From assembly GCF_011806455.1 (NCBI RefSeq), contig NZ_JAATOT010000006.1:1-64000 (forward strand): a DNA stretch of 64,000 nt, read 5' to 3'. Source of the DNA: Celeribacter sp. HF31 (lineage in GTDB: Bacteria > Pseudomonadota > Alphaproteobacteria > Rhodobacterales > Rhodobacteraceae). This document shows, one piece after another, positions 1-64,000 of this stretch (within the stretch, counting starts at the first letter, position 1; each line of letters opens with the position of its first letter). A program made the position numbers and the translations under genes. The notes under the pieces are model-generated. The model worked only from the letters and a program-made list of their open reading frames with translations. It was not told where the DNA came from and made no database searches.

Positions 1-188
1 TCGAAACAGGTCTTTTTGACCTGCGTGTAGGGCTCCATCCAGTCAAGCACTTTGCCCTGTTCCGCCCAGAAAGACACTGGGTCTTCGACGGAGCGCTGGT
101 ACATGGTCTCGTAAGTCTCTGCATTGATATGCGCACTCGAGGCAAAAGCCTCAGAAGGTGCGGTCATCTTGGTCATGTCTTCCGACAT
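1..188 (-). CDS. acsA: Acetyl-CoA synthetase, N-terminal part (runs off the window)
   Basis: Only the first 62 codons are inside the window. The reading shows the usual AMP-forming acetate-CoA ligase N-terminus: a variable start, then TYETMYQRSVEDPVSFW, and a stretch ending in LDWMEPYTQVKKTCF, which matches the family pattern (W)KPYTKVKNTSF. The enzyme activates acetate to acetyl-CoA via acetyl-AMP in the cytosol. I chose the first of three in-frame ATGs (188, 176, 167); the alternatives cannot be excluded because no strong ribosome-binding site is visible. It faces away from the chemoreceptor gene and fits the C2 metabolism genes elsewhere in the window. Confidence 0.85.
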   Translation of the reverse strand, partial: MSEDMTKMTAPSEAFASSAHINAETYETMYQRSVEDPVSFWAEQGKVLDWMEPYTQVKKTCF

Positions 189-305
189 CGTCGCCTCCCA
201 ACTCAAAACACGGCTCATTCACAGAACAAGCCTTCTCCTCGGGATAAGGTTTACAGAGTTTAAAATGAAAACGCGCCTGGCTTGAGACGTTTGGGACGGT
301 TCTTT

Positions 306-319
306 GTGAATATGTTCAC
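306..319. promoter_or_regulatory. Dyad in the acs upstream region
   Basis: Within the 421-base gene-free stretch 189-609 the only clear dyad is GTGAA-TATG-TTCAC, about 120 bases upstream of the acs start in an AT-rich segment that looks promoter-like. It could be an operator for the acs promoter. The rest of the gap shows no gene; its right end holds the hairpin behind the chemoreceptor gene. Confidence 0.35.
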
Positions 320-576
320 GAAAATTTACTGATCTTTGTAAAATAAGTTAACAGATGAAAATATCATTAGTAGTCAATATGATGGCGGTAGTGTGTTTTT
401 GTTTTTCGGTGTGACAGGTGATTTTTCAACATCTGAGGCACTCTGTACATTTTCTGTAAAAGGTCCGCTTTTACGAAATTGAAGGGGTGTGCTGCGGCTT
501 TGGAGCACAAATAACGCGACTCGTCTCCAAGTCTCGAGGTGTTTTGCGGCATGACCATCGCAGTGAACATGTAGCT

Positions 577-599
577 GTGCCCGGACGCGGTCCGGGCAC
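577..599 (-). terminator. Hairpin downstream of the chemoreceptor gene
   Basis: A perfect 10-bp inverted repeat (GTGCCCGGAC / GTCCGGGCAC, 3-base loop) starts about ten bases after the stop codon of the chemoreceptor gene. There is no T-run after it on the minus strand (the T-run is on the plus side), so as an intrinsic terminator it is imperfect, but its place points to transcript-end formation. Confidence 0.55.
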
Positions 600-609
600 T
601 TTAAAAGAA

Positions 610-2538
610 TCAGGATGCAAGGCGTATGTCGTCGCTGTCCTTGGTTGTCTTGAGCTGTGCGCTGTCGCGTTCAAGCGATGTCGCCTGTGCCTTCAGTGCT
701 TGGAGTGCTGCAGTGGTTTCTTCAAACATTGCGGCATTATGCTGTGTCACCTGATCGAGCTGACTGACAGCTGTGGTGATTTCCGACAGGCCCACAGATT
801 GTTCGGAGGCAGATGTCGCGATGGTCTGGACCAGGCCGTCCAAGTTGGTGACAAGAGATTCGATTTCTGTCAGGGCGCTGCCGGAGGCATTGACGAGCTG
901 CACGCCTTCATCGACTTGGCGCCCAGAGGTTTCGATCAGTTTGGCGATCTCATTGGCGGCTTCCGAACTGCGTTGCGCCAAGGCGCGCACTTCGGAGGCC
1001 ACGACGGCAAAGCCACGACCTGAATCACCGGCACGTGCCGCTTCTACCCCAGCGTTCAAAGCCAAGAGGTTGGTTTGGAAGGCGATGTCATCGATCACGC
1101 TTGTGATCTTGGAAATTTGTGTTGAGCTTTCGGCAATATCATTCATAGCCTGAACGGTGCGCTGCACCACATCGCGTCCAACAATGGAGCGATCTTTGGT
1201 CTGGCCGACTGTTGCAGCCGCATTTTTCGCGCTTTTGGCGGAGCTTTCAACGGACGCGGCGAGCTGAGTGATCGCCGCAGCGGTTTCTTCAAGCGAGGCG
1301 GCTTGGGTTTCCGTCCGTCGGCTCAGGTCCATGGAGGCGCTGTTGAGGTTTTCGGTTTCATTGATGATTGTCACCGCACCCTCCGCAATCGCGGCCGCCA
1401 GATGCGCAACCTTTTCGACCGCATTGTTGAAGTCGTTGCGCAGTTTTTCATAGGATGCCGGGAAAGCTTCGTCGATGCGCACCGTCAGGTCGCCGCGAGA
1501 CATCGCCCCCAAACCCATCGCCAGAGTGTCAACGACGCGTTGCTGTTCTTTCAGGTTTTGCTCTCGCTCTTTTTCGACCAAAGCGCGTTCTTTCTCTTTT
1601 TCCAGGCGTGCTGCTTCCTGATCCTGACGATGTTGCTCTGCGGCCTCAGCTTCGCGCCGTTGCGTTTGGCGTTCGCGTTCGACATTGGCTTCGCGTTCCT
1701 GCGCCAGCTCAGCGTCTTTGATCGCCTGCTGTTTTGCCAGCTCCTCACGCTCAAGCAAAGCGTTCCTGAAGATTTCCAGCACGCGCGCCATCTCGCCGAT
1801 TTCACTCTTGCTCTCGGTCATTGGCACGGGTGTCGTCGTGTCGCCATCGGACATTTCCGACATGCGGGATTTGAGTGCATTCAAAGGTTTGGTGACGCTG
1901 CGGACCAAGAGAGTTGAAATGCCGAGAAGGACGATGAGTGCAACGAATTCAACCGCATGCCCAATATTGCGCATGGTGGCGATCTGGGCTTCGATGTCAG
2001 ACAGATAGGATCCGGTGCCAACAATCCATCCCCAAGGCTGAAATTCGGCGACGTAGCTAATTTTTTCTTCGTCTCCGTCGCTGTCGGGCTTGTTGAAGAA
2101 ATAGGTGATCGTCCCGCGTCCTTGCTCTTTTACAAGAGAGGTCATGGCGACAAAGATGTTTGTTCCGCGGGTGTCGGCGTAGCTCGACATATCCTGGCCG
2201 ATCCATTCCGGTTTGGTGGGGTGCGCGATCATGGTGTTGCTTTTGTCGAAGGCAAAGAAATAGCCAGCCTCATCATAATTGAGGGACATGATGCGCTCTT
2301 GCGCGATGGCTTGTGCCTCTTCGCGGGACAGATTTCCGGCCTGAACGTCTTTTTCGAGCATGTCCAGATTTGAGACCACTGTGTCGACAACATCACTCAG
2401 ATGCTGTTCGCGCATGCCAAAAGACGTGTCGTAGGAGATTCTCAAGATGATTTGCGTGAGCGAAAGGATCATGATCATCGATACGAGGACGATAGCATAG
2501 ATCCGAACGGAAAGTTTTGAGAGGAGTGCTCGAAGCAT
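610..2538 (-). CDS. Methyl-accepting chemotaxis protein with periplasmic Cache domain
   Basis: A membrane chemoreceptor of 642 residues. In order: N-terminal membrane helix (about 8-32), periplasmic single-Cache type sensor (about 35-190, with [10 protein letters not shown] and [14 protein letters not shown]), second membrane helix (about 200-222), HAMP region, a long Glu/Arg/Gln-rich helix (about 270-345), and the cytoplasmic signalling domain with the hairpin tip around [19 protein letters not shown]. Such receptors signal to CheA/CheW. Cache domains of this type often bind small organic acids, but the ligand cannot be read here. I start at the ATG at 2538; an in-frame ATG at 2571 would add 11 residues. 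It stands alone. Confidence 0.92.
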
Positions 2539-2898
2539 GTCGGCCCCATTTTTGCGAGAGATGAAGGTCAATTTCGATCAAAATGGGCCGCCGCGTCTTA
2601 AGATTTGGTGTATCGTTTGTCTTTCTGCGAAACTTGGGTTTGGCGTGATGGGGTTTTATCCATTTAAAATATTGAAAATAAAATATTTTTATATGATCTG
2701 ACGTGCTGGGGTGATGTGGTGACAATATGATTCTAATTAGAGCTAATGTGGACAGTACCGTTGCGCTGAATGGCGGTTCGATCAGGGCTCACTGAGGGCT
2801 TATTTGATCAGTATGACCATTTATTGTGCGCAAATTCACGTCATATCCGAATTTCACAGATATTCGCCGGAAAGCTCAGAGATGTTTGGGGTAAAGAC

Positions 2899-2912
2899 TG
2901 CAAACGTTTGCA
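2899..2912. promoter_or_regulatory. LacI-family operator, perfect palindrome
   Basis: TGCAAACGTTTGCA is a perfect 14-bp palindrome of the LacI/GalR class (central CG, flanking AA/TT, outer TG/CA). It lies 48 bases before the start of the GMC oxidoreductase pseudogene and shares its core with the two sites in front of the lacI-type gene at 3622-4656. It is the only recognisable feature in the 421-base gap 2539-2959, most of which is AT-rich. Confidence 0.75.
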
Positions 2913-2959
2913 TTTGGGCGATAAGCCTCCCCTAAAGACAGATCGACGCGTAAAATCAA

Positions 2960-3594
2960 ATGCCTCATATGAAATACGATGCGATGGTCGTGGGCTCAGG
3001 CGCTTCCGGCGCTGTATCTGCACAAGAGCTTACCGAACAGGGACTGACAGTTCTGATGCTTGAAGCTGGACCAAAGCGGGTCGCGACGGAGTTCAAGCGG
3101 CGGGGCGTTTGACCATTCGGCACAACGCGGTTGCAGCGCGTTTTTTGAGCGAGAATGGTGCGCGTGCGACCAGGGTCGAGTCTCTGGATCGCACCACGTG
3201 GCAAAGCCGTCAGGTCCATGCGGATCACATCGTACTCAGCGCCTCTCCCATCGAGACCGTGTGCCTGTTGTGGACTTCGAAATCCGATCAACATCCCGAT
3301 GGTGTCGGCAACAATGCCGATCCGTTCACTCGCGTCATGTTCAGAAAATTCTTCCATGAATCCATGAGCATAGGCGCTGCGATCCGTGAAAGTGGAGGGG
3401 AAATCGTGGGCGCCGATCCCTCGAGCTCCGTGCTCAACGCTTGGGAGCAGGTCTGGGAGATGTCGAATGTGGTCGTGGCCGATGCCAGTGCGTTCCCGCG
3501 CAGCGGTGTGGCCGGGACGACGCTGACCGTGATGGCGCATGCCAAACGCGTATGCCGCCATTTGGCGCGAGGGTCAAACTCGGCCAAGGCGTGA
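2960..3594 (+). pseudogene. Decayed GMC family oxidoreductase
   Basis: The 5' fragment (from 2960 or 2969) encodes a flavin-binding start, [18 protein letters not shown], followed by [11 protein letters not shown], and stops at 3110-3112. After a shift of frame, 3109-3594 encodes inner and C-terminal pieces of the same family: ...SASPIETVCLLW..., HPDGVGNN, and the C-terminal NVVVADASAFPRSG...TLTVMAHAKRV block. An intact enzyme needs roughly 500 residues; about 210 remain, so much of the middle is deleted. The preserved LacI operator upstream suggests it was once controlled by the neighbouring repressor. The original substrate (sugar, polyol or glycoside) is unknown. Confidence 0.85.
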
Positions 3595-3621
3595 GTGTGA
3601 TATTGGCTCTGGTCTGAGCGG

Positions 3622-4656
3622 TCAGATCGGGGCGATGCTGCCGCCGGGAAACAGTTTGGCGGGATACTCGATCGACGCACCTTTCGGTGGTTCGCCACTG
3701 TCGATCATATCGATCAAAAGCTGCGCGGCCTGGGCCCCGAGATCCGTCATGTTCTGGTCGAAGGTACAGATCGGCGGACGCATATAGCGCGAGGCGGTCA
3801 GCCCGTCGAAGGAGATCAGCGACAGGTCGTCCGGGATGGCAAGTCCCGCATTCAGGATCGCGCTTTGAAAGCCAATCGCTGCCTCATCCGCCCAGCAGAT
3901 GACAGCCGACGGCCTGTCGTCGAGGGCGAGATAGGCCGCGGCGGCGTCGATGCCCGATTGCACGCTGAAATCCGCACGAAATTTCTGAAGTCCGGTGTCG
4001 CTGCCAAAGCGTCGGATCAGGCCTGAGCGCACGCCCGCCTCGCGTTGACGACTGTGGTAGCTGTTGTCCGGGCCGGAGATGAAATAAAAACTGGTGTGCC
4101 CAAGATCGGCGAGCGTGTCGATGGCATCCATCATGGATTGTCGGTCGCTGGTCACCACCGAGGGGATGTTGAGATGCGTGAGGTCTTCGGACAGGCTCAC
4201 GATGGGCAGGCCGCAATCTTGTAGCCGTCGACCATGAAGTTCATAGGGTTGTTCGGCCATCAGGATCAGCCCGCTGGCTTGACCGCCATAGGCGAGTTGC
4301 AGGACGTGATCCGCCGTCGCCTCCGTTTCATCCATATGGACCACATTGAGCGCATAGCCCTGTTTGCGGCATTGCGCGCCGATGCCGTATTGCGCCTCGG
4401 TCGTGATTGTCGAAACGCTGGTCGCCTTGTGGTTCGGCATCACGGCGAGAAGGGTTTTCGTGTGGCCGAGACGGAGGTTCCGGGCGGCAATATTCGGATG
4501 ATATCCAAGCTCCCTCGTGACGGCCAAAACCTTGTCCCGGGTCTTGGCGGACAGCCGTTCAGGATGGGCCTGCGCGCGGCTCACGGTCGAGATGGAAACC
4601 CCGGCTGCGCGCGCGACATCGTGAAGGGAGGCTTTCTTAGAGCTGGTCTCTGTCAT
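3622..4656 (-). CDS. LacI/GalR family transcriptional regulator
   Basis: A 344-residue repressor: N-terminal helix-turn-helix and hinge (about 8-60; SLHDVARAAGVSISTVSRA, then GYHPNIAARNLR) followed by a periplasmic-binding-like effector domain. The start at 4656 is chosen because the DNA-binding domain begins right after it and AAGGG precedes it; the open frame extends further upstream without homology. Two matching operators lie 86 and 200 bases upstream, which suggests autoregulation with looping. It stands between two pseudogenes (GMC oxidoreductase at 2960, isomerase at 5011) that were probably its targets, so it may now be an orphan regulator. The effector is probably a sugar or sugar derivative. 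Confidence 0.93.
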   Translation of the reverse strand: MTETSSKKASLHDVARAAGVSISTVSRAQAHPERLSAKTRDKVLAVTRELGYHPNIAARNLRLGHTKTLLAVMPNHKATSVSTITTEAQYGIGAQCRKQGYALNVVHMDETEATADHVLQLAYGGQASGLILMAEQPYELHGRRLQDCGLPIVSLSEDLTHLNIPSVVTSDRQSMMDAIDTLADLGHTSFYFISGPDNSYHSRQREAGVRSGLIRRFGSDTGLQKFRADFSVQSGIDAAAAYLALDDRPSAVICWADEAAIGFQSAILNAGLAIPDDLSLISFDGLTASRYMRPPICTFDQNMTDLGAQAAQLLIDMIDSGEPPKGASIEYPAKLFPGGSIAPI

Positions 4657-4741
4657 CGAATCATTCCCTTTACAAATAGGGATTACCCTCGCGTGAGGGG
4701 GCAGGATTGGCAAACAGACTCTGCGCAGGTTTTTCTCTGGT

Positions 4742-4755
4742 TGAAAACGTTTGCA
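4742..4755. promoter_or_regulatory. LacI-family operator, regulator-proximal
   Basis: TGAAAACGTTTGCA fits the LacI-family consensus TGNAANCGNTTNCA. It lies 86 bases before the regulator start, and its exact reverse complement recurs at 4856-4869, 114 bases away centre to centre. Confidence 0.75.
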
Positions 4756-4855
4756 GTCCTGTGTTGAGTCTTTGTGTAAAAACACCTGCGGTCCCAGGGG
4801 ATGGACGAAAAATTGCGATTTTGAGCGAAGTCATGCTTGTCCGGGGAAAATTTTT

Positions 4856-4869
4856 TGCAAACGTTTTCA
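4856..4869. promoter_or_regulatory. LacI-family operator, isomerase-side
   Basis: TGCAAACGTTTTCA is the exact reverse complement of the site at 4742-4755. It is about 140 bases before the sugar isomerase remnant at 5011, so it probably served that gene, with looping to the proximal site possible. The rest of the interval 4657-5010 shows no gene. Confidence 0.75.
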
Positions 4870-5010
4870 TCGGCGGTCTGCGAGATGTCAGACCTCAAAA
4901 AACGCACAAAGCTCTGATCCGCCGGGTGCCCGTTCCAAGCGGCAGCTCTCCGGACAAGCTTCCAAAATCGGGCAAACGACCGCGAGGAGAGACATGCAAA
5001 GGCTGACCCC

Positions 5011-5180
5011 GTGTGCGAAACCAAATTCGCCGTCGATCTGATCACTTTCTACGACCCCGATTTCTGGGGTGTTGAGCGCGCGTAACAGATCGCCGGGCTG
5101 GCGGCACGTGAACCATAGGCCTTTTGGGACAAGATGCTCGATGCGCTGGCCGAGAGCGGCGTGAAAGGGGTTGCGGTTCA
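5011..5180 (+). pseudogene. Remnant of a sugar phosphate isomerase/epimerase (TIM barrel)
   Basis: Read from about 5011 in one frame the DNA encodes KFAVDLITFYDPDFWGVERA, a TAA stop, QIAGLAAREP, a TAG stop, then AFWDKMLDALAESGVKGV. This is the N-terminal strand-helix pattern of the sugar phosphate isomerase/epimerase (xylose-isomerase-like TIM barrel) family, with two in-frame stops and everything after residue 50 or so missing. It lies downstream of a LacI operator. In related bacteria such isomerases often accompany GMC dehydrogenases that oxidise sugars, which fits the other wreck on the far side of the regulator. Confidence 0.7.
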
Positions 5181-5245
5181 TCGCGGCCTGTCAGGCGTCG
5201 GGCGTGTCCGACGGGCGCTGGACCGCGCTCTGACGACCCGTTTCT

Positions 5246-6391
5246 TTAGGCTTTCAGACTGTCCAAAATGCGATCCATCATCGCGTCACAGGCGGCCAGT
5301 TGCGACAGCGTGACGTATTCGTCGGGCTTGTGTCCCTGACCCTCCATCGAACCGGGGCCGCAGACCACGGTGGGGATGCCAAGCCCCTGAAAGAACCCGG
5401 CTTCGGTGCCGAAAGCCACTTTCGTCACCGCATTCGTTTGCGCGAGCGTTTTCGCCAACGTCACGATCTCCGCCTCTTCCGGCACATCGAGGCCGGGGTA
5501 GGCGTTGACTTCCGTGACCTCGATCCGCGCCTCGGGGCACTCTGTCGCGAAGCGCTCCGTCACGCGCTGGGCAGCGGCATAAATCCGGGCGGCAATGTCA
5601 TCTGCGGCATCTGCGGCCAGGTGGCGGTATTCGAACCGCATCTCCGCCCGATCCGGCACGATGTTGAGCGCGGTGCCGCCCGTCAAAGTGCCGAGATGCA
5701 CAGTCGAATAGGGCACGCCGTAGGCCGGATCGCGGGCGCCTTCGGTGGCATAAAACGCCTGAATTGCGCGCAGCTCAGAGGTGAACTCGGCGGCCAGATG
5801 CAGCGCATTGGTGAACAGGGGCGCCAGCGCCGAATGGCCGCTTTCGCCATGACAGACCGCCTCAAACGCCGCCTTGCCCTTGTGCCCGACGGCGACCTGC
5901 ATCTCCGTTGGTTCACCCACGAAACAAGCGCGGGGTGTGCCCAAAGCCTGAGGCAAGGCGCCGAGCATCTTTTGAATGCCGACACAGCCGATTTCTTCGT
6001 CATAAGAGATCGCGAGCTTGAGCGGGTCTTTCAGTGGGGCCTTCGAAGCCCGATCCGCCAGCGCCAGCATGGCGGCCAGATAGCCCTTCATATCCGTCGT
6101 GCCCCGACCATATAGCCGGTCACCCTCGCGGGTCAGGCGAAACGGATCGCGGGTCCAGTTTTGTCCCAGGACCGGCACCACATCGGTATGCGCCGACACC
6201 ATGATCCCGTCGCCCAGAGGCCCCAACACAGCAAACAGCCCTGCCTTCTGACCGCTGGCATCCGGCACGCGGGTCACGCGAAAGCCGCGGGTGCTCAGAT
6301 AGTCTTCGACAAACTCGATCAGCGGCAGGTTGGACTTGGCGCTGGTGGTGTCAAAGGCGATCAAACGGTCGAGAAGGGTCAGGGTGTCCAT
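5246..6391 (-). CDS. M20 family deacylase, acetylornithine deacetylase (ArgE)-like
   Basis: A 381-residue cytosolic zinc hydrolase. Metal and catalytic residues are visible: H68 and D70 in SAHTDVVP, D100 in GRGTTDMKG, and the E132-E133 pair in SYDEEIGC; the C-terminal half carries the dimerisation domain and the HKPDEYV block. ArgE removes the acetyl group of N-acetylornithine, but this gene is 26 bases behind an aminotransferase and close to a polyamine-type transporter and aldehyde dehydrogenase. Its natural substrate may therefore be another N-acyl amine or amino acid. No arg genes are nearby. Alternative names: DapE- or HyuC-type amidohydrolase. Confidence 0.85.
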   Translation of the reverse strand: MDTLTLLDRLIAFDTTSAKSNLPLIEFVEDYLSTRGFRVTRVPDASGQKAGLFAVLGPLGDGIMVSAHTDVVPVLGQNWTRDPFRLTREGDRLYGRGTTDMKGYLAAMLALADRASKAPLKDPLKLAISYDEEIGCVGIQKMLGALPQALGTPRACFVGEPTEMQVAVGHKGKAAFEAVCHGESGHSALAPLFTNALHLAAEFTSELRAIQAFYATEGARDPAYGVPYSTVHLGTLTGGTALNIVPDRAEMRFEYRHLAADAADDIAARIYAAAQRVTERFATECPEARIEVTEVNAYPGLDVPEEAEIVTLAKTLAQTNAVTKVAFGTEAGFFQGLGIPTVVCGPGSMEGQGHKPDEYVTLSQLAACDAMMDRILDSLKA

Positions 6392-6417
6392 GGTGTGCTC
6401 GGGTGTGGGCGGCGGGG

Positions 6418-7779
6418 TCAGAGCCCCGCTGCGACTTCGGTGATGGCCTCGCGCAGGATGCCCTCGATCTCGTCGATCATTGCCTCATCCATGATGAGGG
6501 TCGGCGAGAGGATCAGGACATTGCCCAGAGGCCGGGCGATGAGACCGCGTTTCTGACAGGCGCGGGCGACCTTGAGGCCAACCTCGGCCTCGGGGGCATG
6601 GCTTTGCTTGGTGGCGCGATCCTTGACGAATTCGAGGCCGATCATGAAATGGCTGCCGCGCACTTCGCCCACAAGCTCGATGTCCGACAGGCCTCGGAGT
6701 TTGCGTTCGAAATAAGCGCCGGTGGTGCGGACACGCTCCGGGATGCCTTCGCGTTCCATGATCGCAATATTGGTCAGCGCAGCAGCGGCGGCGGCGGGGT
6801 GACCCGAATAGGTCATACCATGCAGGAACATGCCGTCAGGGCCGGAGATCACGTCGTGAATCTCGTCAGACACAATCGTGGCCGACATCGGTTGATAGCC
6901 GGAGGTCAGGCCCTTGGCGGTGTTGATGATGTCGGGCGTGGTGTCGAATACGGCCTCGGAGGCAAAGAAATGCCCGAGACGGCCAAAGGCGGTGACCACC
7001 TCGTCGGCGATATATTTGATGTCATGCGCGCGACAGATGTCCTGCATCCGGCGGTGATAGCCCTGGGGCGCTGCGATCACGCCGCCCGCGCCCTGAATGG
7101 GTTCGGCGATGAAGGCACAGATGTTTTCCGCCCCGATACGGTCGATGTTCCGGGTCAGATCGTCTGCCAGCGCGTCGAGGAATTCCGCTTCGGTCATCTC
7201 GCCGCCCTCGCGCCAGAAATGCGGTGCGCGCAGGTGATGCACCAACTCGGAAGCGGCGGTCCAGCCCTCTGAATAGCCGGGCGTGGTCATCGCCATCGAG
7301 AGGTGGGTCGAGCCGTGATAGGCGCCGTGACGGGACAGCACCTTGAGCTTGTTCGGGCGGCCCTTGCGGATGTTGTAATGGTGCAGGATGCGGATCGCGC
7401 TGTCATTCGCGACAGAACCGGAATTGCCGAAATAGACCGCGTTCAGATCGCCGGGGGCCAGTTGTGCAAGCTTTTCCGACAGGGCCGCGGCCGTCGGGTG
7501 GGTGAAGTTGTAGAAGGTCGAATAATAGTCGAGGGTCTGCAATTGAGTGGCGATCGCCTCGATCATCTCGCGCCGCCCGTGGCCGATGTTGACGCACCAA
7601 AGCCCGGCGATGCCGTCGATCATCTTTTGCCCGTCATTGTCATAGACATAGGCCCCCTCGGCGCGGCTGATCACGGTGCGCGCACCTTGGGCCTTGAGCG
7701 CGTTGAGATCGGCGAAGGATTGGATGAGATGAGCATCCTGGTCGAGGATGGCGGCGGTTGAGGAACGGGCAAAGGTCAT
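6418..7779 (-). CDS. Class III aminotransferase (omega-amino compound:pyruvate type)
   Basis: A PLP enzyme of 453 residues, the usual length for omega-transaminases. The PLP lysine is K289 in NTAKGLTSGYQP, and D259 in IADEVVTAFGRLG binds the ring nitrogen; GIAGLWCVNIGHGR is the N-terminal signature. One oddity is NSGSVAND at 119-126, where most relatives have NSGSEAND. It would convert a terminal amine (for example putrescine or a related diamine) to an aldehyde, with pyruvate as likely acceptor. The downstream M20 deacylase and the PuuC-like dehydrogenase at 9669 fit such a route. It is divergent from the LuxR-type gene, sharing a 131-base promoter region. Confidence 0.88.
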   Translation of the reverse strand: MTFARSSTAAILDQDAHLIQSFADLNALKAQGARTVISRAEGAYVYDNDGQKMIDGIAGLWCVNIGHGRREMIEAIATQLQTLDYYSTFYNFTHPTAAALSEKLAQLAPGDLNAVYFGNSGSVANDSAIRILHHYNIRKGRPNKLKVLSRHGAYHGSTHLSMAMTTPGYSEGWTAASELVHHLRAPHFWREGGEMTEAEFLDALADDLTRNIDRIGAENICAFIAEPIQGAGGVIAAPQGYHRRMQDICRAHDIKYIADEVVTAFGRLGHFFASEAVFDTTPDIINTAKGLTSGYQPMSATIVSDEIHDVISGPDGMFLHGMTYSGHPAAAAAALTNIAIMEREGIPERVRTTGAYFERKLRGLSDIELVGEVRGSHFMIGLEFVKDRATKQSHAPEAEVGLKVARACQKRGLIARPLGNVLILSPTLIMDEAMIDEIEGILREAITEVAAGL

Positions 7780-7867
7780 GATCTGTCTCTTGGGCTGTGT
7801 CCGGAAAGGCGGAATCGGGGCGAACTACCCCTTTTCATACAGATCCCTTTTCCTTTATTTCTATAGC

Positions 7868-7883
7868 GGGGGTATATACCCCC
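7868..7883. promoter_or_regulatory. Perfect 16-bp palindrome in the divergent promoter
   Basis: GGGGGTATATACCCCC lies 28 bases before the LuxR-type start and 88 bases before the aminotransferase start. Its symmetry and place between divergent genes suggest an operator, most simply for the LuxR-type protein encoded alongside. The TATATA centre could also overlap a -10 element. Confidence 0.55.
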
Positions 7884-7910
7884 AAGGAGGTATGCAGGAG
7901 CACCACCCCT

Positions 7911-8714
7911 ATGAGCACTGCCCCTATGAGCACAGCAGAGCATCTGGCCGCAGCCATCGCCACCCTTGGCGAAGAGGGCTTTCCCGCCGCGCTCACGCAA
8001 TGGCTGCACGCGGAGCTGGCCTTCGACAATATGACGCTTTTGAGTTACGTCGAGGATGCTCCGCCGACGCCGGTCTACCGCGCGGCGCGGGACCTGCGCG
8101 TGCATGCCCGGCTCGACAGCGCCTATCTCAACGGCGCCTACCTGCTCGACCCGTTCCACCAGCTGCATCTCGACGGGGTGGCGGAGGGGATTTACCGGCT
8201 TCAGGACATCGCCCCGGATCATTTCACCCGTGGCGATTATTACCTGACCTATTACGCGGCGACGACGCTGACAGATGAGATCGCCTTTCTGATCACGCCC
8301 GCGCCGGGGGTGAGCGTGATGGCCTGTCTGGGGCGCGATGCCACGACGAACCGCAAATTTTCCGCCCGCGATCTGGCAGAGGTGGCGCGGAGTGCGCCGA
8401 TCTGTCTGGCCCTGATGCGGCGGCATTGGGCGGGGCTGTCTGGCGATCTGACGGGCAAGGCGGGCGAGAGCGTGCCGGATCGTCTGCGCCGCAACGCCGC
8501 CACGCTGGGCATCGCTTTGACGCCCCGACAGGCCGATGTCGCGTTCCTGATCCTGAAAGGTCATTCGACCCCCTCTATCGCATTGCGGTTGTCTGTCAGT
8601 CCGCAGACCGTGAAAGTCTTTCGAAAACAACTCTATAGCCGCTGTGGCATCAGCTCTCAGGCGGAGTTGTTTTCGCTGTTTCTGCCACTGCTGGGCTCGC
8701 CAGAGGACCGCTGA
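7911..8714 (+). CDS. LuxR-type transcriptional regulator
   Basis: A protein of 267 residues with a C-terminal LuxR/GerE helix-turn-helix (about 200-260; LTPRQADVAFLILKGHSTPSIALRLSVS in two pieces, then TVKVFRKQLYSRCGISSQAEL). The N-terminal part has no clear autoinducer-binding signature but may be a small-molecule sensor. The start at 7911 is preceded by GGAG ten bases upstream; 7926 is an alternative, and the stronger AAGGAGG at 7884 precedes an ATG in another frame. Its 3' end overlaps the convergent LysR gene by 65 bases. It probably controls the flanking catabolic genes. Confidence 0.85.
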   Translation: MSTAPMSTAEHLAAAIATLGEEGFPAALTQWLHAELAFDNMTLLSYVEDAPPTPVYRAARDLRVHARLDSAYLNGAYLLDPFHQLHLDGVAEGIYRLQDIAPDHFTRGDYYLTYYAATTLTDEIAFLITPAPGVSVMACLGRDATTNRKFSARDLAEVARSAPICLALMRRHWAGLSGDLTGKAGESVPDRLRRNAATLGIALTPRQADVAFLILKGHSTPSIALRLSVSPQTVKVFRKQLYSRCGISSQAELFSLFLPLLGSPEDR

Positions 8715-9642
8715 TCTCGCGCGGCACGCCGCCCGGCGCAAAGCCGTCGCGCACCCAGCTTTGGGCGAAATCGACAAAGCTGCGCACCACATGGGTGGTG
8801 TCTGCGTGGGGCGGCATCAAAAGCCCCATTTTCAAAGGCCGCAAATTGCCCGCCAGCGGAATGAATTTCAGCGCCTTGCCATCCGGCGACAGCCCGTTCA
8901 AAGGCCGCAGGTTGGCAATGGAATAGCCAAAGCCATTGGCCACCAGACTGCGGACCACGGCGATGTCGCGGGAGCGTTCGGAAATCTCCGGTTTGATGCC
9001 CTTGTCCTGAAAAAACGACAGGAAATAATCCGCGCTTTGCGGCAGATCGAGCAAGACCATCGGCAGGCTGCGCAGCTCTTCGACCTCGATCTCGTCCCGG
9101 TCCGCCAGCGGGTGATCTGCGGAGATCAGCACGAAAGGCGGCATTTCGATCAAAGGGATAAAGCTCAGATCGGGCGGCACCACCAGATCATAGGCCAGCG
9201 CCACGTCGATCTCGGCGCGCCTGAGCGCACTGACCAGCTCGTTGGCGTCATATTCGCTTTGTGCAAACCGCACGTCGGGGAATTGGTCGGTGAAATCCTT
9301 GCGCAGGGCCGGCAGGACCACCTGGGCGAAGGTCAGCATGCAACCGACCATGATCGGGCCGCGCACCTGACCGGATATATCCCCGGCCAGATCGACGAGG
9401 CGGTCGGCCTCGCGCAACACCGCGCGGGCCTGATCCATGAGCACCCGCCCGGCCTGGGTCAGGGACAGCCCCTGCGCGTGTTGGCGCACGAAAAGCGGCA
9501 TGCCGAATTCGGTTTCAAGCTGGGAAATCGCCGTCGAGATCGAGGGCGAGGACACATTGACCCGCCCGGCGGCCACCGTGATGCTGCCCGCCTCTCCGAC
9601 CGCGACGAAATATTCAAGCTGTCGGAGAGTGAAACGGATCAT
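8650..9642 (-). CDS. LysR family transcriptional regulator
   Basis: A regulator of 330 residues: winged helix-turn-helix at the N-terminus (FTLRQLEYFVAVGEAGSITV, SSPSISTAISQLETEFG), then a two-lobed effector domain (about 90-300). I start at 9642, where the conserved domain begins; the open frame extends 16 codons further. It follows the aldehyde dehydrogenase by 26 bases in the same direction, so it is probably the last gene of that operon. The tail (about 310-330) is rich in Pro, Ala and Thr and overlaps the 3' end of the LuxR-type gene. The inducer is unknown. Confidence 0.9.
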   Translation of the reverse strand: MIRFTLRQLEYFVAVGEAGSITVAAGRVNVSSPSISTAISQLETEFGMPLFVRQHAQGLSLTQAGRVLMDQARAVLREADRLVDLAGDISGQVRGPIMVGCMLTFAQVVLPALRKDFTDQFPDVRFAQSEYDANELVSALRRAEIDVALAYDLVVPPDLSFIPLIEMPPFVLISADHPLADRDEIEVEELRSLPMVLLDLPQSADYFLSFFQDKGIKPEISERSRDIAVVRSLVANGFGYSIANLRPLNGLSPDGKALKFIPLAGNLRPLKMGLLMPPHADTTHVVRSFVDFAQSWVRDGFAPGGVPREISGPLASPAVAETAKTTPPES

Positions 9643-9668
9643 AGGGCGCCTTTTGTCCATGCTGCGGC

Positions 9669-11162
9669 TTACAGTTTGTACTTGATCCACGTGGTTTTCA
9701 ACGCCGTGTATTTGTCGAGCGAATGGAGCGAGAGATCGCGCCCGAAGCCCGATTGTTTCATGCCGCCGAACGGCGTCTGGGCGGAGAGCGCATCGACCGT
9801 GTTCACGGAGACGGTGCCGACGTTCAGACGCTCAGAGACCCGCAACGCGCGGCTCAGATTGTCGGTCCAGACCGAGGCGGCGAGGCCATAGATGCTGTCA
9901 TTGGCCATGGCGATGACCTCGTCCTCGCTGTCAAAGGGGATGACGGCCAGAACAGGCCCGAAAACCTCGTCGGTCGCGATCGGATCGTCCTGGGCCACAT
10001 CGCCAAAGATCGTCGGCGCAACGAAGCAGCCCTTGCCCGCAAGCGTCACTCGTTCGCCGCCGGACACCAGCCGGGAGGTCGCCGTGGCAGACTCGATGCG
10101 GGCCAAGATGGCGGCGGTTTGCTTTTCATCGACGATGGCGCCGAGTTTGGTGGCGGGATCGAGCGGGTCGCCGGGGGTGAGCGCCTCGGCGCGGGATTTC
10201 ATCAGCGCGAGGAACTCGTCCTGAATGGAGCGCTCGACATAGAGCCGACTGTTGGCGGAACAGACCTGCCCGCCGTTGAAGAAAATCCCGAAGGCGGCCA
10301 TATCGGCGGCGGCCTCAAGGTCTTCGCAATCGGCGAAAATGATGTTCGGGCTTTTGCCGCCGGTTTCCGGCCAGACCTGTTTCAGGTTCGATTGCCCGGA
10401 ATATTCCATGAATTTCTTGCCCACAAATGTCGAGCCGGTGAAGGCCAGGCAATCGACATCCATGTGCAGCCCAAGTGCCTTGCCCGCCGTCGCGCCAAAG
10501 CCCGGCACGACGTTGAACACCCCGTCGGGGATGCCGGCCTCTTGGGCCAGTTCGGCGAGGCGCAAAGCGGAGAGCGGCGATTGTTCGGCGGGTTTCAGGA
10601 CCACGGAATTGCCCGCCGCCAGCGCAGGTGCGGATTTCCACGTCGCCATGTCGAGCGGGAAGTTCCACGGCACAACGGCGCCGACAACGCCCAAAGGCAC
10701 GCGGGTCACAAGGGCCAGATCGCCCGCGCCGGTGGGGGCCACTTCGTCATAAAGTTTGTCGATGGCCTCGGCATACCATTGGAAGAAATGCGCAGAGCCC
10801 GGCACATCGACGGTCGCGGCATCCGTCACGGGTTTGCCCATGTCGAGACTGTCCAAAAGCGCCAGCTCAATAAGGTTTTCGCGAATGAGATCCGCGAGTT
10901 TGAGCATCACCGCCTTGCGCGCACCGGGATCCATCCGCGACCAGCGTCCGTCCTCAAAGGCCGCCCGCGCGGCCTTGACGGCGCGGTCGATGTCGGCGGC
11001 GTCGCATTCGGCGATCTGCGCGATTTCCGCGCCGGTGGCCGGGTTGATGGTGGCAAAGGTCTTGCCGGACAGCGCATCGACGAAGTGCCCGTCGATGAAG
11101 GCTTGCGTGCGAAATGTCAGTGCGGCTGCGTTTTCTTGCCAGTCGGAAAAGCTCAGTTCCAT
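9669..11162 (-). CDS. puuC: PuuC-like aldehyde dehydrogenase
   Basis: An NAD(P)-dependent aldehyde dehydrogenase of 497 residues. Catalytic C301 (GGQVCSANSRLYV), general base E266 (PETGGKSPNII), N167 (PWNFPL) and K190 are all present. The sequence follows E. coli PuuC (gamma-glutamyl-gamma-aminobutyraldehyde dehydrogenase) closely, including the N-terminal WQ..AL start and the C-terminal SLHSLDKYTALKTTWI block. It would oxidise the aldehyde made by the aminotransferase at 6418 or the GMC enzyme at 16347. The start at 11162 is set by homology and the AGAGG before it. The exact aldehyde is not certain. Confidence 0.9.
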   Translation of the reverse strand: MELSFSDWQENAAALTFRTQAFIDGHFVDALSGKTFATINPATGAEIAQIAECDAADIDRAVKAARAAFEDGRWSRMDPGARKAVMLKLADLIRENLIELALLDSLDMGKPVTDAATVDVPGSAHFFQWYAEAIDKLYDEVAPTGAGDLALVTRVPLGVVGAVVPWNFPLDMATWKSAPALAAGNSVVLKPAEQSPLSALRLAELAQEAGIPDGVFNVVPGFGATAGKALGLHMDVDCLAFTGSTFVGKKFMEYSGQSNLKQVWPETGGKSPNIIFADCEDLEAAADMAAFGIFFNGGQVCSANSRLYVERSIQDEFLALMKSRAEALTPGDPLDPATKLGAIVDEKQTAAILARIESATATSRLVSGGERVTLAGKGCFVAPTIFGDVAQDDPIATDEVFGPVLAVIPFDSEDEVIAMANDSIYGLAASVWTDNLSRALRVSERLNVGTVSVNTVDALSAQTPFGGMKQSGFGRDLSLHSLDKYTALKTTWIKYKL

Positions 11163-11226
11163 GGGTGAACCTCTTAATTGTTGCGGCCTTGGCCGCGCAT
11201 GTCTTTTGTGCGCCAATGTCCGGCGC

Positions 11227-11901
11227 TTATTCGTCGCCCGGCACGCCGTAGGAAGGCGCCTCGCGCGGGTCGAGGGCGCGTTGGACATAGGCGTCGAGTT
11301 GGGGCTTATAGACCGCCCAGGCGGTGGCGATGGCCTCAATCGGGCAGTCCTCCGTCCAGTCGCAGCGCAGATCGGCGACGGGCCAGGAGACGCGGTCCAC
11401 GATCTTCATCCCCGCCGAATGCACCGGCCCCGCTTCACCACCGGCGGCGAGGCCTGCGCGCATCGCGGCGATCAGCCGGTCGCCGATATGGCCGGTGCTG
11501 GACAGATAAGCCTCCACGATGGCCTGCGGCACGCCGTCATTGGCCAGAAGATTGCCGCCGGAGGCGACATTCTCGGCGCGGGCTTCGGTCCAGATGCCCA
11601 GAGAATTCGGGCCGGAATGGATCGCCGTGCAGCCCTGGGCGTCGACGGCAAGCACTTGTCGGTAGTCGATGAATGTCCCCGTCGCCTTGATCTCTGCAAT
11701 CGCCTGTGCCGCAGTTAGCCCCTCTTCCATCAGATCGAGGGTGAGAGGGCCAAGTGTCGGATCGGTGACGTTTTGCGACGACACCGCGCCGACGCCCGCG
11801 CGCGCATAGGAACAACGCGCGGCGACGGCCGGGGAGGAGGACGAGATTGCGACACCGAACATGCCGGTGTCAGGGCAGCGGGCGACGAGGGAAAAGGTCA
11901 T
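11227..11901 (-). CDS. DUF1028 family protein (putative Ntn-type hydrolase)
   Basis: 224 residues beginning MTFSLVARCPDTGMFGVAIS, the DUF1028 signature, with SSQNVTDPTLG and an N-terminal region typical of Ntn hydrolases. The biochemical role of the family is not established. It is commonly encoded near RidA proteins, M20 peptidases and amine or peptide transporters, as here. The start is four bases after the ridA stop, indicating translational coupling. It is probably an accessory hydrolase or repair enzyme of the same catabolic operon. Confidence 0.85.
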   Translation of the reverse strand: MTFSLVARCPDTGMFGVAISSSSPAVAARCSYARAGVGAVSSQNVTDPTLGPLTLDLMEEGLTAAQAIAEIKATGTFIDYRQVLAVDAQGCTAIHSGPNSLGIWTEARAENVASGGNLLANDGVPQAIVEAYLSSTGHIGDRLIAAMRAGLAAGGEAGPVHSAGMKIVDRVSWPVADLRCDWTEDCPIEAIATAWAVYKPQLDAYVQRALDPREAPSYGVPGDE

Positions 11902-11905
11902 CGGA

Positions 11906-12343
11906 TCAGGCCTCTTTCGGGGTGTAATCATCCGGGATCACGGCTGTGCCGTCGATCTCGACCAGCCAGTCGGGACGGGCCAGCGCGTTGACCACGAGGC
12001 CTGTGGAAACGGGGTGCACGCCTTTGATATATTCGCCCATGGTGCGATAGACCGCCTCGCGGTGCCGCACGTCGGTGATGTAGACGACCACTTTGACGAG
12101 ATGCTCCATCGCGCCGCCGGACTCTTCGATCAGCTGACGGATGTTCTGCATGACCTTGTGGGTCTGCTCGACCGGGTCGTGGCTTTCGATGTTCTTGGCG
12201 TCATCGAGGTTCTGCGGACACTGACCGCGCAGCCAGACCGTTTTCCCGCCCTGGGTGACGACGGCCTGACAGAGGTCGTTGTCGAGGTTCTGCTCGGGAT
12301 AGGTGTCCTTGGTGTTGAAAGTGCGGATGCGCGTATGTGCCAT
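11906..12343 (-). CDS. RidA family protein
   Basis: 145 residues of the YjgF/YER057c/UK114 fold: VWLRGQCPQNLDD, EQTHKVMQNIRQLIEESG, VKVVVYITDVRHREAVYRTM, and the C-terminal RPDWLVEIDGTAVIP, where the family usually has an R...V.IE pattern. RidA proteins hydrolyse reactive enamine/imine intermediates, which fits a pathway containing a PLP aminotransferase. GGAGG six bases before the ATG at 12343 decides the start. It lies between the transporter genes and DUF1028 in the same operon. Confidence 0.9.
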   Translation of the reverse strand: MAHTRIRTFNTKDTYPEQNLDNDLCQAVVTQGGKTVWLRGQCPQNLDDAKNIESHDPVEQTHKVMQNIRQLIEESGGAMEHLVKVVVYITDVRHREAVYRTMGEYIKGVHPVSTGLVVNALARPDWLVEIDGTAVIPDDYTPKEA

Positions 12344-12451
12344 TGTGGCCTCCATAGGGCGGCCGAAGTGTGCATCGGGCCGCCGGGTCTTGAAAAAATC
12401 CCCCGTCCCACAGTGGAAAAAGGGAAGGGAAAGGAACGGGGGAAGGGGACG

Positions 12452-13465
12452 TTATTGCAAGAGGTCTGTCCAGACTTTGGTCACAAGATCCTGCGCCGCC
12501 GGGCTACAGGCCTGGGCGAAGACCACGGGGACGGTCGGGAAGAGCTCCGGCGCGTTTTCCGGCGTGTAGAGCGCTTTGCTCTCATCAATCTCGACCGGCG
12601 CGGAGTGGGCGTAGTAGTTGTATTGCTCGGTGGCGTTCTCGACGGTGGACATGAAGTCGATAAAGGCTTTGGCATTGTCGACATTCGCGGCCCCCGCCGG
12701 GACGACAAAGCTGTCGAGCCAGCCGACGAGACCCTCTTTCGGGGCGGCATATTCGACATTGGCGCCGGAGTTGCGCAGGCGCAACGTGTTGCCATCCCAC
12801 CAGAAATGCGCGGAAACCTCGCCCGAACCCAGACGGTTCTCGATGTTGTCGGAGGTATAGGCGACGACGGCGGGTTTCTGTGCGGCGAGGAGGTCATAGA
12901 CCTTTTTCATCTCGGCCTTGTCCTCGGTGCAATATTCGATGCCGAGGTAGAGCTGGGCTGCGGAGACCACCTCATCGGGGTAGGACAAAAGCGCGATGGA
13001 GCCGGCAAGGTCGGTCGGTTCGAACAGCACGGACCAGCTGTCGACCGGGCCGTCGTATGTGTCGCGGTTCACCGAAAACCCTGCGGTGCCGTAGGCGAGC
13101 GGGATGGAATAGTCATTCTCCGGGTCCCACCACTGGCCTTTCCAACGCTCATCGAGCTGGGCGTAGGCGGCCATATCGGCGGCGTCGATGTCTTCGAGCA
13201 GGCCCTCGTCGGCCATGATTTTCACGAAGTGCTGCGAGGGAGTCACCAGGTCATAGCCCGAAGAACCGGCCTGAAGTTTGGTCAGCGCGTCCTCGTTCGA
13301 CGAGAAGCTGTCGACATTCACCTCGATGCCGGTTTCTTCCGTAAATTTCGCGATCAGATCGGGGGAAATGGAATCCGCCCAGGCGTAGATGTTGAGCGTG
13401 CCTTCGGCGGAGGCCGCCCCCGCCAGAGGCAGGATCAAAGTGGTTGCGAGCAGCAGTTTCTTCAT
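12452..13465 (-). CDS. Polyamine-type ABC transporter, periplasmic binding protein
   Basis: 337 residues with a clear signal peptide (cleavage after about residue 20, GAASA/EG). The mature start GTLNIYAWADSISPDLI and the SGYDLVTPS.. segment match the PotD/PotF family that binds putrescine or spermidine. The ligand-contacting aromatic and acidic residues are only partly recognisable, so the substrate could be another cationic amine. It is the last of four transporter genes and is followed by ridA. The start is unambiguous. Confidence 0.9.
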   Translation of the reverse strand: MKKLLLATTLILPLAGAASAEGTLNIYAWADSISPDLIAKFTEETGIEVNVDSFSSNEDALTKLQAGSSGYDLVTPSQHFVKIMADEGLLEDIDAADMAAYAQLDERWKGQWWDPENDYSIPLAYGTAGFSVNRDTYDGPVDSWSVLFEPTDLAGSIALLSYPDEVVSAAQLYLGIEYCTEDKAEMKKVYDLLAAQKPAVVAYTSDNIENRLGSGEVSAHFWWDGNTLRLRNSGANVEYAAPKEGLVGWLDSFVVPAGAANVDNAKAFIDFMSTVENATEQYNYYAHSAPVEIDESKALYTPENAPELFPTVPVVFAQACSPAAQDLVTKVWTDLLQ

Positions 13466-13529
13466 GAGTGTCTCTCCTTGTTGCGCCCTAGATGTTGTTG
13501 GGGAGGCCCAAGGGCAGGGCCGTAGGTGA

Positions 13530-14327
13530 TCAGCCGCGCCGCATGGCCCGGACGTTGAGGATCAAAACGAGGGTTGCCATGATCAGCGAGGCGGCGATCA
13601 AGAGCGTCGAGATGGCGTTCAGCTCGGGCGTGGTGCCTTGGCGGATGAGGCTAAAGATGTAGACGGGAAGCGTGGTCGCACCGCCGGAGTTCAACAGGTT
13701 CGAGGTGATGAAATCATCCATCGACATCACGAATGCGGTCATCGCACCGGCGAAGAGGCCGGGCATGATCATCGGCAGGGTGACCAGACGAAAGGCGGTG
13801 AAGGGCGAGGCGTAGAGATCGCGCGCGGCCTCTTCGAAATCCAGTGACATGCCCTGAAGCCGTGCCCGGATCGGCAGGAAGGCAAAAGGCGTGCAAAAAG
13901 CGGTATGGGCCAGCACCAGCTTCAAAAGCCCGTTGGTGAGCCCGATCTGGGAAAACAGGATCAACACGGCTACGGCCAGCACGATCTCCGGCAGGATCAG
14001 CGGCAGGTTGACCACGGTTTCCGACACCCGGCGGAATTTGAGGTCCGTCGCCCGCGTCAAAACGATGGCGGCCAAAAGCGCGATCAACGTGGCGCAGACG
14101 GTCGAGATCACTGCCACTTTGAGCGAGATTTCCAAGGCCCCCATCAGGGCCGCGTTGTCCAATGCGGTGGCGTACCATTTCGTCGAAAACTCGGTCCAGA
14201 CGGACACCAGCCGGTTGTCGTTGAAGGAATAGATCACGACCACGGCGATCGGCAGGTAGAGCCAGAGAAAGAACAGGATGCTGAAGGGGCGCAGGCCGGG
14301 ATAGGATCGGATGTTGTGCTGTTTCAT
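13530..14327 (-). CDS. ABC transporter permease, PotC/PotI type
   Basis: 265 residues, about six membrane helices, with the inner-membrane EAA loop around EEAARDLYASPFTAFRLVTLP. It forms the importer channel together with the permease encoded just upstream; the ATG overlaps the upstream stop by four bases. Family members pair with PotB-like subunits to import polyamines. The N-terminal FSILFFLWLYLPIAVVVIYS is typical of PotC. Confidence 0.9.
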   Translation of the reverse strand: MKQHNIRSYPGLRPFSILFFLWLYLPIAVVVIYSFNDNRLVSVWTEFSTKWYATALDNAALMGALEISLKVAVISTVCATLIALLAAIVLTRATDLKFRRVSETVVNLPLILPEIVLAVAVLILFSQIGLTNGLLKLVLAHTAFCTPFAFLPIRARLQGMSLDFEEAARDLYASPFTAFRLVTLPMIMPGLFAGAMTAFVMSMDDFITSNLLNSGGATTLPVYIFSLIRQGTTPELNAISTLLIAASLIMATLVLILNVRAMRRG

Positions 14328-15199
14328 AGCGCGGCCTCCATCTGGCTTCTGGCGCGCCGGGCGTTGAGCAACAGCACCAGCACCACGAGGACCAAGAGGA
14401 CCATGGCGATGGCCGCACCAAAGGGCCAGTTGCGCGCACCGCCGAATTGGGTCTGGATCAAGGTGCCCATCATCAATTGCTTGCCGCCGCCCAAGAGCAT
14501 GGGTTCGAGCACCGTGCCGAGACAGGGCACGAAGACAAGGATGCTGCCCGCCGTCAGGCCGGGGGCGGCGAGCGGCAGGATCACGCGTTTCAGTGCCGTC
14601 CAGCGACCGCCGTAGAGGTCATGGCTCGCCTCAATGAGCGCCGGGTCTATTTTCTCGACGGAGGCATAGACCGGCAGGATCATCAGCGGGATATAGCTAT
14701 AGACCATCCCTGTGATCATCGCGCCGGGTGTGAAGAGAAAGCCGGAAATATCCGCGCCACCGAACATCCGATACACACGCTCCAACAGGCCGTCATTGCC
14801 CAGAATGATCAACCAGGCATAGACGCGCACGATCATCGAGACCCAAAACGGCAGGGTCACGAGATAGAGCAGGATGATTTTCAGCCGGGCAGATTGCTGG
14901 GAAATGTAATAGGCGACGGGCAGGGCGAGCAGCAGCGAGATCAGCGTGGCGCCGCCGGCGAACAAAAGCGTCCGGCCGATGATCGCGACATATTTCGGAT
15001 CGAATTCCAGCTCGTCGGTCCAGCCGACGCTGTAGAGGATTTGCTGGTAGGAGCTGAGATCGAAGGACCAGGTGAAGCCGCCATAGGCGCCGCGTTCGGC
15101 GACGCTGACGCCCGCGACGATCAAGATCGGGATGATCAGCGTCAGGATCATCAGCGCCCAGGCGGGCACAAGGCCCCAGAACCGAAAGGACTTGCTCAT
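14324..15199 (-). CDS. ABC transporter permease, PotB/PotH type
   Basis: 291 residues with about six membrane helices and an EAA-type loop ([20 protein letters not shown]). The start overlaps the ATPase gene stop by four bases and the stop overlaps the next permease, so the three subunits are translationally coupled. Together with the PotC-like protein it forms the membrane channel of a polyamine-type importer. Confidence 0.9.
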
Positions 15200-16269
15200 T
15201 GGCCCAACACCCGTGCGTCTGTTTCGCGAAAACCGACCTGCACCGTGTCGCCGATCTCAAGCGAGTCCTGATGCGAATGCGCATTGCGCCGCGATAGCCG
15301 CAGGGTCTGGTCGCCGATCTGCACAGTATAGTGGGTAAACCCGCCCATGTAGTTGCGCGCCTGCACCGTGCCGGAGAGGATCACGCCTTCGGCCTGATCG
15401 CCGACGCCGATCTTTTCGGGGCGGATCGACATGGTCGCGGGGCCAAGCCCCGTCACGCCCTGATGCGTGGTGGTGATCTCTGTGCCCAAAGCCGTGCGGA
15501 TCGTCGCCGTGCCGCCGTTCAGCGCGATCACCTCGCCGTCGAGGAAATTCGTATCGCCGATGAAATCCGCCACGAAGCGATTGTGCGGGTCTTCGTAAAT
15601 CTCTTTCGGCGTGCCGATCTGTTGCACCCGGCCCTTGCCCATCACTGCGATGCGGTCGGACATATCGAGCGCCTCTTCCTGATCATGGGTCACGAAGACA
15701 AAGGTGATGCCGGTTTCGCGCTGCAACCGGCGCAGCTCGTCGCGCATGGCTTGCCGCAGTTTCAGGTCGAGCGCGGAGAGCGGTTCATCCAGGAGCAGCA
15801 CCTCGGGCTCCGCCGCCAACGCACGGGCCAAAGCGATCCGCTGCCGCTGTCCGCCCGACAGTTGATCGGGTTTGCGCGCCGCGAATTGCTCCATATGCAC
15901 CATCTCAAGCATCTCGCCCACGCGCGTCGTGATCCGCGCCTTGTCCCAGCCGAGGTTCTTGAGCCCGAAAGCGATGTTCTGGCTCAGCGTCATATGCGGA
16001 AACAGGGCGTAGTTTTGAAACACCGTGTTCACCCGGCGCTTGTGCGCGGGCATCTGGGCGATCTCGTGACCATTGAGCAAAAGCGTGCCCGAGGACGGCG
16101 TCTCGAACCCGGCGATCATCCTGAGAAGCGTGGTCTTGCCACAGCCCGACGGCCCCAGAAGCGTGAAGAATTCGTTCTGGAGAATCTTGAAATCGACATG
16201 GTCGAGCGCCGTGTAATCGCCGAAATTTTTCGACACGTTCACGACTTCGATCGCGGAAGAGCGGCTCAT
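15196..16269 (-). CDS. ABC transporter ATP-binding protein, PotA type
   Basis: 357 residues. Walker A is GPSGCGKTT, the signature is [15 protein letters not shown], Walker B is [12 protein letters not shown], and the switch is [14 protein letters not shown]-terminal TOBE domain (about 280-350) is present, as in PotA, FbpC and other CUT1/polyamine ATPases. It is the first gene of the four-gene transporter block, 77 bases behind the GMC oxidoreductase and transcribed in the same direction. Confidence 0.92.
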
Positions 16270-16346
16270 GCGTTTGGTCCTTGGGTCAGGGCCAGCTCTG
16301 GCGGCTGGCTTGTCGAGCTGATTGGTCGGGCTGGCTTATCGGTCTT

Positions 16347-17942
16347 TCAGGCGGCGGAGAGGATCATGCGGGCGCATTTCTCCGCGATCATCATCGTGGG
16401 CGCGTTGGTGTTGCCACCGATCAGGGTCGGCATCACGGAGGCATCCGCCACGCGCAGGCCCTTGATGCCACGCACCTTAAGGGTCTCCGGATCGGTCACG
16501 GCCAGATCGTCGGTGCCCATCTTGCAGGTGCCAACCGGGTGGAACACGGTCAGAGCGGCTTCGCGCAGGTAGTCCAGAATCTGCTCATCGGTTTCGACGG
16601 CTTTGCCGGGCAACATTTCCTTGCCGCGAATGCCGTCAAACGTGCTGTCGCCCAGAATGCTGCGCGCCACTTTGATGCCTTCGACCAGAACCTGCGCGTC
16701 CTGCGGGTCGGAGAAGAATTTCGGGTCGATCTCCAGCGCGCCGTTTTGGCCGAGGCGAATTTCGCCGATGGATTTCGGGCGCAGCACACAGGTGTGGACC
16801 GCGTAGCCATGGCCATATTCGACCACCCGCCCACGGTGGCTGCGATAGCCGGGGACGAAGTGGAACTGAATGTCCGGGGTGTCATTGGCGTATTTCGTGC
16901 GGGCAAAGCCACCGGCCTCGACGTAGTTGGTGGTGAACATGCCTTTGCGTTGGGCCAGCCAACGGAAAGGCGCGGCGATGATCGAGGGCAGGTTGAGCAC
17001 CGACAGGCCGAGCGTTTTGGTGGAATTCGAGCGCACCGTGATCATGCCATCGACATGATCGCGCAGGTTCTGACCCACGCCCGGCAAATCATGCGCCACG
17101 CGCACGCCCGCCGCCTGAAGCATCGCAGCCGGACCGATGCCGGAGCGCAGCAGCAGTTCGGGCGAATTGATCGCCCCGGCCGACAGGATCACCTCTTTGT
17201 TGGCCTTAAGGGTGGTTTGCCCATCGGGCCCGGAAATCTCGACGCCGGTCGCTTGGCCACCCTCGACGATCAGGCGTTTGGTGTCCGTGCCGGTCAGAAT
17301 GGTGAGGTTCTGGCGATCGCGCACCGGATGCAGGAAGGCGCGGTAGGAGGACCAGCGTTTGCCGTCATGCTGCGTCACGTTGTAAATGCCGAGGCCTTCC
17401 TGGGTCTCGCCGTTCATATCGGTGTTTTCCTCAAGACCCGCCGCGCGGCCCGCCTTGATGAACATCTTGCCCACGGGATTCGGGTCGCGGTGCAATTCGA
17501 CATGCAACTCGCCGCCGGTGCCGTGGTATTTCGGGTCCTGACCGATGGCGTTGTTCTCGAGATCCTTGAACACCGGCAACACGTCGTTCCACGCCCAGCC
17601 GTCGCAGCCCAGCTCCGCCCAGTCGTCGTAATCGGAGGCAGCGCCGCGGATGTAGAGCATCGAGTTGATCGCCGAGGAGCCGCCCAACGCCTTGCCACGG
17701 TTGAGCGGGATGCGGCGGTTTTTCAACTCGGGCTGCGGCACGCTCATGTAGCTGTAGTCGTATTTCGGATCGTTGTAGAGCGACAGGATGCCTGCGGGCA
17801 CCTGCACGCGCGGCGAGGTATCCTTGCCGCCCGCCTCGATGATGCAGACCGTCGTCTTCGGGTCCTTGGACAGGCGATTGGCCAACACACAGCCTGCCGA
17901 ACCGGCGCCTACAATGATGTAATCATATGTGTCTTTGTGCAT
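16347..17942 (-). CDS. GMC family oxidoreductase (choline dehydrogenase-like)
   Basis: 531 residues with the FAD-binding start YDYIIVGAGSAGCVLANRL, the GMC signatures GKALGGSSAINSMLYIRG and GAINSPELLLRSGIG, and a C-terminal HPVGTCKMG / VADASVMPTLIGGNTNAPTM block carrying the catalytic His and Asn. The family oxidises alcohols to aldehydes with FAD, with electrons passing to a quinone or oxygen. It resembles choline dehydrogenase but bet genes are absent, so the substrate is more likely an amino alcohol or other alcohol linked to the transporter behind it. It is probably the first gene of the operon reaching to 8650. Confidence 0.88.
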   Translation of the reverse strand: MHKDTYDYIIVGAGSAGCVLANRLSKDPKTTVCIIEAGGKDTSPRVQVPAGILSLYNDPKYDYSYMSVPQPELKNRRIPLNRGKALGGSSAINSMLYIRGAASDYDDWAELGCDGWAWNDVLPVFKDLENNAIGQDPKYHGTGGELHVELHRDPNPVGKMFIKAGRAAGLEENTDMNGETQEGLGIYNVTQHDGKRWSSYRAFLHPVRDRQNLTILTGTDTKRLIVEGGQATGVEISGPDGQTTLKANKEVILSAGAINSPELLLRSGIGPAAMLQAAGVRVAHDLPGVGQNLRDHVDGMITVRSNSTKTLGLSVLNLPSIIAAPFRWLAQRKGMFTTNYVEAGGFARTKYANDTPDIQFHFVPGYRSHRGRVVEYGHGYAVHTCVLRPKSIGEIRLGQNGALEIDPKFFSDPQDAQVLVEGIKVARSILGDSTFDGIRGKEMLPGKAVETDEQILDYLREAALTVFHPVGTCKMGTDDLAVTDPETLKVRGIKGLRVADASVMPTLIGGNTNAPTMMIAEKCARMILSAA

Positions 17943-18201
17943 TGGAACCTCGCGTTTTCTTACGTGTTAGGTGCCAGCGCCGCGGGCGTGATGCCCATTC
18001 ATAAGATTTAATGCACTGGTTAGGATGGGTCTAATGTCATTAATATCAGTGTCTTATGTGGAATATGGGAGTCTCCTCTGGCGTGTGTGCTGATTTTTTG
18101 ATCAAAGTGACTGTTCTTGAGACATAAGTTGGAGGCGGAGGGAAATGGGCGAGCCGTGCGAGGTTGGCGCAGAAAATCTGCGCATGTGACGACATGAAAA
18201 T

Positions 18202-18227
18202 GCCCTGCTCGGTGAACCGGGCAGGGC
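18202..18227 (-). terminator. Terminator behind the flavin monooxygenase gene
   Basis: An 11-bp stem with one G-T pair (GCCCTGCTCGG / CCGGGCAGGGC) and TGAA loop, followed on the minus strand by ATTTTC. It lies 42 bases after the monooxygenase stop and separates it from the GMC operon. The remaining part of the 326-base gap 17943-18268 should contain the GMC operon promoter; no operator could be recognised. Confidence 0.8.
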
Positions 18228-18268
18228 TGGGGAAGTCTTGTGATTTGTGTCTGAGTGTCTTGCCTGCC

Positions 18269-19552
18269 TCAGGCGTTGGCCACGGCGCCGGAGTGATCCG
18301 CCTCGGGGCCTTCGTATTCGGCATAGGTGCGACGTGTGGCGATGTGATCGGCGATGTATTTCGCATCGTGCCAGACGCCCCAGATAAAGGTCGAGCCGCG
18401 CCGGGACAGCCAGGGAAGACCGAGGAAATAGACGCCCTGTTCGGTGGACACGCCGCGCTGATGCGCCGGTTTGCCGTTGTCGTCAAAGGCGTCGACCTTG
18501 AGCCAGCTGTAATCCTGACCGAAGCCCGTCGACCAGATCACGGTTTTCACGCCGGCAGCGGCCAGATCCAGCTCGGAAAGCGGGTTGATCATGCACTCCG
18601 GGTCCGGGCGTTTGAGGCGCGCGGCGGGCTCTTCCGGCAGGTCCAGCCCGTTGCGCGCGATATAGTCATCCGCTGCATCCAAAAGCGAACGCAGATTGTC
18701 ATCGCCGCCGTCGACATTGGCGACCAGATCGGTGCCAAAAAGCACCTTGCCGTCGGTGTAGCTGTTGGTGCGCCCGACAAGCGTCATGCCGCGCGCGGCG
18801 AGATCGCGAAAGTCGATGGTCTTGCCGCCATCGGCTCCGCTCACGGCAATGGTGACATGCTCCTTGCCGGGCTCCATCGCCGGAGCATCCCACAGGCCCA
18901 GAACGCCCAGCCACCAGACGAAATCACGGCCACGATAGCTGCGCGGCGGGCGGTCGTGGGGGCCGACGGAGAGGTAGACCTTGCGCCCGGCTTTCATCAG
19001 CTCTTCGGCGATCTGCACGCCAGAGGAGCCCGCGCCCACCACCAAGACCGCACCGTCTTCAAGCTGATCGGGATTGCGGTAGGCGCTGGAATGCATCTGC
19101 GTCACGGGCGCTTCAGTGGGGATCACCGGCGGGATCACCGGGGTCTGGAACGGCCCGGTGGCGGCAACCACGGTGTTGGCCTCATAGGTGCCGTCCGAGG
19201 TCTCGACGATGAACCCCGGCGCGCCGTCTTTTTTGCGCACTTCCTTGACGTCGACGCCGCAGCGGATCGGCGCGTCGATCATTTTGGCATAGTCTTCGAA
19301 ATAGTCCGCGACGCTGTCTTTCGGGACAAAGTCATCCTGGTCGAAGCCTTTGAAGTCCAGACCCGGAAAGCGGTCGTGCCAGGCCGGACCGTTGGCGACC
19401 AGCGAATCCCAGCGCTCGCTGCGCCAGCGTTCGGCGATCCGCGAGCGTTCGAGCGCGACGTGCGAAATCCCAAGCTTGCCGAGATGCTCACACATCGCGA
19501 CCCCCGCCTGTCCGCCACCCACAACAAGGGTTTCGACCTTTTCAATCGCCAT
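18269..19552 (-). CDS. Flavin-containing monooxygenase (FAD/NADPH type)
   Basis: 427 residues with two Rossmann motifs: GGGQAGVAMCEHLG (FAD, about 12-25) and GAGSSGVQIAEEL (NADPH, about 170-182), and the ATGPFQTPVIPP segment between them. This is the group of CzcO/FMO-like oxygenases acting on soft nucleophiles (amines, sulfur compounds) or as Baeyer-Villiger enzymes. It has its own terminator and so is probably a separate unit from the amine operon downstream, though amine oxygenation would fit there. The substrate cannot be read. Confidence 0.82.
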   Translation of the reverse strand: MAIEKVETLVVGGGQAGVAMCEHLGKLGISHVALERSRIAERWRSERWDSLVANGPAWHDRFPGLDFKGFDQDDFVPKDSVADYFEDYAKMIDAPIRCGVDVKEVRKKDGAPGFIVETSDGTYEANTVVAATGPFQTPVIPPVIPTEAPVTQMHSSAYRNPDQLEDGAVLVVGAGSSGVQIAEELMKAGRKVYLSVGPHDRPPRSYRGRDFVWWLGVLGLWDAPAMEPGKEHVTIAVSGADGGKTIDFRDLAARGMTLVGRTNSYTDGKVLFGTDLVANVDGGDDNLRSLLDAADDYIARNGLDLPEEPAARLKRPDPECMINPLSELDLAAAGVKTVIWSTGFGQDYSWLKVDAFDDNGKPAHQRGVSTEQGVYFLGLPWLSRRGSTFIWGVWHDAKYIADHIATRRTYAEYEGPEADHSGAVANA

Positions 19553-19790
19553 CGGCTCTTCCTTTCATGACATCGTGCATCTGCGCTGATCCGCGCCTTT
19601 GCCCTGATGATTACGGAAGAGCCGGGACAGCGAAAAACATGATTTATTGAAGCCTTGATTTTGTTTCAGCTAATCACTGATCGGGACCTGCGTCACGGCA
19701 TAGGAAAACATGGCTGGCCGACACCTGCATTCAGGTGTGATCTGATCCGCCGTCGGCAGAAGAAAACAGGATATGAAGGTATAGGGAATT

Positions 19791-19866
19791 TGGTGGAGCC
19801 TAGCGGGATCGAACCGCTGACCTCCTGCATGCCATGCAGGCGCTCTCCCAGCTGAGCTAAGGCCCC
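19791..19866 (-). tRNA. tRNA-Ala (anticodon GGC)
   Basis: The cloverleaf is clear on the minus strand: acceptor GGGGCCT / AGGCTCC, D arm with AGCTCAGCTGGGAGAGC, anticodon stem CCTGC/GCAGG with loop ATGGCAT (anticodon GGC, reading GCC), T arm with GGTTCGATCCC, discriminator A, and an encoded CCA at 19791-19793. It lies downstream of the FYDLN gene. Confidence 0.97.
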
Positions 19867-19960
19867 AAATGACCGGTTTTGCGCCGGTCAGACGACTGTG
19901 CGGGTGGGCGTTTCCCGTCCGCCCGCGCTTCCTATTTTGTCTCGCCAGACGTTGCAAGCG

Positions 19961-20000
19961 AAAAAATGACAGGCAGATGAAATTTCCCATCTGCCTTGTC
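19961..20000 (-). terminator. Terminator behind the FYDLN gene
   Basis: The core stem GGCAGATG / CATCTGCC with a mostly AT loop is followed on the minus strand by TTTTTT. It begins about 15 bases after the stop of the FYDLN protein gene. A second short hairpin (GACCGG / CCGGTC) lies between it and the tRNA. Confidence 0.85.
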
Positions 20001-20014
20001 GGGTGATCCTCAGA

Positions 20015-20329
20015 TCAGTCCTCGTCGTCCGCGGCAACGTCGGCAATCTCGTCGAGGGAGACGTTATCGTCATCCTCGTCATCGTCGAGAAGATCGTCAT
20101 CGAGATCGATGTCTGCATCATCATCGACCAACAGATCATCCTCGTCGTCGAGATCGTTGGCGGGTTTCGCCTGTTCTTTTTCGGTGATGGCAACGCGGGA
20201 CTTGTTGTTCACGTCAAACGTCACGATCTCACCGGTGTAGGGAGACACGATCGGATCGCGGTTCAAATCATAGAACCGTTTGCCGGTGGTGGGGCAGACG
20301 CGTTTTACGCCCCATTCCTCTTTGGGCAT
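20015..20329 (-). CDS. FYDLN acid domain protein (TIGR02300 family)
   Basis: 104 residues: an N-terminal conserved block with two-cysteine-like zinc ribbon remnant (WGVKRVCPTTGKRFYDLNRD, then PIVSPYTGE) and a C-terminal half that is almost entirely Asp, Glu and Leu (about 60-104). The family is restricted to alphaproteobacteria and has no established function. The start at 20329 is set by the conserved MPKEEWG. It is transcribed towards tRNA-Ala and is divergent from the zinc protease gene. Confidence 0.92.
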   Translation of the reverse strand: MPKEEWGVKRVCPTTGKRFYDLNRDPIVSPYTGEIVTFDVNNKSRVAITEKEQAKPANDLDDEDDLLVDDDADIDLDDDLLDDDEDDDNVSLDEIADVAADDED

Positions 20330-20489
20330 GATGAATCCCTTTCGTTTAATCTGATCCATATGTGGAGACCTGCGGGCCATGCCATATCGCAAGGGAGCTG
20401 TCAAAGGCTTTTCCCTCAAAAAATGGTAAAGAGCGTGGCCTCGGCTCCTTCGCCACGATATGTGGGGAGAGTGGACCAGAGAGGCAAGT

Positions 20490-21185
20490 ATGGGCGACAT
20501 TATTCTCGACGGAAATCCGCCGGTGGGTGTGACTTTGCGGCGCTCGAGCCGGGCAAAGCGGCTGTCTCTGCGGGTGTCGCGTCTCGATGGCCGAGTGACC
20601 CTGTCGATGCCCGCGCGGTTGCCGGAGCGTGAGGCCTTGGCGTTCTTGCGCGAAAAGGAAGACTGGATTCGCAAACATCTCGGCACGCGGGCGCCGGAGC
20701 AGGCGGCCGTTTTCGGTGCCTCTGTGCCGTTTCTGGGACGCGAGGTGGAGATCGTGCCGGGACTGGGGCGGCGTGCCCTGTTGAAAGACGGGTGTCTTGA
20801 GGTGCCCGGTGAGCCAGCGCGTGTTGCCGCAAAGGTCAAAGCTTTTCTGAAACTCGAAGCCCAGATGCGGCTTCGCGAGGCTTCGGATCGTTACGCAGCC
20901 ATTCTGAAAACCGATTACGGCCGGATCACCCTGCGCGATCCGCGCTCGCGTTGGGGGTCCTGCACCTCGGCGGGCAATCTCATGTATTCCTGGCGTCTGG
21001 TGATGGCGCCTGCGGCGGTGCTCGACTATGTCGCCGCCCATGAGGTGGCGCATCGGTTGGAGATGAACCATTCGGATCGCTTCTGGGCCCATGTTGCGCG
21101 GGTCTGTCCCGATCATGCCGCGCATCGCCGCTGGTTGCATACAGAGGGTGAAAAGCTACACGCCTGGCGGTTCGAGACGGATTGA
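20490..21185 (+). CDS. YgjP-like zinc metalloprotease (DUF45/M48-like)
   Basis: 231 residues. The zinc site HEVAH (about 183-187) is followed by NHSDRFW, and RSRWGSCTSAGNLMYSWRL precedes it: the full signature of the YgjP/SprT-like (PF01863) family. These are predicted cytosolic gluzincins of uncertain substrate. The start ATG at 20490 has AGAGG upstream; the open frame extends ten codons further without a conserved sequence. Confidence 0.9.
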   Translation: MGDIILDGNPPVGVTLRRSSRAKRLSLRVSRLDGRVTLSMPARLPEREALAFLREKEDWIRKHLGTRAPEQAAVFGASVPFLGREVEIVPGLGRRALLKDGCLEVPGEPARVAAKVKAFLKLEAQMRLREASDRYAAILKTDYGRITLRDPRSRWGSCTSAGNLMYSWRLVMAPAAVLDYVAAHEVAHRLEMNHSDRFWAHVARVCPDHAAHRRWLHTEGEKLHAWRFETD

Positions 21186-21197
21186 CATTCCTGGCTT

Positions 21198-21207
21198 TGT
21201 GATCACA
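21198..21207. promoter_or_regulatory. TGTGATCACA palindrome before the GntR gene
   Basis: A perfect 10-bp palindrome (with TT on its left: TTGTGATCACA) ten bases before the GntR start. The same palindrome is paired upstream of sucC and of sdhC. GntR/FCD proteins usually bind short dyads of the type TTGT..ACAA, so this is a plausible autoregulatory site. Confidence 0.65.
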
Positions 21208-21216
21208 TTTGCGCGC

Positions 21217-21870
21217 ATGATTACGCCCACGATCCGCCCAACCGAGACCCCGACCGTCGCGCATGATCGCGTCTACCGCGCTCTGCGCACGCGGATCATG
21301 CATGGCGAATTCCTGCCCGGTCAGGCGCTGACCCTGCGCGGCATCGGCAAGATGTTCGATGTCTCCATGACGCCCTCGCGTGAGGCGGTGCGGCGGCTGG
21401 TGGCGGATGGGGGGCTGAACCTTTCGGCTTCGGGTCGGGTGAGCACGCCGGAGCTGTCAAACGAGCGTTTGGAAGAACTGGCCTCGATCCGGGCGCTGAT
21501 TGAGCCGGAACTGGCCTCTCGCGCGCTGCCGCGGGCGCATATGGCGCTGATTGACCGGCTTCAGACCATCAATGGCACGATTGCCGAAATGGTCGCGAAA
21601 CATGACGACGTGGGTTACATCCGCGCCAATCTCGAGTTCCACCGCACGCTCTATTTGCGCGCGCAGGCGCCTGCGATGCTGGCGCTGACGGAAACTGTCT
21701 GGCTTCAGCTCGGGCCGACGATGCGGGCGCTCTATGCGCGGCTCAACCGGACCGAGGTGCCGCATAACCATCGCTTGATCGTCGCGGCGCTGCGGGCGGG
21801 GGATGAGCCTGGGCTGCGGCTTGCGGTGCGCTCTGATGTGACGCAGGGGCTGCGGATGCTGGCGGTGTGA
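21217..21870 (+). CDS. GntR family regulator, FCD (FadR-like) group
   Basis: 217 residues: winged helix-turn-helix (about 12-75; VYRALRTRIMHGEFLPG, LRGIGKMFDVSMTPSREAVRRL) and an all-helical FCD effector domain (about 85-212) with His residues in NLEFHRTLY and HNHRLIV that usually bind metal and a carboxylate ligand. Such regulators often sense organic acids. The TGTGATCACA palindrome lies right before its start and recurs at the sucC and sdhC promoters, so I infer it controls TCA-cycle genes. TCA regulators of this kind (for example AkgR) have been described in Rhodobacter, but I cannot say whether this is the same protein. Confidence 0.9.
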   Translation: MITPTIRPTETPTVAHDRVYRALRTRIMHGEFLPGQALTLRGIGKMFDVSMTPSREAVRRLVADGGLNLSASGRVSTPELSNERLEELASIRALIEPELASRALPRAHMALIDRLQTINGTIAEMVAKHDDVGYIRANLEFHRTLYLRAQAPAMLALTETVWLQLGPTMRALYARLNRTEVPHNHRLIVAALRAGDEPGLRLAVRSDVTQGLRMLAV

Positions 21871-22354
21871 GACGGCTGATCCCTAATTTTATTAAAATTT
21901 TTCAAAAATTGAATTTCAGCGACGGAAGCTGCGGAACATCGCGTTCAAAGCCTTGAAACGCACAACAACTGGTTGGGACATGCCCAAAGCACAGGGACAC
22001 CGACGCCATATCCAGAACACGACAGACATCTCCGAAGAGGAGGCCTTCGGTACTTTTGGCGCGCGCCAATCGTTGGAGGGCCCTATAAGAGGCTTTCCGC
22101 CGATATGTTTTTTTTCCATTGGCCTTTGTTTGACCATGGGGGCTATTCAGCCCTGACAGTTTCCGGCCCTTATCACCCCCCCCCGATGACGGGTCGGACG
22201 AGAAGGGATCGCATTTTGGCGGTCCCTTCTCACCTTCCTCTCCCAATCAAGCCTTTCCCAATCAAGACTCCGCTCCGTGGCTTGACCTTTTCTGCGCCGC
22301 AGAGTCTTTTGGGTGAGACAGAGTGGCGCAGGGGCAATGAGAGGGGCAATAAGC
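21871..22354. other. 484-base stretch without a recognised gene
   Basis: AT-rich just after the GntR stop, then mixed. It contains a run of eight T at about 22107, a run of eight C at about 22177 and a short direct repeat of CCCAATCAAG near 22243 and 22257. A 73-codon frame on the minus strand (21916-22137) and others show no family pattern and no good start. It may hold a promoter for the thioesterase gene, a small RNA or degraded DNA; nothing can be claimed. Confidence 0.4.
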
Positions 22355-22825
22355 ATGGCACGTTATCTGGAAATGACCGAAATGATGACGCCGGATCTGG
22401 CGAATTTTTCGGGCAAGGTGCATGGCGGCGCGCTCTTGCGTCTACTCGATCTTGTGGCCTTTTCCTGTGCTTCGCGCTACTCGGGGCAATATGCCGTGAC
22501 GCTGTCGGTCGATCAGGTGATGTTCAAACAGCCGATCCATGTGGGCGAGTTGCTGCATTGCCGCGCGACGGTGAATTACGTCGGCCGCACCTCGATGGAG
22601 ATCGGCATTCGGGTCGAGGCGGAAAACATCCGCACCCAGACCGTGCGCCACACCAATTCCTGCTATTTCACCATGGTTGCCGTAGATGATACGGGCAAAT
22701 CCGTGACCGTGCCGCAATTTACGCCAGAGACGGAAACGGACAAACAACGCTGGCGCGCCGCTGAGCTGCGCAGGGAATTGCGTATCGAGCATGCCAAGCG
22801 GCTGGAAGAAGCGGCCAAGGGGTGA
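22355..22825 (+). CDS. Acyl-CoA thioesterase, hot-dog fold (YciA-like)
   Basis: 156 residues. GKVHGGALLRLLDLVAF holds the catalytic Asp region of YciA-type hot-dog thioesterases, followed by VTLSVDQVMFKQPIHVGELL and VGRTSMEIGIRVEAEN. It hydrolyses acyl-CoA esters in the cytosol. The start is ATG at 22355, after a GAGGGG; the family alignment begins at MARYLEMTEMMTPDLAN. The C-terminus is charged helix. It is convergent with the exported protein gene behind it, with only three bases between. Confidence 0.88.
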   Translation: MARYLEMTEMMTPDLANFSGKVHGGALLRLLDLVAFSCASRYSGQYAVTLSVDQVMFKQPIHVGELLHCRATVNYVGRTSMEIGIRVEAENIRTQTVRHTNSCYFTMVAVDDTGKSVTVPQFTPETETDKQRWRAAELRRELRIEHAKRLEEAAKG

Positions 22826-22828
22826 CGC

Positions 22829-23362
22829 TCAGGGGGCAAACTCTGTTGGAGGTTTCGGCCCCTCTTCGGGGTAGGTGATGGACAAGAGCGGCTGAGAAAA
22901 CCCTGCGCCAAACATCATGAAAATTCCCCAACGCCTCGGATCACCGGTTGGTCCTTCCATCCATCCGATAGACCACTCGGGCTCGAGGCTGTGATCGCGC
23001 GGTAAGTCGGGGGTGTAAGTATCTCTTAACTCCTCCAGAGAGGACTCGAGTTGTGCCCGATCTCTTTCAAGGTTGAAGTGCCCAAGTTCATCGGACACGT
23101 AGCAAGAGCCCGATGTATAGCTGAGGGAAAAGCCGTCGCGAGGATGTAGAAAATCTACATCTTCCGATGTGATTTGCACGCGCACCAAATGGGTGAGATC
23201 GGGGAATGTCCCGGTCTTGAGCGGTTTGAGGCAATAGGACTCAAAGAAATCCAGAAACCTATCTGACATCGGCACGCGACGCTCGACGATTTCCGATCCT
23301 GCGGCCCCCAGGCACAACCCGGATATGAGAATGCCCACGAAGGGAAACGGTTTGATTGTCAT
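22829..23362 (-). CDS. Hypothetical exported protein
   Basis: 177 residues, not recognised. The N-terminus MTIKPFPFVGILISGLCLGAAG is a signal peptide with small residues at the likely cleavage site (about residue 22-25). The mature part contains two Cys (about 44 and 90) and no known motif, is mildly acidic, and ends in a proline-rich tail. It follows lpd by 70 bases in the same direction and may be the last gene of the suc-lpd operon. Confidence 0.75.
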   Translation of the reverse strand: MTIKPFPFVGILISGLCLGAAGSEIVERRVPMSDRFLDFFESYCLKPLKTGTFPDLTHLVRVQITSEDVDFLHPRDGFSLSYTSGSCYVSDELGHFNLERDRAQLESSLEELRDTYTPDLPRDHSLEPEWSIGWMEGPTGDPRRWGIFMMFGAGFSQPLLSITYPEEGPKPPTEFAP

Positions 23363-23432
23363 GCAAAATGTCTCAAAACCAAAAAGGGCGACCCTAAGGC
23401 CGCCCTGAGACTGTATTCTATGGGCTTGGATA

Positions 23433-24827
23433 TCAAGCGTGGATCGGACCGTCGCCACAGGCCAGAGCGGCCTCGCGCACGGCTTCCGAGTAGGTCGGGT
23501 GGGCGTGACAGGTAAGGGCGATGTCCTGCGCCGAGCCGCCGTATTCCATCGCCACACAGATCTCGTGGATCATGTCGCCAGCCGCCGGGCCGATGATCGC
23601 AGCCCCCAAGAGGCGATCGGTTTCCGCATCCGCGATGAGTTTCACGAAGCCGTCGCCCTGGAACACGGCCTTGGCGCGCGCGTTGCCCATGAAGGAGAAC
23701 TTGCCGACTTTCACTTTGCGGCCTTCTTCTTTCAGTTGCGCTTCGGTCTTGCCGACGGTGGCGACTTCGGGCGAGGTGTAGATCACGCCCGGGATCACGT
23801 CGTAGTTCACATGGCCATGTTTGCCGGCCAGAACCTCGGCGACGGCCATGCCTTCGTCCTCGGCTTTGTGGGCGAGCATTGGCCCGACGATGGCGTCGCC
23901 GATGGCGTAGATGCCCGGAACATTGGTCGCCCAATGCGCGTCGGTTTTGATCTGGCCGCGCTCGGTCATTTCGACACCCAGCTCAGAGAGGCCAAGCCCG
24001 TCGGTGTAGGGTTTGCGGCCCGTGGCCACCAGAACGACGTCGGCGTCGAGCGTATGCTCGCTGTCGTCTTTCTTGAGCTTGTAGTTGACCTTCGCCTTGG
24101 TTTTCGAAGCGTCTACGTTTTGCACGGCGGCGCCCAGAACGAAGTTGAGGCCTTGTTTCTCCAACAGCTTTTTGAAGGTGCGCTGCACGTCGGCGTCCAT
24201 GCCGGGGGTGATGAAATCCATGAATTCCACCACGGTCACCTCGGCGCCGAGACGGGCATACACAGATCCAAGCTCCAGACCGATCACGCCCGCGCCGATC
24301 ACGACCATCTTCTTCGGCACTTTCGGCAGTTCAAGCGCGCCGGTGCTGTCGACCACCACGCCGCCCTCGTTGTTCACCTCGACACCCGGCAAAGACGTCG
24401 GCACGGAACCGGACGCGATCACGATGTTCTTGGCCTCATGGACCTCATCGCCAACTTTGACCTTGCCCTTTTCCGGGATGGAGCCATAGCCTTTGAGCCA
24501 GTCGATCTTGTTCTTTTTGAACAGGAATTCGATGCCGCCGGTGTTCTGGCCCACGACGTCATCCTTGTAGGATTTCATCTGTGCCCAATCGACCGACGGG
24601 CTTTTGCCCTTGAGACCCATGGCGGCGAAATTGTGCTCCGCCTCATGCAGGTGGTGCGTCGCGTTCAACAGCGCTTTCGACGGGATACAGCCGACGTTGA
24701 GGCAGGTGCCGCCCAGCGTCTCGCGGCCCTCGACCACGGCGGTCTTGAGGCCCAGTTGGGCGCAGCGAATGGCGGACACGTAGCCGCCGGGGCCAGCGCC
24801 GATGATGATCACGTCGTAGGATGCCAT
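23433..24827 (-). CDS. lpd: Dihydrolipoamide dehydrogenase (E3)
   Basis: 464 residues. FAD motif [14 protein letters not shown], redox disulfide C42-C47 ([13 protein letters not shown]), NAD motif [20 protein letters not shown], and the C-terminal [11 protein letters not shown]... with the catalytic His. It re-oxidises the lipoyl group of E2, passing electrons to NAD. It stands at the end of the suc operon, 31 bases behind a MAPEG gene, and so serves the 2-oxoglutarate dehydrogenase complex, possibly others too. Confidence 0.96.
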
Positions 24828-24858
24828 GGTCTTCTCCTTGGTCAGATTTTCGAGCCGC

Positions 24859-25254
24859 TCAGATCAGCGCGGCGATGAACAGAATGGCACAGCAGAGCAA
24901 GGCGATCATCCAGATATAGGACCGCCACGGCTGCCAGCCGAAAGCATAGGCGGGCACATAGAGCACCCGTGCGATCAGATAGACCACGCCCGCGCCGAGG
25001 GTGACGGCGCTCGACTGATCCGTGAGGTGGATCAGGAATACGCCCGCAGCGAAGAAGGGGAACATCTGAATGTGATTGTCATAGGCGCGCAGCATCCGCG
25101 CCGTGGTCTTGCGCATCTCGCGGCTGGGCGCGCGGTCGCGGGGGCTTGTGGTGTAGCCCGGCCCCAGATCGACATTCGCCATATAAGAGGCCACCACGAA
25201 TTGCGCGATGTGCAAGAGGCCTGCGAGGGCGAGGAGGGTGAGGAGGGGGGTCAT
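24859..25254 (-). CDS. MAPEG family membrane protein (second copy)
   Basis: 131 residues, about four membrane helices. [20 protein letters not shown] starts the chain, and the conserved segment [19 protein letters not shown] and the C-terminal [20 protein letters not shown] match the MAPEG superfamily. Its start codon overlaps the stop of the upstream MAPEG gene (TGATG), so both are co-translated. It is a diverged duplicate of that gene. The bacterial members have no settled role. Confidence 0.88.
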
Positions 25255-25646
25255 CAGAAGAAACTCGCAATGATCATGGCAAATGTGGCCAGAAAGCCTG
25301 CCGTGAAGATCACCGACCGCCACGGCACCCAGCCAAACGCATAGGCCGGAAGGTAGAGCGCGCGGGCGATGACGAAGAGCCAGGCGCAGAGCGCGGTGAA
25401 GACCGAATTGCTCTCGGTGAAAGACACCAGCACCACGGCGATGATGAACAATCCGATGTTCTCGATATGGTTTCCGAGCGCGCGGCGCAGGCGTTTCGTG
25501 TGATCGGAAAGTTTGCTCTCAAGATTGTCACGTGGGCCGACATTGCCCTCTTTGCCGACGTCGTCTTGCAAAGACCTTTGCGACCACATCACGGCGGCGA
25601 CGTGGACAAGGGCGGTGGCGGCGAGAGCGGCGAGTTCGGGTGTCAT
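25254..25646 (-). CDS. MAPEG family membrane protein (first copy)
   Basis: 130 residues with about four membrane helices; RRALGNHIENIGLFIIAVVL and RALYLPAYAFGWVPWRSVIF align with the second copy behind it. The superfamily includes microsomal glutathione transferases and leukotriene synthases, but activity in bacteria is mostly untested. It lies 77 bases behind sucB, within the TCA operon. Confidence 0.88.
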   Translation of the reverse strand: MTPELAALAATALVHVAAVMWSQRSLQDDVGKEGNVGPRDNLESKLSDHTKRLRRALGNHIENIGLFIIAVVLVSFTESNSVFTALCAWLFVIARALYLPAYAFGWVPWRSVIFTAGFLATFAMIIASFF

Positions 25647-25723
25647 TGCGTGAGACCTTTCCGGATGTCGATCTGTCCGGTCAGATAGAGGCGGGGCGGG
25701 AAAAGTCCCGCCCCAACTTTGTT

Positions 25724-27220
25724 TTACAGATCCATCAACAGACGACGCGGGTCTTCAAGCGCTTCTTTAACGCGCACGAGGAAGGTCACGGCGCCTTTGC
25801 CGTCCACGATCCGGTGGTCGTAGGACAGGGCGAGATACATCATCGGGCGGATTTTGATCTCGCCGTTGATGACCATCGGACGGTCCTGAATTTTATGCAT
25901 GCCGAGGATACCGGACTGCGGGGGGTTCAGGATGGGCGAGGACATCAAGGAGCCGTAGACACCACCGTTGGAGATGGTGAAGGTGCCGCCCTGCATTTCC
26001 GCCATGGACAGTTTGCCGTCACGCGCACGTTTGCCTTTTTCCGAGATGGCTTTTTCGATCTCGGCAAAGGACATGATGTCGGCATCGCGGATCACCGGCA
26101 CGACGAGGCCCTGCGGGGTGCCCGCAGCGACGCCCATGTTGACGTAGTTCTTGTAGACCACATCGGTGCCGTCGATCTCGGCGTTTACTTCCGGCACTTC
26201 TTTGAGCGCGTGGCAGCAGGCCTTGGTGAAGAAGGACATGAAGCCGAGGCGCACGCCGTGTTTCTTCTCGAACAGGTCTTTGTACTCTTTGCGCAGAGCC
26301 ATCACCTCGGTCATGTCCACCTCGTTATAGGTGGTGAGCATGGCGGCGGTGTTTTGCGACTCTTTGAGACGACGCGCGATGGTCTGACGCAGTTTGGTCA
26401 TTTTCACGCGCTCTTCGCGGGCGGCGTCTTCGGCCGGACGCGGAGCAGCAGGTGCAGCCGCCGGAGCAGGTGCAGCCGCCGGTTTGTTCAGCGCGTTCAG
26501 CACGTCTTCTTTCATGATGCGGCCATCTTTGCCCGAACCAGACACAGAGGACGGATCGACGCCTTTTTCGGCCATCAGCTTGTTGGCCGACGGCGCATTC
26601 TCGACGTCTTTGCCGGAAGCGGCAGGCGCGGAGGCCGGAGCCGCCGCAGGTTTCGCAGCTGCGCCACCAGCGCCCGAGGACATCTCGGCCAGTTTGCCAC
26701 CAGCAGCCACCGTGTCGCCTTCGTTTGCGACGATGGCGGTCAGGGTGCCCGCAGCCGGGGCCGGCACTTCGACGGAGACCTTGTCGGTTTCCAGCTCACA
26801 GAGCATCTCATCGGCCTCAAAGCTGTCACCCACGGCTTTGAACCAGGTGGCCACAGTGGCCTCGGTCACGGATTCGCCAAGGGTCGGCACCATGATGTCG
26901 ACGGAGCCACCGGAGGCGGCGGGTTTGTCTTCGACCATTTCGGAATGGTGACGGGGCGCGACCTCTTCGGGGCCGGCGTTGCCTTCTTCGGAGAGCGTCG
27001 CCAGGAGCGCGTCAACGCCGACGGTTTCGCCCTCGGCGGCGACGATTTCACCCAGCACGCCAGCGGCGGGGGAGGGCACTTCGACGGTCACCTTGTCGGT
27101 TTCCAGCTCGCAGAGCATTTCATCGACCGCCACGGTGTCACCCGGTTTCTTGAACCAGGTGGCAACGGTGGCTTCGGTCACGGATTCACCCAGGGTCGGG
27201 ACGCGGACTTCAACGGACAT
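25724..27220 (-). CDS. sucB: 2-oxoglutarate dehydrogenase E2, dihydrolipoyl succinyltransferase
   Basis: 498 residues. Two lipoyl domains follow one another (lipoyl lysines K43 and K147, each in ELETDKV), then Ala/Pro linkers, a peripheral-subunit-binding domain (about 205-240; [20 protein letters not shown]), and the acyltransferase domain with [13 protein letters not shown]. coli SucB has one lipoyl domain; two are known in some alphaproteobacteria. It transfers the succinyl group to CoA. sucA lies upstream with four bases between. Confidence 0.95.
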
Positions 27221-27224
27221 AGGA

Positions 27225-30197
27225 TTACCCTTCGATATTGAGCGCATCGTTCACGAGCGCTTGCTGTTGTGCTTTGTGTTGCGAGGCCAGACCCGTGGCG
27301 GGCGAGGCGGAGGCGGCGCGACCGGCGTAGACCGGACGCGTGTGCTTGGCTTTGATGCGGCTGAGCACCCATTCGATGTTGGGCTCGACAAAGGTCCAGG
27401 CGCCCTGGTTCTTGGGCTCTTCCTGACACCAGACGATCTCGGCGTTTTTGAAGCGTTCAAGCTCCTTGACCATCGACAGCGCCGGGAACGGGTAGAACTG
27501 TTCGAGACGCAGGATGTAGGTGTCGTCCTTGCCAGCGGCGTCGCGGGCCTCCAGCAGGTCGTAGTAGACCTTGCCGGAACAGATCACGACGCGCTTGATG
27601 TCCTTGTCCGCTTTCAGTTTGATGTCGGACTTGGCGGTGCCGTTGTTGGCGTCGGCATCGTCCCAAAGCACGCGGTGGAAAGACGAGCCGTCGGTGAAGT
27701 CAGAGGCCACGGAGGTCGCGAGTTTATGACGCAGAAGCGATTTCGGCGTCATCAGCACCAGAGGTTTGCGGTAGGAGCGGTGCAACTGGCGACGCAGGAT
27801 GTGGAAGTAGTTCGCAGGCGTCGAACAGTTCGCCACGATCCAGTTGTCCTGACCGCACATCTGCAGGAAGCGTTCGAGACGGGCGGAGGAGTGCTCCGGG
27901 CCCTGACCCTCATAGCCATGCGGCAAAAGCATCACGAGACCGGACATCCGCAGCCATTTCGATTCACCCGAAGAGATGAACTGGTCGAACATGATCTGCG
28001 CGCCGTTGGCGAAGTCGCCGAACTGGGCTTCCCAAAGCGTCAGCGCGTTCGGTTCGGCCAGCGAGTAGCCATACTCGAACCCGAGCACGGCGTACTCAGA
28101 GAGCATCGAGTCGATGACCTCGTAATGCGCCTGACCCTCACGGATGTGATTGAGCGGGTAGTAGCGATCCTCGGAAGCCTGGTCGATCAGGCCGGAGTGA
28201 CGCTGCGAGAAAGTGCCGCGTGTGGAGTCCTGACCGGCCAGACGCACCGGGTAGCCCTCGGTCAGAAGCGAGCCGAAGGCCAGCGCTTCGCCGGTCGCCC
28301 AGTCAAAGCCTTTGCCCTCTTCGAACATCTTCGCCTTGGCGTCCAATTGACGACCCACGGTTTTGTGCAGGTTAAAGCCCTCGGGCGCCTGCGTCAGCGA
28401 ACGGCCGATTTGCGCCATGGTGTCTTCGGAGATCCAGGTCTGACCGCGCTGATACTCGTCGCCCTCTTTGTTGATGTGCGACCAACGCCCGTCGAGCCAA
28501 TCGGCCTTGTTCGGTTTAAAGGTCTTTCCGGCCTCGAACTCGTCGTTCAAGAGCGACTGGAAGGCCGCTTTCATGTCCTCGATCTCGCCCTCGGGGATGA
28601 GACCATCGGCCACGAGGCGCTCGGTGTAGAGCTGCAATGTGGTCTTGTGCCGCTTGATGTTGGTGTACATCTGCGGGTTGGTGAACATCGGCTCATCGCC
28701 TTCGTTGTGACCGAAGCGGCGGTAGCAGAAGATGTCGATGACCACGTCCTTGTGGAACTTCTGACGGAACTCGGTGGCCACTTTGGCGGCGTGCACCACG
28801 GCCTCCGGGTCGTCGCCGTTGACGTGGAAAATCGGGGCCTCCACCATGAGCGCGATGTCGGTCGGGTAGGGCGAAGAACGCGAAAAATGCGGCGCGGTGG
28901 TGAAACCGATCTGGTTGTTCACCACGATGTGGATCGTGCCGCCGGTGCGGTGACCGCGCAGACCGGAGAGGCCGAAACATTCCGCCACGACACCCTGACC
29001 CGCAAAGGCCGCGTCACCGTGCAAAAGCACGGGGATGACGGAACTGCGGGTCGGGTCGTTGTTCTGGTCGGTCTTGGCGCGACATTTGCCAAGGACAACC
29101 GGGTTTACCGCCTCGAGGTGCGAGGGGTTGGCGGTCAAGCTGAGGTGGACTTTGTTGCCATCGAACTCACGGTCGGAGGAGGCGCCGAGGTGATATTTCA
29201 CGTCGCCGGAACCATCCACGTCCTCGGGCTTGAACGAGCCGCCCTGGAATTCGTTGAAAATCGCGCGGTAGGGTTTCGACATCACATTGGCCAAAACGGA
29301 CAGACGCCCGCGGTGCGGCATGCCGATCACGACCTCTTTCGCGCCGAGGTTGCCACCGCGTTTGATGATCTGTTCCATCGCCGGGATGAGGCTTTCGCCG
29401 CCATCAAGGCCGAAGCGTTTGGTGCCCATGTATTTCACATGGAGGAATTTCTCAAAACCCTCGGCCTCAACCAGTTTGTTCAGAATGGCGCGACGACCGT
29501 TCTTGGTGAACTGGATTTCCTTGCCCAGACCTTCGATCCGCTCCTTGAGCCACCCGGCTTGCTCCGGGTCGGAAATATGCATGTATTGCAGCGCGAAGGT
29601 GCCGCAGTAGGTGCGTTTCAACACGTCGATGATCTGGCGCATCGAGGCGTGCTGAAGGCCCAACACGTTGTCGATGAAGATCGGGCGATCCATATCGCTC
29701 TCGGTGAAGCCGTAAGAGCGCGGATCGAGCTCCGGGTGCGGTTCCTGGTCGCGCATCTTGAGCGGGTCGAGATCGGCGATGAGGTGGCCCCGAATACGGT
29801 AGGCGCGGATGATCATGATCGCGCGGATGCTGTCGAGCACGGCGCGTTTGATCTGGTCTTCAGAGACAGCGACGCCTTTTTCAGCGGCTTTCTCTTTGAT
29901 CTTTTTGCCGGCGGCGTTGGCGGCCGCGGCGGGTTCGGCCCATTGACCGTCCAGAGCGTGGGTCAGCTCGTCATTCGGCACCGGCGGCCAGTCCATGCGT
30001 GCCCAGGACGGGCCTGCCGCTTCGGCGGTGACATCTGTTGCCGCATCTCCGAGAGATTGGAAAAACTCGGCCCAGGAGGCGTCCACGGAACTGGGGTCCT
30101 GGGTGTACTGGGCGTAGACCTGTTCGAGGTATTCCGCATTGTGCCCCTGCATAAAGGAGGAGGCATGGAAGATGTCGTTGGGGCTCTGGTCGTTCAT
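27225..30197 (-). CDS. sucA: 2-oxoglutarate dehydrogenase E1
   Basis: 990 residues, normal for the E1o family. The N-terminal [19 protein letters not shown] segment, the thiamine pyrophosphate motif GDAAFAGQG...NNQIGF, the [11 protein letters not shown] segment and the C-terminal [12 protein letters not shown] block are all intact. It decarboxylates 2-oxoglutarate and reductively succinylates the lipoyl group of SucB. It follows sucD by 130 bases that contain a strong hairpin, and is coupled to sucB. Confidence 0.96.
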
Positions 30198-30263
30198 CGG
30201 TGTGACCTTGATCTGGGGTGCGTTTCCGTTTCGAGGGCAGGATCGCGTTGCCTTTTGTGGGTG

Positions 30264-30296
30264 CGCCTGCGCCTTTCTTTACAAAGGGCGCAGGCG
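30264..30296 (-). terminator. Hairpin between sucD and sucA
   Basis: A 10-bp GC-rich stem (CGCCTGCGCC / GGCGCAGGCG) with a 13-base loop in the 130-base gap. The minus-strand side is followed only by GCACCCACAAAAGG, without a T-run, so it is more likely a pausing or mRNA-processing hairpin than a full terminator. Confidence 0.6.
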
Positions 30297-30327
30297 AATT
30301 TTGTCAAATGCGTTTCACGCGCGGGCC

Positions 30328-31215
30328 TTAGCCTTTGGCAATGGCTTCCTGCACGGCCTCACCCAGCGTGGCCGGGCTGTCGGCCACGATGATGCCTGCG
30401 GATTTCATTGCTTCGATCTTGCTCTCCGCGTCGCCTTTCCCACCGGCGACGATGGCGCCTGCGTGGCCCATGCGGCGGCCCGGAGGGGCGGTGCGGCCTG
30501 CGATGAAGCCAGCGGTCGGTTTCCAGCGGCCTTTTTTCTTCTGCTCGGCGAGGAATTCGGCGGCTTCTTCTTCGGCGGAGCCCCCGATTTCACCGATCAT
30601 GATGATGGAGGTGGTTTCCGGGTCATCGAGGAACATGTCGAGCACGTCGATGTGCTCGGTGCCTTTGATCGGGTCGCCGCCGATGCCCACAGCGGTGGAC
30701 TGGCCAAGGCCCAAGTCAGACGTCTGTTTCACAGCCTCATAGGTCAGCGTGCCGGAACGGCTTACGACGCCCACGGAGCCACGCTTGTGGATGTGACCCG
30801 GCATGATGCCGATTTTGCAGGCGTCCGGCGTGATGACACCCGGGCAGTTCGGGCCGATCAGGCGCGAGGAGCTGTCGACCAGCGCGCGCTTCACCTTCAT
30901 CATGTCGAGCACCGGAATGCCCTCGGTGATGCAGATGATCAGTTCCATCTCGGCATCAATCGCCTCAAGGATCGAGTCCGCTGCAAACGGCGGCGGCACG
31001 TAGATCACGGACGCATTGGCTTCGGTGACGTGCTTGGCTTCGTGCACGGAGTTGAAGACCGGCAGGTCGAGGTGGGTCGAACCCCCTTTGCCCGGCGTCA
31101 CGCCGCCAACCATTTTGGTGCCATAAGCGATGGCTTGTTCAGAGTGGAAGGTGCCTTGCGAGCCGGTGAAGCCCTGACAGATCACCTTGGTGTTTTCATC
31201 TACGAGAATTGCCAT
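30328..31215 (-). CDS. sucD: Succinyl-CoA synthetase, alpha subunit
   Basis: 295 residues. N-terminal CoA-binding Rossmann domain ([19 protein letters not shown]), the [10 protein letters not shown] segment, and the phosphohistidine loop [10 protein letters not shown] near the C-terminus. With SucC it makes ATP (or GTP) from succinyl-CoA. A lipoprotein gene separates it from sucC, which is unusual for the pair. Confidence 0.96.
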
Positions 31216-31286
31216 GTGGCATCTCCTTTAATGTCGGTGCGGACGAACCGCGATTTCTCTAAGCAGACCTGGATGCTCTGCGTGAA

Positions 31287-31811
31287 CTACTCTTTCTCGA
31301 GGCGGACAGTGATAGTGCCATTCCCACCCACGATCTGGAAACCCGCGCGTGCTCTGAGCGAAGTGCCGGATTTCACAAAATACGTTCTGGAGGAGCCGCC
31401 CCCGAGTGTTCTTGTCTCTTGCGTGTAGCCTTTTGCTTTAAGCGCCTGAGAGGTTAAGCTCAAAGCTCGCTGAACTCCGCTAATGCCGCCGAGATGGGAT
31501 ACGTAGCACGCATTCCCTTGCTTCCCATTGACATTCACGGGGTTCCCGAAAAGACCGCCAGTACTGTAACGCCAAGCGCCAAGTGCCGTTTTTTGGAAGC
31601 CATCAGTCTCGAGTGAGGCAAGCGGTGTGCCGTTCTGAAGAAGATCGGCACATGCTCCAATGCCATCTACGACGTGACTTTCGACAAGCTGCTGCTTGTT
31701 CCCCGTCTCGGACTGTGCCGAAGCAGGGGCGCTAACAGCTGGTTGTGTTGTCGATTGGCACGCGGTGAGGGCCAACATAGAACAAGCTACAAGAACACCA
31801 GTCAAACGCAT
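31287..31811 (-). CDS. Putative lipoprotein between sucC and sucD
   Basis: 174 residues, not recognised. The N-terminus MRLTGVLVACSMLALTACQST carries a lipobox (LTAC, lipid-modified Cys at about 18), then a Ser/Ala/Gln-rich linker and a folded part with WRYSTGGLFGNPVN and YFVKSGTSLRARAGFQIVG. Start at 31811, only four bases after the sucC stop and preceded by AAGGGT, so it is translated with sucC. Base use is somewhat lower in GC than in the suc genes (ATAC, AATG, GAA-rich), which hints at later insertion. Confidence 0.78.
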   Translation of the reverse strand: MRLTGVLVACSMLALTACQSTTQPAVSAPASAQSETGNKQQLVESHVVDGIGACADLLQNGTPLASLETDGFQKTALGAWRYSTGGLFGNPVNVNGKQGNACYVSHLGGISGVQRALSLTSQALKAKGYTQETRTLGGGSSRTYFVKSGTSLRARAGFQIVGGNGTITVRLEKE

Positions 31812-31815
31812 CAGG

Positions 31816-33009
31816 TTACCCTTTGACCGCTTTAACGATTTTCTGGGCGCCGTCTTTGAGATCGTCCGCCGCGATGACATCGAGGCCGGAAGTGTTGATG
31901 ATCTCTTTGCCGAGCTCCACGTTGGTGCCTTCGAGACGCACAACGAGCGGAACCTGCAGGCCGACCTCTTTCACCGCCGCGATCACGCCTTCGGCGATGA
32001 TGTCACAGCGCATGATGCCGCCGAAGATGTTCACGAGGATACCTTTAACGTTCTCATCGGAGGTGATGATTTTGAAGGCTTCGGTCACTTTCTCCTTGGT
32101 CGCACCGCCGCCCACGTCGAGGAAGTTGGCAGGCTCTGCGCCGTAGAGTTTGATGATGTCCATGGTGGCCATGGCAAGACCCGCACCGTTCACCATGCAG
32201 CCGATCTCACCGTCAAGCGCGATGTAGTTCAGGTCGTGCTGGGAAGCGGCCAGTTCTTTCGGATCTTCTTCGGTCTCGTCGCGTAGGCCAACGATGTCGG
32301 CGTGGCGGTAAAGCGCGTTGCCGTCAAAGCCGGCTTTACAGTCGAGACATTTCAGATCGCCGGTGTCGGTCACGATCAGCGGGTTGATTTCGAGCATCTC
32401 CATGTCTTTGTCGATGAACAGACGATAGAGGTTGGAAATCAGCGCGGCGCACTGTTTGACCTGCTTGCCTTCGAGGCCCAGAGCGAATGCGACGCGGCGG
32501 CCGTGGAAGCCCTGAAGGCCGGTGGCCGGGTCGATGGAGAAGGAGAGGATTTTCTCGGGCGTCTTGTCGGCCACTTCCTCGATGTCCATGCCGCCCTCAG
32601 TCGAGGCTACGATGGACACGCGGGAGGATTGACGGTCGACGAGCAGAGCGAGGTAAAGCTCTTTTTCGATGTCGGACCCATCTTCGATGTAGATGCGGTT
32701 CACTTGCTTGCCAGCCGGGCCGGTCTGGTGCGTGACCAGCGTGTGGCCGAGCATGGCGTTGGCTTCCTGTGCGGCTTCCTCGACGGATTTCGCGAGACGC
32801 ACGCCGCCTTTTTCGCCAGCGCCGGCTTCCTTGAAGGAGCCTTTGCCGCGACCACCTGCGTGGATCTGGGCTTTCACGACCCACAGCGGGCCGTCAAGCT
32901 CACCGGCTGCGGTTTTCGCATCGGCTGCATTGAGAACGACACGACCGTCCGAAACCGGCGCGCCGTATTCCTTGAGAAGGGCTTTCGCCTGATACTCGTG
33001 GATATTCAT
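31816..33009 (-). CDS. sucC: Succinyl-CoA synthetase, beta subunit
   Basis: 397 residues starting [19 protein letters not shown], with the ATP-grasp domain, [12 protein letters not shown] nucleotide contacts, and the C-terminal [15 protein letters not shown] and [12 protein letters not shown] blocks. The first gene of the suc-lpd operon. Its promoter region holds a pair of TGTGATCACA palindromes. The start is given by family homology. Confidence 0.96.
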
Positions 33010-33119
33010 TAGAGATGTCCTCTCCCTGGTTCGATTGCCTTCGTATATGCCATTGGCTGCGGGGCATAAGAAATGGTTTTTTGGCCTGTTGGCGGTAAAA
33101 CGCTCGTGTTTTGGCGATT

Positions 33120-33150
33120 TGTGATCACAGGAAAGTTTCGTGTGATCACA
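33120..33150. promoter_or_regulatory. Pair of TGTGATCACA palindromes before sucC
   Basis: Two identical perfect palindromes at 33120-33129 and 33141-33150, 21 bases apart (two helix turns), 111 to 141 bases before the sucC start. They equal the site before the GntR gene at 21198 and the sites before sdhC. They suggest cooperative binding of one dimeric regulator. The 373-base gap 33010-33382 contains no gene; it also carries the divergent promoter of the barrel gene. Confidence 0.7.
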
Positions 33151-33382
33151 AAAAACATATTCCAATTCGTTTTTCGAATCGACCACCAAATTTTAACCGT
33201 ATTTGAGGCTTTTAGAGAGGCGCGCCCAAGAGAGGCGGAGGTGTTAAACGCTAACATGACCCTCTCTCTCACTGGGCGCGACGCTTTCGCGCGGCTGCGC
33301 ACAGGTCGCTTTCCTTGCCTGTCGGGCGCAGATTGCGTATCGAAGGACAAAGACTCACCCACTGACATTTCGGGGATAAATC

Positions 33383-34048
33383 ATGAAAGTAATCGGATCA
33401 AAAGCCACTCTGGCGCTCGTCGCTGCTCTGGCCATGCCCGTGGCGGCGCAAGCCGGCGAATTCAGCCTCTCTGTCTACGGTGGCTACCAAACCGCGCCGC
33501 ATAGCGACGTGTCTGGCACCGATGGCGGGACCGATTTCGATTTCAACGCGGGCTGGGACGGCGAAAGCACAGCAATGCCGCCCTACTACGGCATTCGCGG
33601 CACCTGGTGGGTGCGGGACAATTTCGGCTGGATCGCGGATTTCAACCACACCAAGGTTTACGCCAATGATGAGACCCTGGCCGACAGCGGGTTTTCGACG
33701 CTTGAGTTCACGGACGGTTTGAACAATTTCACCGTGGGCCCGATCTGGCGCTGGCCGGGTCTGTGGAACAATTTCACGCCCTATGCGAGCGTCTCCGCAG
33801 GGGTCGTGGTGCCGCATGTCGAGGTGGAGACGCCCTATTCGTCGAACTCGACCTTCGAATATCAACTCGCGGGGCCGAGCATCGCGCTTGTTCTGGGCGC
33901 CAGCTATGAGCTGAACGACCGTTGGGATCTCTTCACCGAGTACAAAGGCACCTACAGCCAGCTTGACGTCGATCTCGATGGCGGTGGCAATCTTGAGAGC
34001 GACATCATCACCAATGCGCTGAACTTTGGTGTGACTTACAAGTTCTGA
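33383..34048 (+). CDS. Outer-membrane beta-barrel protein, LpxQ-like
   Basis: 221 residues: signal peptide (MKVIGSKATLALVAALAMPV, cleavage near AQA/GE), then alternating aromatic/polar strands and a C-terminal Phe as in OmpA-like eight-strand barrels. The segments SVYGGYQTAPHSDVSGTDGG, MPPYYGIRGTWW and LTPYASVSAGVVVPHVEVE resemble proteins annotated as lipid A oxidase (LpxQ) in rhizobia; that enzyme oxidises the proximal glucosamine of lipid A. I am sure of the barrel, less of the activity. It is divergent from sucC. Confidence 0.8.
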   Translation: MKVIGSKATLALVAALAMPVAAQAGEFSLSVYGGYQTAPHSDVSGTDGGTDFDFNAGWDGESTAMPPYYGIRGTWWVRDNFGWIADFNHTKVYANDETLADSGFSTLEFTDGLNNFTVGPIWRWPGLWNNFTPYASVSAGVVVPHVEVETPYSSNSTFEYQLAGPSIALVLGASYELNDRWDLFTEYKGTYSQLDVDLDGGGNLESDIITNALNFGVTYKF

Positions 34049-34069
34049 TCCATCGCCGGAACGCGATAG

Positions 34070-34098
34070 AAAAGCCGGGCCCCCGTGTCCGGCTTTTT
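34070..34098 (+). terminator. Terminator behind the barrel gene
   Basis: AAAAGCCGG / CCGGCTTTTT, a 9-bp stem with a 10-base loop ending in five T. Just after it GTGCCTGGCTTTTTC is repeated almost exactly twice (34100-34127). It also lies 30 bases after the stop of the convergent glycosyltransferase gene and may serve both. Confidence 0.85.
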
Positions 34099-34127
34099 CG
34101 TGCCTGGCTTTTTCGTGCCTGGCCTTT

Positions 34128-35126
34128 TCACATCTCAAGCCCGGCCTTGGCCAGAATTTCGCCGTCCCTCTCCCGCAAAAGTGCATCGAAGGTGGCGCGT
34201 GTCAGGTCCAGATCGTCGCAGTCTTTGGGCATAAAGGGATCGAGGTGCAATCGGTCGAGCGCCAAGAGGCTTTCCGCTTGACGCGCATCGAGCGATTGCA
34301 CCCCCTCCACAAGCCGCAGGATCTCGCGCGGGCGATCGGCGTGGTTACGGGTAAAGCGGTATTGTGCTTCGCGCGCCTCGCCGATTTTACGTTTCGGACC
34401 GGAATAATTTTCGAAGGATTTCTTGAGCAGCTTGATTGCATAGTGCAGCGGCGTGAGCCCGTCGAAATGCAGCAAAAGACGTCTGTTTGTTGACGTCAGG
34501 AGAGGTTTCGGGCCAGTCCCGAGCGCTTTGGGGTGATGCACCCCCATCTCCCATTTCTGTCCTGTCGGCACGATGGTTTTGCCGGTGTGATGCCCGGTGA
34601 GCCCTTGAGAAAGGAACTTGCCGAACCGACCGTAGAGCGCCTGTATATCCTCCGGCGCCAAGACGATTGGGTGTCGAAATCCGCCCTCGAACAGCATCTC
34701 GCCGGGAGAGCCGGGCAGGTAGGCGCGCTCGGCATTGCGGATGACGAGGCCTTTGCTGCGATCCGCTTTGACCAACGCTTTGGAAAGTGCGGCGCCGTCG
34801 GAGATGAATTCATCGACGTCGCAATGCAAAACCCAGTCGCAGGTCGTGCTTTGATAAACGCTGGTCGAGACGAATTTCTGCCGTCCGGTGTGGCGCTCCG
34901 GGCGGCGGCCCTGGTTGACGCGGTCCCAATGTGCCTGATCGCAGGTCGTGATGAAAATCCCGTCCCGATCCCCGATCAGTCGCACCACCTCGGGGTTCGG
35001 ACGGTCGAGAAATACGTGCACTTCGGAGGCGCCGATGGCCCTGTGGTGCCGGGCAAAGGCCGCGATCAAAGGCGCGGGTTCATCCCCCAAAGCGGCCACG
35101 GCCCAAGTGGGAGCGCCCCCCGCCAT
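34128..35126 (-). CDS. Glycosyltransferase family 2-like protein (PF13704-type), second copy
   Basis: 332 residues. EVHVFLDRPNPEV and the DXD-like WVLHCDVDEFIS mark a GT-A fold, of the same type as the gene in front (WLDADEFLL). It probably transfers a sugar onto a surface polysaccharide or lipid. Start codon and upstream stop overlap (TCAT), so the pair is co-translated. No other polysaccharide genes flank the pair directly; the TCA genes are on both sides. Confidence 0.85.
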   Translation of the reverse strand: MAGGAPTWAVAALGDEPAPLIAAFARHHRAIGASEVHVFLDRPNPEVVRLIGDRDGIFITTCDQAHWDRVNQGRRPERHTGRQKFVSTSVYQSTTCDWVLHCDVDEFISDGAALSKALVKADRSKGLVIRNAERAYLPGSPGEMLFEGGFRHPIVLAPEDIQALYGRFGKFLSQGLTGHHTGKTIVPTGQKWEMGVHHPKALGTGPKPLLTSTNRRLLLHFDGLTPLHYAIKLLKKSFENYSGPKRKIGEAREAQYRFTRNHADRPREILRLVEGVQSLDARQAESLLALDRLHLDPFMPKDCDDLDLTRATFDALLRERDGEILAKAGLEM

Positions 35127-36094
35127 CAGGCGATCTGTCCCAGTTTGGCCGCAAGTGTTTCGGCGACGGCTTCGGCGGCGCGGGCAGTGTTCGGGTCTTG
35201 CAAAAGGCGCGCCATCTCTTGGGTCACGGCTGCCTCGTGTTGGTGGTGACCGGTCTCTTCGCGCGCGTTGAAATTCTTGGCCGCGTAGAAGTCTTCATCC
35301 CGCTGCACCTCTTGCGGATTGGCAAAATAGCCGTCGCCGCGCTGGCGTTTGAGGGCAAACATATCCGGCGTGCGGATCGAGAAATGCAGCACGCGTCCGA
35401 GCTTATAGGGCTGTTTTTCGACATTGATCCGGTTGAAGGGCACGCGTTTGGTACGGTCGAAAAACCGGGGCTCCATGTCGGTGCCTGCGGAGTTGAGTGC
35501 CCGGAAATTTTCCGGCGTTACGTCAGGCGCCAAAATAGGGCGGTGGATGTCCAGCGCCTCGATGGCGTCGGACCACCGGAACAGGGTTTTGACCTGTGTC
35601 GATTTGCCTTTCCACACGGGCGCGGCACCGGTGAAGGCGGTGGAAATATGCCGTCCGGGCCAATGCGTATGCCCGCTGTCGCCCATGAAGCGCCAGGCGA
35701 TGGAGACGGAGGAGGCCTTTGCCGCCTCGGCCGCCGCGATGATGTGCTCCACCGTTCCGCCTTGGGCGGGCAGCAGAAATTCGTCCGCGTCGAGCCACAT
35801 CACCCAATCGCCGTCCCGGAAAAAGCCGCTGTCTTTCGCAAGACGCGCGGCATGGGTTTGCGGCGGAATGCCCTCTGGGACGATCTGTTTCACATGGGTA
35901 ATTTCGCCCGCCGCATCGAGCGCGTCGAGCAGCGTGTCGGAGCCATCGTCACAATCGTTAGAGGTGATGAAAATCTCCGTAAACCCGATGATCTTGTGAT
36001 AGGCGATCCACTCCAAAAGAAACGGCCCCTCGTTCTTTTGCGCGGAAAACAGGACGCGGCGGGCGGGCGAGGTTTGGGGATCGGGAGAGGTCAA
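35126..36094 (-). CDS. Glycosyltransferase family 2-like protein (PF13704-type), first copy
   Basis: 322 residues. RRVLFSAQKNEGPFLLEWIA and YHKIIGFTEIFITSNDCDD form the N-terminal nucleotide-binding half; WVMWLDADEFLLPAQGG carries the DXD-like metal site. The C-terminal half has helical, His-rich segments. Its product is unknown; cell-surface glycan work is the best guess. The gene is separated from mdh by that gene's terminator and has its own promoter in the short gap 36095-36167. Confidence 0.85.
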   Translation of the reverse strand: MTSPDPQTSPARRVLFSAQKNEGPFLLEWIAYHKIIGFTEIFITSNDCDDGSDTLLDALDAAGEITHVKQIVPEGIPPQTHAARLAKDSGFFRDGDWVMWLDADEFLLPAQGGTVEHIIAAAEAAKASSVSIAWRFMGDSGHTHWPGRHISTAFTGAAPVWKGKSTQVKTLFRWSDAIEALDIHRPILAPDVTPENFRALNSAGTDMEPRFFDRTKRVPFNRINVEKQPYKLGRVLHFSIRTPDMFALKRQRGDGYFANPQEVQRDEDFYAAKNFNAREETGHHQHEAAVTQEMARLLQDPNTARAAEAVAETLAAKLGQIA

Positions 36095-36167
36095 AATGAA
36101 ATGCTCTGTCTCGGCTTTGAAGGGGTTGCGTCAGGTTAGCAGGGGCTGAGGTCCCTTGAAACACGAA

Positions 36168-36196
36168 AAAGCCCGCGGAGTGTGTCCGCGGGCTTT
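36168..36196 (-). terminator. Terminator behind mdh
   Basis: A perfect 12-bp stem (AAAGCCCGCGGA / TCCGCGGGCTTT) with a five-base loop. On the minus strand it ends in five T and lies 33 bases after the mdh stop, so mdh is terminated before the glycosyltransferase genes. Confidence 0.9.
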
Positions 36197-36228
36197 CGAA
36201 TTGAGGCTCTCTTTCGAGATCAGGCGTC

Positions 36229-37299
<1,071 letters not shown>

Positions 37300-37353
37300 C
37301 TAACCCCTCGATATTTTCAGGGAAAAACCTCTCGTTGCCCAAAGGCTGTGCTG

Positions 37354-38106
37354 ATGACGCTCGATCTCAATTTCTACCTTTTCGCCGTGCCAGCGGTGAT
37401 TTTTGCGGGCATGTCCAAGGGCGGTTTCGGCTCCGCTGCGGCCTTTGCTGCCACGCCTTTTCTGGCCTTGATTCTCACGCCGGGGCAGGCGGTCGGGCTG
37501 ATGTTGCCGCTGTTGATGGTGATGGATGTGACCGCCGTCAGGTTGTTTTGGCGCAAATGGGATCTGCGTGTGGCGGGTGTTCTTATCCTCGGCGCCATTC
37601 CCGGAATTGTGATCGGAACGCTGCTCTATGGCGTGGCCGATCCCGCCCTGTTCAAGCTTTTGATCGGCCTCGTCGCGATTGGATTCGTGCTCTGGCAAGT
37701 GGCGAAAGCGCGGAGTTGGATCAGGCCGCCGAAACGTGAACTCGGTACGGGAGCCGGGCTGTTTTGGGGTGCGGTGACGGGACTGACCAGTTTCATTTCC
37801 CACGCCGGCGGTCCGCCTGCCGCCGTCTACATGCTGTCGAAACGCATGGATAAAACCACCTATCAGGCGTCCAGCGTGCTGACTTTTTGGGCGGTGAATG
37901 CGATGAAAGTCGTGCCCTATGCCTTTGTCGGCATTTTCTCGAAAGAGACCCTGATTGCCGATCTGACCCTGATCCCGGCAGCCGTTTTGGGCGTGCTCTT
38001 CGGGGTCTGGATGCATCACAAAGTGCCGGAAAAACTGTTCTTCGGACTGGCCTATGTGTTTCTTGTCATCACCGGCAGCAAATTGATCTGGGAGGTTTTG
38101 GTGTGA
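37354..38106 (+). CDS. TSUP (TauE/SafE) family permease
   Basis: 250 residues with about eight membrane helices. The N-terminal VIFAGMSKGGFGSAAAF and the second-half repeat VTGLTSFISHAGGPPAAVYM are the TauE/SafE repeat signatures. The family exports organosulfur compounds or sulfite, sulfonates or other small anions, with the direct substrate unknown here. It overlaps the acetyltransferase start by four bases (GTGA). Confidence 0.88.
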   Translation: MTLDLNFYLFAVPAVIFAGMSKGGFGSAAAFAATPFLALILTPGQAVGLMLPLLMVMDVTAVRLFWRKWDLRVAGVLILGAIPGIVIGTLLYGVADPALFKLLIGLVAIGFVLWQVAKARSWIRPPKRELGTGAGLFWGAVTGLTSFISHAGGPPAAVYMLSKRMDKTTYQASSVLTFWAVNAMKVVPYAFVGIFSKETLIADLTLIPAAVLGVLFGVWMHHKVPEKLFFGLAYVFLVITGSKLIWEVLV

Positions 38107-38557
38107 CGGACAGTATTTGCATTCGCCCCGCAACAGCCGGTGATTTCGACGCCTGCCATGCACTTTACAAGGCTCTGGTCGGTGAGGTTGCCGTAGCGGA
38201 TGCGGCGCAGTTTGCCAAGGTTTTGGCGCAATCGGGCACGACGGTTTTCATCGCGGAGAAAGAGGGCAAAGCCGTGTCCATGGCGACGGTGCATCTTTTG
38301 GAAAACATGACATATGGCGGGCGCCCTATGCCTTGGTCGAGAATGTGGTGACCCTGTCCAAGCATCGGGGCCAGGGGCTGTCACGCGCGGTGATGCGCCA
38401 TATCGAGGAGGTGGTCTGGGCCGCGCAGGGCTATAAAATCATGCTGTTGACCGGGCGCGACTATGGCGCGCGCGGATTTTATGAGGCCATTGGCTATGAC
38501 GGCGAAGAAAAGGTCGCGATGATCCGCCGCCGCACGCCGCCGCGCAAAGCCACTTAG
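38103..38557 (+). pseudogene. GNAT acetyltransferase broken by a one-base frameshift
   Basis: From the GTG at 38103 the frame encodes TDSICIRPATAGDFDACHALY and goes to VHLLENMTYGGRP, then runs to a stop at about 38349. The true continuation, YALVENVVTLSKHRGQGLSRAVM...GYKIMLLTGR...GFYEAIGY, lies in the +1 frame to 38557. Adding one C to the CCC run at 38324-38326 restores a continuous GNAT domain with the R/Q-x-x-G-x acetyl-CoA loop (HRGQGLS). Either a recent inactivation or a sequencing error in a homopolymer. Confidence 0.85.
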
Positions 38558-38871
38558 GCGTCGTCGCCCTTGGCCACGGCCACTTCGGCGAGGGTTTCAA
38601 AGGCCTGACCGGAGGCGATCAAACAGGTGATGCCGTTGGGGTTGGTCACGAGAATCGTCCAGGTGCCGGTCTCGTCAGAGGCAAAGACCTCGACCACGCC
38701 GGAATTGGGCGCAAGGCCGATGGATTGGCGGCTTTCGCCATACTTGCTTGTGAGCCGATCCAGAATCTGGTCGCGCTGGGCGCAGTTTTGTTGCGCGGAT
38801 GCCGGGGCGGCTACGATCGTTGTGGCCATGAGCAGCGCGGCTCCGGTCAGAGTGGCAATCCGTGTCGTCAT
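38554..38871 (-). CDS. Hypothetical exported protein
   Basis: 105 residues, not recognised. Signal peptide of about 26 residues (MTTRIATLTGAALLMATTIV, then APASAQQ); the mature part of about 80 residues has two Cys, a coiled segment around DQILDRLTSKYGESRQS, and a beta-rich region with TGTWTILVTNPNGITCLIA. It is convergent with the acetyltransferase remnant and overlaps it by four bases. Similar short exported proteins are common in Rhodobacteraceae. Confidence 0.75.
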   Translation of the reverse strand: MTTRIATLTGAALLMATTIVAAPASAQQNCAQRDQILDRLTSKYGESRQSIGLAPNSGVVEVFASDETGTWTILVTNPNGITCLIASGQAFETLAEVAVAKGDDA

Positions 38872-39106
38872 CGTCTTGTCCTTTTCTGTTTCGGCGCGAC
38901 CTGTCTGAAAGATTTGGTGCGCGGGTGTCCGGTGCTGGGCTGTCCCTTTTTCTAACGTGCCGGTATGGATCTCAGCCTGCCGAAAAAGGGTTAAAAAAGC
39001 GGTTACCGTAGCGCGCTGCGCTTGGGGTTTTCTTTCTGCAACGCAGGGAAATTCTGCGCTGCGGAAAATTTACCCTTGCGAATTGGTGCGTTTGTGTGGC
39101 CTCTTG

Positions 39107-39121
39107 CGCAATAATATTGCG
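39107..39121. promoter_or_regulatory. Perfect dyad at the mcl2 ribosome-binding site
   Basis: CGCAATAATATTGCG (7 + 1 + 7 bases) lies just upstream of and overlapping the GGAGG site before the ATG at 39137. CGCAATATTG stands in the same place, against GGGAGG, in front of ecm at 54044. It could be an operator or an RNA structure at the ribosome-binding site. The 265-base gap 38872-39136 contains the promoter and no gene. Confidence 0.55.
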
Positions 39122-39136
39122 GAGGAAAAGAATCAA

Positions 39137-39991
39137 ATGACCCAAGTCGCCAACCGTCCCTATCGCTCGGCTCTCTATATCCCAGGTTCGAAAGAACGTG
39201 CGCTGGAAAAGGCCAAGGGGCTGGCCTGTGACGCGATCCTGTTCGATCTTGAGGACGCCGTGTCGCCCGATGAAAAAGTCAAGGCGCGCGGCCTGTTGAA
39301 AGAGACGTTGGCGCAGGGCGGCTACGGCAATCGGGCCAAGATCGTGCGGGTCAACGGCTTTGACACCGAATGGGGGCGCGACGATGTAGCGGCTTTTGTT
39401 GGTGCTGATATTGACGGGATTCTCCTGCCGAAAGTCGAAAGTGCGGCGATGGTCGAGGAGCTGGCACAGGCCATTCCCGATGTGCCGCTCTGGGCGATGA
39501 TGGAGACGCCGAAGGGGATGCTGAACGCCGCAGAGATCGCCGCACACCCGCGCATGGCGGGGTTCGTCATGGGCACGAACGATCTGGCGAAGGAGCTGAA
39601 CACGCGGTTCCGGGCTGACCGTTTGCCGATGATGGGGGGCTTGCACATGTGCCTGATCGCGGCGCGCGCCTATGGGGTGATTTGCCTCGATGGGGTCTAT
39701 AATGCCTTCAAGGATGACGAAGGTCTCAAGGCCGAATGCGAGCAGGGGCGTGACATGGGGTTTGACGGCAAGACGCTCATTCACCCGGCGCAATTGGAGA
39801 TCGCCAACACGGCCTTCGCACCAAGCGAGGCGGAGATCGATCTGGCCGAACGTCAGATCGCGGCCTTCGAGGAGGCTGAGGCAAATGGTCAGGGTGTTGC
39901 AGTTGTCGATGGAAAAATCGTCGAAAACCTCCATATCGTGACGGCACGGGCGATGCTTGCGAAAGCGGAGGCGATCAAGGCCCTGACATAA
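39137..39991 (+). CDS. mcl2: (3S)-malyl-CoA thioesterase (Mcl2-type, CitE family)
   Basis: 284 residues of the HpcH/HpaI/CitE fold. ALYIPGSKERALEKAKGL, ILFDLEDAVSPDEK, LWAMMETPKGMLNAAEI and GFVMGTNDLAKEL hold the Mg and CoA contacts. The length and sequence follow the Rhodobacter Mcl2 thioesterase, which hydrolyses (3S)-malyl-CoA to malate in the ethylmalonyl-CoA pathway, rather than the longer Mcl1 lyase. A malyl-CoA or citramalyl-CoA lyase role remains possible. It heads an operon with nnrU, a DUF1737 gene and mch. GGAGGA precedes the start. Confidence 0.85.
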   Translation: MTQVANRPYRSALYIPGSKERALEKAKGLACDAILFDLEDAVSPDEKVKARGLLKETLAQGGYGNRAKIVRVNGFDTEWGRDDVAAFVGADIDGILLPKVESAAMVEELAQAIPDVPLWAMMETPKGMLNAAEIAAHPRMAGFVMGTNDLAKELNTRFRADRLPMMGGLHMCLIAARAYGVICLDGVYNAFKDDEGLKAECEQGRDMGFDGKTLIHPAQLEIANTAFAPSEAEIDLAERQIAAFEEAEANGQGVAVVDGKIVENLHIVTARAMLAKAEAIKALT

Positions 39992-40013
39992 ACACGATAT
40001 ACGGAGTACACGC

Positions 40014-40562
40014 ATGACCCTTCTTAGTCTCGGACTGCTGTTCTGGGTGGCCGCCCATCTGTTCAAACGACTGGCGCCGGAGATGCGCGGGGGGATGGGA
40101 GAGAAAGGCAAGGGGCTTGCGGCGCTGGGCATTTTGGTGGGGCTGATCCTGATGATCGTCGGCTACCGGATGAGCGGGACGCATGATCTCTACGCCCTGC
40201 CGACCTATCTGCGCCATGTAAACAACACGCTGATGGTGATTGCGGTGTTTTTGTTCGCGCTCGGGCATTCCAAAAGCCGCCTGCGTGGCAAGATGCGGCA
40301 TCCGATGCTCACCAGTGTCGTGGTCTGGGGCGTGGCGCATCTTTTGGTGAATTCGGATGCGGCCTCTCTGGTGCTTTTTGGTGGCATGACGCTTTGGGCG
40401 CTTGTCGAGATGGCATTGATCAACCGGGCGGAACCGGCGCCTGAGCGGTATAAAGGCGGCAGCCTGGCGGGTGACATCCGTCTGGTGGTGATTTCTCTCG
40501 TGGTCTTCGGCGCGATTGCCGGGGTACATATCTGGCTTGGGTATAACCCGTTTCCGATGTGA
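40014..40562 (+). CDS. NnrU family membrane protein
   Basis: 182 residues with about five membrane helices (LSLGLLFWVAAHLF, ALGILVGLILMIVGYRM, MVIAVFLFALGHSKSRLRGK, VVWGVAHLLVNSDAASL). The NnrU family, related to MddA/isoprenylcysteine methyltransferase-like proteins, was first noticed in nitric-oxide reduction loci, but no denitrification genes are here. Its function in this operon is unknown. The start at 40014 follows GGAG by eight bases. Confidence 0.85.
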   Translation: MTLLSLGLLFWVAAHLFKRLAPEMRGGMGEKGKGLAALGILVGLILMIVGYRMSGTHDLYALPTYLRHVNNTLMVIAVFLFALGHSKSRLRGKMRHPMLTSVVVWGVAHLLVNSDAASLVLFGGMTLWALVEMALINRAEPAPERYKGGSLAGDIRLVVISLVVFGAIAGVHIWLGYNPFPM

Positions 40563-40573
40563 TGGAGTGAGAG

Positions 40574-40777
40574 ATGAAAGCCTACAGGTTGCTGACCGAA
40601 GAAGACACATCGGCCTTTTGTCACAAGGTGACAGAGGCTCTGAACAAGGGCTGGGCGCTTTACGGCGACCCCAGCTACGCCTTTGACGCCGCATCAGGAA
40701 AGATGCGGTGCGCGCAGGCGGTGATCAAGGAGGCCGAGGGGGAATATTCGCCCGAGGTGAAGCTGGGACAGCTATAG
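40574..40777 (+). CDS. DUF1737 family small protein
   Basis: 67 residues: MKAYRLLTEEDTSAFCHKVT, then LNKGWALYGDPSYAFD and a short beta end (AQAVIKEAE). It matches the DUF1737 pattern; the function is not known. It lies 11 bases behind the NnrU gene and 16 bases before mch, clearly in the operon. Confidence 0.85.
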   Translation: MKAYRLLTEEDTSAFCHKVTEALNKGWALYGDPSYAFDAASGKMRCAQAVIKEAEGEYSPEVKLGQL

Positions 40778-40793
40778 TGGGAGGACCATTGAG

Positions 40794-41825
40794 GTGAAAA
40801 CCAATCCGGGACGTTTTTTCGAGGATTATAACATCGGGCAGGTGATCGAGCACGCCGTGCCGCGCACCGTGTCGGGCGGCGAACGCGCGCTCTATCATGC
40901 GCTCTATCCGGCGCGGCATGCGCTGTATTCCTCCGACGAGTTTGCCGAAAGCTGCGGGTTGGAGAAAAGCCCGCTGGACGATCTGATCGCCTTTCATGTG
41001 GTCTTTGGCAAAACCGTCCCGGATATTTCGCTCAACGCGGTGGCGAACCTTGGCTATGCCGAAGGGCGCTGGCTGAAGCCGGTCTATCCGGGCGATACGC
41101 TGCGCTCGGTCTCCGAGGTGATCGGGCTGAAGCAGAACTCCAATGGCAAATCGGGCGTGGTCTATGTGCGCACGACTGGCCTCAATCAATTCGACGAACC
41201 TGTGTTGGAATATGTCCGCTGGGTCATGGTGCGCAAAGGCGATCTGGATGCGCCTGCGCCCGAGACGGTGATCCCGGAGCTGACCAAGGTGGTGGCGCCT
41301 GCGGATCTGGTGATTCCGGAGGGGCTGGATTTCCTGAAATACAACTTCACGCTGGCTGGCGAAGCGCATCGGTTTGGCGATTATGAGATCGGCGAAAAGA
41401 TCGACCATGTGGACGGGGTGACCATCGAGGAAGCCGAGCACATGATGGCGACCCGGCTCTGGCAGAACACCGCGAAGGTGCATTTTGATGCGACCAATCG
41501 CGAGGACGGCAAGCGTTTGATCTATGGCGGGCATGTGATTTCCATGGCGCGGGCCTTGTCGTTCAATGGCTTGGCCAATGCTCAGATGATCGTCGGCCTC
41601 AACGGCGGTGCGCATGCCAATCCGTGTTTCACCGGCGACACCGTGCGGGCTTATACCGAGGTGCTCGACAAGGCGGAAACTGAGGCTCCGGGTGTCGGGG
41701 CGCTGCGGCTGCGGCTCGTGGCCTATAAACATGGCGCACCGGAGTTTGCCTATAAGACCGAGGAGGGGAAATATCACCCCGATGTCTTGTTGGATCTGGA
41801 TTACTGGGCCGTCGTGCCCCAGTGA
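40794..41825 (+). CDS. mch: Mesaconyl-CoA hydratase (beta-methylmalyl-CoA dehydratase)
   Basis: 343 residues: two MaoC/hot-dog hydratase-like domains in tandem (about 1-155 and 170-340). FFEDYNIGQVIEHAVPRTVS and DLIAFHVVFGKTVPDISLNA match the Mch of Rhodobacter, which hydrates mesaconyl-CoA in the ethylmalonyl-CoA pathway. The start is GTG at 40794, placed by GGGAGGA upstream. The operon with mcl2 makes sense because the two enzymes act near each other in the pathway. Confidence 0.9.
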   Translation: MKTNPGRFFEDYNIGQVIEHAVPRTVSGGERALYHALYPARHALYSSDEFAESCGLEKSPLDDLIAFHVVFGKTVPDISLNAVANLGYAEGRWLKPVYPGDTLRSVSEVIGLKQNSNGKSGVVYVRTTGLNQFDEPVLEYVRWVMVRKGDLDAPAPETVIPELTKVVAPADLVIPEGLDFLKYNFTLAGEAHRFGDYEIGEKIDHVDGVTIEEAEHMMATRLWQNTAKVHFDATNREDGKRLIYGGHVISMARALSFNGLANAQMIVGLNGGAHANPCFTGDTVRAYTEVLDKAETEAPGVGALRLRLVAYKHGAPEFAYKTEEGKYHPDVLLDLDYWAVVPQ

Positions 41826-41863
41826 GTCTGGTGTGAGCCTTTCGAGGCTGAATTTGTGATCGC

Positions 41864-41899
41864 AAAAAGGGGCTGCGCAGGACCGCGTGGCCCCTTTTT
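41864..41899 (+). terminator. Terminator behind mch
   Basis: AAAAAGGGGC / GCCCCTTTTT, a 10-bp stem with a 16-base loop, ending in five T, 38 bases behind the mch stop. TGTGATCGCA, one mismatch from the TCA palindrome, sits at 41855-41864, at the left foot of the stem. Confidence 0.9.
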
Positions 41900-41969
41900 C
41901 GTGAAATTCTTAATCTGAAGCTCTGAAAATCCTTATAAAAACCCTAGGAAAGCGTCTCGTGTCCAATTT

Positions 41970-41999
41970 TGTGATCACTGAATGTTTCTTGTGATCACA
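41970..41999. promoter_or_regulatory. Pair of TGTGATCACA palindromes before sdhC
   Basis: TGTGATCACT (41970-41979) and TGTGATCACA (41990-41999) are 20 bases apart, about two helix turns. They are 127-157 bases before sdhC and match the paired sites before sucC and the single site before the GntR gene. The remaining part of the interval 41900-42126 holds no gene. Confidence 0.7.
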
Positions 42000-42126
42000 G
42001 AATGCGTTTTCCTGCACGTCAAGCTGGATAAACCGACCTTGTTAGCGCTCACAGGTGGTGACTCCAGAGCAGAAACGTATATTACGAAAAGCAACTTCAA
42101 CGCATCAATCGTGAAAGGACGCCACC

Positions 42127-42525
42127 ATGGCTGATGTGAATCGCGGCAACCGACCGCTCTCTCCCTTCATGATCGGACCCTATTATCGACCGCAAATGAC
42201 GTCGATCTCCTCGATCATGGTCCGTATCACCGGCATTGCATCGCTGGGCTCCGTCTTCCTCGCGATCTGCTGGTTCCTCGCAGCCGCAAGCTCCGAGACG
42301 GCTTTCAATTTCTTCAACGGTCTCTACGGCAGCTGGATCGGCAACATCGTGATGCTCGCCGCGGCCTGGGCGATCTGGTACCACATGCTGGGCCGGGTGC
42401 GTCATGTGATCTGGGACTTCGGCTACTGCCTGGATGTCGAGACCTCCGAGAAAATGGGCTGGGGCATGTTCATCGGGGCGACCGTCCTGACCGTGCTGAC
42501 CGCTCTTGTGTTTCTGATTTTCTGA
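42127..42525 (+). CDS. sdhC: Succinate dehydrogenase, cytochrome b556 subunit
   Basis: 132 residues, three membrane helices. RPLSPFMIGPYYRPQMTSIS and the HMLGRVRHVIWDFG segment are the conserved family regions; the His in RHVIWD is the usual heme ligand. It anchors the SdhAB module and forms the quinone site with SdhD. Start at 42127 with AAGGA upstream. First gene of the sdh operon, behind a pair of TGTGATCACA sites. Confidence 0.93.
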   Translation: MADVNRGNRPLSPFMIGPYYRPQMTSISSIMVRITGIASLGSVFLAICWFLAAASSETAFNFFNGLYGSWIGNIVMLAAAWAIWYHMLGRVRHVIWDFGYCLDVETSEKMGWGMFIGATVLTVLTALVFLIF

Positions 42526-42535
42526 GGGGATCGCC

Positions 42536-42910
42536 ATGAACTTTCTCACTGACCGCAAACGTGCGACAGGTCTGGGCTCCGGGCATACCGGTGCGCAACA
42601 TCACTGGCTGACCATCGCGACGTCCCTGTCGCTTGTCATTCTCGTGCCGCTCTTCGTCTTCACCTTCGGCTATGCCGTGGGGCATTCTTTTGAAGACGTG
42701 CTGGCCTTCTACGGCAATCCTTTCGTGGCGATCATCACGGCGCTCTGCCTCGTGGGTGGCATCATCCACCTCAAGACCGAAGTGGACGAGGCCGTCGAAG
42801 ATTACGTGGGCGGCCTCAAGCGCAAGCTGACGCTGATCGCTGTGGCGGGCTTTTGCTACACGCTGATGGCGGCCGGCCTCTTCGCCCTTTTGAAACTCGC
42901 CATTCAGTGA
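42536..42910 (+). CDS. sdhD: Succinate dehydrogenase, hydrophobic anchor subunit
   Basis: 124 residues with three membrane helices; [22 protein letters not shown]... starts the chain, and the His-containing [15 protein letters not shown] segment carries the second heme-side residues. It pairs with SdhC. Starts ten bases after the sdhC stop with GAGGGG upstream. Confidence 0.92.
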
Positions 42911-42932
42911 TGCGCGGCAAGGAATAAAGACA

Positions 42933-44741
42933 ATGACAGCAGCATATGAATATGAAACCCACGAATACGACGTGGTCGTCGTTGGCGCCGGTGGTTCTGG
43001 TCTGCGTGCGACGCTCGGTATGGCTGAGCAAGGTCTGCGCACGGCCTGTGTGACCAAGGTCTTCCCGACCCGTTCGCACACCGTCGCGGCTCAGGGCGGC
43101 ATCGCGGCCTCTCTTTCGAACATGGGGCCGGACAACTGGCAGTGGCACATGTATGACACTGTCAAGGGCTCCGACTGGCTTGGCGACACCGACGCGATGG
43201 AATACCTCGCCCGTGAAGCGCCCAAGGCGGTGTACGAGTTGGAACACTACGGTGTGCCGTTCTCGCGCACCGAAGAAGGCAAGATTTACCAGCGTCCCTT
43301 TGGCGGTCACACCACCGAATTCGGTGAAGGCCCGCCGGTGCAGCGCACCTGTGCCGCCGCTGACCGCACCGGCCACGCGATCCTGCACACGCTTTACGGC
43401 CAGTCCGTGAAGAACAACGCGGAATTCTACATCGAATATTTCGCCATCGACCTGATCATGTCCGACGACGGTCAGTGTCAGGGCGTGCTCTGCTGGAAAC
43501 TCGATGACGGCACCTTCCACCTCTTCTCCGCGAAGATGGTTGTGCTGGCGACGGGGGGCTATGGCCGCGCTTACTTCTCCGCGACGTCTGCCCACACCTG
43601 CACCGGCGACGGTGGCGGCATGGTGGCCCGTGCGGGTCTCGCGCTTCAGGATATGGAATTCGTTCAGTTCCACCCGACCGGCATCTACGGCTCTGGCTGT
43701 CTGATCACCGAGGGCGCGCGCGGCGAAGGCGGCTACCTGACCAACTCCGAAGGCGAGCGCTTCATGGAGCGTTACGCGCCGACCTACAAAGACCTCGCAC
43801 CGCGTGACTACGTGTCCCGGTCCATGACGATGGAGATTCGCGAAGGTCGCGGTGTGGGCGAGCACAAAGACCACATTTTCCTGAACCTCAGCCACCTTCC
43901 GGCCGAGGCTCTGGCGGAACGTCTTCCGGGCATCTCCGAATCCGCGAAAATCTTCGCAGGTGTGGATGTGACCAAAGAGCCGATCCCGGTTCTGCCGACC
44001 GTGCACTACAACATGGGCGGTATTCCGACCAACTATCACGGCGAAGTTCTGAACCCGCAGGCAGACAATCCGACCGCTGTCGTTCCGGGTTTGATGGCCG
44101 TGGGCGAGGCGGGCTGTGCCTCCGTGCATGGGGCGAACCGTCTGGGCTCCAACTCCTTGATCGACCTCGTGGTCTTTGGCCGCGCCGCCGCGATCCGCGC
44201 CGGACAGGTTGTCGATCCGAAGGCGCCGAACCCGGAGCTGAACATGGCGTCCGTGCAAAAGGCCTTTGATCGTTTCGACACGATCCGTTACGCCAAAGGC
44301 GCGATTCCGACCGCCGAACTGCGTCTCGAGATGCAGCGCACGATGCAGGCCGACGCCGCCGTGTTCCGCACCGACAAGACGCTGAAAGAAGGCGTCGAGA
44401 AGATGACCGCTGTGGCCGGCAAAATGGGCGACGTCTCTGTCACCGATCGCAGCCTCGTGTGGAACTCCGATCTGATGGAAACGCTGGAGCTCACCAACCT
44501 GATGCCCAACGCCTTGGCCACCATCCACGGTGCAGAGGCGCGCAAGGAATCCCGTGGTGCGCATGCCCATGAGGATTACCCGGAGCGTGACGATGCGAAT
44601 TGGCGCATCCACACGATTTCCCGCGTCGAAGGCAATGAGGTTGAGCTCAGCTACCGTCCGATCATCGAGGACCCGCTGACGACCGAAGCCGAAGGCGGCA
44701 TCAGCCTCGCCAAGATCGCGCCGAAAGCGCGGACCTTCTAA
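42933..44741 (+). CDS. sdhA: Succinate dehydrogenase flavoprotein subunit
   Basis: 602 residues. [16 protein letters not shown] binds FAD; H49 in [11 protein letters not shown] is the covalent FAD residue; the substrate-binding [16 protein letters not shown] and the [20 protein letters not shown] blocks are intact. It oxidises succinate to fumarate. A hairpin after its stop separates it from three unrelated genes that stand before sdhB. Confidence 0.97.
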
Positions 44742-44758
44742 GGCAAAACCAACATGGT

Positions 44759-44777
44759 CGCCCCGCATTTCGGGGCG
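44759..44777 (+). terminator. Hairpin between sdhA and the pyruvyl transferase gene
   Basis: CGCCCCG / CGGGGCG, a 7-bp stem with a five-base loop, 18 bases behind sdhA, followed after seven bases by TTTT. It is weak as a terminator and could lower the expression of the downstream genes relative to sdhA. Confidence 0.5.
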
Positions 44778-44805
44778 GCCCTCCCTTTTCAACCGGACCT
44801 GCAAG

Positions 44806-45612
44806 ATGTCGCTGAAACTGTTTTGGTGGAAATCGCAACCGAACTTTGGAGATCGCATCTCCAAGGATATCGTTGCCTATGTTTCCGGCCAGACAGTCGA
44901 GTGGGCAGGACCGGAAGAGGCCGAGATGATTGGCGTTGGCTCGATCATGTACGCGGCCCGACAAAGCTTTAAACGCGGCAATAAGGTCAGCCCCTGGCTC
45001 TGGGGCACCGGCGCGATGAAGCCGCTGCCGACCGATTTCATCGACCACATCCAGATCGCGGCGTTGCGCGGACCGATCACCCGCGAAATTCTTGGGGTCA
45101 AGACCGAGGTCTTCGGCGATCCGGGGCTTTTGATGCCGCTGGTTCTGGGCGGAGCGGTCGAGAAAACCGGCAAGATCGGGGTTATTCCCCATATTTCGCA
45201 GGCCGACGAGACGGCTGCGGCGCTGGCGGGGCTTGGCGATAAGCTCGAGATCATCGATCCGCGCGGCGAGAACCACCTCGATGTGGTGCGCCAGATCGCG
45301 GGCTGCGACGTGGTGTTTTCCTCAAGCCTGCACGGGCTGATCATCGCGGATGCCTTTGGCGTGCCCAATGTCTGGCTCGATCCCGATGGCAACCACCCCT
45401 TTGCGCGGCTGAAATTCTACGATTACGCGGCGGGGATCGGGCGTGTCATGCCCTTGCCAATCTCCGTGCGCCAGATCGAAGCGACGCTAGATGCGGGCAT
45501 CGCGCAGGTCGACTATGGCGAGAACGTGCGTCAGGCGCAGCAGCGCTTGATGGAGGCCTTCCCGGCTGCGTTCAAGGCCAAGACCGCCCCGAAAGCCGAG
45601 GTGGCGGCATGA
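44806..45612 (+). CDS. Polysaccharide pyruvyl transferase family protein
   Basis: 268 residues of the PF04230 family. LFWWKSQPNFGDRISKDIVA at the start, an ALRGPITREI segment, and SSSLHGLIIADAFGVPNVW near the end are characteristic. These enzymes attach pyruvate ketals to surface polysaccharides. It sits in the sdh operon between sdhA and sdhB and overlaps the next gene by four bases, so it is a translational partner of the sulfotransferase-like gene. A link to respiration is not apparent. Confidence 0.85.
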   Translation: MSLKLFWWKSQPNFGDRISKDIVAYVSGQTVEWAGPEEAEMIGVGSIMYAARQSFKRGNKVSPWLWGTGAMKPLPTDFIDHIQIAALRGPITREILGVKTEVFGDPGLLMPLVLGGAVEKTGKIGVIPHISQADETAAALAGLGDKLEIIDPRGENHLDVVRQIAGCDVVFSSSLHGLIIADAFGVPNVWLDPDGNHPFARLKFYDYAAGIGRVMPLPISVRQIEATLDAGIAQVDYGENVRQAQQRLMEAFPAAFKAKTAPKAEVAA

Positions 45613-46262
45613 GTGTGATCGACCACAAAACCGGCGCTGCACGACCGTTGATCCTTCAGATCGGATTCAACCGCTGTGGCACGCTGAGCTTTCATCGGCT
45701 GATGGAAGACAATGGCATTCCGGCGCTGCATTGGCAGGAGCCGGAGGGCCGCAATGTCGCGCAGGTGATGGTGAGCAATCTGGCGATGGGCCGCAAACCG
45801 TTTGACGGGTTTGAGGGCGTGCGGGCCTTTTCCGACATTGCCTTTCTCAACGGTCAAATGATGATCGACGGCGCGCGGCTTTTCCGCAGCCTCCATGCGG
45901 CCTACCCGGACGCCTATTTCTTTTTCAACACGCGGGATAAATCCGATTGGATCGCCTCGCGTGCGGCGCATGCCAATGGCACCTTCCTCAAACGGTTCTG
46001 CAAAATGTCGGGCCTTGATGAGGCTGGCGCGAAAGCGGCCTGGGGTGAGATGTTCGACCGCCACACGGCAGAGGTGCAAAGCTATTTCGCGATGGCAGAT
46101 GCCCGGTTCCTGCAATTCGATCTGGACCGCGATGCGCCGTCGAAAATCGCCGACTGGCTTTCGCCGGATTTCGCAGTGGATGCGTCGCTTTGGGGCCATT
46201 ACAACCGCAAATCCCAGCCGCGGGCGCTGCGGGCTGAGACGAACAAGGAGGCGCTCGGATGA
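45609..46262 (+). CDS. Sulfotransferase-like protein
   Basis: 217 residues. IGFNRCGTLSFHRLMED resembles the 5' phosphosulfate-binding loop of sulfotransferases (usually GFNRCGTTS), and FFFNTRDKSDWIASRAAH the 3' phosphate-binding segment. Family members transfer sulfate from PAPS to carbohydrates or lipids. It is translationally coupled on both sides. The call as sulfotransferase is by motif only; the catalytic His or Lys is not certain. Confidence 0.72.
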   Translation: MSVIDHKTGAARPLILQIGFNRCGTLSFHRLMEDNGIPALHWQEPEGRNVAQVMVSNLAMGRKPFDGFEGVRAFSDIAFLNGQMMIDGARLFRSLHAAYPDAYFFFNTRDKSDWIASRAAHANGTFLKRFCKMSGLDEAGAKAAWGEMFDRHTAEVQSYFAMADARFLQFDLDRDAPSKIADWLSPDFAVDASLWGHYNRKSQPRALRAETNKEALG

Positions 46263-46606
46263 TCCGCCTCGGTTTCAAAACGCCTTTCGCAGGGGGGATC
46301 GCCGGGATGATGCTTTTGGCTCTCTCCGGCTGCATCGAGTCCTCCGCTTTGGTCGAGGACACCACGCGCTCGGCGGCCAAATCGGTGGTCAAAACCGTGA
46401 TCAACGACAAGTTCCCCGGCGTGAATGCCGATGTCTATGTCGACTGCATCATGGACAATGCAGAGATGGATCAGCTTGTCTCGCTCGCTCAGGCGGCGGT
46501 GGTGGGCGTCGATCAAAGCACGGTGCAGATCGTGACCGACATCGCCCGCGAACCCGAAACGCTCAGATGTATCGCCCAGGGTGCTCTGGGTGTGCCGAGC
46601 GGATAG
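46259..46606 (+). CDS. Putative lipoprotein in the sdh operon
   Basis: 115 residues, not recognised. [20 protein letters not shown] is a lipoprotein signal with the lipobox LSGC (Cys at about 26). The mature part is mostly helical and contains two further Cys (CIMDNAEMD and LRCIAQG), which could form a disulfide. It overlaps the sulfotransferase-like gene by four bases. Its presence in the sdh operon may be a family trait in Rhodobacteraceae; the role is unknown. Confidence 0.78.
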
Positions 46607-46614
46607 GGGGCGCG

Positions 46615-46722
46615 ATGACAGATTATTTTCGCCGGATGTCAGACCGAGGCCAGATGGCCCAAGCCGCATCCAAGTCAGATATGAAACACAACTCTCTGCC
46701 GGCACGTCCGGCGTCAAACTAG
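46615..46722 (+). CDS. Possible small protein (35 residues) before sdhB
   Basis: An ATG at 46615 opens 35 codons ([20 protein letters not shown], then [15 protein letters not shown]) and ends 11 bases before sdhB. A GGGG stretch lies six to ten bases before the start. The product is basic with no motif. It may be real, or a translational leader for sdhB, or chance. Confidence 0.35.
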
Positions 46723-46733
46723 GGGAACAGGCC

Positions 46734-47513
46734 ATGGTTCAGTTTAACCTTCCCAAGAACTCCAAAATCGTGACGGGCAAGACCTGGCCGAAGCCCGAGG
46801 GCGCGACCAATGTCCGCAAATTCCAGATCTACCGCTGGAATCCCGATGACGAGAAAAACCCGTCGGTGGACACCTATTTCATCGACATGGACAAATGCGG
46901 TCCGATGGTTCTCGACGCGCTGATCAAGATCAAGAACGAGATCGACCCGACGTTGACCTTCCGTCGTTCGTGCCGCGAGGGCATCTGTGGCTCCTGCGCG
47001 ATGAACATCGATGGGATCAACACGCTCGCCTGCATCTACGGTCTCGACGAGATCAAGGGCGACGTGCGCATCTTCCCGCTGCCGCACATGCCGGTGGTGA
47101 AAGACCTCATTCCCGATCTGACCCACTTCTACGCCCAGCATGCGTCGATCATGCCGTGGCTTGAGACCAAGACCAACCGTCCTGAGAAGGAATGGCGTCA
47201 GTCCATCGAGGATCGCAAGAAACTCGACGGTCTCTATGAGTGCGTGATGTGCGCTTCTTGCTCGACCTCTTGCCCGAGCTACTGGTGGAACGGCGACGAA
47301 TACCTTGGACCGGCAGCTCTGCTGCACGCCTACCGCTGGATCATCGACTCGCGCGATGAGGCCACCGGCGAGCGTCTCGACTACCTCGAAGACAGCTTTA
47401 AACTCTATCGCTGCCACACCATCATGAACTGTGCGAAAACCTGCCCCAAGGGTCTGAACCCGGCGGCGGCGATTGCGCATATCAAGAAGATGATGCTCGA
47501 ACGCACCCACTAA
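46734..47513 (+). CDS. sdhB: Succinate dehydrogenase iron-sulfur subunit
   Basis: 259 residues. [2Fe-2S] ligands C80, C85, C88 and C100 ([10 protein letters not shown]...LAC); [4Fe-4S] and [3Fe-4S] ligands C170, C173, C176, C180 and C227, C233, C237 ([22 protein letters not shown]). It carries electrons from the flavin of SdhA to quinone. It is separated from sdhA by almost 2 kb containing three other genes. Start at 46734. Confidence 0.96.
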
Positions 47514-47538
47514 GCGGTTTCGACAAAAACGTGAAATG

Positions 47539-47559
47539 CCCCGCTTCGGTGGGGTTTTT
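47539..47559 (+). terminator. Terminator behind sdhB
   Basis: CCCCGC / GTGGGG around a stable TTCG loop, followed by TTTTT. 25 bases behind the sdhB stop; it closes the sdh operon. Confidence 0.9.
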
Positions 47560-47633
47560 CTTTTGCGCTTCTCCCCCTTGCCTCATGCGTCACGCCCGCC
47601 CATCCTGCGCGGAGTTGTTTGAGGAGTTCCCCC

Positions 47634-49040
47634 ATGCGCAAATCCATTGGCGCCCGTTTCCTGATCGTCGGCCTGCTGACGCTTTTGATGTTCATTCCGC
47701 TGTTCTTCGTCTCGGACATCGTGCAGAGCCGTAAGACTTATTCGCAAAGCACCCTGCGTGAGGTGGGCCGCGAATGGGGCGGGGATCAGGTGATCGCAGG
47801 CCCGATGCTTGTGATCCCGGTCGAGGAAACCGTGGACCGCACCGAACGCGAAGCGGTGATCAACCCGGACACGGGCGAGGTCGTTCTGGACGCCGATGGG
47901 TCTCCGCGCCAGCGCCGGGTGACGCGCAAGGTGACCGTGAGCCGCGATCCGATCTATGTCTATCCGGGGCGCTTCGATGTGGATATCGACACGCAAACGC
48001 AAATTCGCCATCGCGGTATCTTTTCGGTGCCGGTCTATCAGGCGGGGATCGACATGGGGTTCGATTTCCCCTGGGACCAGATCGACGCGCAGGCCGTGAA
48101 TGACGAGGTGATCCTCTGGGATCGGGCCGAGCTGATCCTGTCGCTGTCTTCCAACGCCGCGCTGCGCGGGCAGGCGGTGTTGACCGTCGATGGCGCCGAA
48201 GTGCCGCTTGAACCGATTGCCTCGGCCGACGATGCCGCCGGTATCATGGCGGCTTTGGGCGATCCGCGTGGCAAGAGTGACTATGCGCTGACGCTCGGCG
48301 CCAATGGCGCGCAGTCCTTTCAGATCGCGCCGGTCGGACGTCAGACGGCTGTGACCATCAGGTCCGACTGGCCGCACCCGAGTTTCCGGGGCGCCTTCCT
48401 GCCGGACGGTTCGGAGATTTCCGAAGAGGGCTTCTCCGCCACCTGGACCATCCCGCATCTGGCCCGCACCCTGCCGCAGATGACCCGCGAGAATTACACC
48501 CGGACCCTGCGCTACAATATGGCCTTCGGGGTCGATTTCATCGAGCCGAATGACTTTTATCAAAAGTCCTTCCGTGCGGCGAATTATTCGATCCTTTTCA
48601 TCGCGCTGACCTTTCTCACCGTTTTGCTGGTGGAAAAAGGTGCCGAACGCCCGGCCCACCCGGTGCAATATATCCTGATCGGTCTGGCGCAATCGATTTT
48701 CGTCCTCTTGATGGTGGCCTATTCCGAACAGATCGGCTTTGGCCCCGCCTATGCGCTCTCTGCCGGGGCGACCATTGCGCTTTTGACCTTCTTTGGCGCT
48801 GTGGGGCTGAAACTCGGACGGCGCACGGCGGTTCTGGGCGTCATGCTTTTGGTGCTTTATGGCGTGCTCTATCTGATCCTGCGCTCTGCGGATTATGCAT
48901 TGCTTGCGGGGGCGTCCCTGTCCTTTGTGGCTCTGGCCGCGACCATGTTCTTTACCCGCAACGAGGATTGGTACGGGCCGGAGGGCAGCGGCTTGTTCGC
49001 GCGTAAACGCAAGGAGCCTGCGCCCAAAACAACGTCGTAA
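47634..49040 (+). CDS. creD: CreD-like inner membrane protein
   Basis: 468 residues: one N-terminal membrane helix (about 6-24), a large periplasmic part (25-300; REWGGDQVIAGPMLVIPVEE), then about five helices in the C-terminal third (FIALTFLTVLLVEKG, LIGLAQSIFVLLMVAY, LLTFFGAVGLKLG, MLLVLYGVLYLIL, LSFVALAATMFF), as in the CreD family. CreD is linked to the envelope stress and beta-lactam response in enterobacteria, but no creBC pair is near. The start at 47634 has GAGGAG upstream. Confidence 0.88.
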   Translation: MRKSIGARFLIVGLLTLLMFIPLFFVSDIVQSRKTYSQSTLREVGREWGGDQVIAGPMLVIPVEETVDRTEREAVINPDTGEVVLDADGSPRQRRVTRKVTVSRDPIYVYPGRFDVDIDTQTQIRHRGIFSVPVYQAGIDMGFDFPWDQIDAQAVNDEVILWDRAELILSLSSNAALRGQAVLTVDGAEVPLEPIASADDAAGIMAALGDPRGKSDYALTLGANGAQSFQIAPVGRQTAVTIRSDWPHPSFRGAFLPDGSEISEEGFSATWTIPHLARTLPQMTRENYTRTLRYNMAFGVDFIEPNDFYQKSFRAANYSILFIALTFLTVLLVEKGAERPAHPVQYILIGLAQSIFVLLMVAYSEQIGFGPAYALSAGATIALLTFFGAVGLKLGRRTAVLGVMLLVLYGVLYLILRSADYALLAGASLSFVALAATMFFTRNEDWYGPEGSGLFARKRKEPAPKTTS

Positions 49041-49086
49041 CATATCCGTGGTTTTCCATTCGGCAAGACACGGCGTATGAGGGGGC

Positions 49087-49287
49087 ATGGTCATTTTCAT
49101 CCCCCTCATCCTCATCGCGCTCTACGTGGGCATGTATGTCTTGCGCACGGATCGCACGTCGGATTGCCGCTGGCGTCAGACCGGCAAGGATGCGGAGGGC
49201 ATCACCTTTCGCTGTCAGGTCTGTGGCGCAGAGGCCCGCACCGTGAAGGGCGAGCCGACACATTGCGGGGCCAAGCCCAACACGTAA
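49087..49287 (+). CDS. Small membrane-anchored protein with a zinc-ribbon-like tail
   Basis: 66 residues: one N-terminal membrane helix (about 1-19, VIFIPLILIALYVGMYVL), then a short soluble part with CRW, CQVCGAEARTV and a C near the end (HCGAK), giving a C-x2-C ... H-C arrangement that may bind zinc. GAGGGGGC precedes the ATG. No family was recognised. It follows creD by 46 bases in the same direction. Confidence 0.75.
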   Translation: MVIFIPLILIALYVGMYVLRTDRTSDCRWRQTGKDAEGITFRCQVCGAEARTVKGEPTHCGAKPNT

Positions 49288-49421
49288 AGACCCCAACACG
49301 CATGGCGCTGCATTGCAGCATGCGCATGGCGACTATGCGACATTAGGGGGCTGTCTTTCGCGGCGTCGCAGCATACCTCAGTGCACAAGGGAGACAACTA
49401 CACCTCCACGGAGTTTATGAC

Positions 49422-49589
49422 ATGACCCTGCACGATGTTGCACTGAACGACAAAGCCAAAGACGCCGCGATGAAAGTGTCCGAATGGCTCGAATACTACG
49501 CCCCGGCCACCCCGGCGGTGAAAACCAGCGAACAGGTTGTTCCGGGCAAACTCGATGTGCTCGATCAAATGTACGCCTACTACGAATAA
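49422..49589 (+). CDS. Small acidic protein (55 residues)
   Basis: From the ATG at 49422 the frame encodes MTLHDVALNDKAKDAAMKVS, then EWLEYYAPATPAVKTSEQVV, and ends LDVLDQMYAYYE. GGAG lies 9 bases before the start, and a strong terminator follows 23 bases after the stop, so it forms a compact unit. It is rich in Tyr and Asp/Glu at the end and has no membrane helix. No family recognised. Confidence 0.7.
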   Translation: MTLHDVALNDKAKDAAMKVSEWLEYYAPATPAVKTSEQVVPGKLDVLDQMYAYYE

Positions 49590-49612
49590 GGCCTCCCGCC
49601 TTCGTAGACTGA

Positions 49613-49636
49613 AAAGCCCCGGCAGAGCGGGGCTTT
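49613..49636 (+). terminator. Terminator behind the 55-residue gene
   Basis: AAAGCCCCG / CGGGGCTTT with a six-base loop, 24 bases after the stop codon at 49589. It supports that the small gene upstream is transcribed. Confidence 0.85.
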
Positions 49637-49648
49637 GTCATGTTAAAG

Positions 49649-49754
49649 CGTTTTTCGTTTAATCTGAATGAGATTGAGCGAAAAACGTTGCCACACTGAA
49701 TTGATAGTGCTGCGTTTCTCAATAATTGAGTGCTTCAAGTTTCTTGAGAAACGC
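49649..49754. repeat. Two adjacent long hairpins
   Basis: The first (49649-49687) pairs CGTTTTTCGTTTAATC with GATTGAGCGAAAAACG around a seven-base loop. The second (49712-49754) pairs GCGTTTCTCAA with TTGAGAAACGC and has an inner stem. Both share a GCGTTT-TC core. The second ends one base before the stop of the aldo/keto reductase gene. They look like members of an intergenic repeat family and may end the convergent transcript. Confidence 0.65.
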
Positions 49755-49755
49755 T

Positions 49756-50745
49756 TTAGCAGTAGCGTTCGACGCCGAGGATTTGCTGATCGGCATAGCG
49801 ATCCCCCGCCGCCCAACCTGCTGGCAAAATCTGTTCGATCTCCCAAAGATCGTCCTCCGACAGGCCGATCTCGCCCGCGTGGGCCCAATCGGCGAGGTGT
49901 TCTTTGGTGCGCGTTCCGGGAATCGGGATCAGGTGATCGCCTTGGTGCAGCACCCAAGCGAGCGCCAGTGCCGGGGTCGAGACGCCTTTCTTCTCGGCAT
50001 AGGCTTGGAACGCGTGGATGTAGTCCAGGTTTTCCAGCCAGTTCTGCCCCATGAAACGCGGGTTCACTTTGCGGAAATCATTGTCGGAAAACTGCGCGGG
50101 GTCGAGATCGGCCACGCCAAGCGCGCCACGGGCCACCGGAGAGAAGGGGATGAAAGCGATCCCCAGCTCTTCGCAGGTCTGGATCACGCCCAGCTCCGGC
50201 TGTCGGGTCCAAAGCGAATATTCGTTCTGCACCGCCGTCACGGGCACGACCTTGTGCGCACGCCGGATCGTCGAAGGCGCCACTTCGGACAGGCCCCAGG
50301 CGTCGATCAGACCCTCTTCAATGAGCTTGCCCATGGTCTCGGCGACCCTCTCCACCGGCAACTCTTGTTGCCGACGGTGGATGTAATAAAGCTCGACCTT
50401 GTCGCGGTTTAGCTTTTTCAGTGAGCCTTCCAGCTCAGAGCGGATGTAATCTTCCTCATTGTTAAAGCTGCGCTCCGGGCCCATGACGATGCCGCACTTG
50501 GTGGCCAGCGTCACATCGGCCCCGCTTTCCTTGAGGTATTGACCGACAAGCTTTTCAGACCGCCCCATGCCGTAGATGTTCGCGGTGTCCCAAAAGTCGA
50601 TCCCGGCGGCTTCGACGGCGGCGAGGGTTTCGAGAGAGGTGTCGTCATCGGCGGCACCGAAGAACCCGGCGAAGCTCATGCAGCCAAAGCCGATGGCGCT
50701 CACCAGAGGTCCGTTTGTGCCAAGTTGGCGTTTGGGCATTCTCAT
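49756..50745 (-). CDS. Aldo/keto reductase
   Basis: 329 residues of the AKR TIM barrel. Catalytic tetrad: Asp and Tyr in [14 protein letters not shown], Lys in VTLATKCGI, His in [13 protein letters not shown] residues in the C-terminal third ([20 protein letters not shown]). It reduces aldehydes or ketones. The ATG at 50745 overlaps the deoD stop by four bases; MPKRQLG two codons later is an alternative start. It is probably co-transcribed with deoD. Confidence 0.9.
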
Positions 50746-51452
50746 GCGAAAGCGGCCTCCAATGCGATCTCGACCATATCGCCAAAACTCTTTTCCCGCT
50801 GGTCGGAGGGCAGCGCCTCATGCGTCAGAAGGTGATCGGAAACGGTCATCACGCCCAGTGCCCGCACGCCATGCCGCGCGGCGACGGTGTAAAGCTCGGC
50901 GGCTTCCATTTCGACGCCGAGGATGCCGTGACGGATCATCACCTCATCGAGATCAGGACGTTCGGCATAGAAAATGTCCGACGAATAGATGTTGCCGACA
51001 TGGACGCCGGTGTCTTTCTGACGCGCGGCGGCGACAGCGGCCTCCAACAGGCCGTAATCGGCACAGGGCGCGTAGTTAATCTCCTTGAAGAACCCGGCCG
51101 ACGGCGTTGTGCCCATCGTGGTGGCGGTCATGGCGATCACCACGTCACGCACTTTGATATGATGCTGCATCGCGCCGCAGGACCCGATGCGGATGAGGGT
51201 CTTGGCGCCATATTCGGTGATCAGCTCATTGGCATAGATCGAGATCGACGGCATGCCCATGCCGGAGCCGTGGATGGTCACGGGATGGCCCTTATAGGTG
51301 CCGGTAAAGCCCAGCATGCCCCGCACCTCGTTTACCAGTTTGATGTCGTCGAGATAGGTCTCGGCGGCCCATTTCGCGCGGTAGGGATCGCCCGGCATCA
51401 GGACGGTTTCGGCAATCTCGCCGGGCTTTGCGGCAATATGGGGGGTCGGCAT
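50742..51452 (-). CDS. deoD: Purine nucleoside phosphorylase (DeoD type)
   Basis: 236 residues, like E. coli Deo[22 protein letters not shown], the phosphate and nucleoside pocket segments [31 protein letters not shown] and [12 protein letters not shown], and the catalytic Asp in TVSDHL. It splits purine nucleosides with phosphate. The start at 51452 is preferred over 51458 because GAGGAG is seven bases before it. It fits the nucleoside-type ABC importer at 61087. Confidence 0.93.
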
Positions 51453-51518
51453 ATCCATGCTCCTCGTGCTATCGGTCTTTGGGCCACAGTAAGACAGCCG
51501 GGGACAGGATTGTATAGA

Positions 51519-52061
51519 ATGCAGCGCAGGATTTTTTCGCGCACCGCCATGATGGTTTCTGCGGTGCTCCTCGCAGGGCCTGAAAGCGTGATGGCCGAGG
51601 AGCCGGAAGAGTTGGAAATGGTCAAGACGATCTTCGCCGAGATCCAACCGCTCTCGTTCCAGAAAAAGCGCGAATACTGCGGGTTGATCGGGCGGGATGC
51701 CGACGGAAAGCTGATCGCCAGCCCTGCGAAAAAGGGCTCCATCGACGGTTGCACCCCGCGCGACACAGAGGAGATGGAGGTGGTCATCGCCTCCTATCAC
51801 ACCCACGGCAGTTTTATGCGCGGCTACGTGTCGGAGGTGCCGTCGGTCAACGACATGGAGGCCGACGAGAGCGATGGCATCGACGGCTGGGTCGCCACGC
51901 CGGGAGGGCGGCTTTGGTATGTCGACAGTTCGGAGATGGTGATTTCTCAGGTCTGCGGGCTGGGCTGCCTTCCGGTCGATGCACGGTTCGAGCCGCATGA
52001 CAGCGGGCCCGTCGCAGAAAGCTATTCCTACGACGAGTTGGTCACGTTTTTCGAAGAGTAG
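51519..52061 (+). CDS. Exported DUF4329-like protein
   Basis: 180 residues: signal peptide (about 1-26; [20 protein letters not shown], cleavage near VMA/EE) and a periplasmic domain with [28 protein letters not shown] and [14 protein letters not shown], matching the DUF4329 pattern, which is related to JAB/MPN-like metal proteins (H-x-H). Its role is unknown. Start at 51519; no good ribosome-binding site. Convergent with ecm, three bases apart. Confidence 0.75.
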
Positions 52062-52064
52062 GCC

Positions 52065-54044
52065 TTACTCCGCCGCCTCTTTGCTCGGGTCCACGAGTGC
52101 CACGATGTCGAACATGATGCGGTTCAGCTCGAAATCTTTCGGCGTGTAGACGCGGGCCACACCGATGGAGCGCAGGTGCTCGGCGTCCTCTTCCGGGATG
52201 ATGCCGCCGGCGACCACCGGAATATGGCTCAGACCGGCCTCTTTCATCTGCCGCATCAGCTCCTCGATCAGCGGAATATGCGAGCCTGACAGAATCGACA
52301 GCCCCACCACATGGGCGTCATCGGCCTTGGCCGCGGCGACGATTTCCGCAGGGGTCAGGCGGATGCCCTCATAGGCGATCTCCATGCCGCAATCGCGGGC
52401 GCGGGCGGCAATCTGTTCGGCGCCGTTGGAGTGACCGTCGAGGCCGGGTTTGCCGACGAGGAACTTGAGCTTGCGTCCCAAGGAGGCGGACACACGGGCG
52501 ACCTCTTCGCGAATTTCATCCAGCCCCTCGGTGCGGTTCGACGGGTTGGCGGACACGCCCGTGGGCCCGCGATACTGACCGAAAGCGGCCCGCACCACAT
52601 CGCCCCATTCGCCCGTCGTCGCGCCCGCTTTTGCCGCCTTGATTGAGGCGGGCATGACGTTGACGCCGCTGGCCGCTGCCTCGCGTAGCTCTTTGAGGGC
52701 GGCCTGAACGGCGGGCTCATCGCGACTCTCGCGCCACGCGTCGAGACGCGCGATCTGATCGGCCTCGGCTTCGGGGTCGGCCTTCATGATGCCACCGTCG
52801 CCTGCCGTGAGTGGCGAGGGCTCGCCGGTGGTCCATTTGTTCACGCCGACGACCACGGTTTCGCCCGCCTCGATCTTGGCGATCCGTTCTGCATTGGCCT
52901 CCACAAGGCGCGATTTCATATACTCAATCGACTCGATCGCGCCGCCCATGCCGTCGAGTGTCTCAAGCTCGGCCCGCGCGCCCTCTTTCAGAGCGGCCAC
53001 TTTGCGTTCCACGGCGGGGTTGTTGTCGAAGAGGTCCTCATATTCCAAGAGGTCCGTCTCATAGGCGAAAATCTGTTGCATGCGCAGCGACCATTGCTGA
53101 TCGAAGGGACGCGGCAGACCAAGCGCCTCGTTCCATGCCGGAAGCTGCACCGCGCGGGCACGGGCGTTTTTGCTGAGCGTCACGGCGAGCATTTCGATCA
53201 GAATGCGGTAGACGTTGTTTTCCGGCTGCTGCTCCGTGAGGCCCAGAGAGTTGACCTGAACCCCATAGCGGAAGCGGCGGAATTTCGGGTCCTCGACGCC
53301 GTAACGTTCGCGGGTGATCTCATCCCACAGCTCGACAAAGGCGCGCATCTTGCACATCTCGGTGACGAACCGGATGCCTGCGTTCACGAAAAACGAAATC
53401 CGTCCAACCATATTGGGGAAGGCCTCTGCGGGCACTTTCTCTTTCAGGTCGTCCAGCACGGCGATGGCGGTGGCCAGCGCAAAGGCCAGCTCCTGCTCGG
53501 GCGTCGCGCCGGCCTCCTGCAGGTGGTAGGAACAGACGTTCATCGGGTTCCATTTCGGCAGATGCTCGCGGGTGTAAGCGGCGACATCGGTGATCATCCG
53601 CAACGACGGGCGGGGCGGGCAAACATACGTTCCGCGCGACAGATACTCTTTGATGATGTCGTTCTGCACCGTGCCTTGCAGTTTGGAAATATCCGCGCCT
53701 TGTTCCTCGGCGACGGCAATATAAAGCGCCAAGAGCCAAGGTGCCGTGGCGTTGATCGTCATGGAGGTGTTCATTTGTTCGAGCGGGATCTCGTCAAAGA
53801 GCATGCGCATGTCGCCCAGATGCGCGACCGGCACGCCGACCTTGCCGACCTCGCCCTTCGCCAGCTCATGATCGCTGTCGTACCCCGTTTGTGTGGGCAG
53901 GTCGAAGGCGACGGACAGGCCGGTCTGCCCCTTGGACAGGTTGGTGCGATAGAGCGCGTTGGAAGCCTTTGCGGTCGAGTGCCCCGCGTAGGTACGGAAC
54001 AGCCAGGGACGATCTTTGGTGATCCCGGTTTTATCTTCACTCAT
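52065..54044 (-). CDS. ecm: Ethylmalonyl-CoA mutase
   Basis: 659 residues, one chain with the acyl-CoA mutase domain (about 1-510) and a C-terminal B12 domain with GLDGHSNGAEQIA (the D-x-H-x-x-G adenosylcobalamin motif, about 530) and VVAGGIIPEED. The substrate region carries the features of Ecm rather than of methylmalonyl-CoA mutase, as far as memory permits, for instance the GHSTAKASNALYRTNL start. It interconverts ethylmalonyl-CoA and methylsuccinyl-CoA in the acetate pathway. GGGAGG is seven bases before the start at 54044. Divergent from ccr. Confidence 0.93.
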   Translation of the reverse strand: MSEDKTGITKDRPWLFRTYAGHSTAKASNALYRTNLSKGQTGLSVAFDLPTQTGYDSDHELAKGEVGKVGVPVAHLGDMRMLFDEIPLEQMNTSMTINATAPWLLALYIAVAEEQGADISKLQGTVQNDIIKEYLSRGTYVCPPRPSLRMITDVAAYTREHLPKWNPMNVCSYHLQEAGATPEQELAFALATAIAVLDDLKEKVPAEAFPNMVGRISFFVNAGIRFVTEMCKMRAFVELWDEITRERYGVEDPKFRRFRYGVQVNSLGLTEQQPENNVYRILIEMLAVTLSKNARARAVQLPAWNEALGLPRPFDQQWSLRMQQIFAYETDLLEYEDLFDNNPAVERKVAALKEGARAELETLDGMGGAIESIEYMKSRLVEANAERIAKIEAGETVVVGVNKWTTGEPSPLTAGDGGIMKADPEAEADQIARLDAWRESRDEPAVQAALKELREAAASGVNVMPASIKAAKAGATTGEWGDVVRAAFGQYRGPTGVSANPSNRTEGLDEIREEVARVSASLGRKLKFLVGKPGLDGHSNGAEQIAARARDCGMEIAYEGIRLTPAEIVAAAKADDAHVVGLSILSGSHIPLIEELMRQMKEAGLSHIPVVAGGIIPEEDAEHLRSIGVARVYTPKDFELNRIMFDIVALVDPSKEAAE

Positions 54045-54398
54045 CGCAAACCTCCCAATATTGCGTTGCAACATTATTTCTCAGAGTGCGTTATGCTTGA
54101 AATATTGTGCCATTGTCAATTCGCCGCAACGCGGCAGAGGTGGAAAAATCTGTGACGTCAGGGAATTTTGCATCGGCGAGACGCGGAATCCCTTTGTTTT
54201 ATAAGGATGTCAGATAAGTTTCTGCATTCGCTCGGTTATAAAATTACAAAAATAGACTTATCAACATTGCATAATTACTTTGTGAAGCGTATCACCATGG
54301 CATACCCCGCGATTCTGCATCGCGGCACGACAAGGCTCACAGCGCTCTCCCGTGACGGCACGGAGAGGCAAAGAGACGGAAAGATTTGGAGGAGAAAC
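54045..54398. promoter_or_regulatory. Divergent ecm/ccr promoter region
   Basis: A 354-base gene-free region. CAATATTG (54056-54063) stands directly at the ecm ribosome-binding site, followed by GTTGCAAC (54065-54072). The minus strand reads CGCAATATTGGGAGG, close to the dyad at mcl2 (39107-39121). The ccr side is AT-rich near 54240-54290, which may hold its promoter. TTGC/GCAA half-sites recall the TTTGCAAA-type sites of acyl-CoA regulators, but the match is loose. Confidence 0.5.
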
Positions 54399-55679
54399 AT
54401 GGCGCTCGACACGAACCAGCCGGCCTACGAGGCCGAAGAGAAAGACCTCTACGAGATCGGGGAAATCCCGCCGATGGGCTATGTGCCTGAAAAGATGTAC
54501 GCTTGGGCGATCCGTCGCGAGCGTCATGGCGAACCCGAGACCTCGTTCCAAAGTGAAGTCGTCGAGACGCCGAAGCTCGACAGTCACGAGGTTCTGGTGC
54601 TCGTGATGGCCGCGGGCGTGAACTACAATGGCATCTGGGCAGGTCTCGGCGTGCCGATCTCTCCTTTTGATGGACATGGCGCCGAGTATCACATCGCGGG
54701 TTCCGACGCCTCCGGCATCGTTTGGGCGGTGGGTGATCGGGTGAAAACCTGGAAAGTCGGCGACGAGGTCGTGATCCACTGTAACCAGGACGATGGCGAT
54801 GACGAGGAATGCAACGGCGGCGATCCGATGTATTCGCCCTCGCAGCGCATCTGGGGCTATGAGACGCCGGACGGCTCTTTCGCGCAGTTCACCCGCGTGC
54901 AGGCGCAACAGCTTCTGCCGCGTCCCAAACATCTGAGCTGGGAAGAGAGTGCCTGCTACACGCTGACGCTGGCGACCGCCTATCGCATGCTCTTCGGCCA
55001 CCATCCGCATGAGTTGAAACCGGGTCAGAACGTTCTGGTCTGGGGCGCGTCGGGCGGTCTCGGGTCCTTCGCGATCCAACTGGCCAATGCGGCGGGTGCG
55101 AATGCGATCGGGGTGATCTCCGACGAGGATAAACGCGATTTCGTCATGGGCCTGGGTTCCAAAGGTGTGATCAACCGCAAGGACTTCGATTGCTGGGGCC
55201 AATTGCCCACGGTGAACACGCCGGAATACGCCGCATGGTTCAAAGAGGCGCGCAAGTTTGGCGCTGCGATCTGGGCCATCACCGGCAAGGGCAACAACGT
55301 CGACATCGTCTTCGAACATCCGGGCGAAGCAACCTTCCCGGTCTCGACGCTGGTCTGTAAAAAAGGCGGTATGGTCGTGATTTGCGCGGGCACCTCCGGC
55401 TTCAACTGTACCTTCGACGTGCGCTACATGTGGATGCATCAAAAGCGTTTGCAGGGCTCGCACTTCGCGCATCTGAAGCAAGCGGCGGCGGCAAACAAGC
55501 TGATGATCGAACGTCGGATCGATCCGTGCATGTCCGAAGTCTTCCCTTGGGATGAAATCCCGGCGGCACATACGAAGATGCTGAAGAATCAGCACAAGCC
55601 GGGGAACATGGCCGTTCTGGTTCAGGCTCCGAAAACCGGGCTTCACACTTTGGAAGATGTGTTGGAAGCCGGAAAATAA
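54399..55679 (+). CDS. ccr: Crotonyl-CoA carboxylase/reductase
   Basis: 426 residues of the MDR superfamily. MAAGVNYNGIWAGLGVP, HIAGSDASGIVWAVGDRV, the NADP motif VLVWGASGGLGSFAIQLA, and the Ccr-specific insertion CNQDDGDDEECNGGDPMYSP identify it. It reduces and carboxylates crotonyl-CoA to ethylmalonyl-CoA with NADPH and CO2, the key reaction of the ethylmalonyl-CoA pathway. GGAGGAG precedes the start. It is divergent from ecm and ends at a strong terminator. Confidence 0.96.
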   Translation: MALDTNQPAYEAEEKDLYEIGEIPPMGYVPEKMYAWAIRRERHGEPETSFQSEVVETPKLDSHEVLVLVMAAGVNYNGIWAGLGVPISPFDGHGAEYHIAGSDASGIVWAVGDRVKTWKVGDEVVIHCNQDDGDDEECNGGDPMYSPSQRIWGYETPDGSFAQFTRVQAQQLLPRPKHLSWEESACYTLTLATAYRMLFGHHPHELKPGQNVLVWGASGGLGSFAIQLANAAGANAIGVISDEDKRDFVMGLGSKGVINRKDFDCWGQLPTVNTPEYAAWFKEARKFGAAIWAITGKGNNVDIVFEHPGEATFPVSTLVCKKGGMVVICAGTSGFNCTFDVRYMWMHQKRLQGSHFAHLKQAAAANKLMIERRIDPCMSEVFPWDEIPAAHTKMLKNQHKPGNMAVLVQAPKTGLHTLEDVLEAGK

Positions 55680-55713
55680 GTCGCTTTTTCGACCATTGTT
55701 GCTTGGTCTCGAG

Positions 55714-55743
55714 CCCGCCCCTTAACCATGGGGCGGGTTTTTT
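55714..55743 (+). terminator. Terminator behind ccr
   Basis: CCCGCCCC / GGGGCGGG, an 8-bp stem with an eight-base loop and TTTTTT, 34 bases after the ccr stop. The rest of the 323-base gap 55680-56002 shows no gene; it leads to the luxR locus and is AT-rich, with no clear lux box. Confidence 0.92.
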
Positions 55744-56002
55744 CTGTGCTGTTGAATTTATGCAACTATAGGTTGTTCTGGAACCGAGGGCCGCTGTTGC
55801 GTCCTGCAAAGCCTCAAAATGTCTCTAAGTTCCTTGGATGGGATGCCGCAAGCCTGTGAAAATTAACGGAATATTTTATTTCAGCATATTACGTAAACCT
55901 ACCTCGCTATTTTTGGGGAGGGTAAAACCGCGAATTTCAGAGTGCGAAAGAGATGTCTAAAGTTGAAATTGCACCCAAGCGACAACCGGAAAGAGGGTTT
56001 AC

Positions 56003-56212
56003 ATGCGCAACGATTGGATTCTTGATGTACTGACGGATTTGCGGACATTCGCGGATCAGAACGGATTGAAGGCAAGCGCCGAACATTTGGCCGACACCTG
56101 TCTGGTGGTTGCGGCCGAGTTGTCGAACAGGCCTTCTGAGGCGTTGTCGGAACAGGCGGGGGTGCATGACGACAGGGTTGCAAGACTTTCTGGAGGATAT
56201 TCAGCGAGTTGA
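56003..56212 (+). CDS. Small helical protein overlapping luxR
   Basis: 69 residues: MRNDWILDVLTDLRTFADQN, then GLKASAEHLADTCLVVAAEL, mostly amphipathic helix with an unstructured end. AAAGAGGG lies before the ATG. Its last 47 bases overlap the luxR gene in another frame, implying coupled translation. It is not recognised as a known family; short conserved genes in front of luxR are plausible for this group but I cannot confirm it. Confidence 0.65.
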   Translation: MRNDWILDVLTDLRTFADQNGLKASAEHLADTCLVVAAELSNRPSEALSEQAGVHDDRVARLSGGYSAS

Positions 56213-56879
56213 GAATTTCGAAGAGTTTCAGGACGCAACTGTCAAGCTGCGTGATCTCTTAGGCATTGCACATGTTGTTTACCATTGGGTGAACAGCGTC
56301 GGAGAACGATTTGGCGCAGGGACCTATTCATCGGAATGGGTCGATCGCTATCTTGAAAAAGATTACCTGCGCATGGATCCCGTCATCTTTGGCTGTTTCC
56401 AAAGGTTTACCCCTGTGTCGTGGAAACAGTTGGACTGGTCGTCCAAGGCGGCCAAAGCCTTTTTCCTCGATGCGCTGGACTATGGTGTCGGAAATCAGGG
56501 CTACACGATCCCGATCCGTGGGCCGAACGGGCAGTTCGCCCTGTTTACCCTCAATCACAACACGACAGACGATGCCTGGGACCAGCTGATCGCAAGGAAT
56601 GAACGCGATCTTGTGGTCGTGGCGCATGAGTTCAACAAGAAAGCCTTGTCCTTCGACACGCAGATCGAAACACAAGTGGCGCCATCGCTGTCGCCCAGGG
56701 AGGCCAGCGCCATCACGCATCTCGCCAAAGGCCTGAACCGTGGTCAGGCTGCGGCGGAAATGGGAATTTCCGAACATACGCTGAGGGTTTATATCGAATC
56801 CGCGCGTCACAAGCTTGGAGCCATGAACACGACTCACGCTGTGGCGCGGGCGCTGTCGATGGGGCTCATCATCGTCTGA
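56166..56879 (+). CDS. luxR: LuxR-type quorum-sensing regulator
   Basis: 237 residues: autoinducer-binding domain (about 15-160) and LuxR/GerE helix-turn-helix (about 175-235; SLSPREASAITHLAKG, RGQAAAEMGISEHTLRVY). The residues that contact acyl-homoserine lactone in TraR/LuxR are in place: W58, Y62, D71, P72, W86 and G112. The start is the ATG at 56166, where homology begins. It lies 170 bases before luxI in the same direction, so it probably senses the luxI product. Confidence 0.92.
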   Translation: MTTGLQDFLEDIQRVENFEEFQDATVKLRDLLGIAHVVYHWVNSVGERFGAGTYSSEWVDRYLEKDYLRMDPVIFGCFQRFTPVSWKQLDWSSKAAKAFFLDALDYGVGNQGYTIPIRGPNGQFALFTLNHNTTDDAWDQLIARNERDLVVVAHEFNKKALSFDTQIETQVAPSLSPREASAITHLAKGLNRGQAAAEMGISEHTLRVYIESARHKLGAMNTTHAVARALSMGLIIV

Positions 56880-57049
56880 AAGCGACGACTGTTTGCCTGT
56901 TCACGCCACGTCCAGTTGCGAAATCTGCCTAAATAATGTGCGCAGAACGGATAGTGAACATTCGCACAGCGCAACGGGCGCAGCTAATAGATGATGGTTA
57001 ACGTTTCGCCGATAGCGTTCTTCTCAGATGACGGAGACAGGAGCTCAAC

Positions 57050-57688
57050 ATGCTGCGCTATATTTACGGAAACGACCTTTGCCACTTCCCCCGCCTGCGC
57101 GACACGATGTTTCGTGATCGTGCGGATCAGTTCAAACGCCGCCTCGGATGGGACGTGCATGTGAACGAAGCGGGCGAAGAACGCGACGAATACGATGCGA
57201 TCAACCCGCTTTATGTGATTTGGGAGAAATCGGACGGCACCCACGGGGGCTCAATGCGGTTTTTGCCCACAACAGGCGACACGATGGTGAACGATCACTT
57301 TTCCCACCTCACGGACGGGGTGCGGATCGAAAGCCCGTTCATTTGGGAATGCACCCGCTTTTGTCTGGCCCCCGGTGCGGATCGCCGCGTGACGGCGGCG
57401 CTGACGCTGGCGGCGGGGGAGATCATGGAGGAATTTCACCTGAAGCATTTCGTCGGTGTCTTTGACCCACGGATGGAGCGGATCTATTCGCTGATGGGGC
57501 TGGTGCCGGATGTGCTTGGTCGTGTCGGCGAGGGGCGTGAGGCCATCGGTGTCGGCCTTTGGGAGATGCATGAGGATGTGTTTGCGCCCACTCTGGAGCG
57601 TGCTGGCGTGGATCGCGAGACGTCTAAGCGCTGGTTCCATGACGCGTTCAATCAAAGCTATGTGGAAGAGTTGCAGGCTATCGCCTGA
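57050..57688 (+). CDS. luxI: Acyl-homoserine-lactone synthase
   Basis: 212 residues of the LuxI family. Invariant positions are all present: R24, F28, W34, D46, D49, R70 and F84, E100 and R103. It makes an acyl-homoserine lactone from S-adenosylmethionine and acyl-ACP; the acyl chain length cannot be told. GACAGGAGCTC lies before the ATG at 57050. No lux box could be named in the 170-base gap after luxR; TGTGCG and CGCACA (56937, 56963) are a weak inverted repeat there. Confidence 0.95.
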   Translation: MLRYIYGNDLCHFPRLRDTMFRDRADQFKRRLGWDVHVNEAGEERDEYDAINPLYVIWEKSDGTHGGSMRFLPTTGDTMVNDHFSHLTDGVRIESPFIWECTRFCLAPGADRRVTAALTLAAGEIMEEFHLKHFVGVFDPRMERIYSLMGLVPDVLGRVGEGREAIGVGLWEMHEDVFAPTLERAGVDRETSKRWFHDAFNQSYVEELQAIA

Positions 57689-57745
57689 CGCTCGACTTGT
57701 GCGATGACTCTGGCACATGGTGCGGCGTCCCTGTAGGGTCGCCGC

Positions 57746-59302
57746 ATGACCCAGACCGCGCTTACATTTTCCGAAGATCAGGCCGAAGCCTTCGACGCGA
57801 TCAGCGCGATGTTGGCGCATGTCGGTGTTGATCTCGAGGACGGCATCATCACGCCGCAAGCCAGCGCAACCAATCAGCTTTGTGCGGTGATCGGCAAGGC
57901 AGGATCCGGGAAAACCCTTTTGCTGGCGCAGCTTTACAAGGCGCTGGATGAGGCGGGCGTCGAGATCGTTTCCGGCGATTACGAGAACAAGCGACGCAAA
58001 GAGCGGCGCACGCTGGCCATTCTGGCCCCGACGAACAAAGCGGCGTCTGTGCTGCGCAATCGCGGTGTACCCGCGACCACGATCCACCGCATTCTCTACA
58101 CACCGGTCTATGACCCGGAATACGAGAAAATCGCCGATTGGCTGGCGGGCAATGGCGACCGACCCGATCTCGAAGGGCTTAAGATCGAAGGGCTGACCGA
58201 AGACGCGCTCGACAAGGCTTACGCCTTCTACCAAAACAACAAATCCATACCCGGCGCGCTGGCGGCGGCGGGGCTGCGAGGCTCTGATTTCATCACCGGC
58301 TGGAAACGGCGCGAAGACCCGCTTGACATCGGATTTGTCGACGAAAGCTCGATGCTCGACAAACGCCAGTTTGAGGATTTGCAGGAGATTTTTCCCACAC
58401 TCGTGTTGTTCGGCGATCCGGCTCAGTTAGCGCCCGTGAACCAATCCGGCGAGATGGTCTTTGAGACGCTGCCGGAAAAGAAACAGCATATCCTCCATCG
58501 CATTCACCGACAGGAAGCGGACAGCCCGATTCTCGATCTCGCCCATGCGCTGGCCGATCCGCAACTGAGTTTCGAGCAGTTCGAGCGGATGATCGAAGAG
58601 GCCGCCGCGCGCGACGAACGCGTGGTCTATGCGCAGCGCGTCGAAAGCGATCTGATGGCACGCTCCCCGGTTTTGGTCTGGCGCAACGCGACCCGCATTC
58701 GCCTGATCCAGGCGTTTCGGCAGGTGTTTGATGCCCCCACCGATGCGCTCTTGCCCGGCGAGCCATTGATTTGCGACGGCATCGAATTGCCGATGAAACA
58801 CCGCAAAAAACGCCTCGATCTGGAGGCCCGCGGGCTAATCAAAGGCGCGCAGGTGGTCTACCTCGGGCCGGGGCGCAAACCGGGGTTTTCGCGCCTGCAT
58901 GTGATGGGGGCGGAGGACCCGAACATCTCGGCGGCCTCGATCGTCAAAATCGAATTTCCTGATGAAGAAGAACCCTTTATCCCCTACGCTGCGCGGATGG
59001 GGGCGGCGTTCCTGCATGGCGCGGCTGTGACGATTCACAAGGCGCAGGGCTCGCAATGGGATGATGTTCAGGTCTTTGCCCCCGATCTTTACGCCGCCGC
59101 GCGCGCAGGCCGGATGGAGGCGGGGATTCCCCTGTGGAAACGGCTGGCTTATGTGGCAATCACCCGGGCGCAGACGCGGCTCTTGTGGGTGACGCGCGCG
59201 CGTTTGGCGAAACCCAGCGGGCCTTTGTCCGTCGCCGATCTGACCGCGAAAGTGGCGGCACCTTTGACGCTGGAAGCCGAGCAGATCGAGAGCGGACTTT
59301 AA
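57746..59302 (+). CDS. RecD/Dda-like superfamily 1 DNA helicase
   Basis: 518 residues. Walker A GKAGSGKT (50-57), motif II with IGFVDESSMLD, GDPAQLAPVNQSG, and the C-terminal VTIHKAQGSQWDDVQVF and YVAITRAQTRLLWV (motifs V-VI) give an SF1B helicase of the AAA_30/UvrD-C type, as in Dda and the C-terminal part of RecD2. It probably unwinds DNA during repair or exchange. It follows luxI by 57 bases but there is no other link. Confidence 0.9.
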   Translation: MTQTALTFSEDQAEAFDAISAMLAHVGVDLEDGIITPQASATNQLCAVIGKAGSGKTLLLAQLYKALDEAGVEIVSGDYENKRRKERRTLAILAPTNKAASVLRNRGVPATTIHRILYTPVYDPEYEKIADWLAGNGDRPDLEGLKIEGLTEDALDKAYAFYQNNKSIPGALAAAGLRGSDFITGWKRREDPLDIGFVDESSMLDKRQFEDLQEIFPTLVLFGDPAQLAPVNQSGEMVFETLPEKKQHILHRIHRQEADSPILDLAHALADPQLSFEQFERMIEEAAARDERVVYAQRVESDLMARSPVLVWRNATRIRLIQAFRQVFDAPTDALLPGEPLICDGIELPMKHRKKRLDLEARGLIKGAQVVYLGPGRKPGFSRLHVMGAEDPNISAASIVKIEFPDEEEPFIPYAARMGAAFLHGAAVTIHKAQGSQWDDVQVFAPDLYAAARAGRMEAGIPLWKRLAYVAITRAQTRLLWVTRARLAKPSGPLSVADLTAKVAAPLTLEAEQIESGL

Positions 59303-59303
59303 G

Positions 59304-60050
59304 TCATCGGCGGATCAGGCGGAACACCTGCGAAGCGCCCCAACCGAAAATCCCGGCAATCGCCAGCGCCATCACCCCGTAGATCAGCGCATTTTGATAA
59401 GCCAGATTGTAGAGCCAGCGCTCGATCCCGACCTTTTGCACATTGATCGACGTGCCGTAGCTGTCGATCACTTCACCGTCGCGGATCAGGAAAATCCGCG
59501 TCGTATAGGTGCCTTCGACGATGTTTGACGGCAGAGCGATGGAGGTGTCGAACAGCGTGTCCTCGATGAGGGACACCTCGCCCTCACGGGTGCGGTAGAG
59601 ATCGTCGTTCTCACGCAACCGGATCAGAGCTTCGCGTGCAGGAAGACCGCGCATGCCGGGCAGGATGCGTTTGTCGGCGGTGATCTTCCAAAGGCTGTCG
59701 GTCAGCGGCGGCAGGATGTCGTGCAGCGCGCGGGTTGAGGCGACCGTGTAAAACGTCGGCGTGTGACCGATGACTTGTGCCTCGACGTTGATCCAGATGC
59801 CGAAACGACGGTCCTTGCGGCGGATGGTTTCGACATGTTCAGGGCCGGAGACCGTGATGATCACATCAAGCGGACTGTTTTCGGGAATCGCGGCCTCGCG
59901 CTTGATCGCGCCGAACACGAGGATTTCGGAGCCATCGAAATTGGCATTCACGGAAACCCGCGTCTGGCTCAAAGCGGCGACGACCTGTTCGGCCTGGGCA
60001 TTCAGAGGCAGGAAGAAAAACGCGAGGAGGGCGATCAGGCGACGCATCAT
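59304..60050 (-). CDS. TIGR02186 family membrane-anchored protein
   Basis: 248 residues: signal peptide (about 1-20, LIALLAFFFLPLNAQA), a periplasmic beta-rich domain (about 22-215; FDGSEILVFGAIKREAAIP, GIWINVEAQVIG, GTYTTRIFLIRDGEVI) and one C-terminal membrane helix (ALIYGVMALAIAGIFGWG). Members of TIGR02186/PF09608 are known only from alphaproteobacteria and have no assigned function. The start overlaps the TSUP stop (TGATG), so the two are co-translated. Confidence 0.88.
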   Translation of the reverse strand: MMRRLIALLAFFFLPLNAQAEQVVAALSQTRVSVNANFDGSEILVFGAIKREAAIPENSPLDVIITVSGPEHVETIRRKDRRFGIWINVEAQVIGHTPTFYTVASTRALHDILPPLTDSLWKITADKRILPGMRGLPAREALIRLRENDDLYRTREGEVSLIEDTLFDTSIALPSNIVEGTYTTRIFLIRDGEVIDSYGTSINVQKVGIERWLYNLAYQNALIYGVMALAIAGIFGWGASQVFRLIRR

Positions 60051-60958
60051 CAAACCCCCAGCGAGTAGAGTTCCTTGGGTGTGATCAAGAGATCGACCCC
60101 AAGTTTGAGACAGACCAAGAGGACCAGAAGGGCCAGCATGATGCGGAGTTGCTCGGCCTTGAGGCGCAACCCGATCTGGGTGCCGACCTGGGCGCCGATC
60201 ACGCCGCCGAAGAGCAACAGGAAAGCCAAAAGCACATCCACCGTGTGGTTCGTGTAGGCGTGCAACATCGTGGTGAACCCGGCGGTGAAAATGATCTGGA
60301 ACAGCGAGGTGCCGATCACCACCTTGGTGGGCATGCCGAGGATGTAGATCATCGCGGGCACCATGATGAACCCGCCGCCCACGCCCATCACCGCGCCCAA
60401 CATCCCGACAAACACGCCGACGGCAATGGGCGGAATGGCGGAGATATAAAGACCGGACGCGCGGAATTTCATCTTGAAGGGCAGGGTGTGGACCCAGAGG
60501 TGTTTCTTGCGCTCAGGCCGCCCGGCGGGGCGACCGCGGGCGCGTTTGATGGCGCGCAAAGACTCGATCAGCATGAGAAAGCCGATGATGCCGAGGAAGA
60601 CGACGTAGCAGAGGGTGACGAGGAGATCGACCTGACCCATCGCCTTGAGAATGTTGAAAATCTGGATGCCGATGGCAGAGCCGACAAGGCCGCCGGCCAA
60701 AAGCACCATCCCCATTTTCAGATCGACAGTCTTGCGTTTGAGATGCGCGAGCACGCCTGACACAGAGGAGGCGACGATCTGATTGGCGGAGGTGGCGACG
60801 GCCACGGCAGGCGGGATGCCGACGAAAAACAGCAAGGGCGTGATCAGGAACCCGCCGCCCACGCCAAACATGCCGGACAGCACACCGACCATGCCGCCAA
60901 TCCCCAGAAGCGTGAAGGCGTTCACGGAGACTTCTGCAATGGGGAGGAAGATTTGCAT
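60050..60958 (-). CDS. TSUP family permease paired with the TIGR02186 protein
   Basis: 302 residues with about eight membrane helices. The two TauE/SafE repeats are MVGVLSGMFGVGGGFLITPL and GVFVGMLGAVMGVGGGFIMV. The family exports sulfite, sulfoacetate or related anions. The repeated pairing with TIGR02186 genes suggests the partner assists transport in the periplasm. The start is the ATG at 60958; GGAGGAAG precedes it. Confidence 0.9.
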   Translation of the reverse strand: MQIFLPIAEVSVNAFTLLGIGGMVGVLSGMFGVGGGFLITPLLFFVGIPPAVAVATSANQIVASSVSGVLAHLKRKTVDLKMGMVLLAGGLVGSAIGIQIFNILKAMGQVDLLVTLCYVVFLGIIGFLMLIESLRAIKRARGRPAGRPERKKHLWVHTLPFKMKFRASGLYISAIPPIAVGVFVGMLGAVMGVGGGFIMVPAMIYILGMPTKVVIGTSLFQIIFTAGFTTMLHAYTNHTVDVLLAFLLLFGGVIGAQVGTQIGLRLKAEQLRIMLALLVLLVCLKLGVDLLITPKELYSLGV

Positions 60959-61042
60959 GGGCTGTAGCTTTCGCGTGCGTTTCTTTCAGGAATGCAATGA
61001 TTTGCCAGTGCCGTCAAACATTCTGCCGAAGGCGGCATGAAA

Positions 61043-61066
61043 AAAGCGGGCGCTGAGGCCCGCTTT
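61043..61066 (-). terminator. Terminator behind the nucleoside-type permease operon
   Basis: AAAGCGGGC / GCCCGCTTT, a 9-bp stem with a six-base loop, continuing in a T-run on the minus strand, 21 bases after the stop of the second permease. Confidence 0.9.
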
Positions 61067-61086
61067 CAACATCATTTCAAATCGCC

Positions 61087-62049
61087 TTAGCGCTCCTTGA
61101 CGTAGGATTGCCCGCTGGCACGCGGTGGGATCGCCTTGCCAACGAAACCGGCAAGGATGATCACGGTCAAGATGTAGGGCAGGGCCTGCATGAACTGCAC
61201 CGGGATCACGAAATCACCCAGGGCGATGGATTGGTAGCGGTTGCCGATGGCCTCCAGAAGACCGAACAACAGCGTCGCCCAAAGCGCATACCAAGGCCGC
61301 CATTTCGCAAAGATCAGCGCGGCCAGCGCGATATAGCCCCGGCCTGCGGACATATCCTTGACGAAACCCGCAGCCAGAGAGGCCAGATAGGTGCCCGCAA
61401 GCCCACAGAGCACGCCAGCGATCACGAGGGCCGCGTAGCGCAGCTTGACCACCGAAATTCCGGCGGTGTCCACGGCGCTGGGGTTTTCGCCCACGGCGCG
61501 CAGACGCAGCCCGAAGCGGGACCGGTAGAGCACCCACCAGGACAGCGGCACAGCCAAAAGCGCCAGATAGGTCAGCGCGGTATGGCCGGAAATCAGCTCG
61601 TCATAGGCCGGGCCGACCACCGGGATTTTTGCCATGGCGTCGGAGAACGGCAGGTTCCAAGATTCGAAACGCCCGTCGCCCGACAGAGACGGCGTGCGGC
61701 CACCCAGTTTGAACCAGCTTTGGCCGATCACCACGGTGAGACCGGCGGCCAGAAAGTTTAGCGCCACACCGGAAATCAGCTGATCGCCTTTGAAGGTGAT
61801 CGAGGCCAGACCGTGCAACATGGAAAACGCCAGAGACCCGGCGACACCGGCCAAAAGCCCGATCCAGATCGAGCCGGTGACGGCCGCTGCAGCCCCCGCA
61901 AGAAAGGCCGCGGCCAGAAGTTTGCCCTCAAGCCCGATATCGACCACGCCCGCGCGTTCGGAAAACAGCCCGGCGAGGCAGGTCAGCAAAAGAGGGGTGG
62001 CAAGACGCAGGGCGCTGTCGAGGATCTGGATGATCGTGAGATAGTCCAT
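61087..62049 (-). CDS. ABC transporter permease, nucleoside type (NupQ/YufQ-like)
   Basis: 320 residues, about eight to nine membrane helices. LLTCLAGLFSERAGVVDIGLEGKLL and the RAVGENPSAVDTAGISVVKL loop are typical of BmpC/YufQ permeases of the sugar/nucleoside importer group. Three bases after the first permease gene. It forms the channel with that subunit. Confidence 0.9.
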   Translation of the reverse strand: MDYLTIIQILDSALRLATPLLLTCLAGLFSERAGVVDIGLEGKLLAAAFLAGAAAAVTGSIWIGLLAGVAGSLAFSMLHGLASITFKGDQLISGVALNFLAAGLTVVIGQSWFKLGGRTPSLSGDGRFESWNLPFSDAMAKIPVVGPAYDELISGHTALTYLALLAVPLSWWVLYRSRFGLRLRAVGENPSAVDTAGISVVKLRYAALVIAGVLCGLAGTYLASLAAGFVKDMSAGRGYIALAALIFAKWRPWYALWATLLFGLLEAIGNRYQSIALGDFVIPVQFMQALPYILTVIILAGFVGKAIPPRASGQSYVKER

Positions 62050-62052
62050 GTC

Positions 62053-63156
62053 TTACGCCTCCTTCTTTTTGTTTTTGCCGAGCGCGACAAAGAGTTTTTC
62101 GAGCGGCATGCGCACCATGTTGTCGAGCGCGCCGGTGAACATGATCACGAGCGCCTGAATGACGACGACCAGCTCGCGCGGGATCGATTCCCAGAACGAC
62201 AGTTCGGCACCGCCTTGGTAGAGAAAGCCGAACAACAGCGCGGCCAGAAGGATGCCGATGGGGTGGTTGCGCCCCATGAGCGCCACCGCGATGCCGATGA
62301 AACCGGCGCCTTCAACCGCGTTGTCGATCAGGCGCTCGGCCTCGCCCATGACGTTGTTGATCGCCATGAGACCGGCCAGACCGCCAGAGATCAGCATCGC
62401 GATGATGACGATGCGCGAGGGGTTGATACCGGCGTATTTTGCCGCCGTTTCCGATTGGCCATAGGCGCGAATTTCATAGCCCAGGCGCGTTTTCCAGATC
62501 AGAATCCAGAACAGGAACGTGCAGAGAAGCGCCACGAAGAACGCCATGTTGGCGGGCGCGTTTGGCGAGAAGTTGATGCCGAAAGGGGCCAGAATTTCCG
62601 AGAAATTCGGCAGATGTGCCCCCTCAGGGAAGCGAGCACTTTCCGTGAGCATCGAACCGGGCACCTTGAGCACTTTGGTCAAGAGATAGCCCAGCAAGGC
62701 CGCACCAATGTAGTTGAACATGATCGTGGTGATCACGATGTGGCTGCCGCGTTTGGCCTGAAGCCATGCGGGGATAAAGGCCCAGGCCGCGCCAAACAAA
62801 GCACCGCCGATCATCGCCGCAGGCAGCGCGAGCATCCAATGCGGCCACGGCACAGCGAGACAGACAAGCGTCACGCCCAGCCCGCCCAGCATCGCCTGAC
62901 CTTCGCCACCAATGTTGAACAAACGCGCGTGATAGGCGACGGCCACGGCGAGGCCCGTGAAGATGAAATTCGTGGCGTAATAGAGCGTATAGCTGATCCC
63001 GGAGGTCGAGCCGAAGGCGCCCTGCACCATGGTCTTGATTGCCACCACCGGGTCTTTGCCGATGGCCCAGATCACCAGACCGGAAAAGAAAAACGCCAGA
63101 AGGATGGAAATCAAAGGAATGAGGACGGCGTCCGCCCATTTCGGCATCTTGTTCAT
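62053..63156 (-). CDS. ABC transporter permease, nucleoside type (NupP/YufP-like)
   Basis: 367 residues with about nine membrane helices. YHARLFNIGGEGQAMLGGLG and RAYGQSETAAKYAGINPSRI are the signatures of the YufP group. The ATG overlaps the ATPase stop by four bases. Pairs with the other permease and the ATPase. Confidence 0.9.
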   Translation of the reverse strand: MNKMPKWADAVLIPLISILLAFFFSGLVIWAIGKDPVVAIKTMVQGAFGSTSGISYTLYYATNFIFTGLAVAVAYHARLFNIGGEGQAMLGGLGVTLVCLAVPWPHWMLALPAAMIGGALFGAAWAFIPAWLQAKRGSHIVITTIMFNYIGAALLGYLLTKVLKVPGSMLTESARFPEGAHLPNFSEILAPFGINFSPNAPANMAFFVALLCTFLFWILIWKTRLGYEIRAYGQSETAAKYAGINPSRIVIIAMLISGGLAGLMAINNVMGEAERLIDNAVEGAGFIGIAVALMGRNHPIGILLAALLFGFLYQGGAELSFWESIPRELVVVIQALVIMFTGALDNMVRMPLEKLFVALGKNKKKEA

Positions 63157-64000
63157 TGTGCCTTCTCCTCATCTGTAATCCCGGCCATCAACAGGCCAAG
63201 CTCGCCCTCGTTGGTCTCAGAAGGCAAACGCTCGCCCATGATCTGACCGTCGAACATGACGACGATCCGGTCCGAGAGCGACATAATCTCGTCAAGCTCC
63301 ACGGAGACCAAAAGGATCGCCTTGCCCTCATCGCGCAGCGCAACGATCTGTTGGTGGATGAACTCGATCGCGCCAATGTCCACACCGCGCGTCGGCTGGC
63401 CGATCAGCAAAAGATCAGGGTTGCGTTCGATCTCACGCGCCAGCACGATTTTCTGCTGGTTGCCGCCGGAGAAGGACTTGGCCTCCAGTTTCGGGTTCGG
63501 CGGGCGGACATCGAATTTGTCCATGCTCACCTGCGTCATCGCCTTGATCCCGGCATTGTCCATCAAAAGCGCATTCTTTTGATATTTCGGGTCGTGGTGA
63601 TAGCCGAACACCATGTTTTCCCAGGCCTGAAACTCAAGGATCAGCCCCTCATCGTGGCGGTCTTCGGGCACATGGGCAATGCCGCGCGCGCGTCGGGTCT
63701 GGCCGTTGGAATGCTTGCCGGAGAGATCAATCTCCTGACCGTTCATCAGGATTTTGCCTGTGCCGTTCTGATAGCCGCCCAGCACCTCAAGCAATTCGGT
63801 TTGACCGTTGCCCGCGACGCCACAGATGCCAAGGATTTCCCCTTGATGCACCGTCAAATCGATGCCTTTGACACGCCGAACGCCTTGTTCGTCGACGACC
63901 TCGAGGTTCTCGATCTTGATCACCGGCGCACCGGGCGTGGCGGGTTTCTTGTCGACGCGCAGCAAGACCTTGCGCCCGACCATCAGCTCGGCGAGCTCTT
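63153..64000 (-). CDS. ABC transporter ATPase, nucleoside type (YufO-like), C-terminal part
   Basis: About 282 residues of the C-terminal half are inside; the frame is open to the window edge, so the N-terminal ATPase domain is missing. The second domain has GVAGNGQTELLEVLGG, a degenerate Walker A typical of the C-terminal half of two-domain sugar/nucleoside ATPases (RbsA, YufO), the signature SFSGGNQQKIVLAREI, and LLLIGQPTRGVDIGAIE (Q instead of the usual E/D in Walker B, typical of this half). It powers the importer formed by the two permeases. Confidence 0.93.
   Translation of the reverse strand, partial: ELAELMVGRKVLLRVDKKPATPGAPVIKIENLEVVDEQGVRRVKGIDLTVHQGEILGICGVAGNGQTELLEVLGGYQNGTGKILMNGQEIDLSGKHSNGQTRRARGIAHVPEDRHDEGLILEFQAWENMVFGYHHDPKYQKNALLMDNAGIKAMTQVSMDKFDVRPPNPKLEAKSFSGGNQQKIVLAREIERNPDLLLIGQPTRGVDIGAIEFIHQQIVALRDEGKAILLVSVELDEIMSLSDRIVVMFDGQIMGERLPSETNEGELGLLMAGITDEEKAQ

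Follow-up and report, generated by a model that had tools for sequence, protein, structure and literature searches.

The junction between sdhA and sdhB in the family Rhodobacteraceae is, on the comparisons reported here, fairly probably a standing cargo site for swappable surface-decorator genes inside a respiratory operon. Operons of core metabolism are generally regarded as closed; in this family, which is common in the sea, certain junctions of the sdh, suc and nuo operons stay open. The sdhA-sdhB junction holds surface genes of a narrow class, and the neighbouring junctions are shut in nearly all genomes measured. The operon was analysed in a window of 64,000 nt from Celeribacter sp. HF31, where it is laid out as follows.

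42127 to 42525, plus strand: sdhC (TIGR02970, 93.1 bits)
42536 to 42910, plus strand: sdhD (TIGR02968, 43.3 bits)
42933 to 44741, plus strand: sdhA (TIGR01816, 931.9 bits)
44756 to 44780, plus strand: 10-bp GC-rich hairpin in the sdhA-ORF1 spacer, resembling a terminator whose tail is weak
44806 to 45612, plus strand: ORF1, cargo gene 1, predicted ExoV-like polysaccharide pyruvyl transferase, 268 aa (PF04230)
45609 to 46262, plus strand: ORF2, cargo gene 2, predicted sulfotransferase, 217 aa (PF17784)
46259 to 46606, plus strand: ORF3, resident lipoprotein, 115 aa (lipobox LSGC)
46615 to 46722, plus strand: 35-aa open frame, probably no gene by comparison with congeners
46613 to 46952, no strand: probable recombination tract covering the 3' end of the cassette and the start of sdhB, identical to congener G007 over 340 nt
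46734 to 47513, plus strand: sdhB (NF004616, 378.3 bits), start ATG read at 46734
47619 to 49040, plus strand: creD, envelope integrity protein, directly 3' of sdhB (NF008712, 404.1 bits)

The sequence-only reading of this stretch had described a pyruvyl transferase, a sulfotransferase and a lipoprotein between sdhA and sdhB, linked by four-base overlaps, and a further small frame. The three identities were borne out by Pfam matches for the first two and by the lipobox for the third, and both overlaps (ORF1/ORF2 and ORF2/ORF3) read as ATGA, coupling the three genes; sdhA and ORF1 are separated by a 64-nt spacer with the hairpin inside. The small frame starts 8 nt after the end of ORF3, with no overlap, and did not hold up as a gene. 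It is intact in G007, but is probably not a gene, since a one-base deletion breaks it in C. naphthalenivorans (G001) and no start motif for it was found in G004 and G016. The strain C. naphthalenivorans EaN35-2 has the same cassette as the window. An Rfam search of the window returned a tRNA as the sole match.

Then, we compared the sdhA-sdhB gap among relatives, a check that the same reading had proposed. The main set consisted of 120 family loci, 20 from the genus and the 100 listed highest for similarity of SdhB to that of the window, not counting G000 and G002; the latter, most of them representing one genus each, were drawn from 281 matching genomes among the 295 family genomes searched, and thus lean towards near relatives. 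The gap measured at least 250 nt in 96/120 loci and at least 1000 nt in 48/120. At the same loci, neighbouring junctions reached 250 nt in none of 115 cases for sdhC-sdhD and in one of 116 for sdhD-sdhA, and by this comparison the insert goes beyond chance; outside the family, the sdhA-sdhB gap was at most 57 nt in 24 of 27. The longest gap in the main set was 3774 nt, and one further gap measured 5347 nt. Decorator genes are not essential to the site, because 40 of the 120 gaps contain the lipoprotein only and 24 are closed.

ORFs of at least 30 aa in the gaps were identified mechanically, on the operon strand. Across 108 of them, a tally that omits the lipoprotein cluster, ORFs shorter than 90 aa and the opposite strand, 23 Pfam families were matched at E<=0.001, and all were sulfo-, pyruvyl-, methyl- or glycosyltransferase models (generic methyltransferase models included) or RfbT, with many ORFs giving no match. 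In the NCBIfam comparison of the same ORFs, the 25 families shown of 50 matched were nearly all glycosyltransferase or methyltransferase models. The transferase label was assigned by cluster and, for ten loci, by eye or Pfam, and it rests on similarity or motif for cluster c3, L134, L137 and the members of clusters c1 and c11 lacking a Pfam match. On this basis, 50 of the 53 transferase-bearing loci have the gene on the operon strand. In the other three loci the transferase lies on the opposite strand, where it is not expressible by read-through from sdh.

Within cluster c1, 10 of the 19 members match Sulfotransfer_1 and 8 match Sulfotransfer_3 (overlap not given). Cluster c3 is likely a sulfotransferase, judging from its predicted structure: Pfam gave it no sulfotransferase match and a solved-structure search with its alignment returned nothing relevant, whereas the best VIA-align match of the model was the sulfotransferase 3rnl (Z 11.7, rmsd 4.4, 191 aligned), with an adenylate kinase at Z 11.0 and a GTPase in the first Foldseek row.

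The two cargo genes of the window fit the same class. ORF1 scored 47.5 bits against PS_pyruv_trans PF04230 (curated cut-off 25.3, E=2.9e-12), and S-L-H-G is invariant across eight aligned members of its family. Among its 12 listed plasmid matches, seven were annotated as polysaccharide pyruvyl transferase, two as glycosyltransferase family 2 and three had no annotation; those listed include Sinorhizobium, Rhizobium and Shinella plasmids. Against the S-layer pyruvyl transferase model CsaB (TIGR03609) it reached 12.9 bits, under the cut-off of 213.1, and solved-structure searches with ORF1 alone and with its alignment returned nothing relevant; we presume it to be ExoV-like. ORF2 scored 40.3 bits against Sulfotransfer_4 PF17784 (curated cut-off 22.8, E=4.2e-10) and has a relative in a surface-polysaccharide cluster on a Leisingera plasmid. 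A solved-structure search found nothing with the ORF2 sequence alone and a weak match to a sulfotransferase with its alignment (E=0.0066). The window's own genome encodes an APS kinase (PF01583, E=1e-60) for PAPS supply and three polysaccharide-export genes.

Two other kinds of insert were considered. An anti-phage defence system was discarded, as ten gap proteins including ORF1-ORF3 gave no PADLOC match at E<=0.001. A capsule-type full set was not found either: none of the three genes in the window's gap is an export or polymerisation gene. No integrase, transposase or recombinase was present among ORF1-ORF3 or in the Pfam matches of the 108 operon-strand gap ORFs of at least 90 aa.

The resident lipoprotein behaves differently from the transferases. 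Its family has three invariant cysteines (in ORF3, the lipobox C25, C63 and C104), the lipobox pattern occurs in 34/34 aligned members, and the predicted structure of ORF3 is an all-helical model. A profile recount found the family in 124/295 family genomes, with 16 first-look candidates scored per genome, so that absences are upper bounds. In 122 of these 124 genomes the best match lies in the sdhA-sdhB gap or beside one of its flanks (38 places were checked by coordinates, 25 of them with just one sdh flank known), and it lies elsewhere in G223 (also L191) and G309 (also L187). Within the main set, clustering gave 44 lipoprotein ORFs and the profile 58 loci, as overlapping frames had hidden copies; 48 family loci with a copy in the gap were all recovered also in the 295-genome search. 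About half of the genomes have the lipoprotein as a marker of the site. In a class-wide sample of 142 genomes, 121 of whose rows are unlisted and whose listed rows include a single other member of the window's family, it was found only in the window's genome, and ORF3 was absent from all 72,556 plasmid records searched. ORF3 matched nothing in Pfam or NCBIfam, and its model nothing in Foldseek at E<=0.001; the best VIA match (Z 5.8, rmsd 3.2, 68 aligned) is not convincing as a relative. This lack of a fold match for the model does not show a new fold. A location-locked three-cysteine lipoprotein with no relative known so far is a testable protein family.

Such a tight location could mean that the lipoprotein is a succinate dehydrogenase accessory acting in assembly or stability, with the transferases as hitch-hikers. 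Its locking beside sdhA or sdhB would fit, and so would a start codon that often overlaps the sdhA stop (an ATG sharing the last base of that stop is present in 52 of the 96 open gaps), consistent with translational coupling, and its vertical signal (see below). We regard this explanation as improbable: the lipoprotein was not found in 171/295 family genomes (some copies may be missed with 16 first-look candidates scored in each) or in the other class genomes sampled, it has no convincing structural relative, and a lipobox implies export, while SdhA and SdhB face the cytoplasm.

To describe turnover, the states of the site were mapped on a FastTree phylogeny of SdhA+SdhB (2 of the 120 loci were left out because of short matches). 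The transferase state required 37 changes, compared with 38.9 (sd 3.0) after shuffling, and the open or closed state of the gap 22, compared with 21.4; neither shows phylogenetic signal. The lipoprotein state required 22 changes versus 39.5 (sd 2.8), a phylogenetic signal. The gap is empty in a congener with about 94% identity in sdhA and sdhB, G007 retains a 56-aa remnant of the pyruvyl gene, and G016 a start-like remnant, judged by eye. These comparisons suggest that cargo may be both gained and lost, with internal deletion as a putative route of decay.

The same observations bear on a neutral parking of genes, in which the operon interior tolerates inserts, provides free transcription, and common envelope genes land there without positional benefit. 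Turnover, remnants and empty gaps would all be expected, other classes also land (MAPEG and DUF805 proteins at suc, and a nitroreductase, on the opposite strand, in one sdh gap), and non-conserved inserts are reported to be common in Roseobacter operons (PMC3305630). On the other side, the sdhA-sdhB cargo class is narrow, sdhC-sdhD and sucA-sucB are closed in all genomes measured and sdhD-sdhA in 115/116, and tolerance alone hardly explains why one lipoprotein family should lie almost exclusively at a single junction. Overall, neutral parking is possible but doubtful.

Functional coupling would instead require that surface charge track respiratory state (for example, an acidic polymer only in aerobic growth), with selection holding the cargo in place. 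Related cargo at the suc junctions (glycosyl- and sulfotransferases) and at nuoC-nuoD (a sulfotransferase) is in line with this, as is a lipoprotein seldom located elsewhere, but the transferase cargo lacks phylogenetic signal and is missing in close relatives, and we consider coupling rather unlikely. The sequence-only reading had suggested that envelope charge may be tied to respiratory growth; such a link cannot be obligatory, because the congener of about 94% identity has an empty gap and the transferases carry no phylogenetic signal.

As regards the route of exchange, the 3' end of the cassette continues into sdhB in tracts identical to those of congeners, 340 nt with G007 (46613-46952) and 252 nt with G001 (46685-46936). 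At the start of sdhB, 219 and 203 nt, respectively, are identical between species, followed by 5.4% and 7.0% divergence. These tracts are probably the product of recombination. A distant foreign origin of the cargo was considered and is not evident, since its GC3 differs little from that of the flanks (mean -0.080 for 60 transferase ORFs and -0.061 for 60 lipoprotein ORFs, cargo minus flanks, P=0.56).

RcGTA-type gene transfer agents could move the cassettes, giving both the restriction to the family and a usual size under about 4 kb. TIGR02217, which we take to be linked to such agents, is present in 18/20 Celeribacter genomes, but the window's genome (96% complete) has neither TIGR02217 nor TIGR02218, and G017 lacks TIGR02217. 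RcGTA is reported to carry fragments of about 4.5 kb that integrate by allelic replacement (PMC9690577), and all 120 main-set gaps are at most 3774 nt. The further gap of 5347 nt is larger, and ordinary transformation or conjugation would give the same outcome; these agents are thus an unlikely explanation.

Coming back to the cargo site, we propose that one to few stand-alone decorator genes are gained, swapped and lost beside, or instead of, the resident lipoprotein. The conserved sdhA and sdhB flanks would anchor the homologous recombination that brings in new versions, and old ones would decay through internal deletion. Sulfation and pyruvylation make a polymer acidic, as the sequence-only reading had noted. 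On a surface polysaccharide whose synthesis is encoded elsewhere in the genome, ORF1 would form pyruvate ketals with PEP as donor and ORF2 would place sulfate taken from PAPS, making the polymer more acidic; ORF3 would be located in the envelope. Single decorators could suffice, because they would act on an existing polymer, and read-through from sdh would spare the cargo a separate promoter. The driver of turnover may be selection, perhaps by phages or other surface-binding agents. If expression is shared, respiratory transcription would set envelope chemistry, and a one-gene swap inside sdh could alter phage sensitivity, biofilm formation or particle attachment. Gap length and content would also provide a simple assay of the speed of surface-decorator turnover.

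Several known systems resemble this arrangement in part. Surface-polysaccharide loci lie between housekeeping genes, for instance at galF-gnd or dexB-aliA, where conserved flanks likewise anchor recombination and variable contents change the surface; unlike those, the sdh cargo amounts to one to few decorators, with no complete synthesis or export locus, inside one core metabolic operon. Ketal pyruvyl transferases of the ExoV type belong to rhizobial succinoglycan; ORF1 is over the PF04230 cut-off and has relatives on rhizobial plasmids, but it resides in the sdh operon and not in an exopolysaccharide cluster. In Rhodobacter capsulatus, the nuo operon contains extra reading frames (URFs), which are similarly lineage-specific and interrupt the run of core-subunit genes of a respiratory complex, as in the Celeribacter nuo operon. 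Unlike the sdh cargo, which turns over, the nuo sulfotransferase of Celeribacter has a relative in 17/19 nuo regions.

The nearest precedent is the 2012 report of variable genes inside Roseobacter sdhCDAB and sucCD (PMC3305630). As described in the passages concerned, the Ruegeria pomeroyi inserts SPO_PG016 (in sdhCDAB) and SPO_PG006 (in sucCD) are co-transcribed with operon genes by RT-PCR, and a third insert, SPO_PG005, is transcribed independently of its flanking operons (PMC3305630). They lie in the same operons and clade as the Celeribacter inserts and are likewise poorly conserved; co-transcription is established in R. pomeroyi, and may be expected in Celeribacter. Those passages assign the inserts no function, describe no family of lipoproteins and report neither a count nor turnover across the family; the terms "lipoprotein", "sulfotransferase" and "glycosyl" occur nowhere in the main text of PMC3305630, and the passages concerned of PMC9603517 do not treat the inserts. 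Thus, the envelope character of the sdhA-sdhB inserts, their locked lipoprotein and their turnover appear to be new.

TCA junctions were surveyed in 20 chosen family genomes, L213 yielding no measurable one. The suggestion that envelope genes are threaded through the TCA cluster was supported: glycosyl- and sulfotransferases are present among the suc junction ORFs of other family genomes, and the pattern extends to nuo, although the Pfam matches at suc are most often to MAPEG proteins. DUF805 proteins also occur at suc, and sucA-sucB is closed in every genome measured. The glycosyltransferases noted beside mdh are confirmed as GT2-type; the ORF at 33398-34186, earlier read as an LpxQ-like barrel, had no Pfam match. 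In the window's genome a sulfotransferase lies between nuoC and nuoD, and 17 of the 19 nuo regions from Celeribacter contain a relative (apart from nuoB, nuoC, nuoD, nuoG and nuoH, the nuo names are presumed from position). Tentatively, the sdh, suc/mdh/lpd and nuo operons of the family could form one distributed surface-decoration system, with fixed open junctions holding lipoproteins and glycan-decorating enzymes. The sdhA-sdhB cargo would be swappable gene by gene via flank recombination and the lipoprotein would be the site-resident component; surface charge and phage-receptor chemistry would be diversified, with expression tied to respiration.

Within 41800-47700, we counted no sigma-70-like promoter sites versus 1.8 expected in shuffles and 12 terminator-like sites versus 5.1 expected, counts that are not evidence of function. 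The hairpin after sdhA could cut read-through. As a family-wide feature it was set aside: in the first 75 nt 3' of sdhA, z was below -2 in 21 of the 96 open gaps and in 5 of 96 interior control windows, a mild enrichment. The hairpin itself is found also in G001 and G007, where, as in the window, it is possibly an attenuator or an mRNA-end stabiliser.

The sdhA-sdhB gap of the window and its surroundings are organized as follows, all on the forward (+) strand:

42127-44741, +: sdhC, sdhD and sdhA (profile matches)
44756-44780, +: hairpin between sdhA and ORF1
44806-45612, +: ORF1, polysaccharide pyruvyl transferase (PF04230, E = 2.9e-12)
45609-46262, +: ORF2, Sulfotransfer_4 (PF17784, E = 4.2e-10)
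46259-46606, +: ORF3, lipoprotein, without a match in the Pfam scan
46615-46722, +: 35-aa frame, beginning 8 nt past ORF3
46734 onward, +: sdhB (profile match and start codon reading)

Pfam matches and positions bear out the sequence-only reading of a pyruvyl transferase, a sulfotransferase-like gene and a lipoprotein between sdhA and sdhB, and the four-base overlaps that it described are present at ORF1/ORF2 and ORF2/ORF3. Its small frame is not counted here as a gene: intact in the congener G007, it is put out of frame by one deleted base in C. naphthalenivorans (G001), and its start motif was not found in G004 or G016. The envelope integrity gene creD lies directly 3' of sdhB (47619-49040), and the Pfam scan also places a mesaconyl-CoA hydratase-like gene (40794-41825) and nnrU (40014-40562) beside the operon.

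The sdhA-sdhB gap is a family-wide site. The comparison among relatives that had been proposed was made on the region upstream of sdhB in 120 loci, i.e. the window, 19 congeners and 100 other genomes of the family (295 were searched, 281 had a match, and the 100 listed best were taken). The two genes run in the same direction in all 120; the gap ranges from 10 to 3774 nt, and it is open (at least 250 nt) in 96 and at least 1000 nt long in 48. Across these loci, sdhC-sdhD is at most 27 nt in 115/115 measured cases and sdhD-sdhA reaches 150 nt in 1/116. Outside the family, the gap was measurable in 27 of 28 alphaproteobacterial loci (24 with at most 57 nt, three with 285-527 nt), and the remaining one lacked an sdhA within 1.5 kb. 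Another 34 family loci, retrieved because they contain the lipoprotein gene, show gap lengths of 322-5347 nt.

Of the 120 gaps, 24 are closed, a lipoprotein of family c0 (the ORF3 type) or c2 (a second family) is the sole content of 40, 27 carry a transferase without either, 26 carry both, and three carry something else; the transferase labels were assigned partly by eye. In 52 of the 96 open gaps, the final base of the sdhA stop codon is also the first base of an ATG. Of the 53 loci with a labelled transferase, 50 carry it on the operon strand and three on the opposite one; one opposite-strand gap gene is a nitroreductase. The 108 operon-strand gap ORFs of at least 90 aa, lipoprotein cluster excluded, matched 23 Pfam families (E ≤ 0.001), comprising sulfotransferases, methyltransferases, glycosyltransferases, pyruvyl transferases and RfbT. 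Sulfotransfer_1 was found in 10 ORFs, _4 in six, _3 in five and _2 in one, and pyruvyl transferases in five, tallies given without the share of unmatched ORFs; in single scans, several gap ORFs had no Pfam match. Cluster c3 had no sulfotransferase match in Pfam, and its predicted model (pLDDT 88.7) gave its best structural alignments with sulfotransferases, kinases scoring nearly as well. On a Leisingera plasmid, an ORF2 relative is clustered with a UDP-galactopyranose mutase, a rhamnosyl transferase, further sulfotransferases, an ABC transporter and a sugar transporter. ORF1 relatives occur on plasmids, many of them rhizobial: of the 12 listed, seven are annotated as polysaccharide pyruvyl transferase and two as glycosyltransferase family 2, and three are unannotated.

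The ORF3-type lipoprotein profile matches 58/120 gaps, always on the operon strand, and the lipobox pattern and three invariant cysteines are found in all 34 aligned members. A six-frame search detected it in 124 of 295 family genomes and, in a sample of 142 genomes from the whole class, in the window's own alone. In 122 of the 124 it lies in the gap or beside one flank (two genomes plus 48 by fetched loci, 34 of 36 fetched later, and 38/38 by coordinates, with both flanks known in 13 and one in 25), and in two, L187 and L191, away from sdh. Judged by eye, the genes next to it in L191 resemble those for a substrate-binding protein and an NAD-dependent epimerase. The predicted structure of the ORF3-type lipoprotein is all-helical (pLDDT 84.1), and comparison with solved structures found no convincing relative; that the lipoprotein is an SDH accessory protein remains as a rival explanation. 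The c2 family occurs in 22/120 gaps (e.g., L076:6754-7050), together with the first in 14 loci.

On a combined SdhA and SdhB tree (118 loci), transferase presence requires at least 37 changes, like shuffled labels (38.9, sd 3.0), and lipoprotein presence 22 against 39.5 (sd 2.8). Gap opening carries no phylogenetic signal on this tree (22 changes versus 21.4 shuffled). Neutral parking of the cargo in the operon remains as a rival reading. In sdhA and sdhB the congener G017 matches the window at 94% identity, yet its gap is empty and 12 nt long; in G007 (96%) the pyruvyl gene survives as a remnant of 56 aa, and G016 seems, by eye, to retain a few codons from the start of that gene. The window is fully identical to G007 over 46613-46952 and to G001 over 46685-46936. 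In sdhB, the first difference from the window is at nt 220 in G007 and nt 204 in G001, with 5.4% and 7.0% divergence beyond, and already at nt 6 in the empty-gap G017. This is the pattern that recombination extending from the cassette into sdhB is expected to leave. The cargo and its flanks have similar third-position GC, which counts against a distant source. Cassette exchange carried by a gene transfer agent also remains as a rival; against it, TIGR02217, which we take to be part of RcGTA-type agents, was not found in the window's own genome or G017, two of 20 Celeribacter genomes.

Our favoured reading is that the cargo may be a group of surface decorators parked in the operon: ORF1 would add pyruvate and ORF2 sulfate to a polymer made elsewhere, and the set would be transcribed by read-through with sdh. 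The window's genome carries export genes and an APS kinase. A 2012 study (PMC3305630) reported that Roseobacter strains have variable genes of poor conservation within sucCD and, as a common occurrence, within sdhCDAB, and that other bacteria lack them. The same paper describes the Ruegeria pomeroyi inserts SPO_PG006 (in sucCD) and SPO_PG016 (in sdhCDAB) as co-transcribed with the operon by RT-PCR, and a third insert, between sucAB and sucCD, as transcribed independently of both. Coupled starts and the RT-PCR result on the inserted sdh gene support read-through, while the hairpin and the three opposite-strand cases weaken it; tight functional coupling of the cargo to respiration remains as a rival. 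In the main text of PMC3305630, "lipoprotein", "sulfotransferase" and "glycosyl" do not occur, and no later treatment of these inserts was found in the literature searched, whose coverage leaves out most subscription journals. Five points seem to be new: that the sdhA-sdhB cargo is of envelope type, that the lipoprotein is locked to one location, that resident genes contrast with revolving ones, the recombination tract, and the sulfotransferase in nuo.

Other junctions were compared in 20 chosen family genomes plus the window, 20 of them measurable. Lengths of at least 250 nt were found at mdh-sucC in 20/20, sucC-sucD in 11/20, sucD-sucA in 11/20, sucB-lpd in 18/19 and sucA-sucB in 0/20. The glycosyltransferases that the sequence-only reading placed beside mdh are there: two GT2_4-type genes, one also matching GT92, lie between mdh and sucC (34128-36094), and these families recur at other TCA-junction ORFs as well as in the L118 sdhA-sdhB gap. 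The wider claim, of envelope genes threaded through the TCA cluster, is supported, with glycosyltransferases, sulfotransferase models, an FkbM methyltransferase and others at the junctions; but MAPEG was the commonest listed match among the 64 ORFs of at least 90 aa (MAPEG 10, GT2_4 7, GT92 5, GT8 3, DUF805 3), so that these junctions take a broader class of cargo than sdhA-sdhB does. In the nuo region of the window's genome (L253), nuoC and nuoD are separated by a sulfotransferase gene (PF13469, E = 2.6e-10; L253:2031-2927). In contrast to the sdh cargo, this gene is retained, with a relative in 17 of 19 Celeribacter nuo regions; the nuoC-nuoD gap is 873-910 nt in 17 and 182-183 nt in the other two. 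Other nuo junctions hold small secreted-looking or lipoprotein-like genes. Tandem DUF5333 proteins are encoded just upstream of nuoG (L253:8740-9668).
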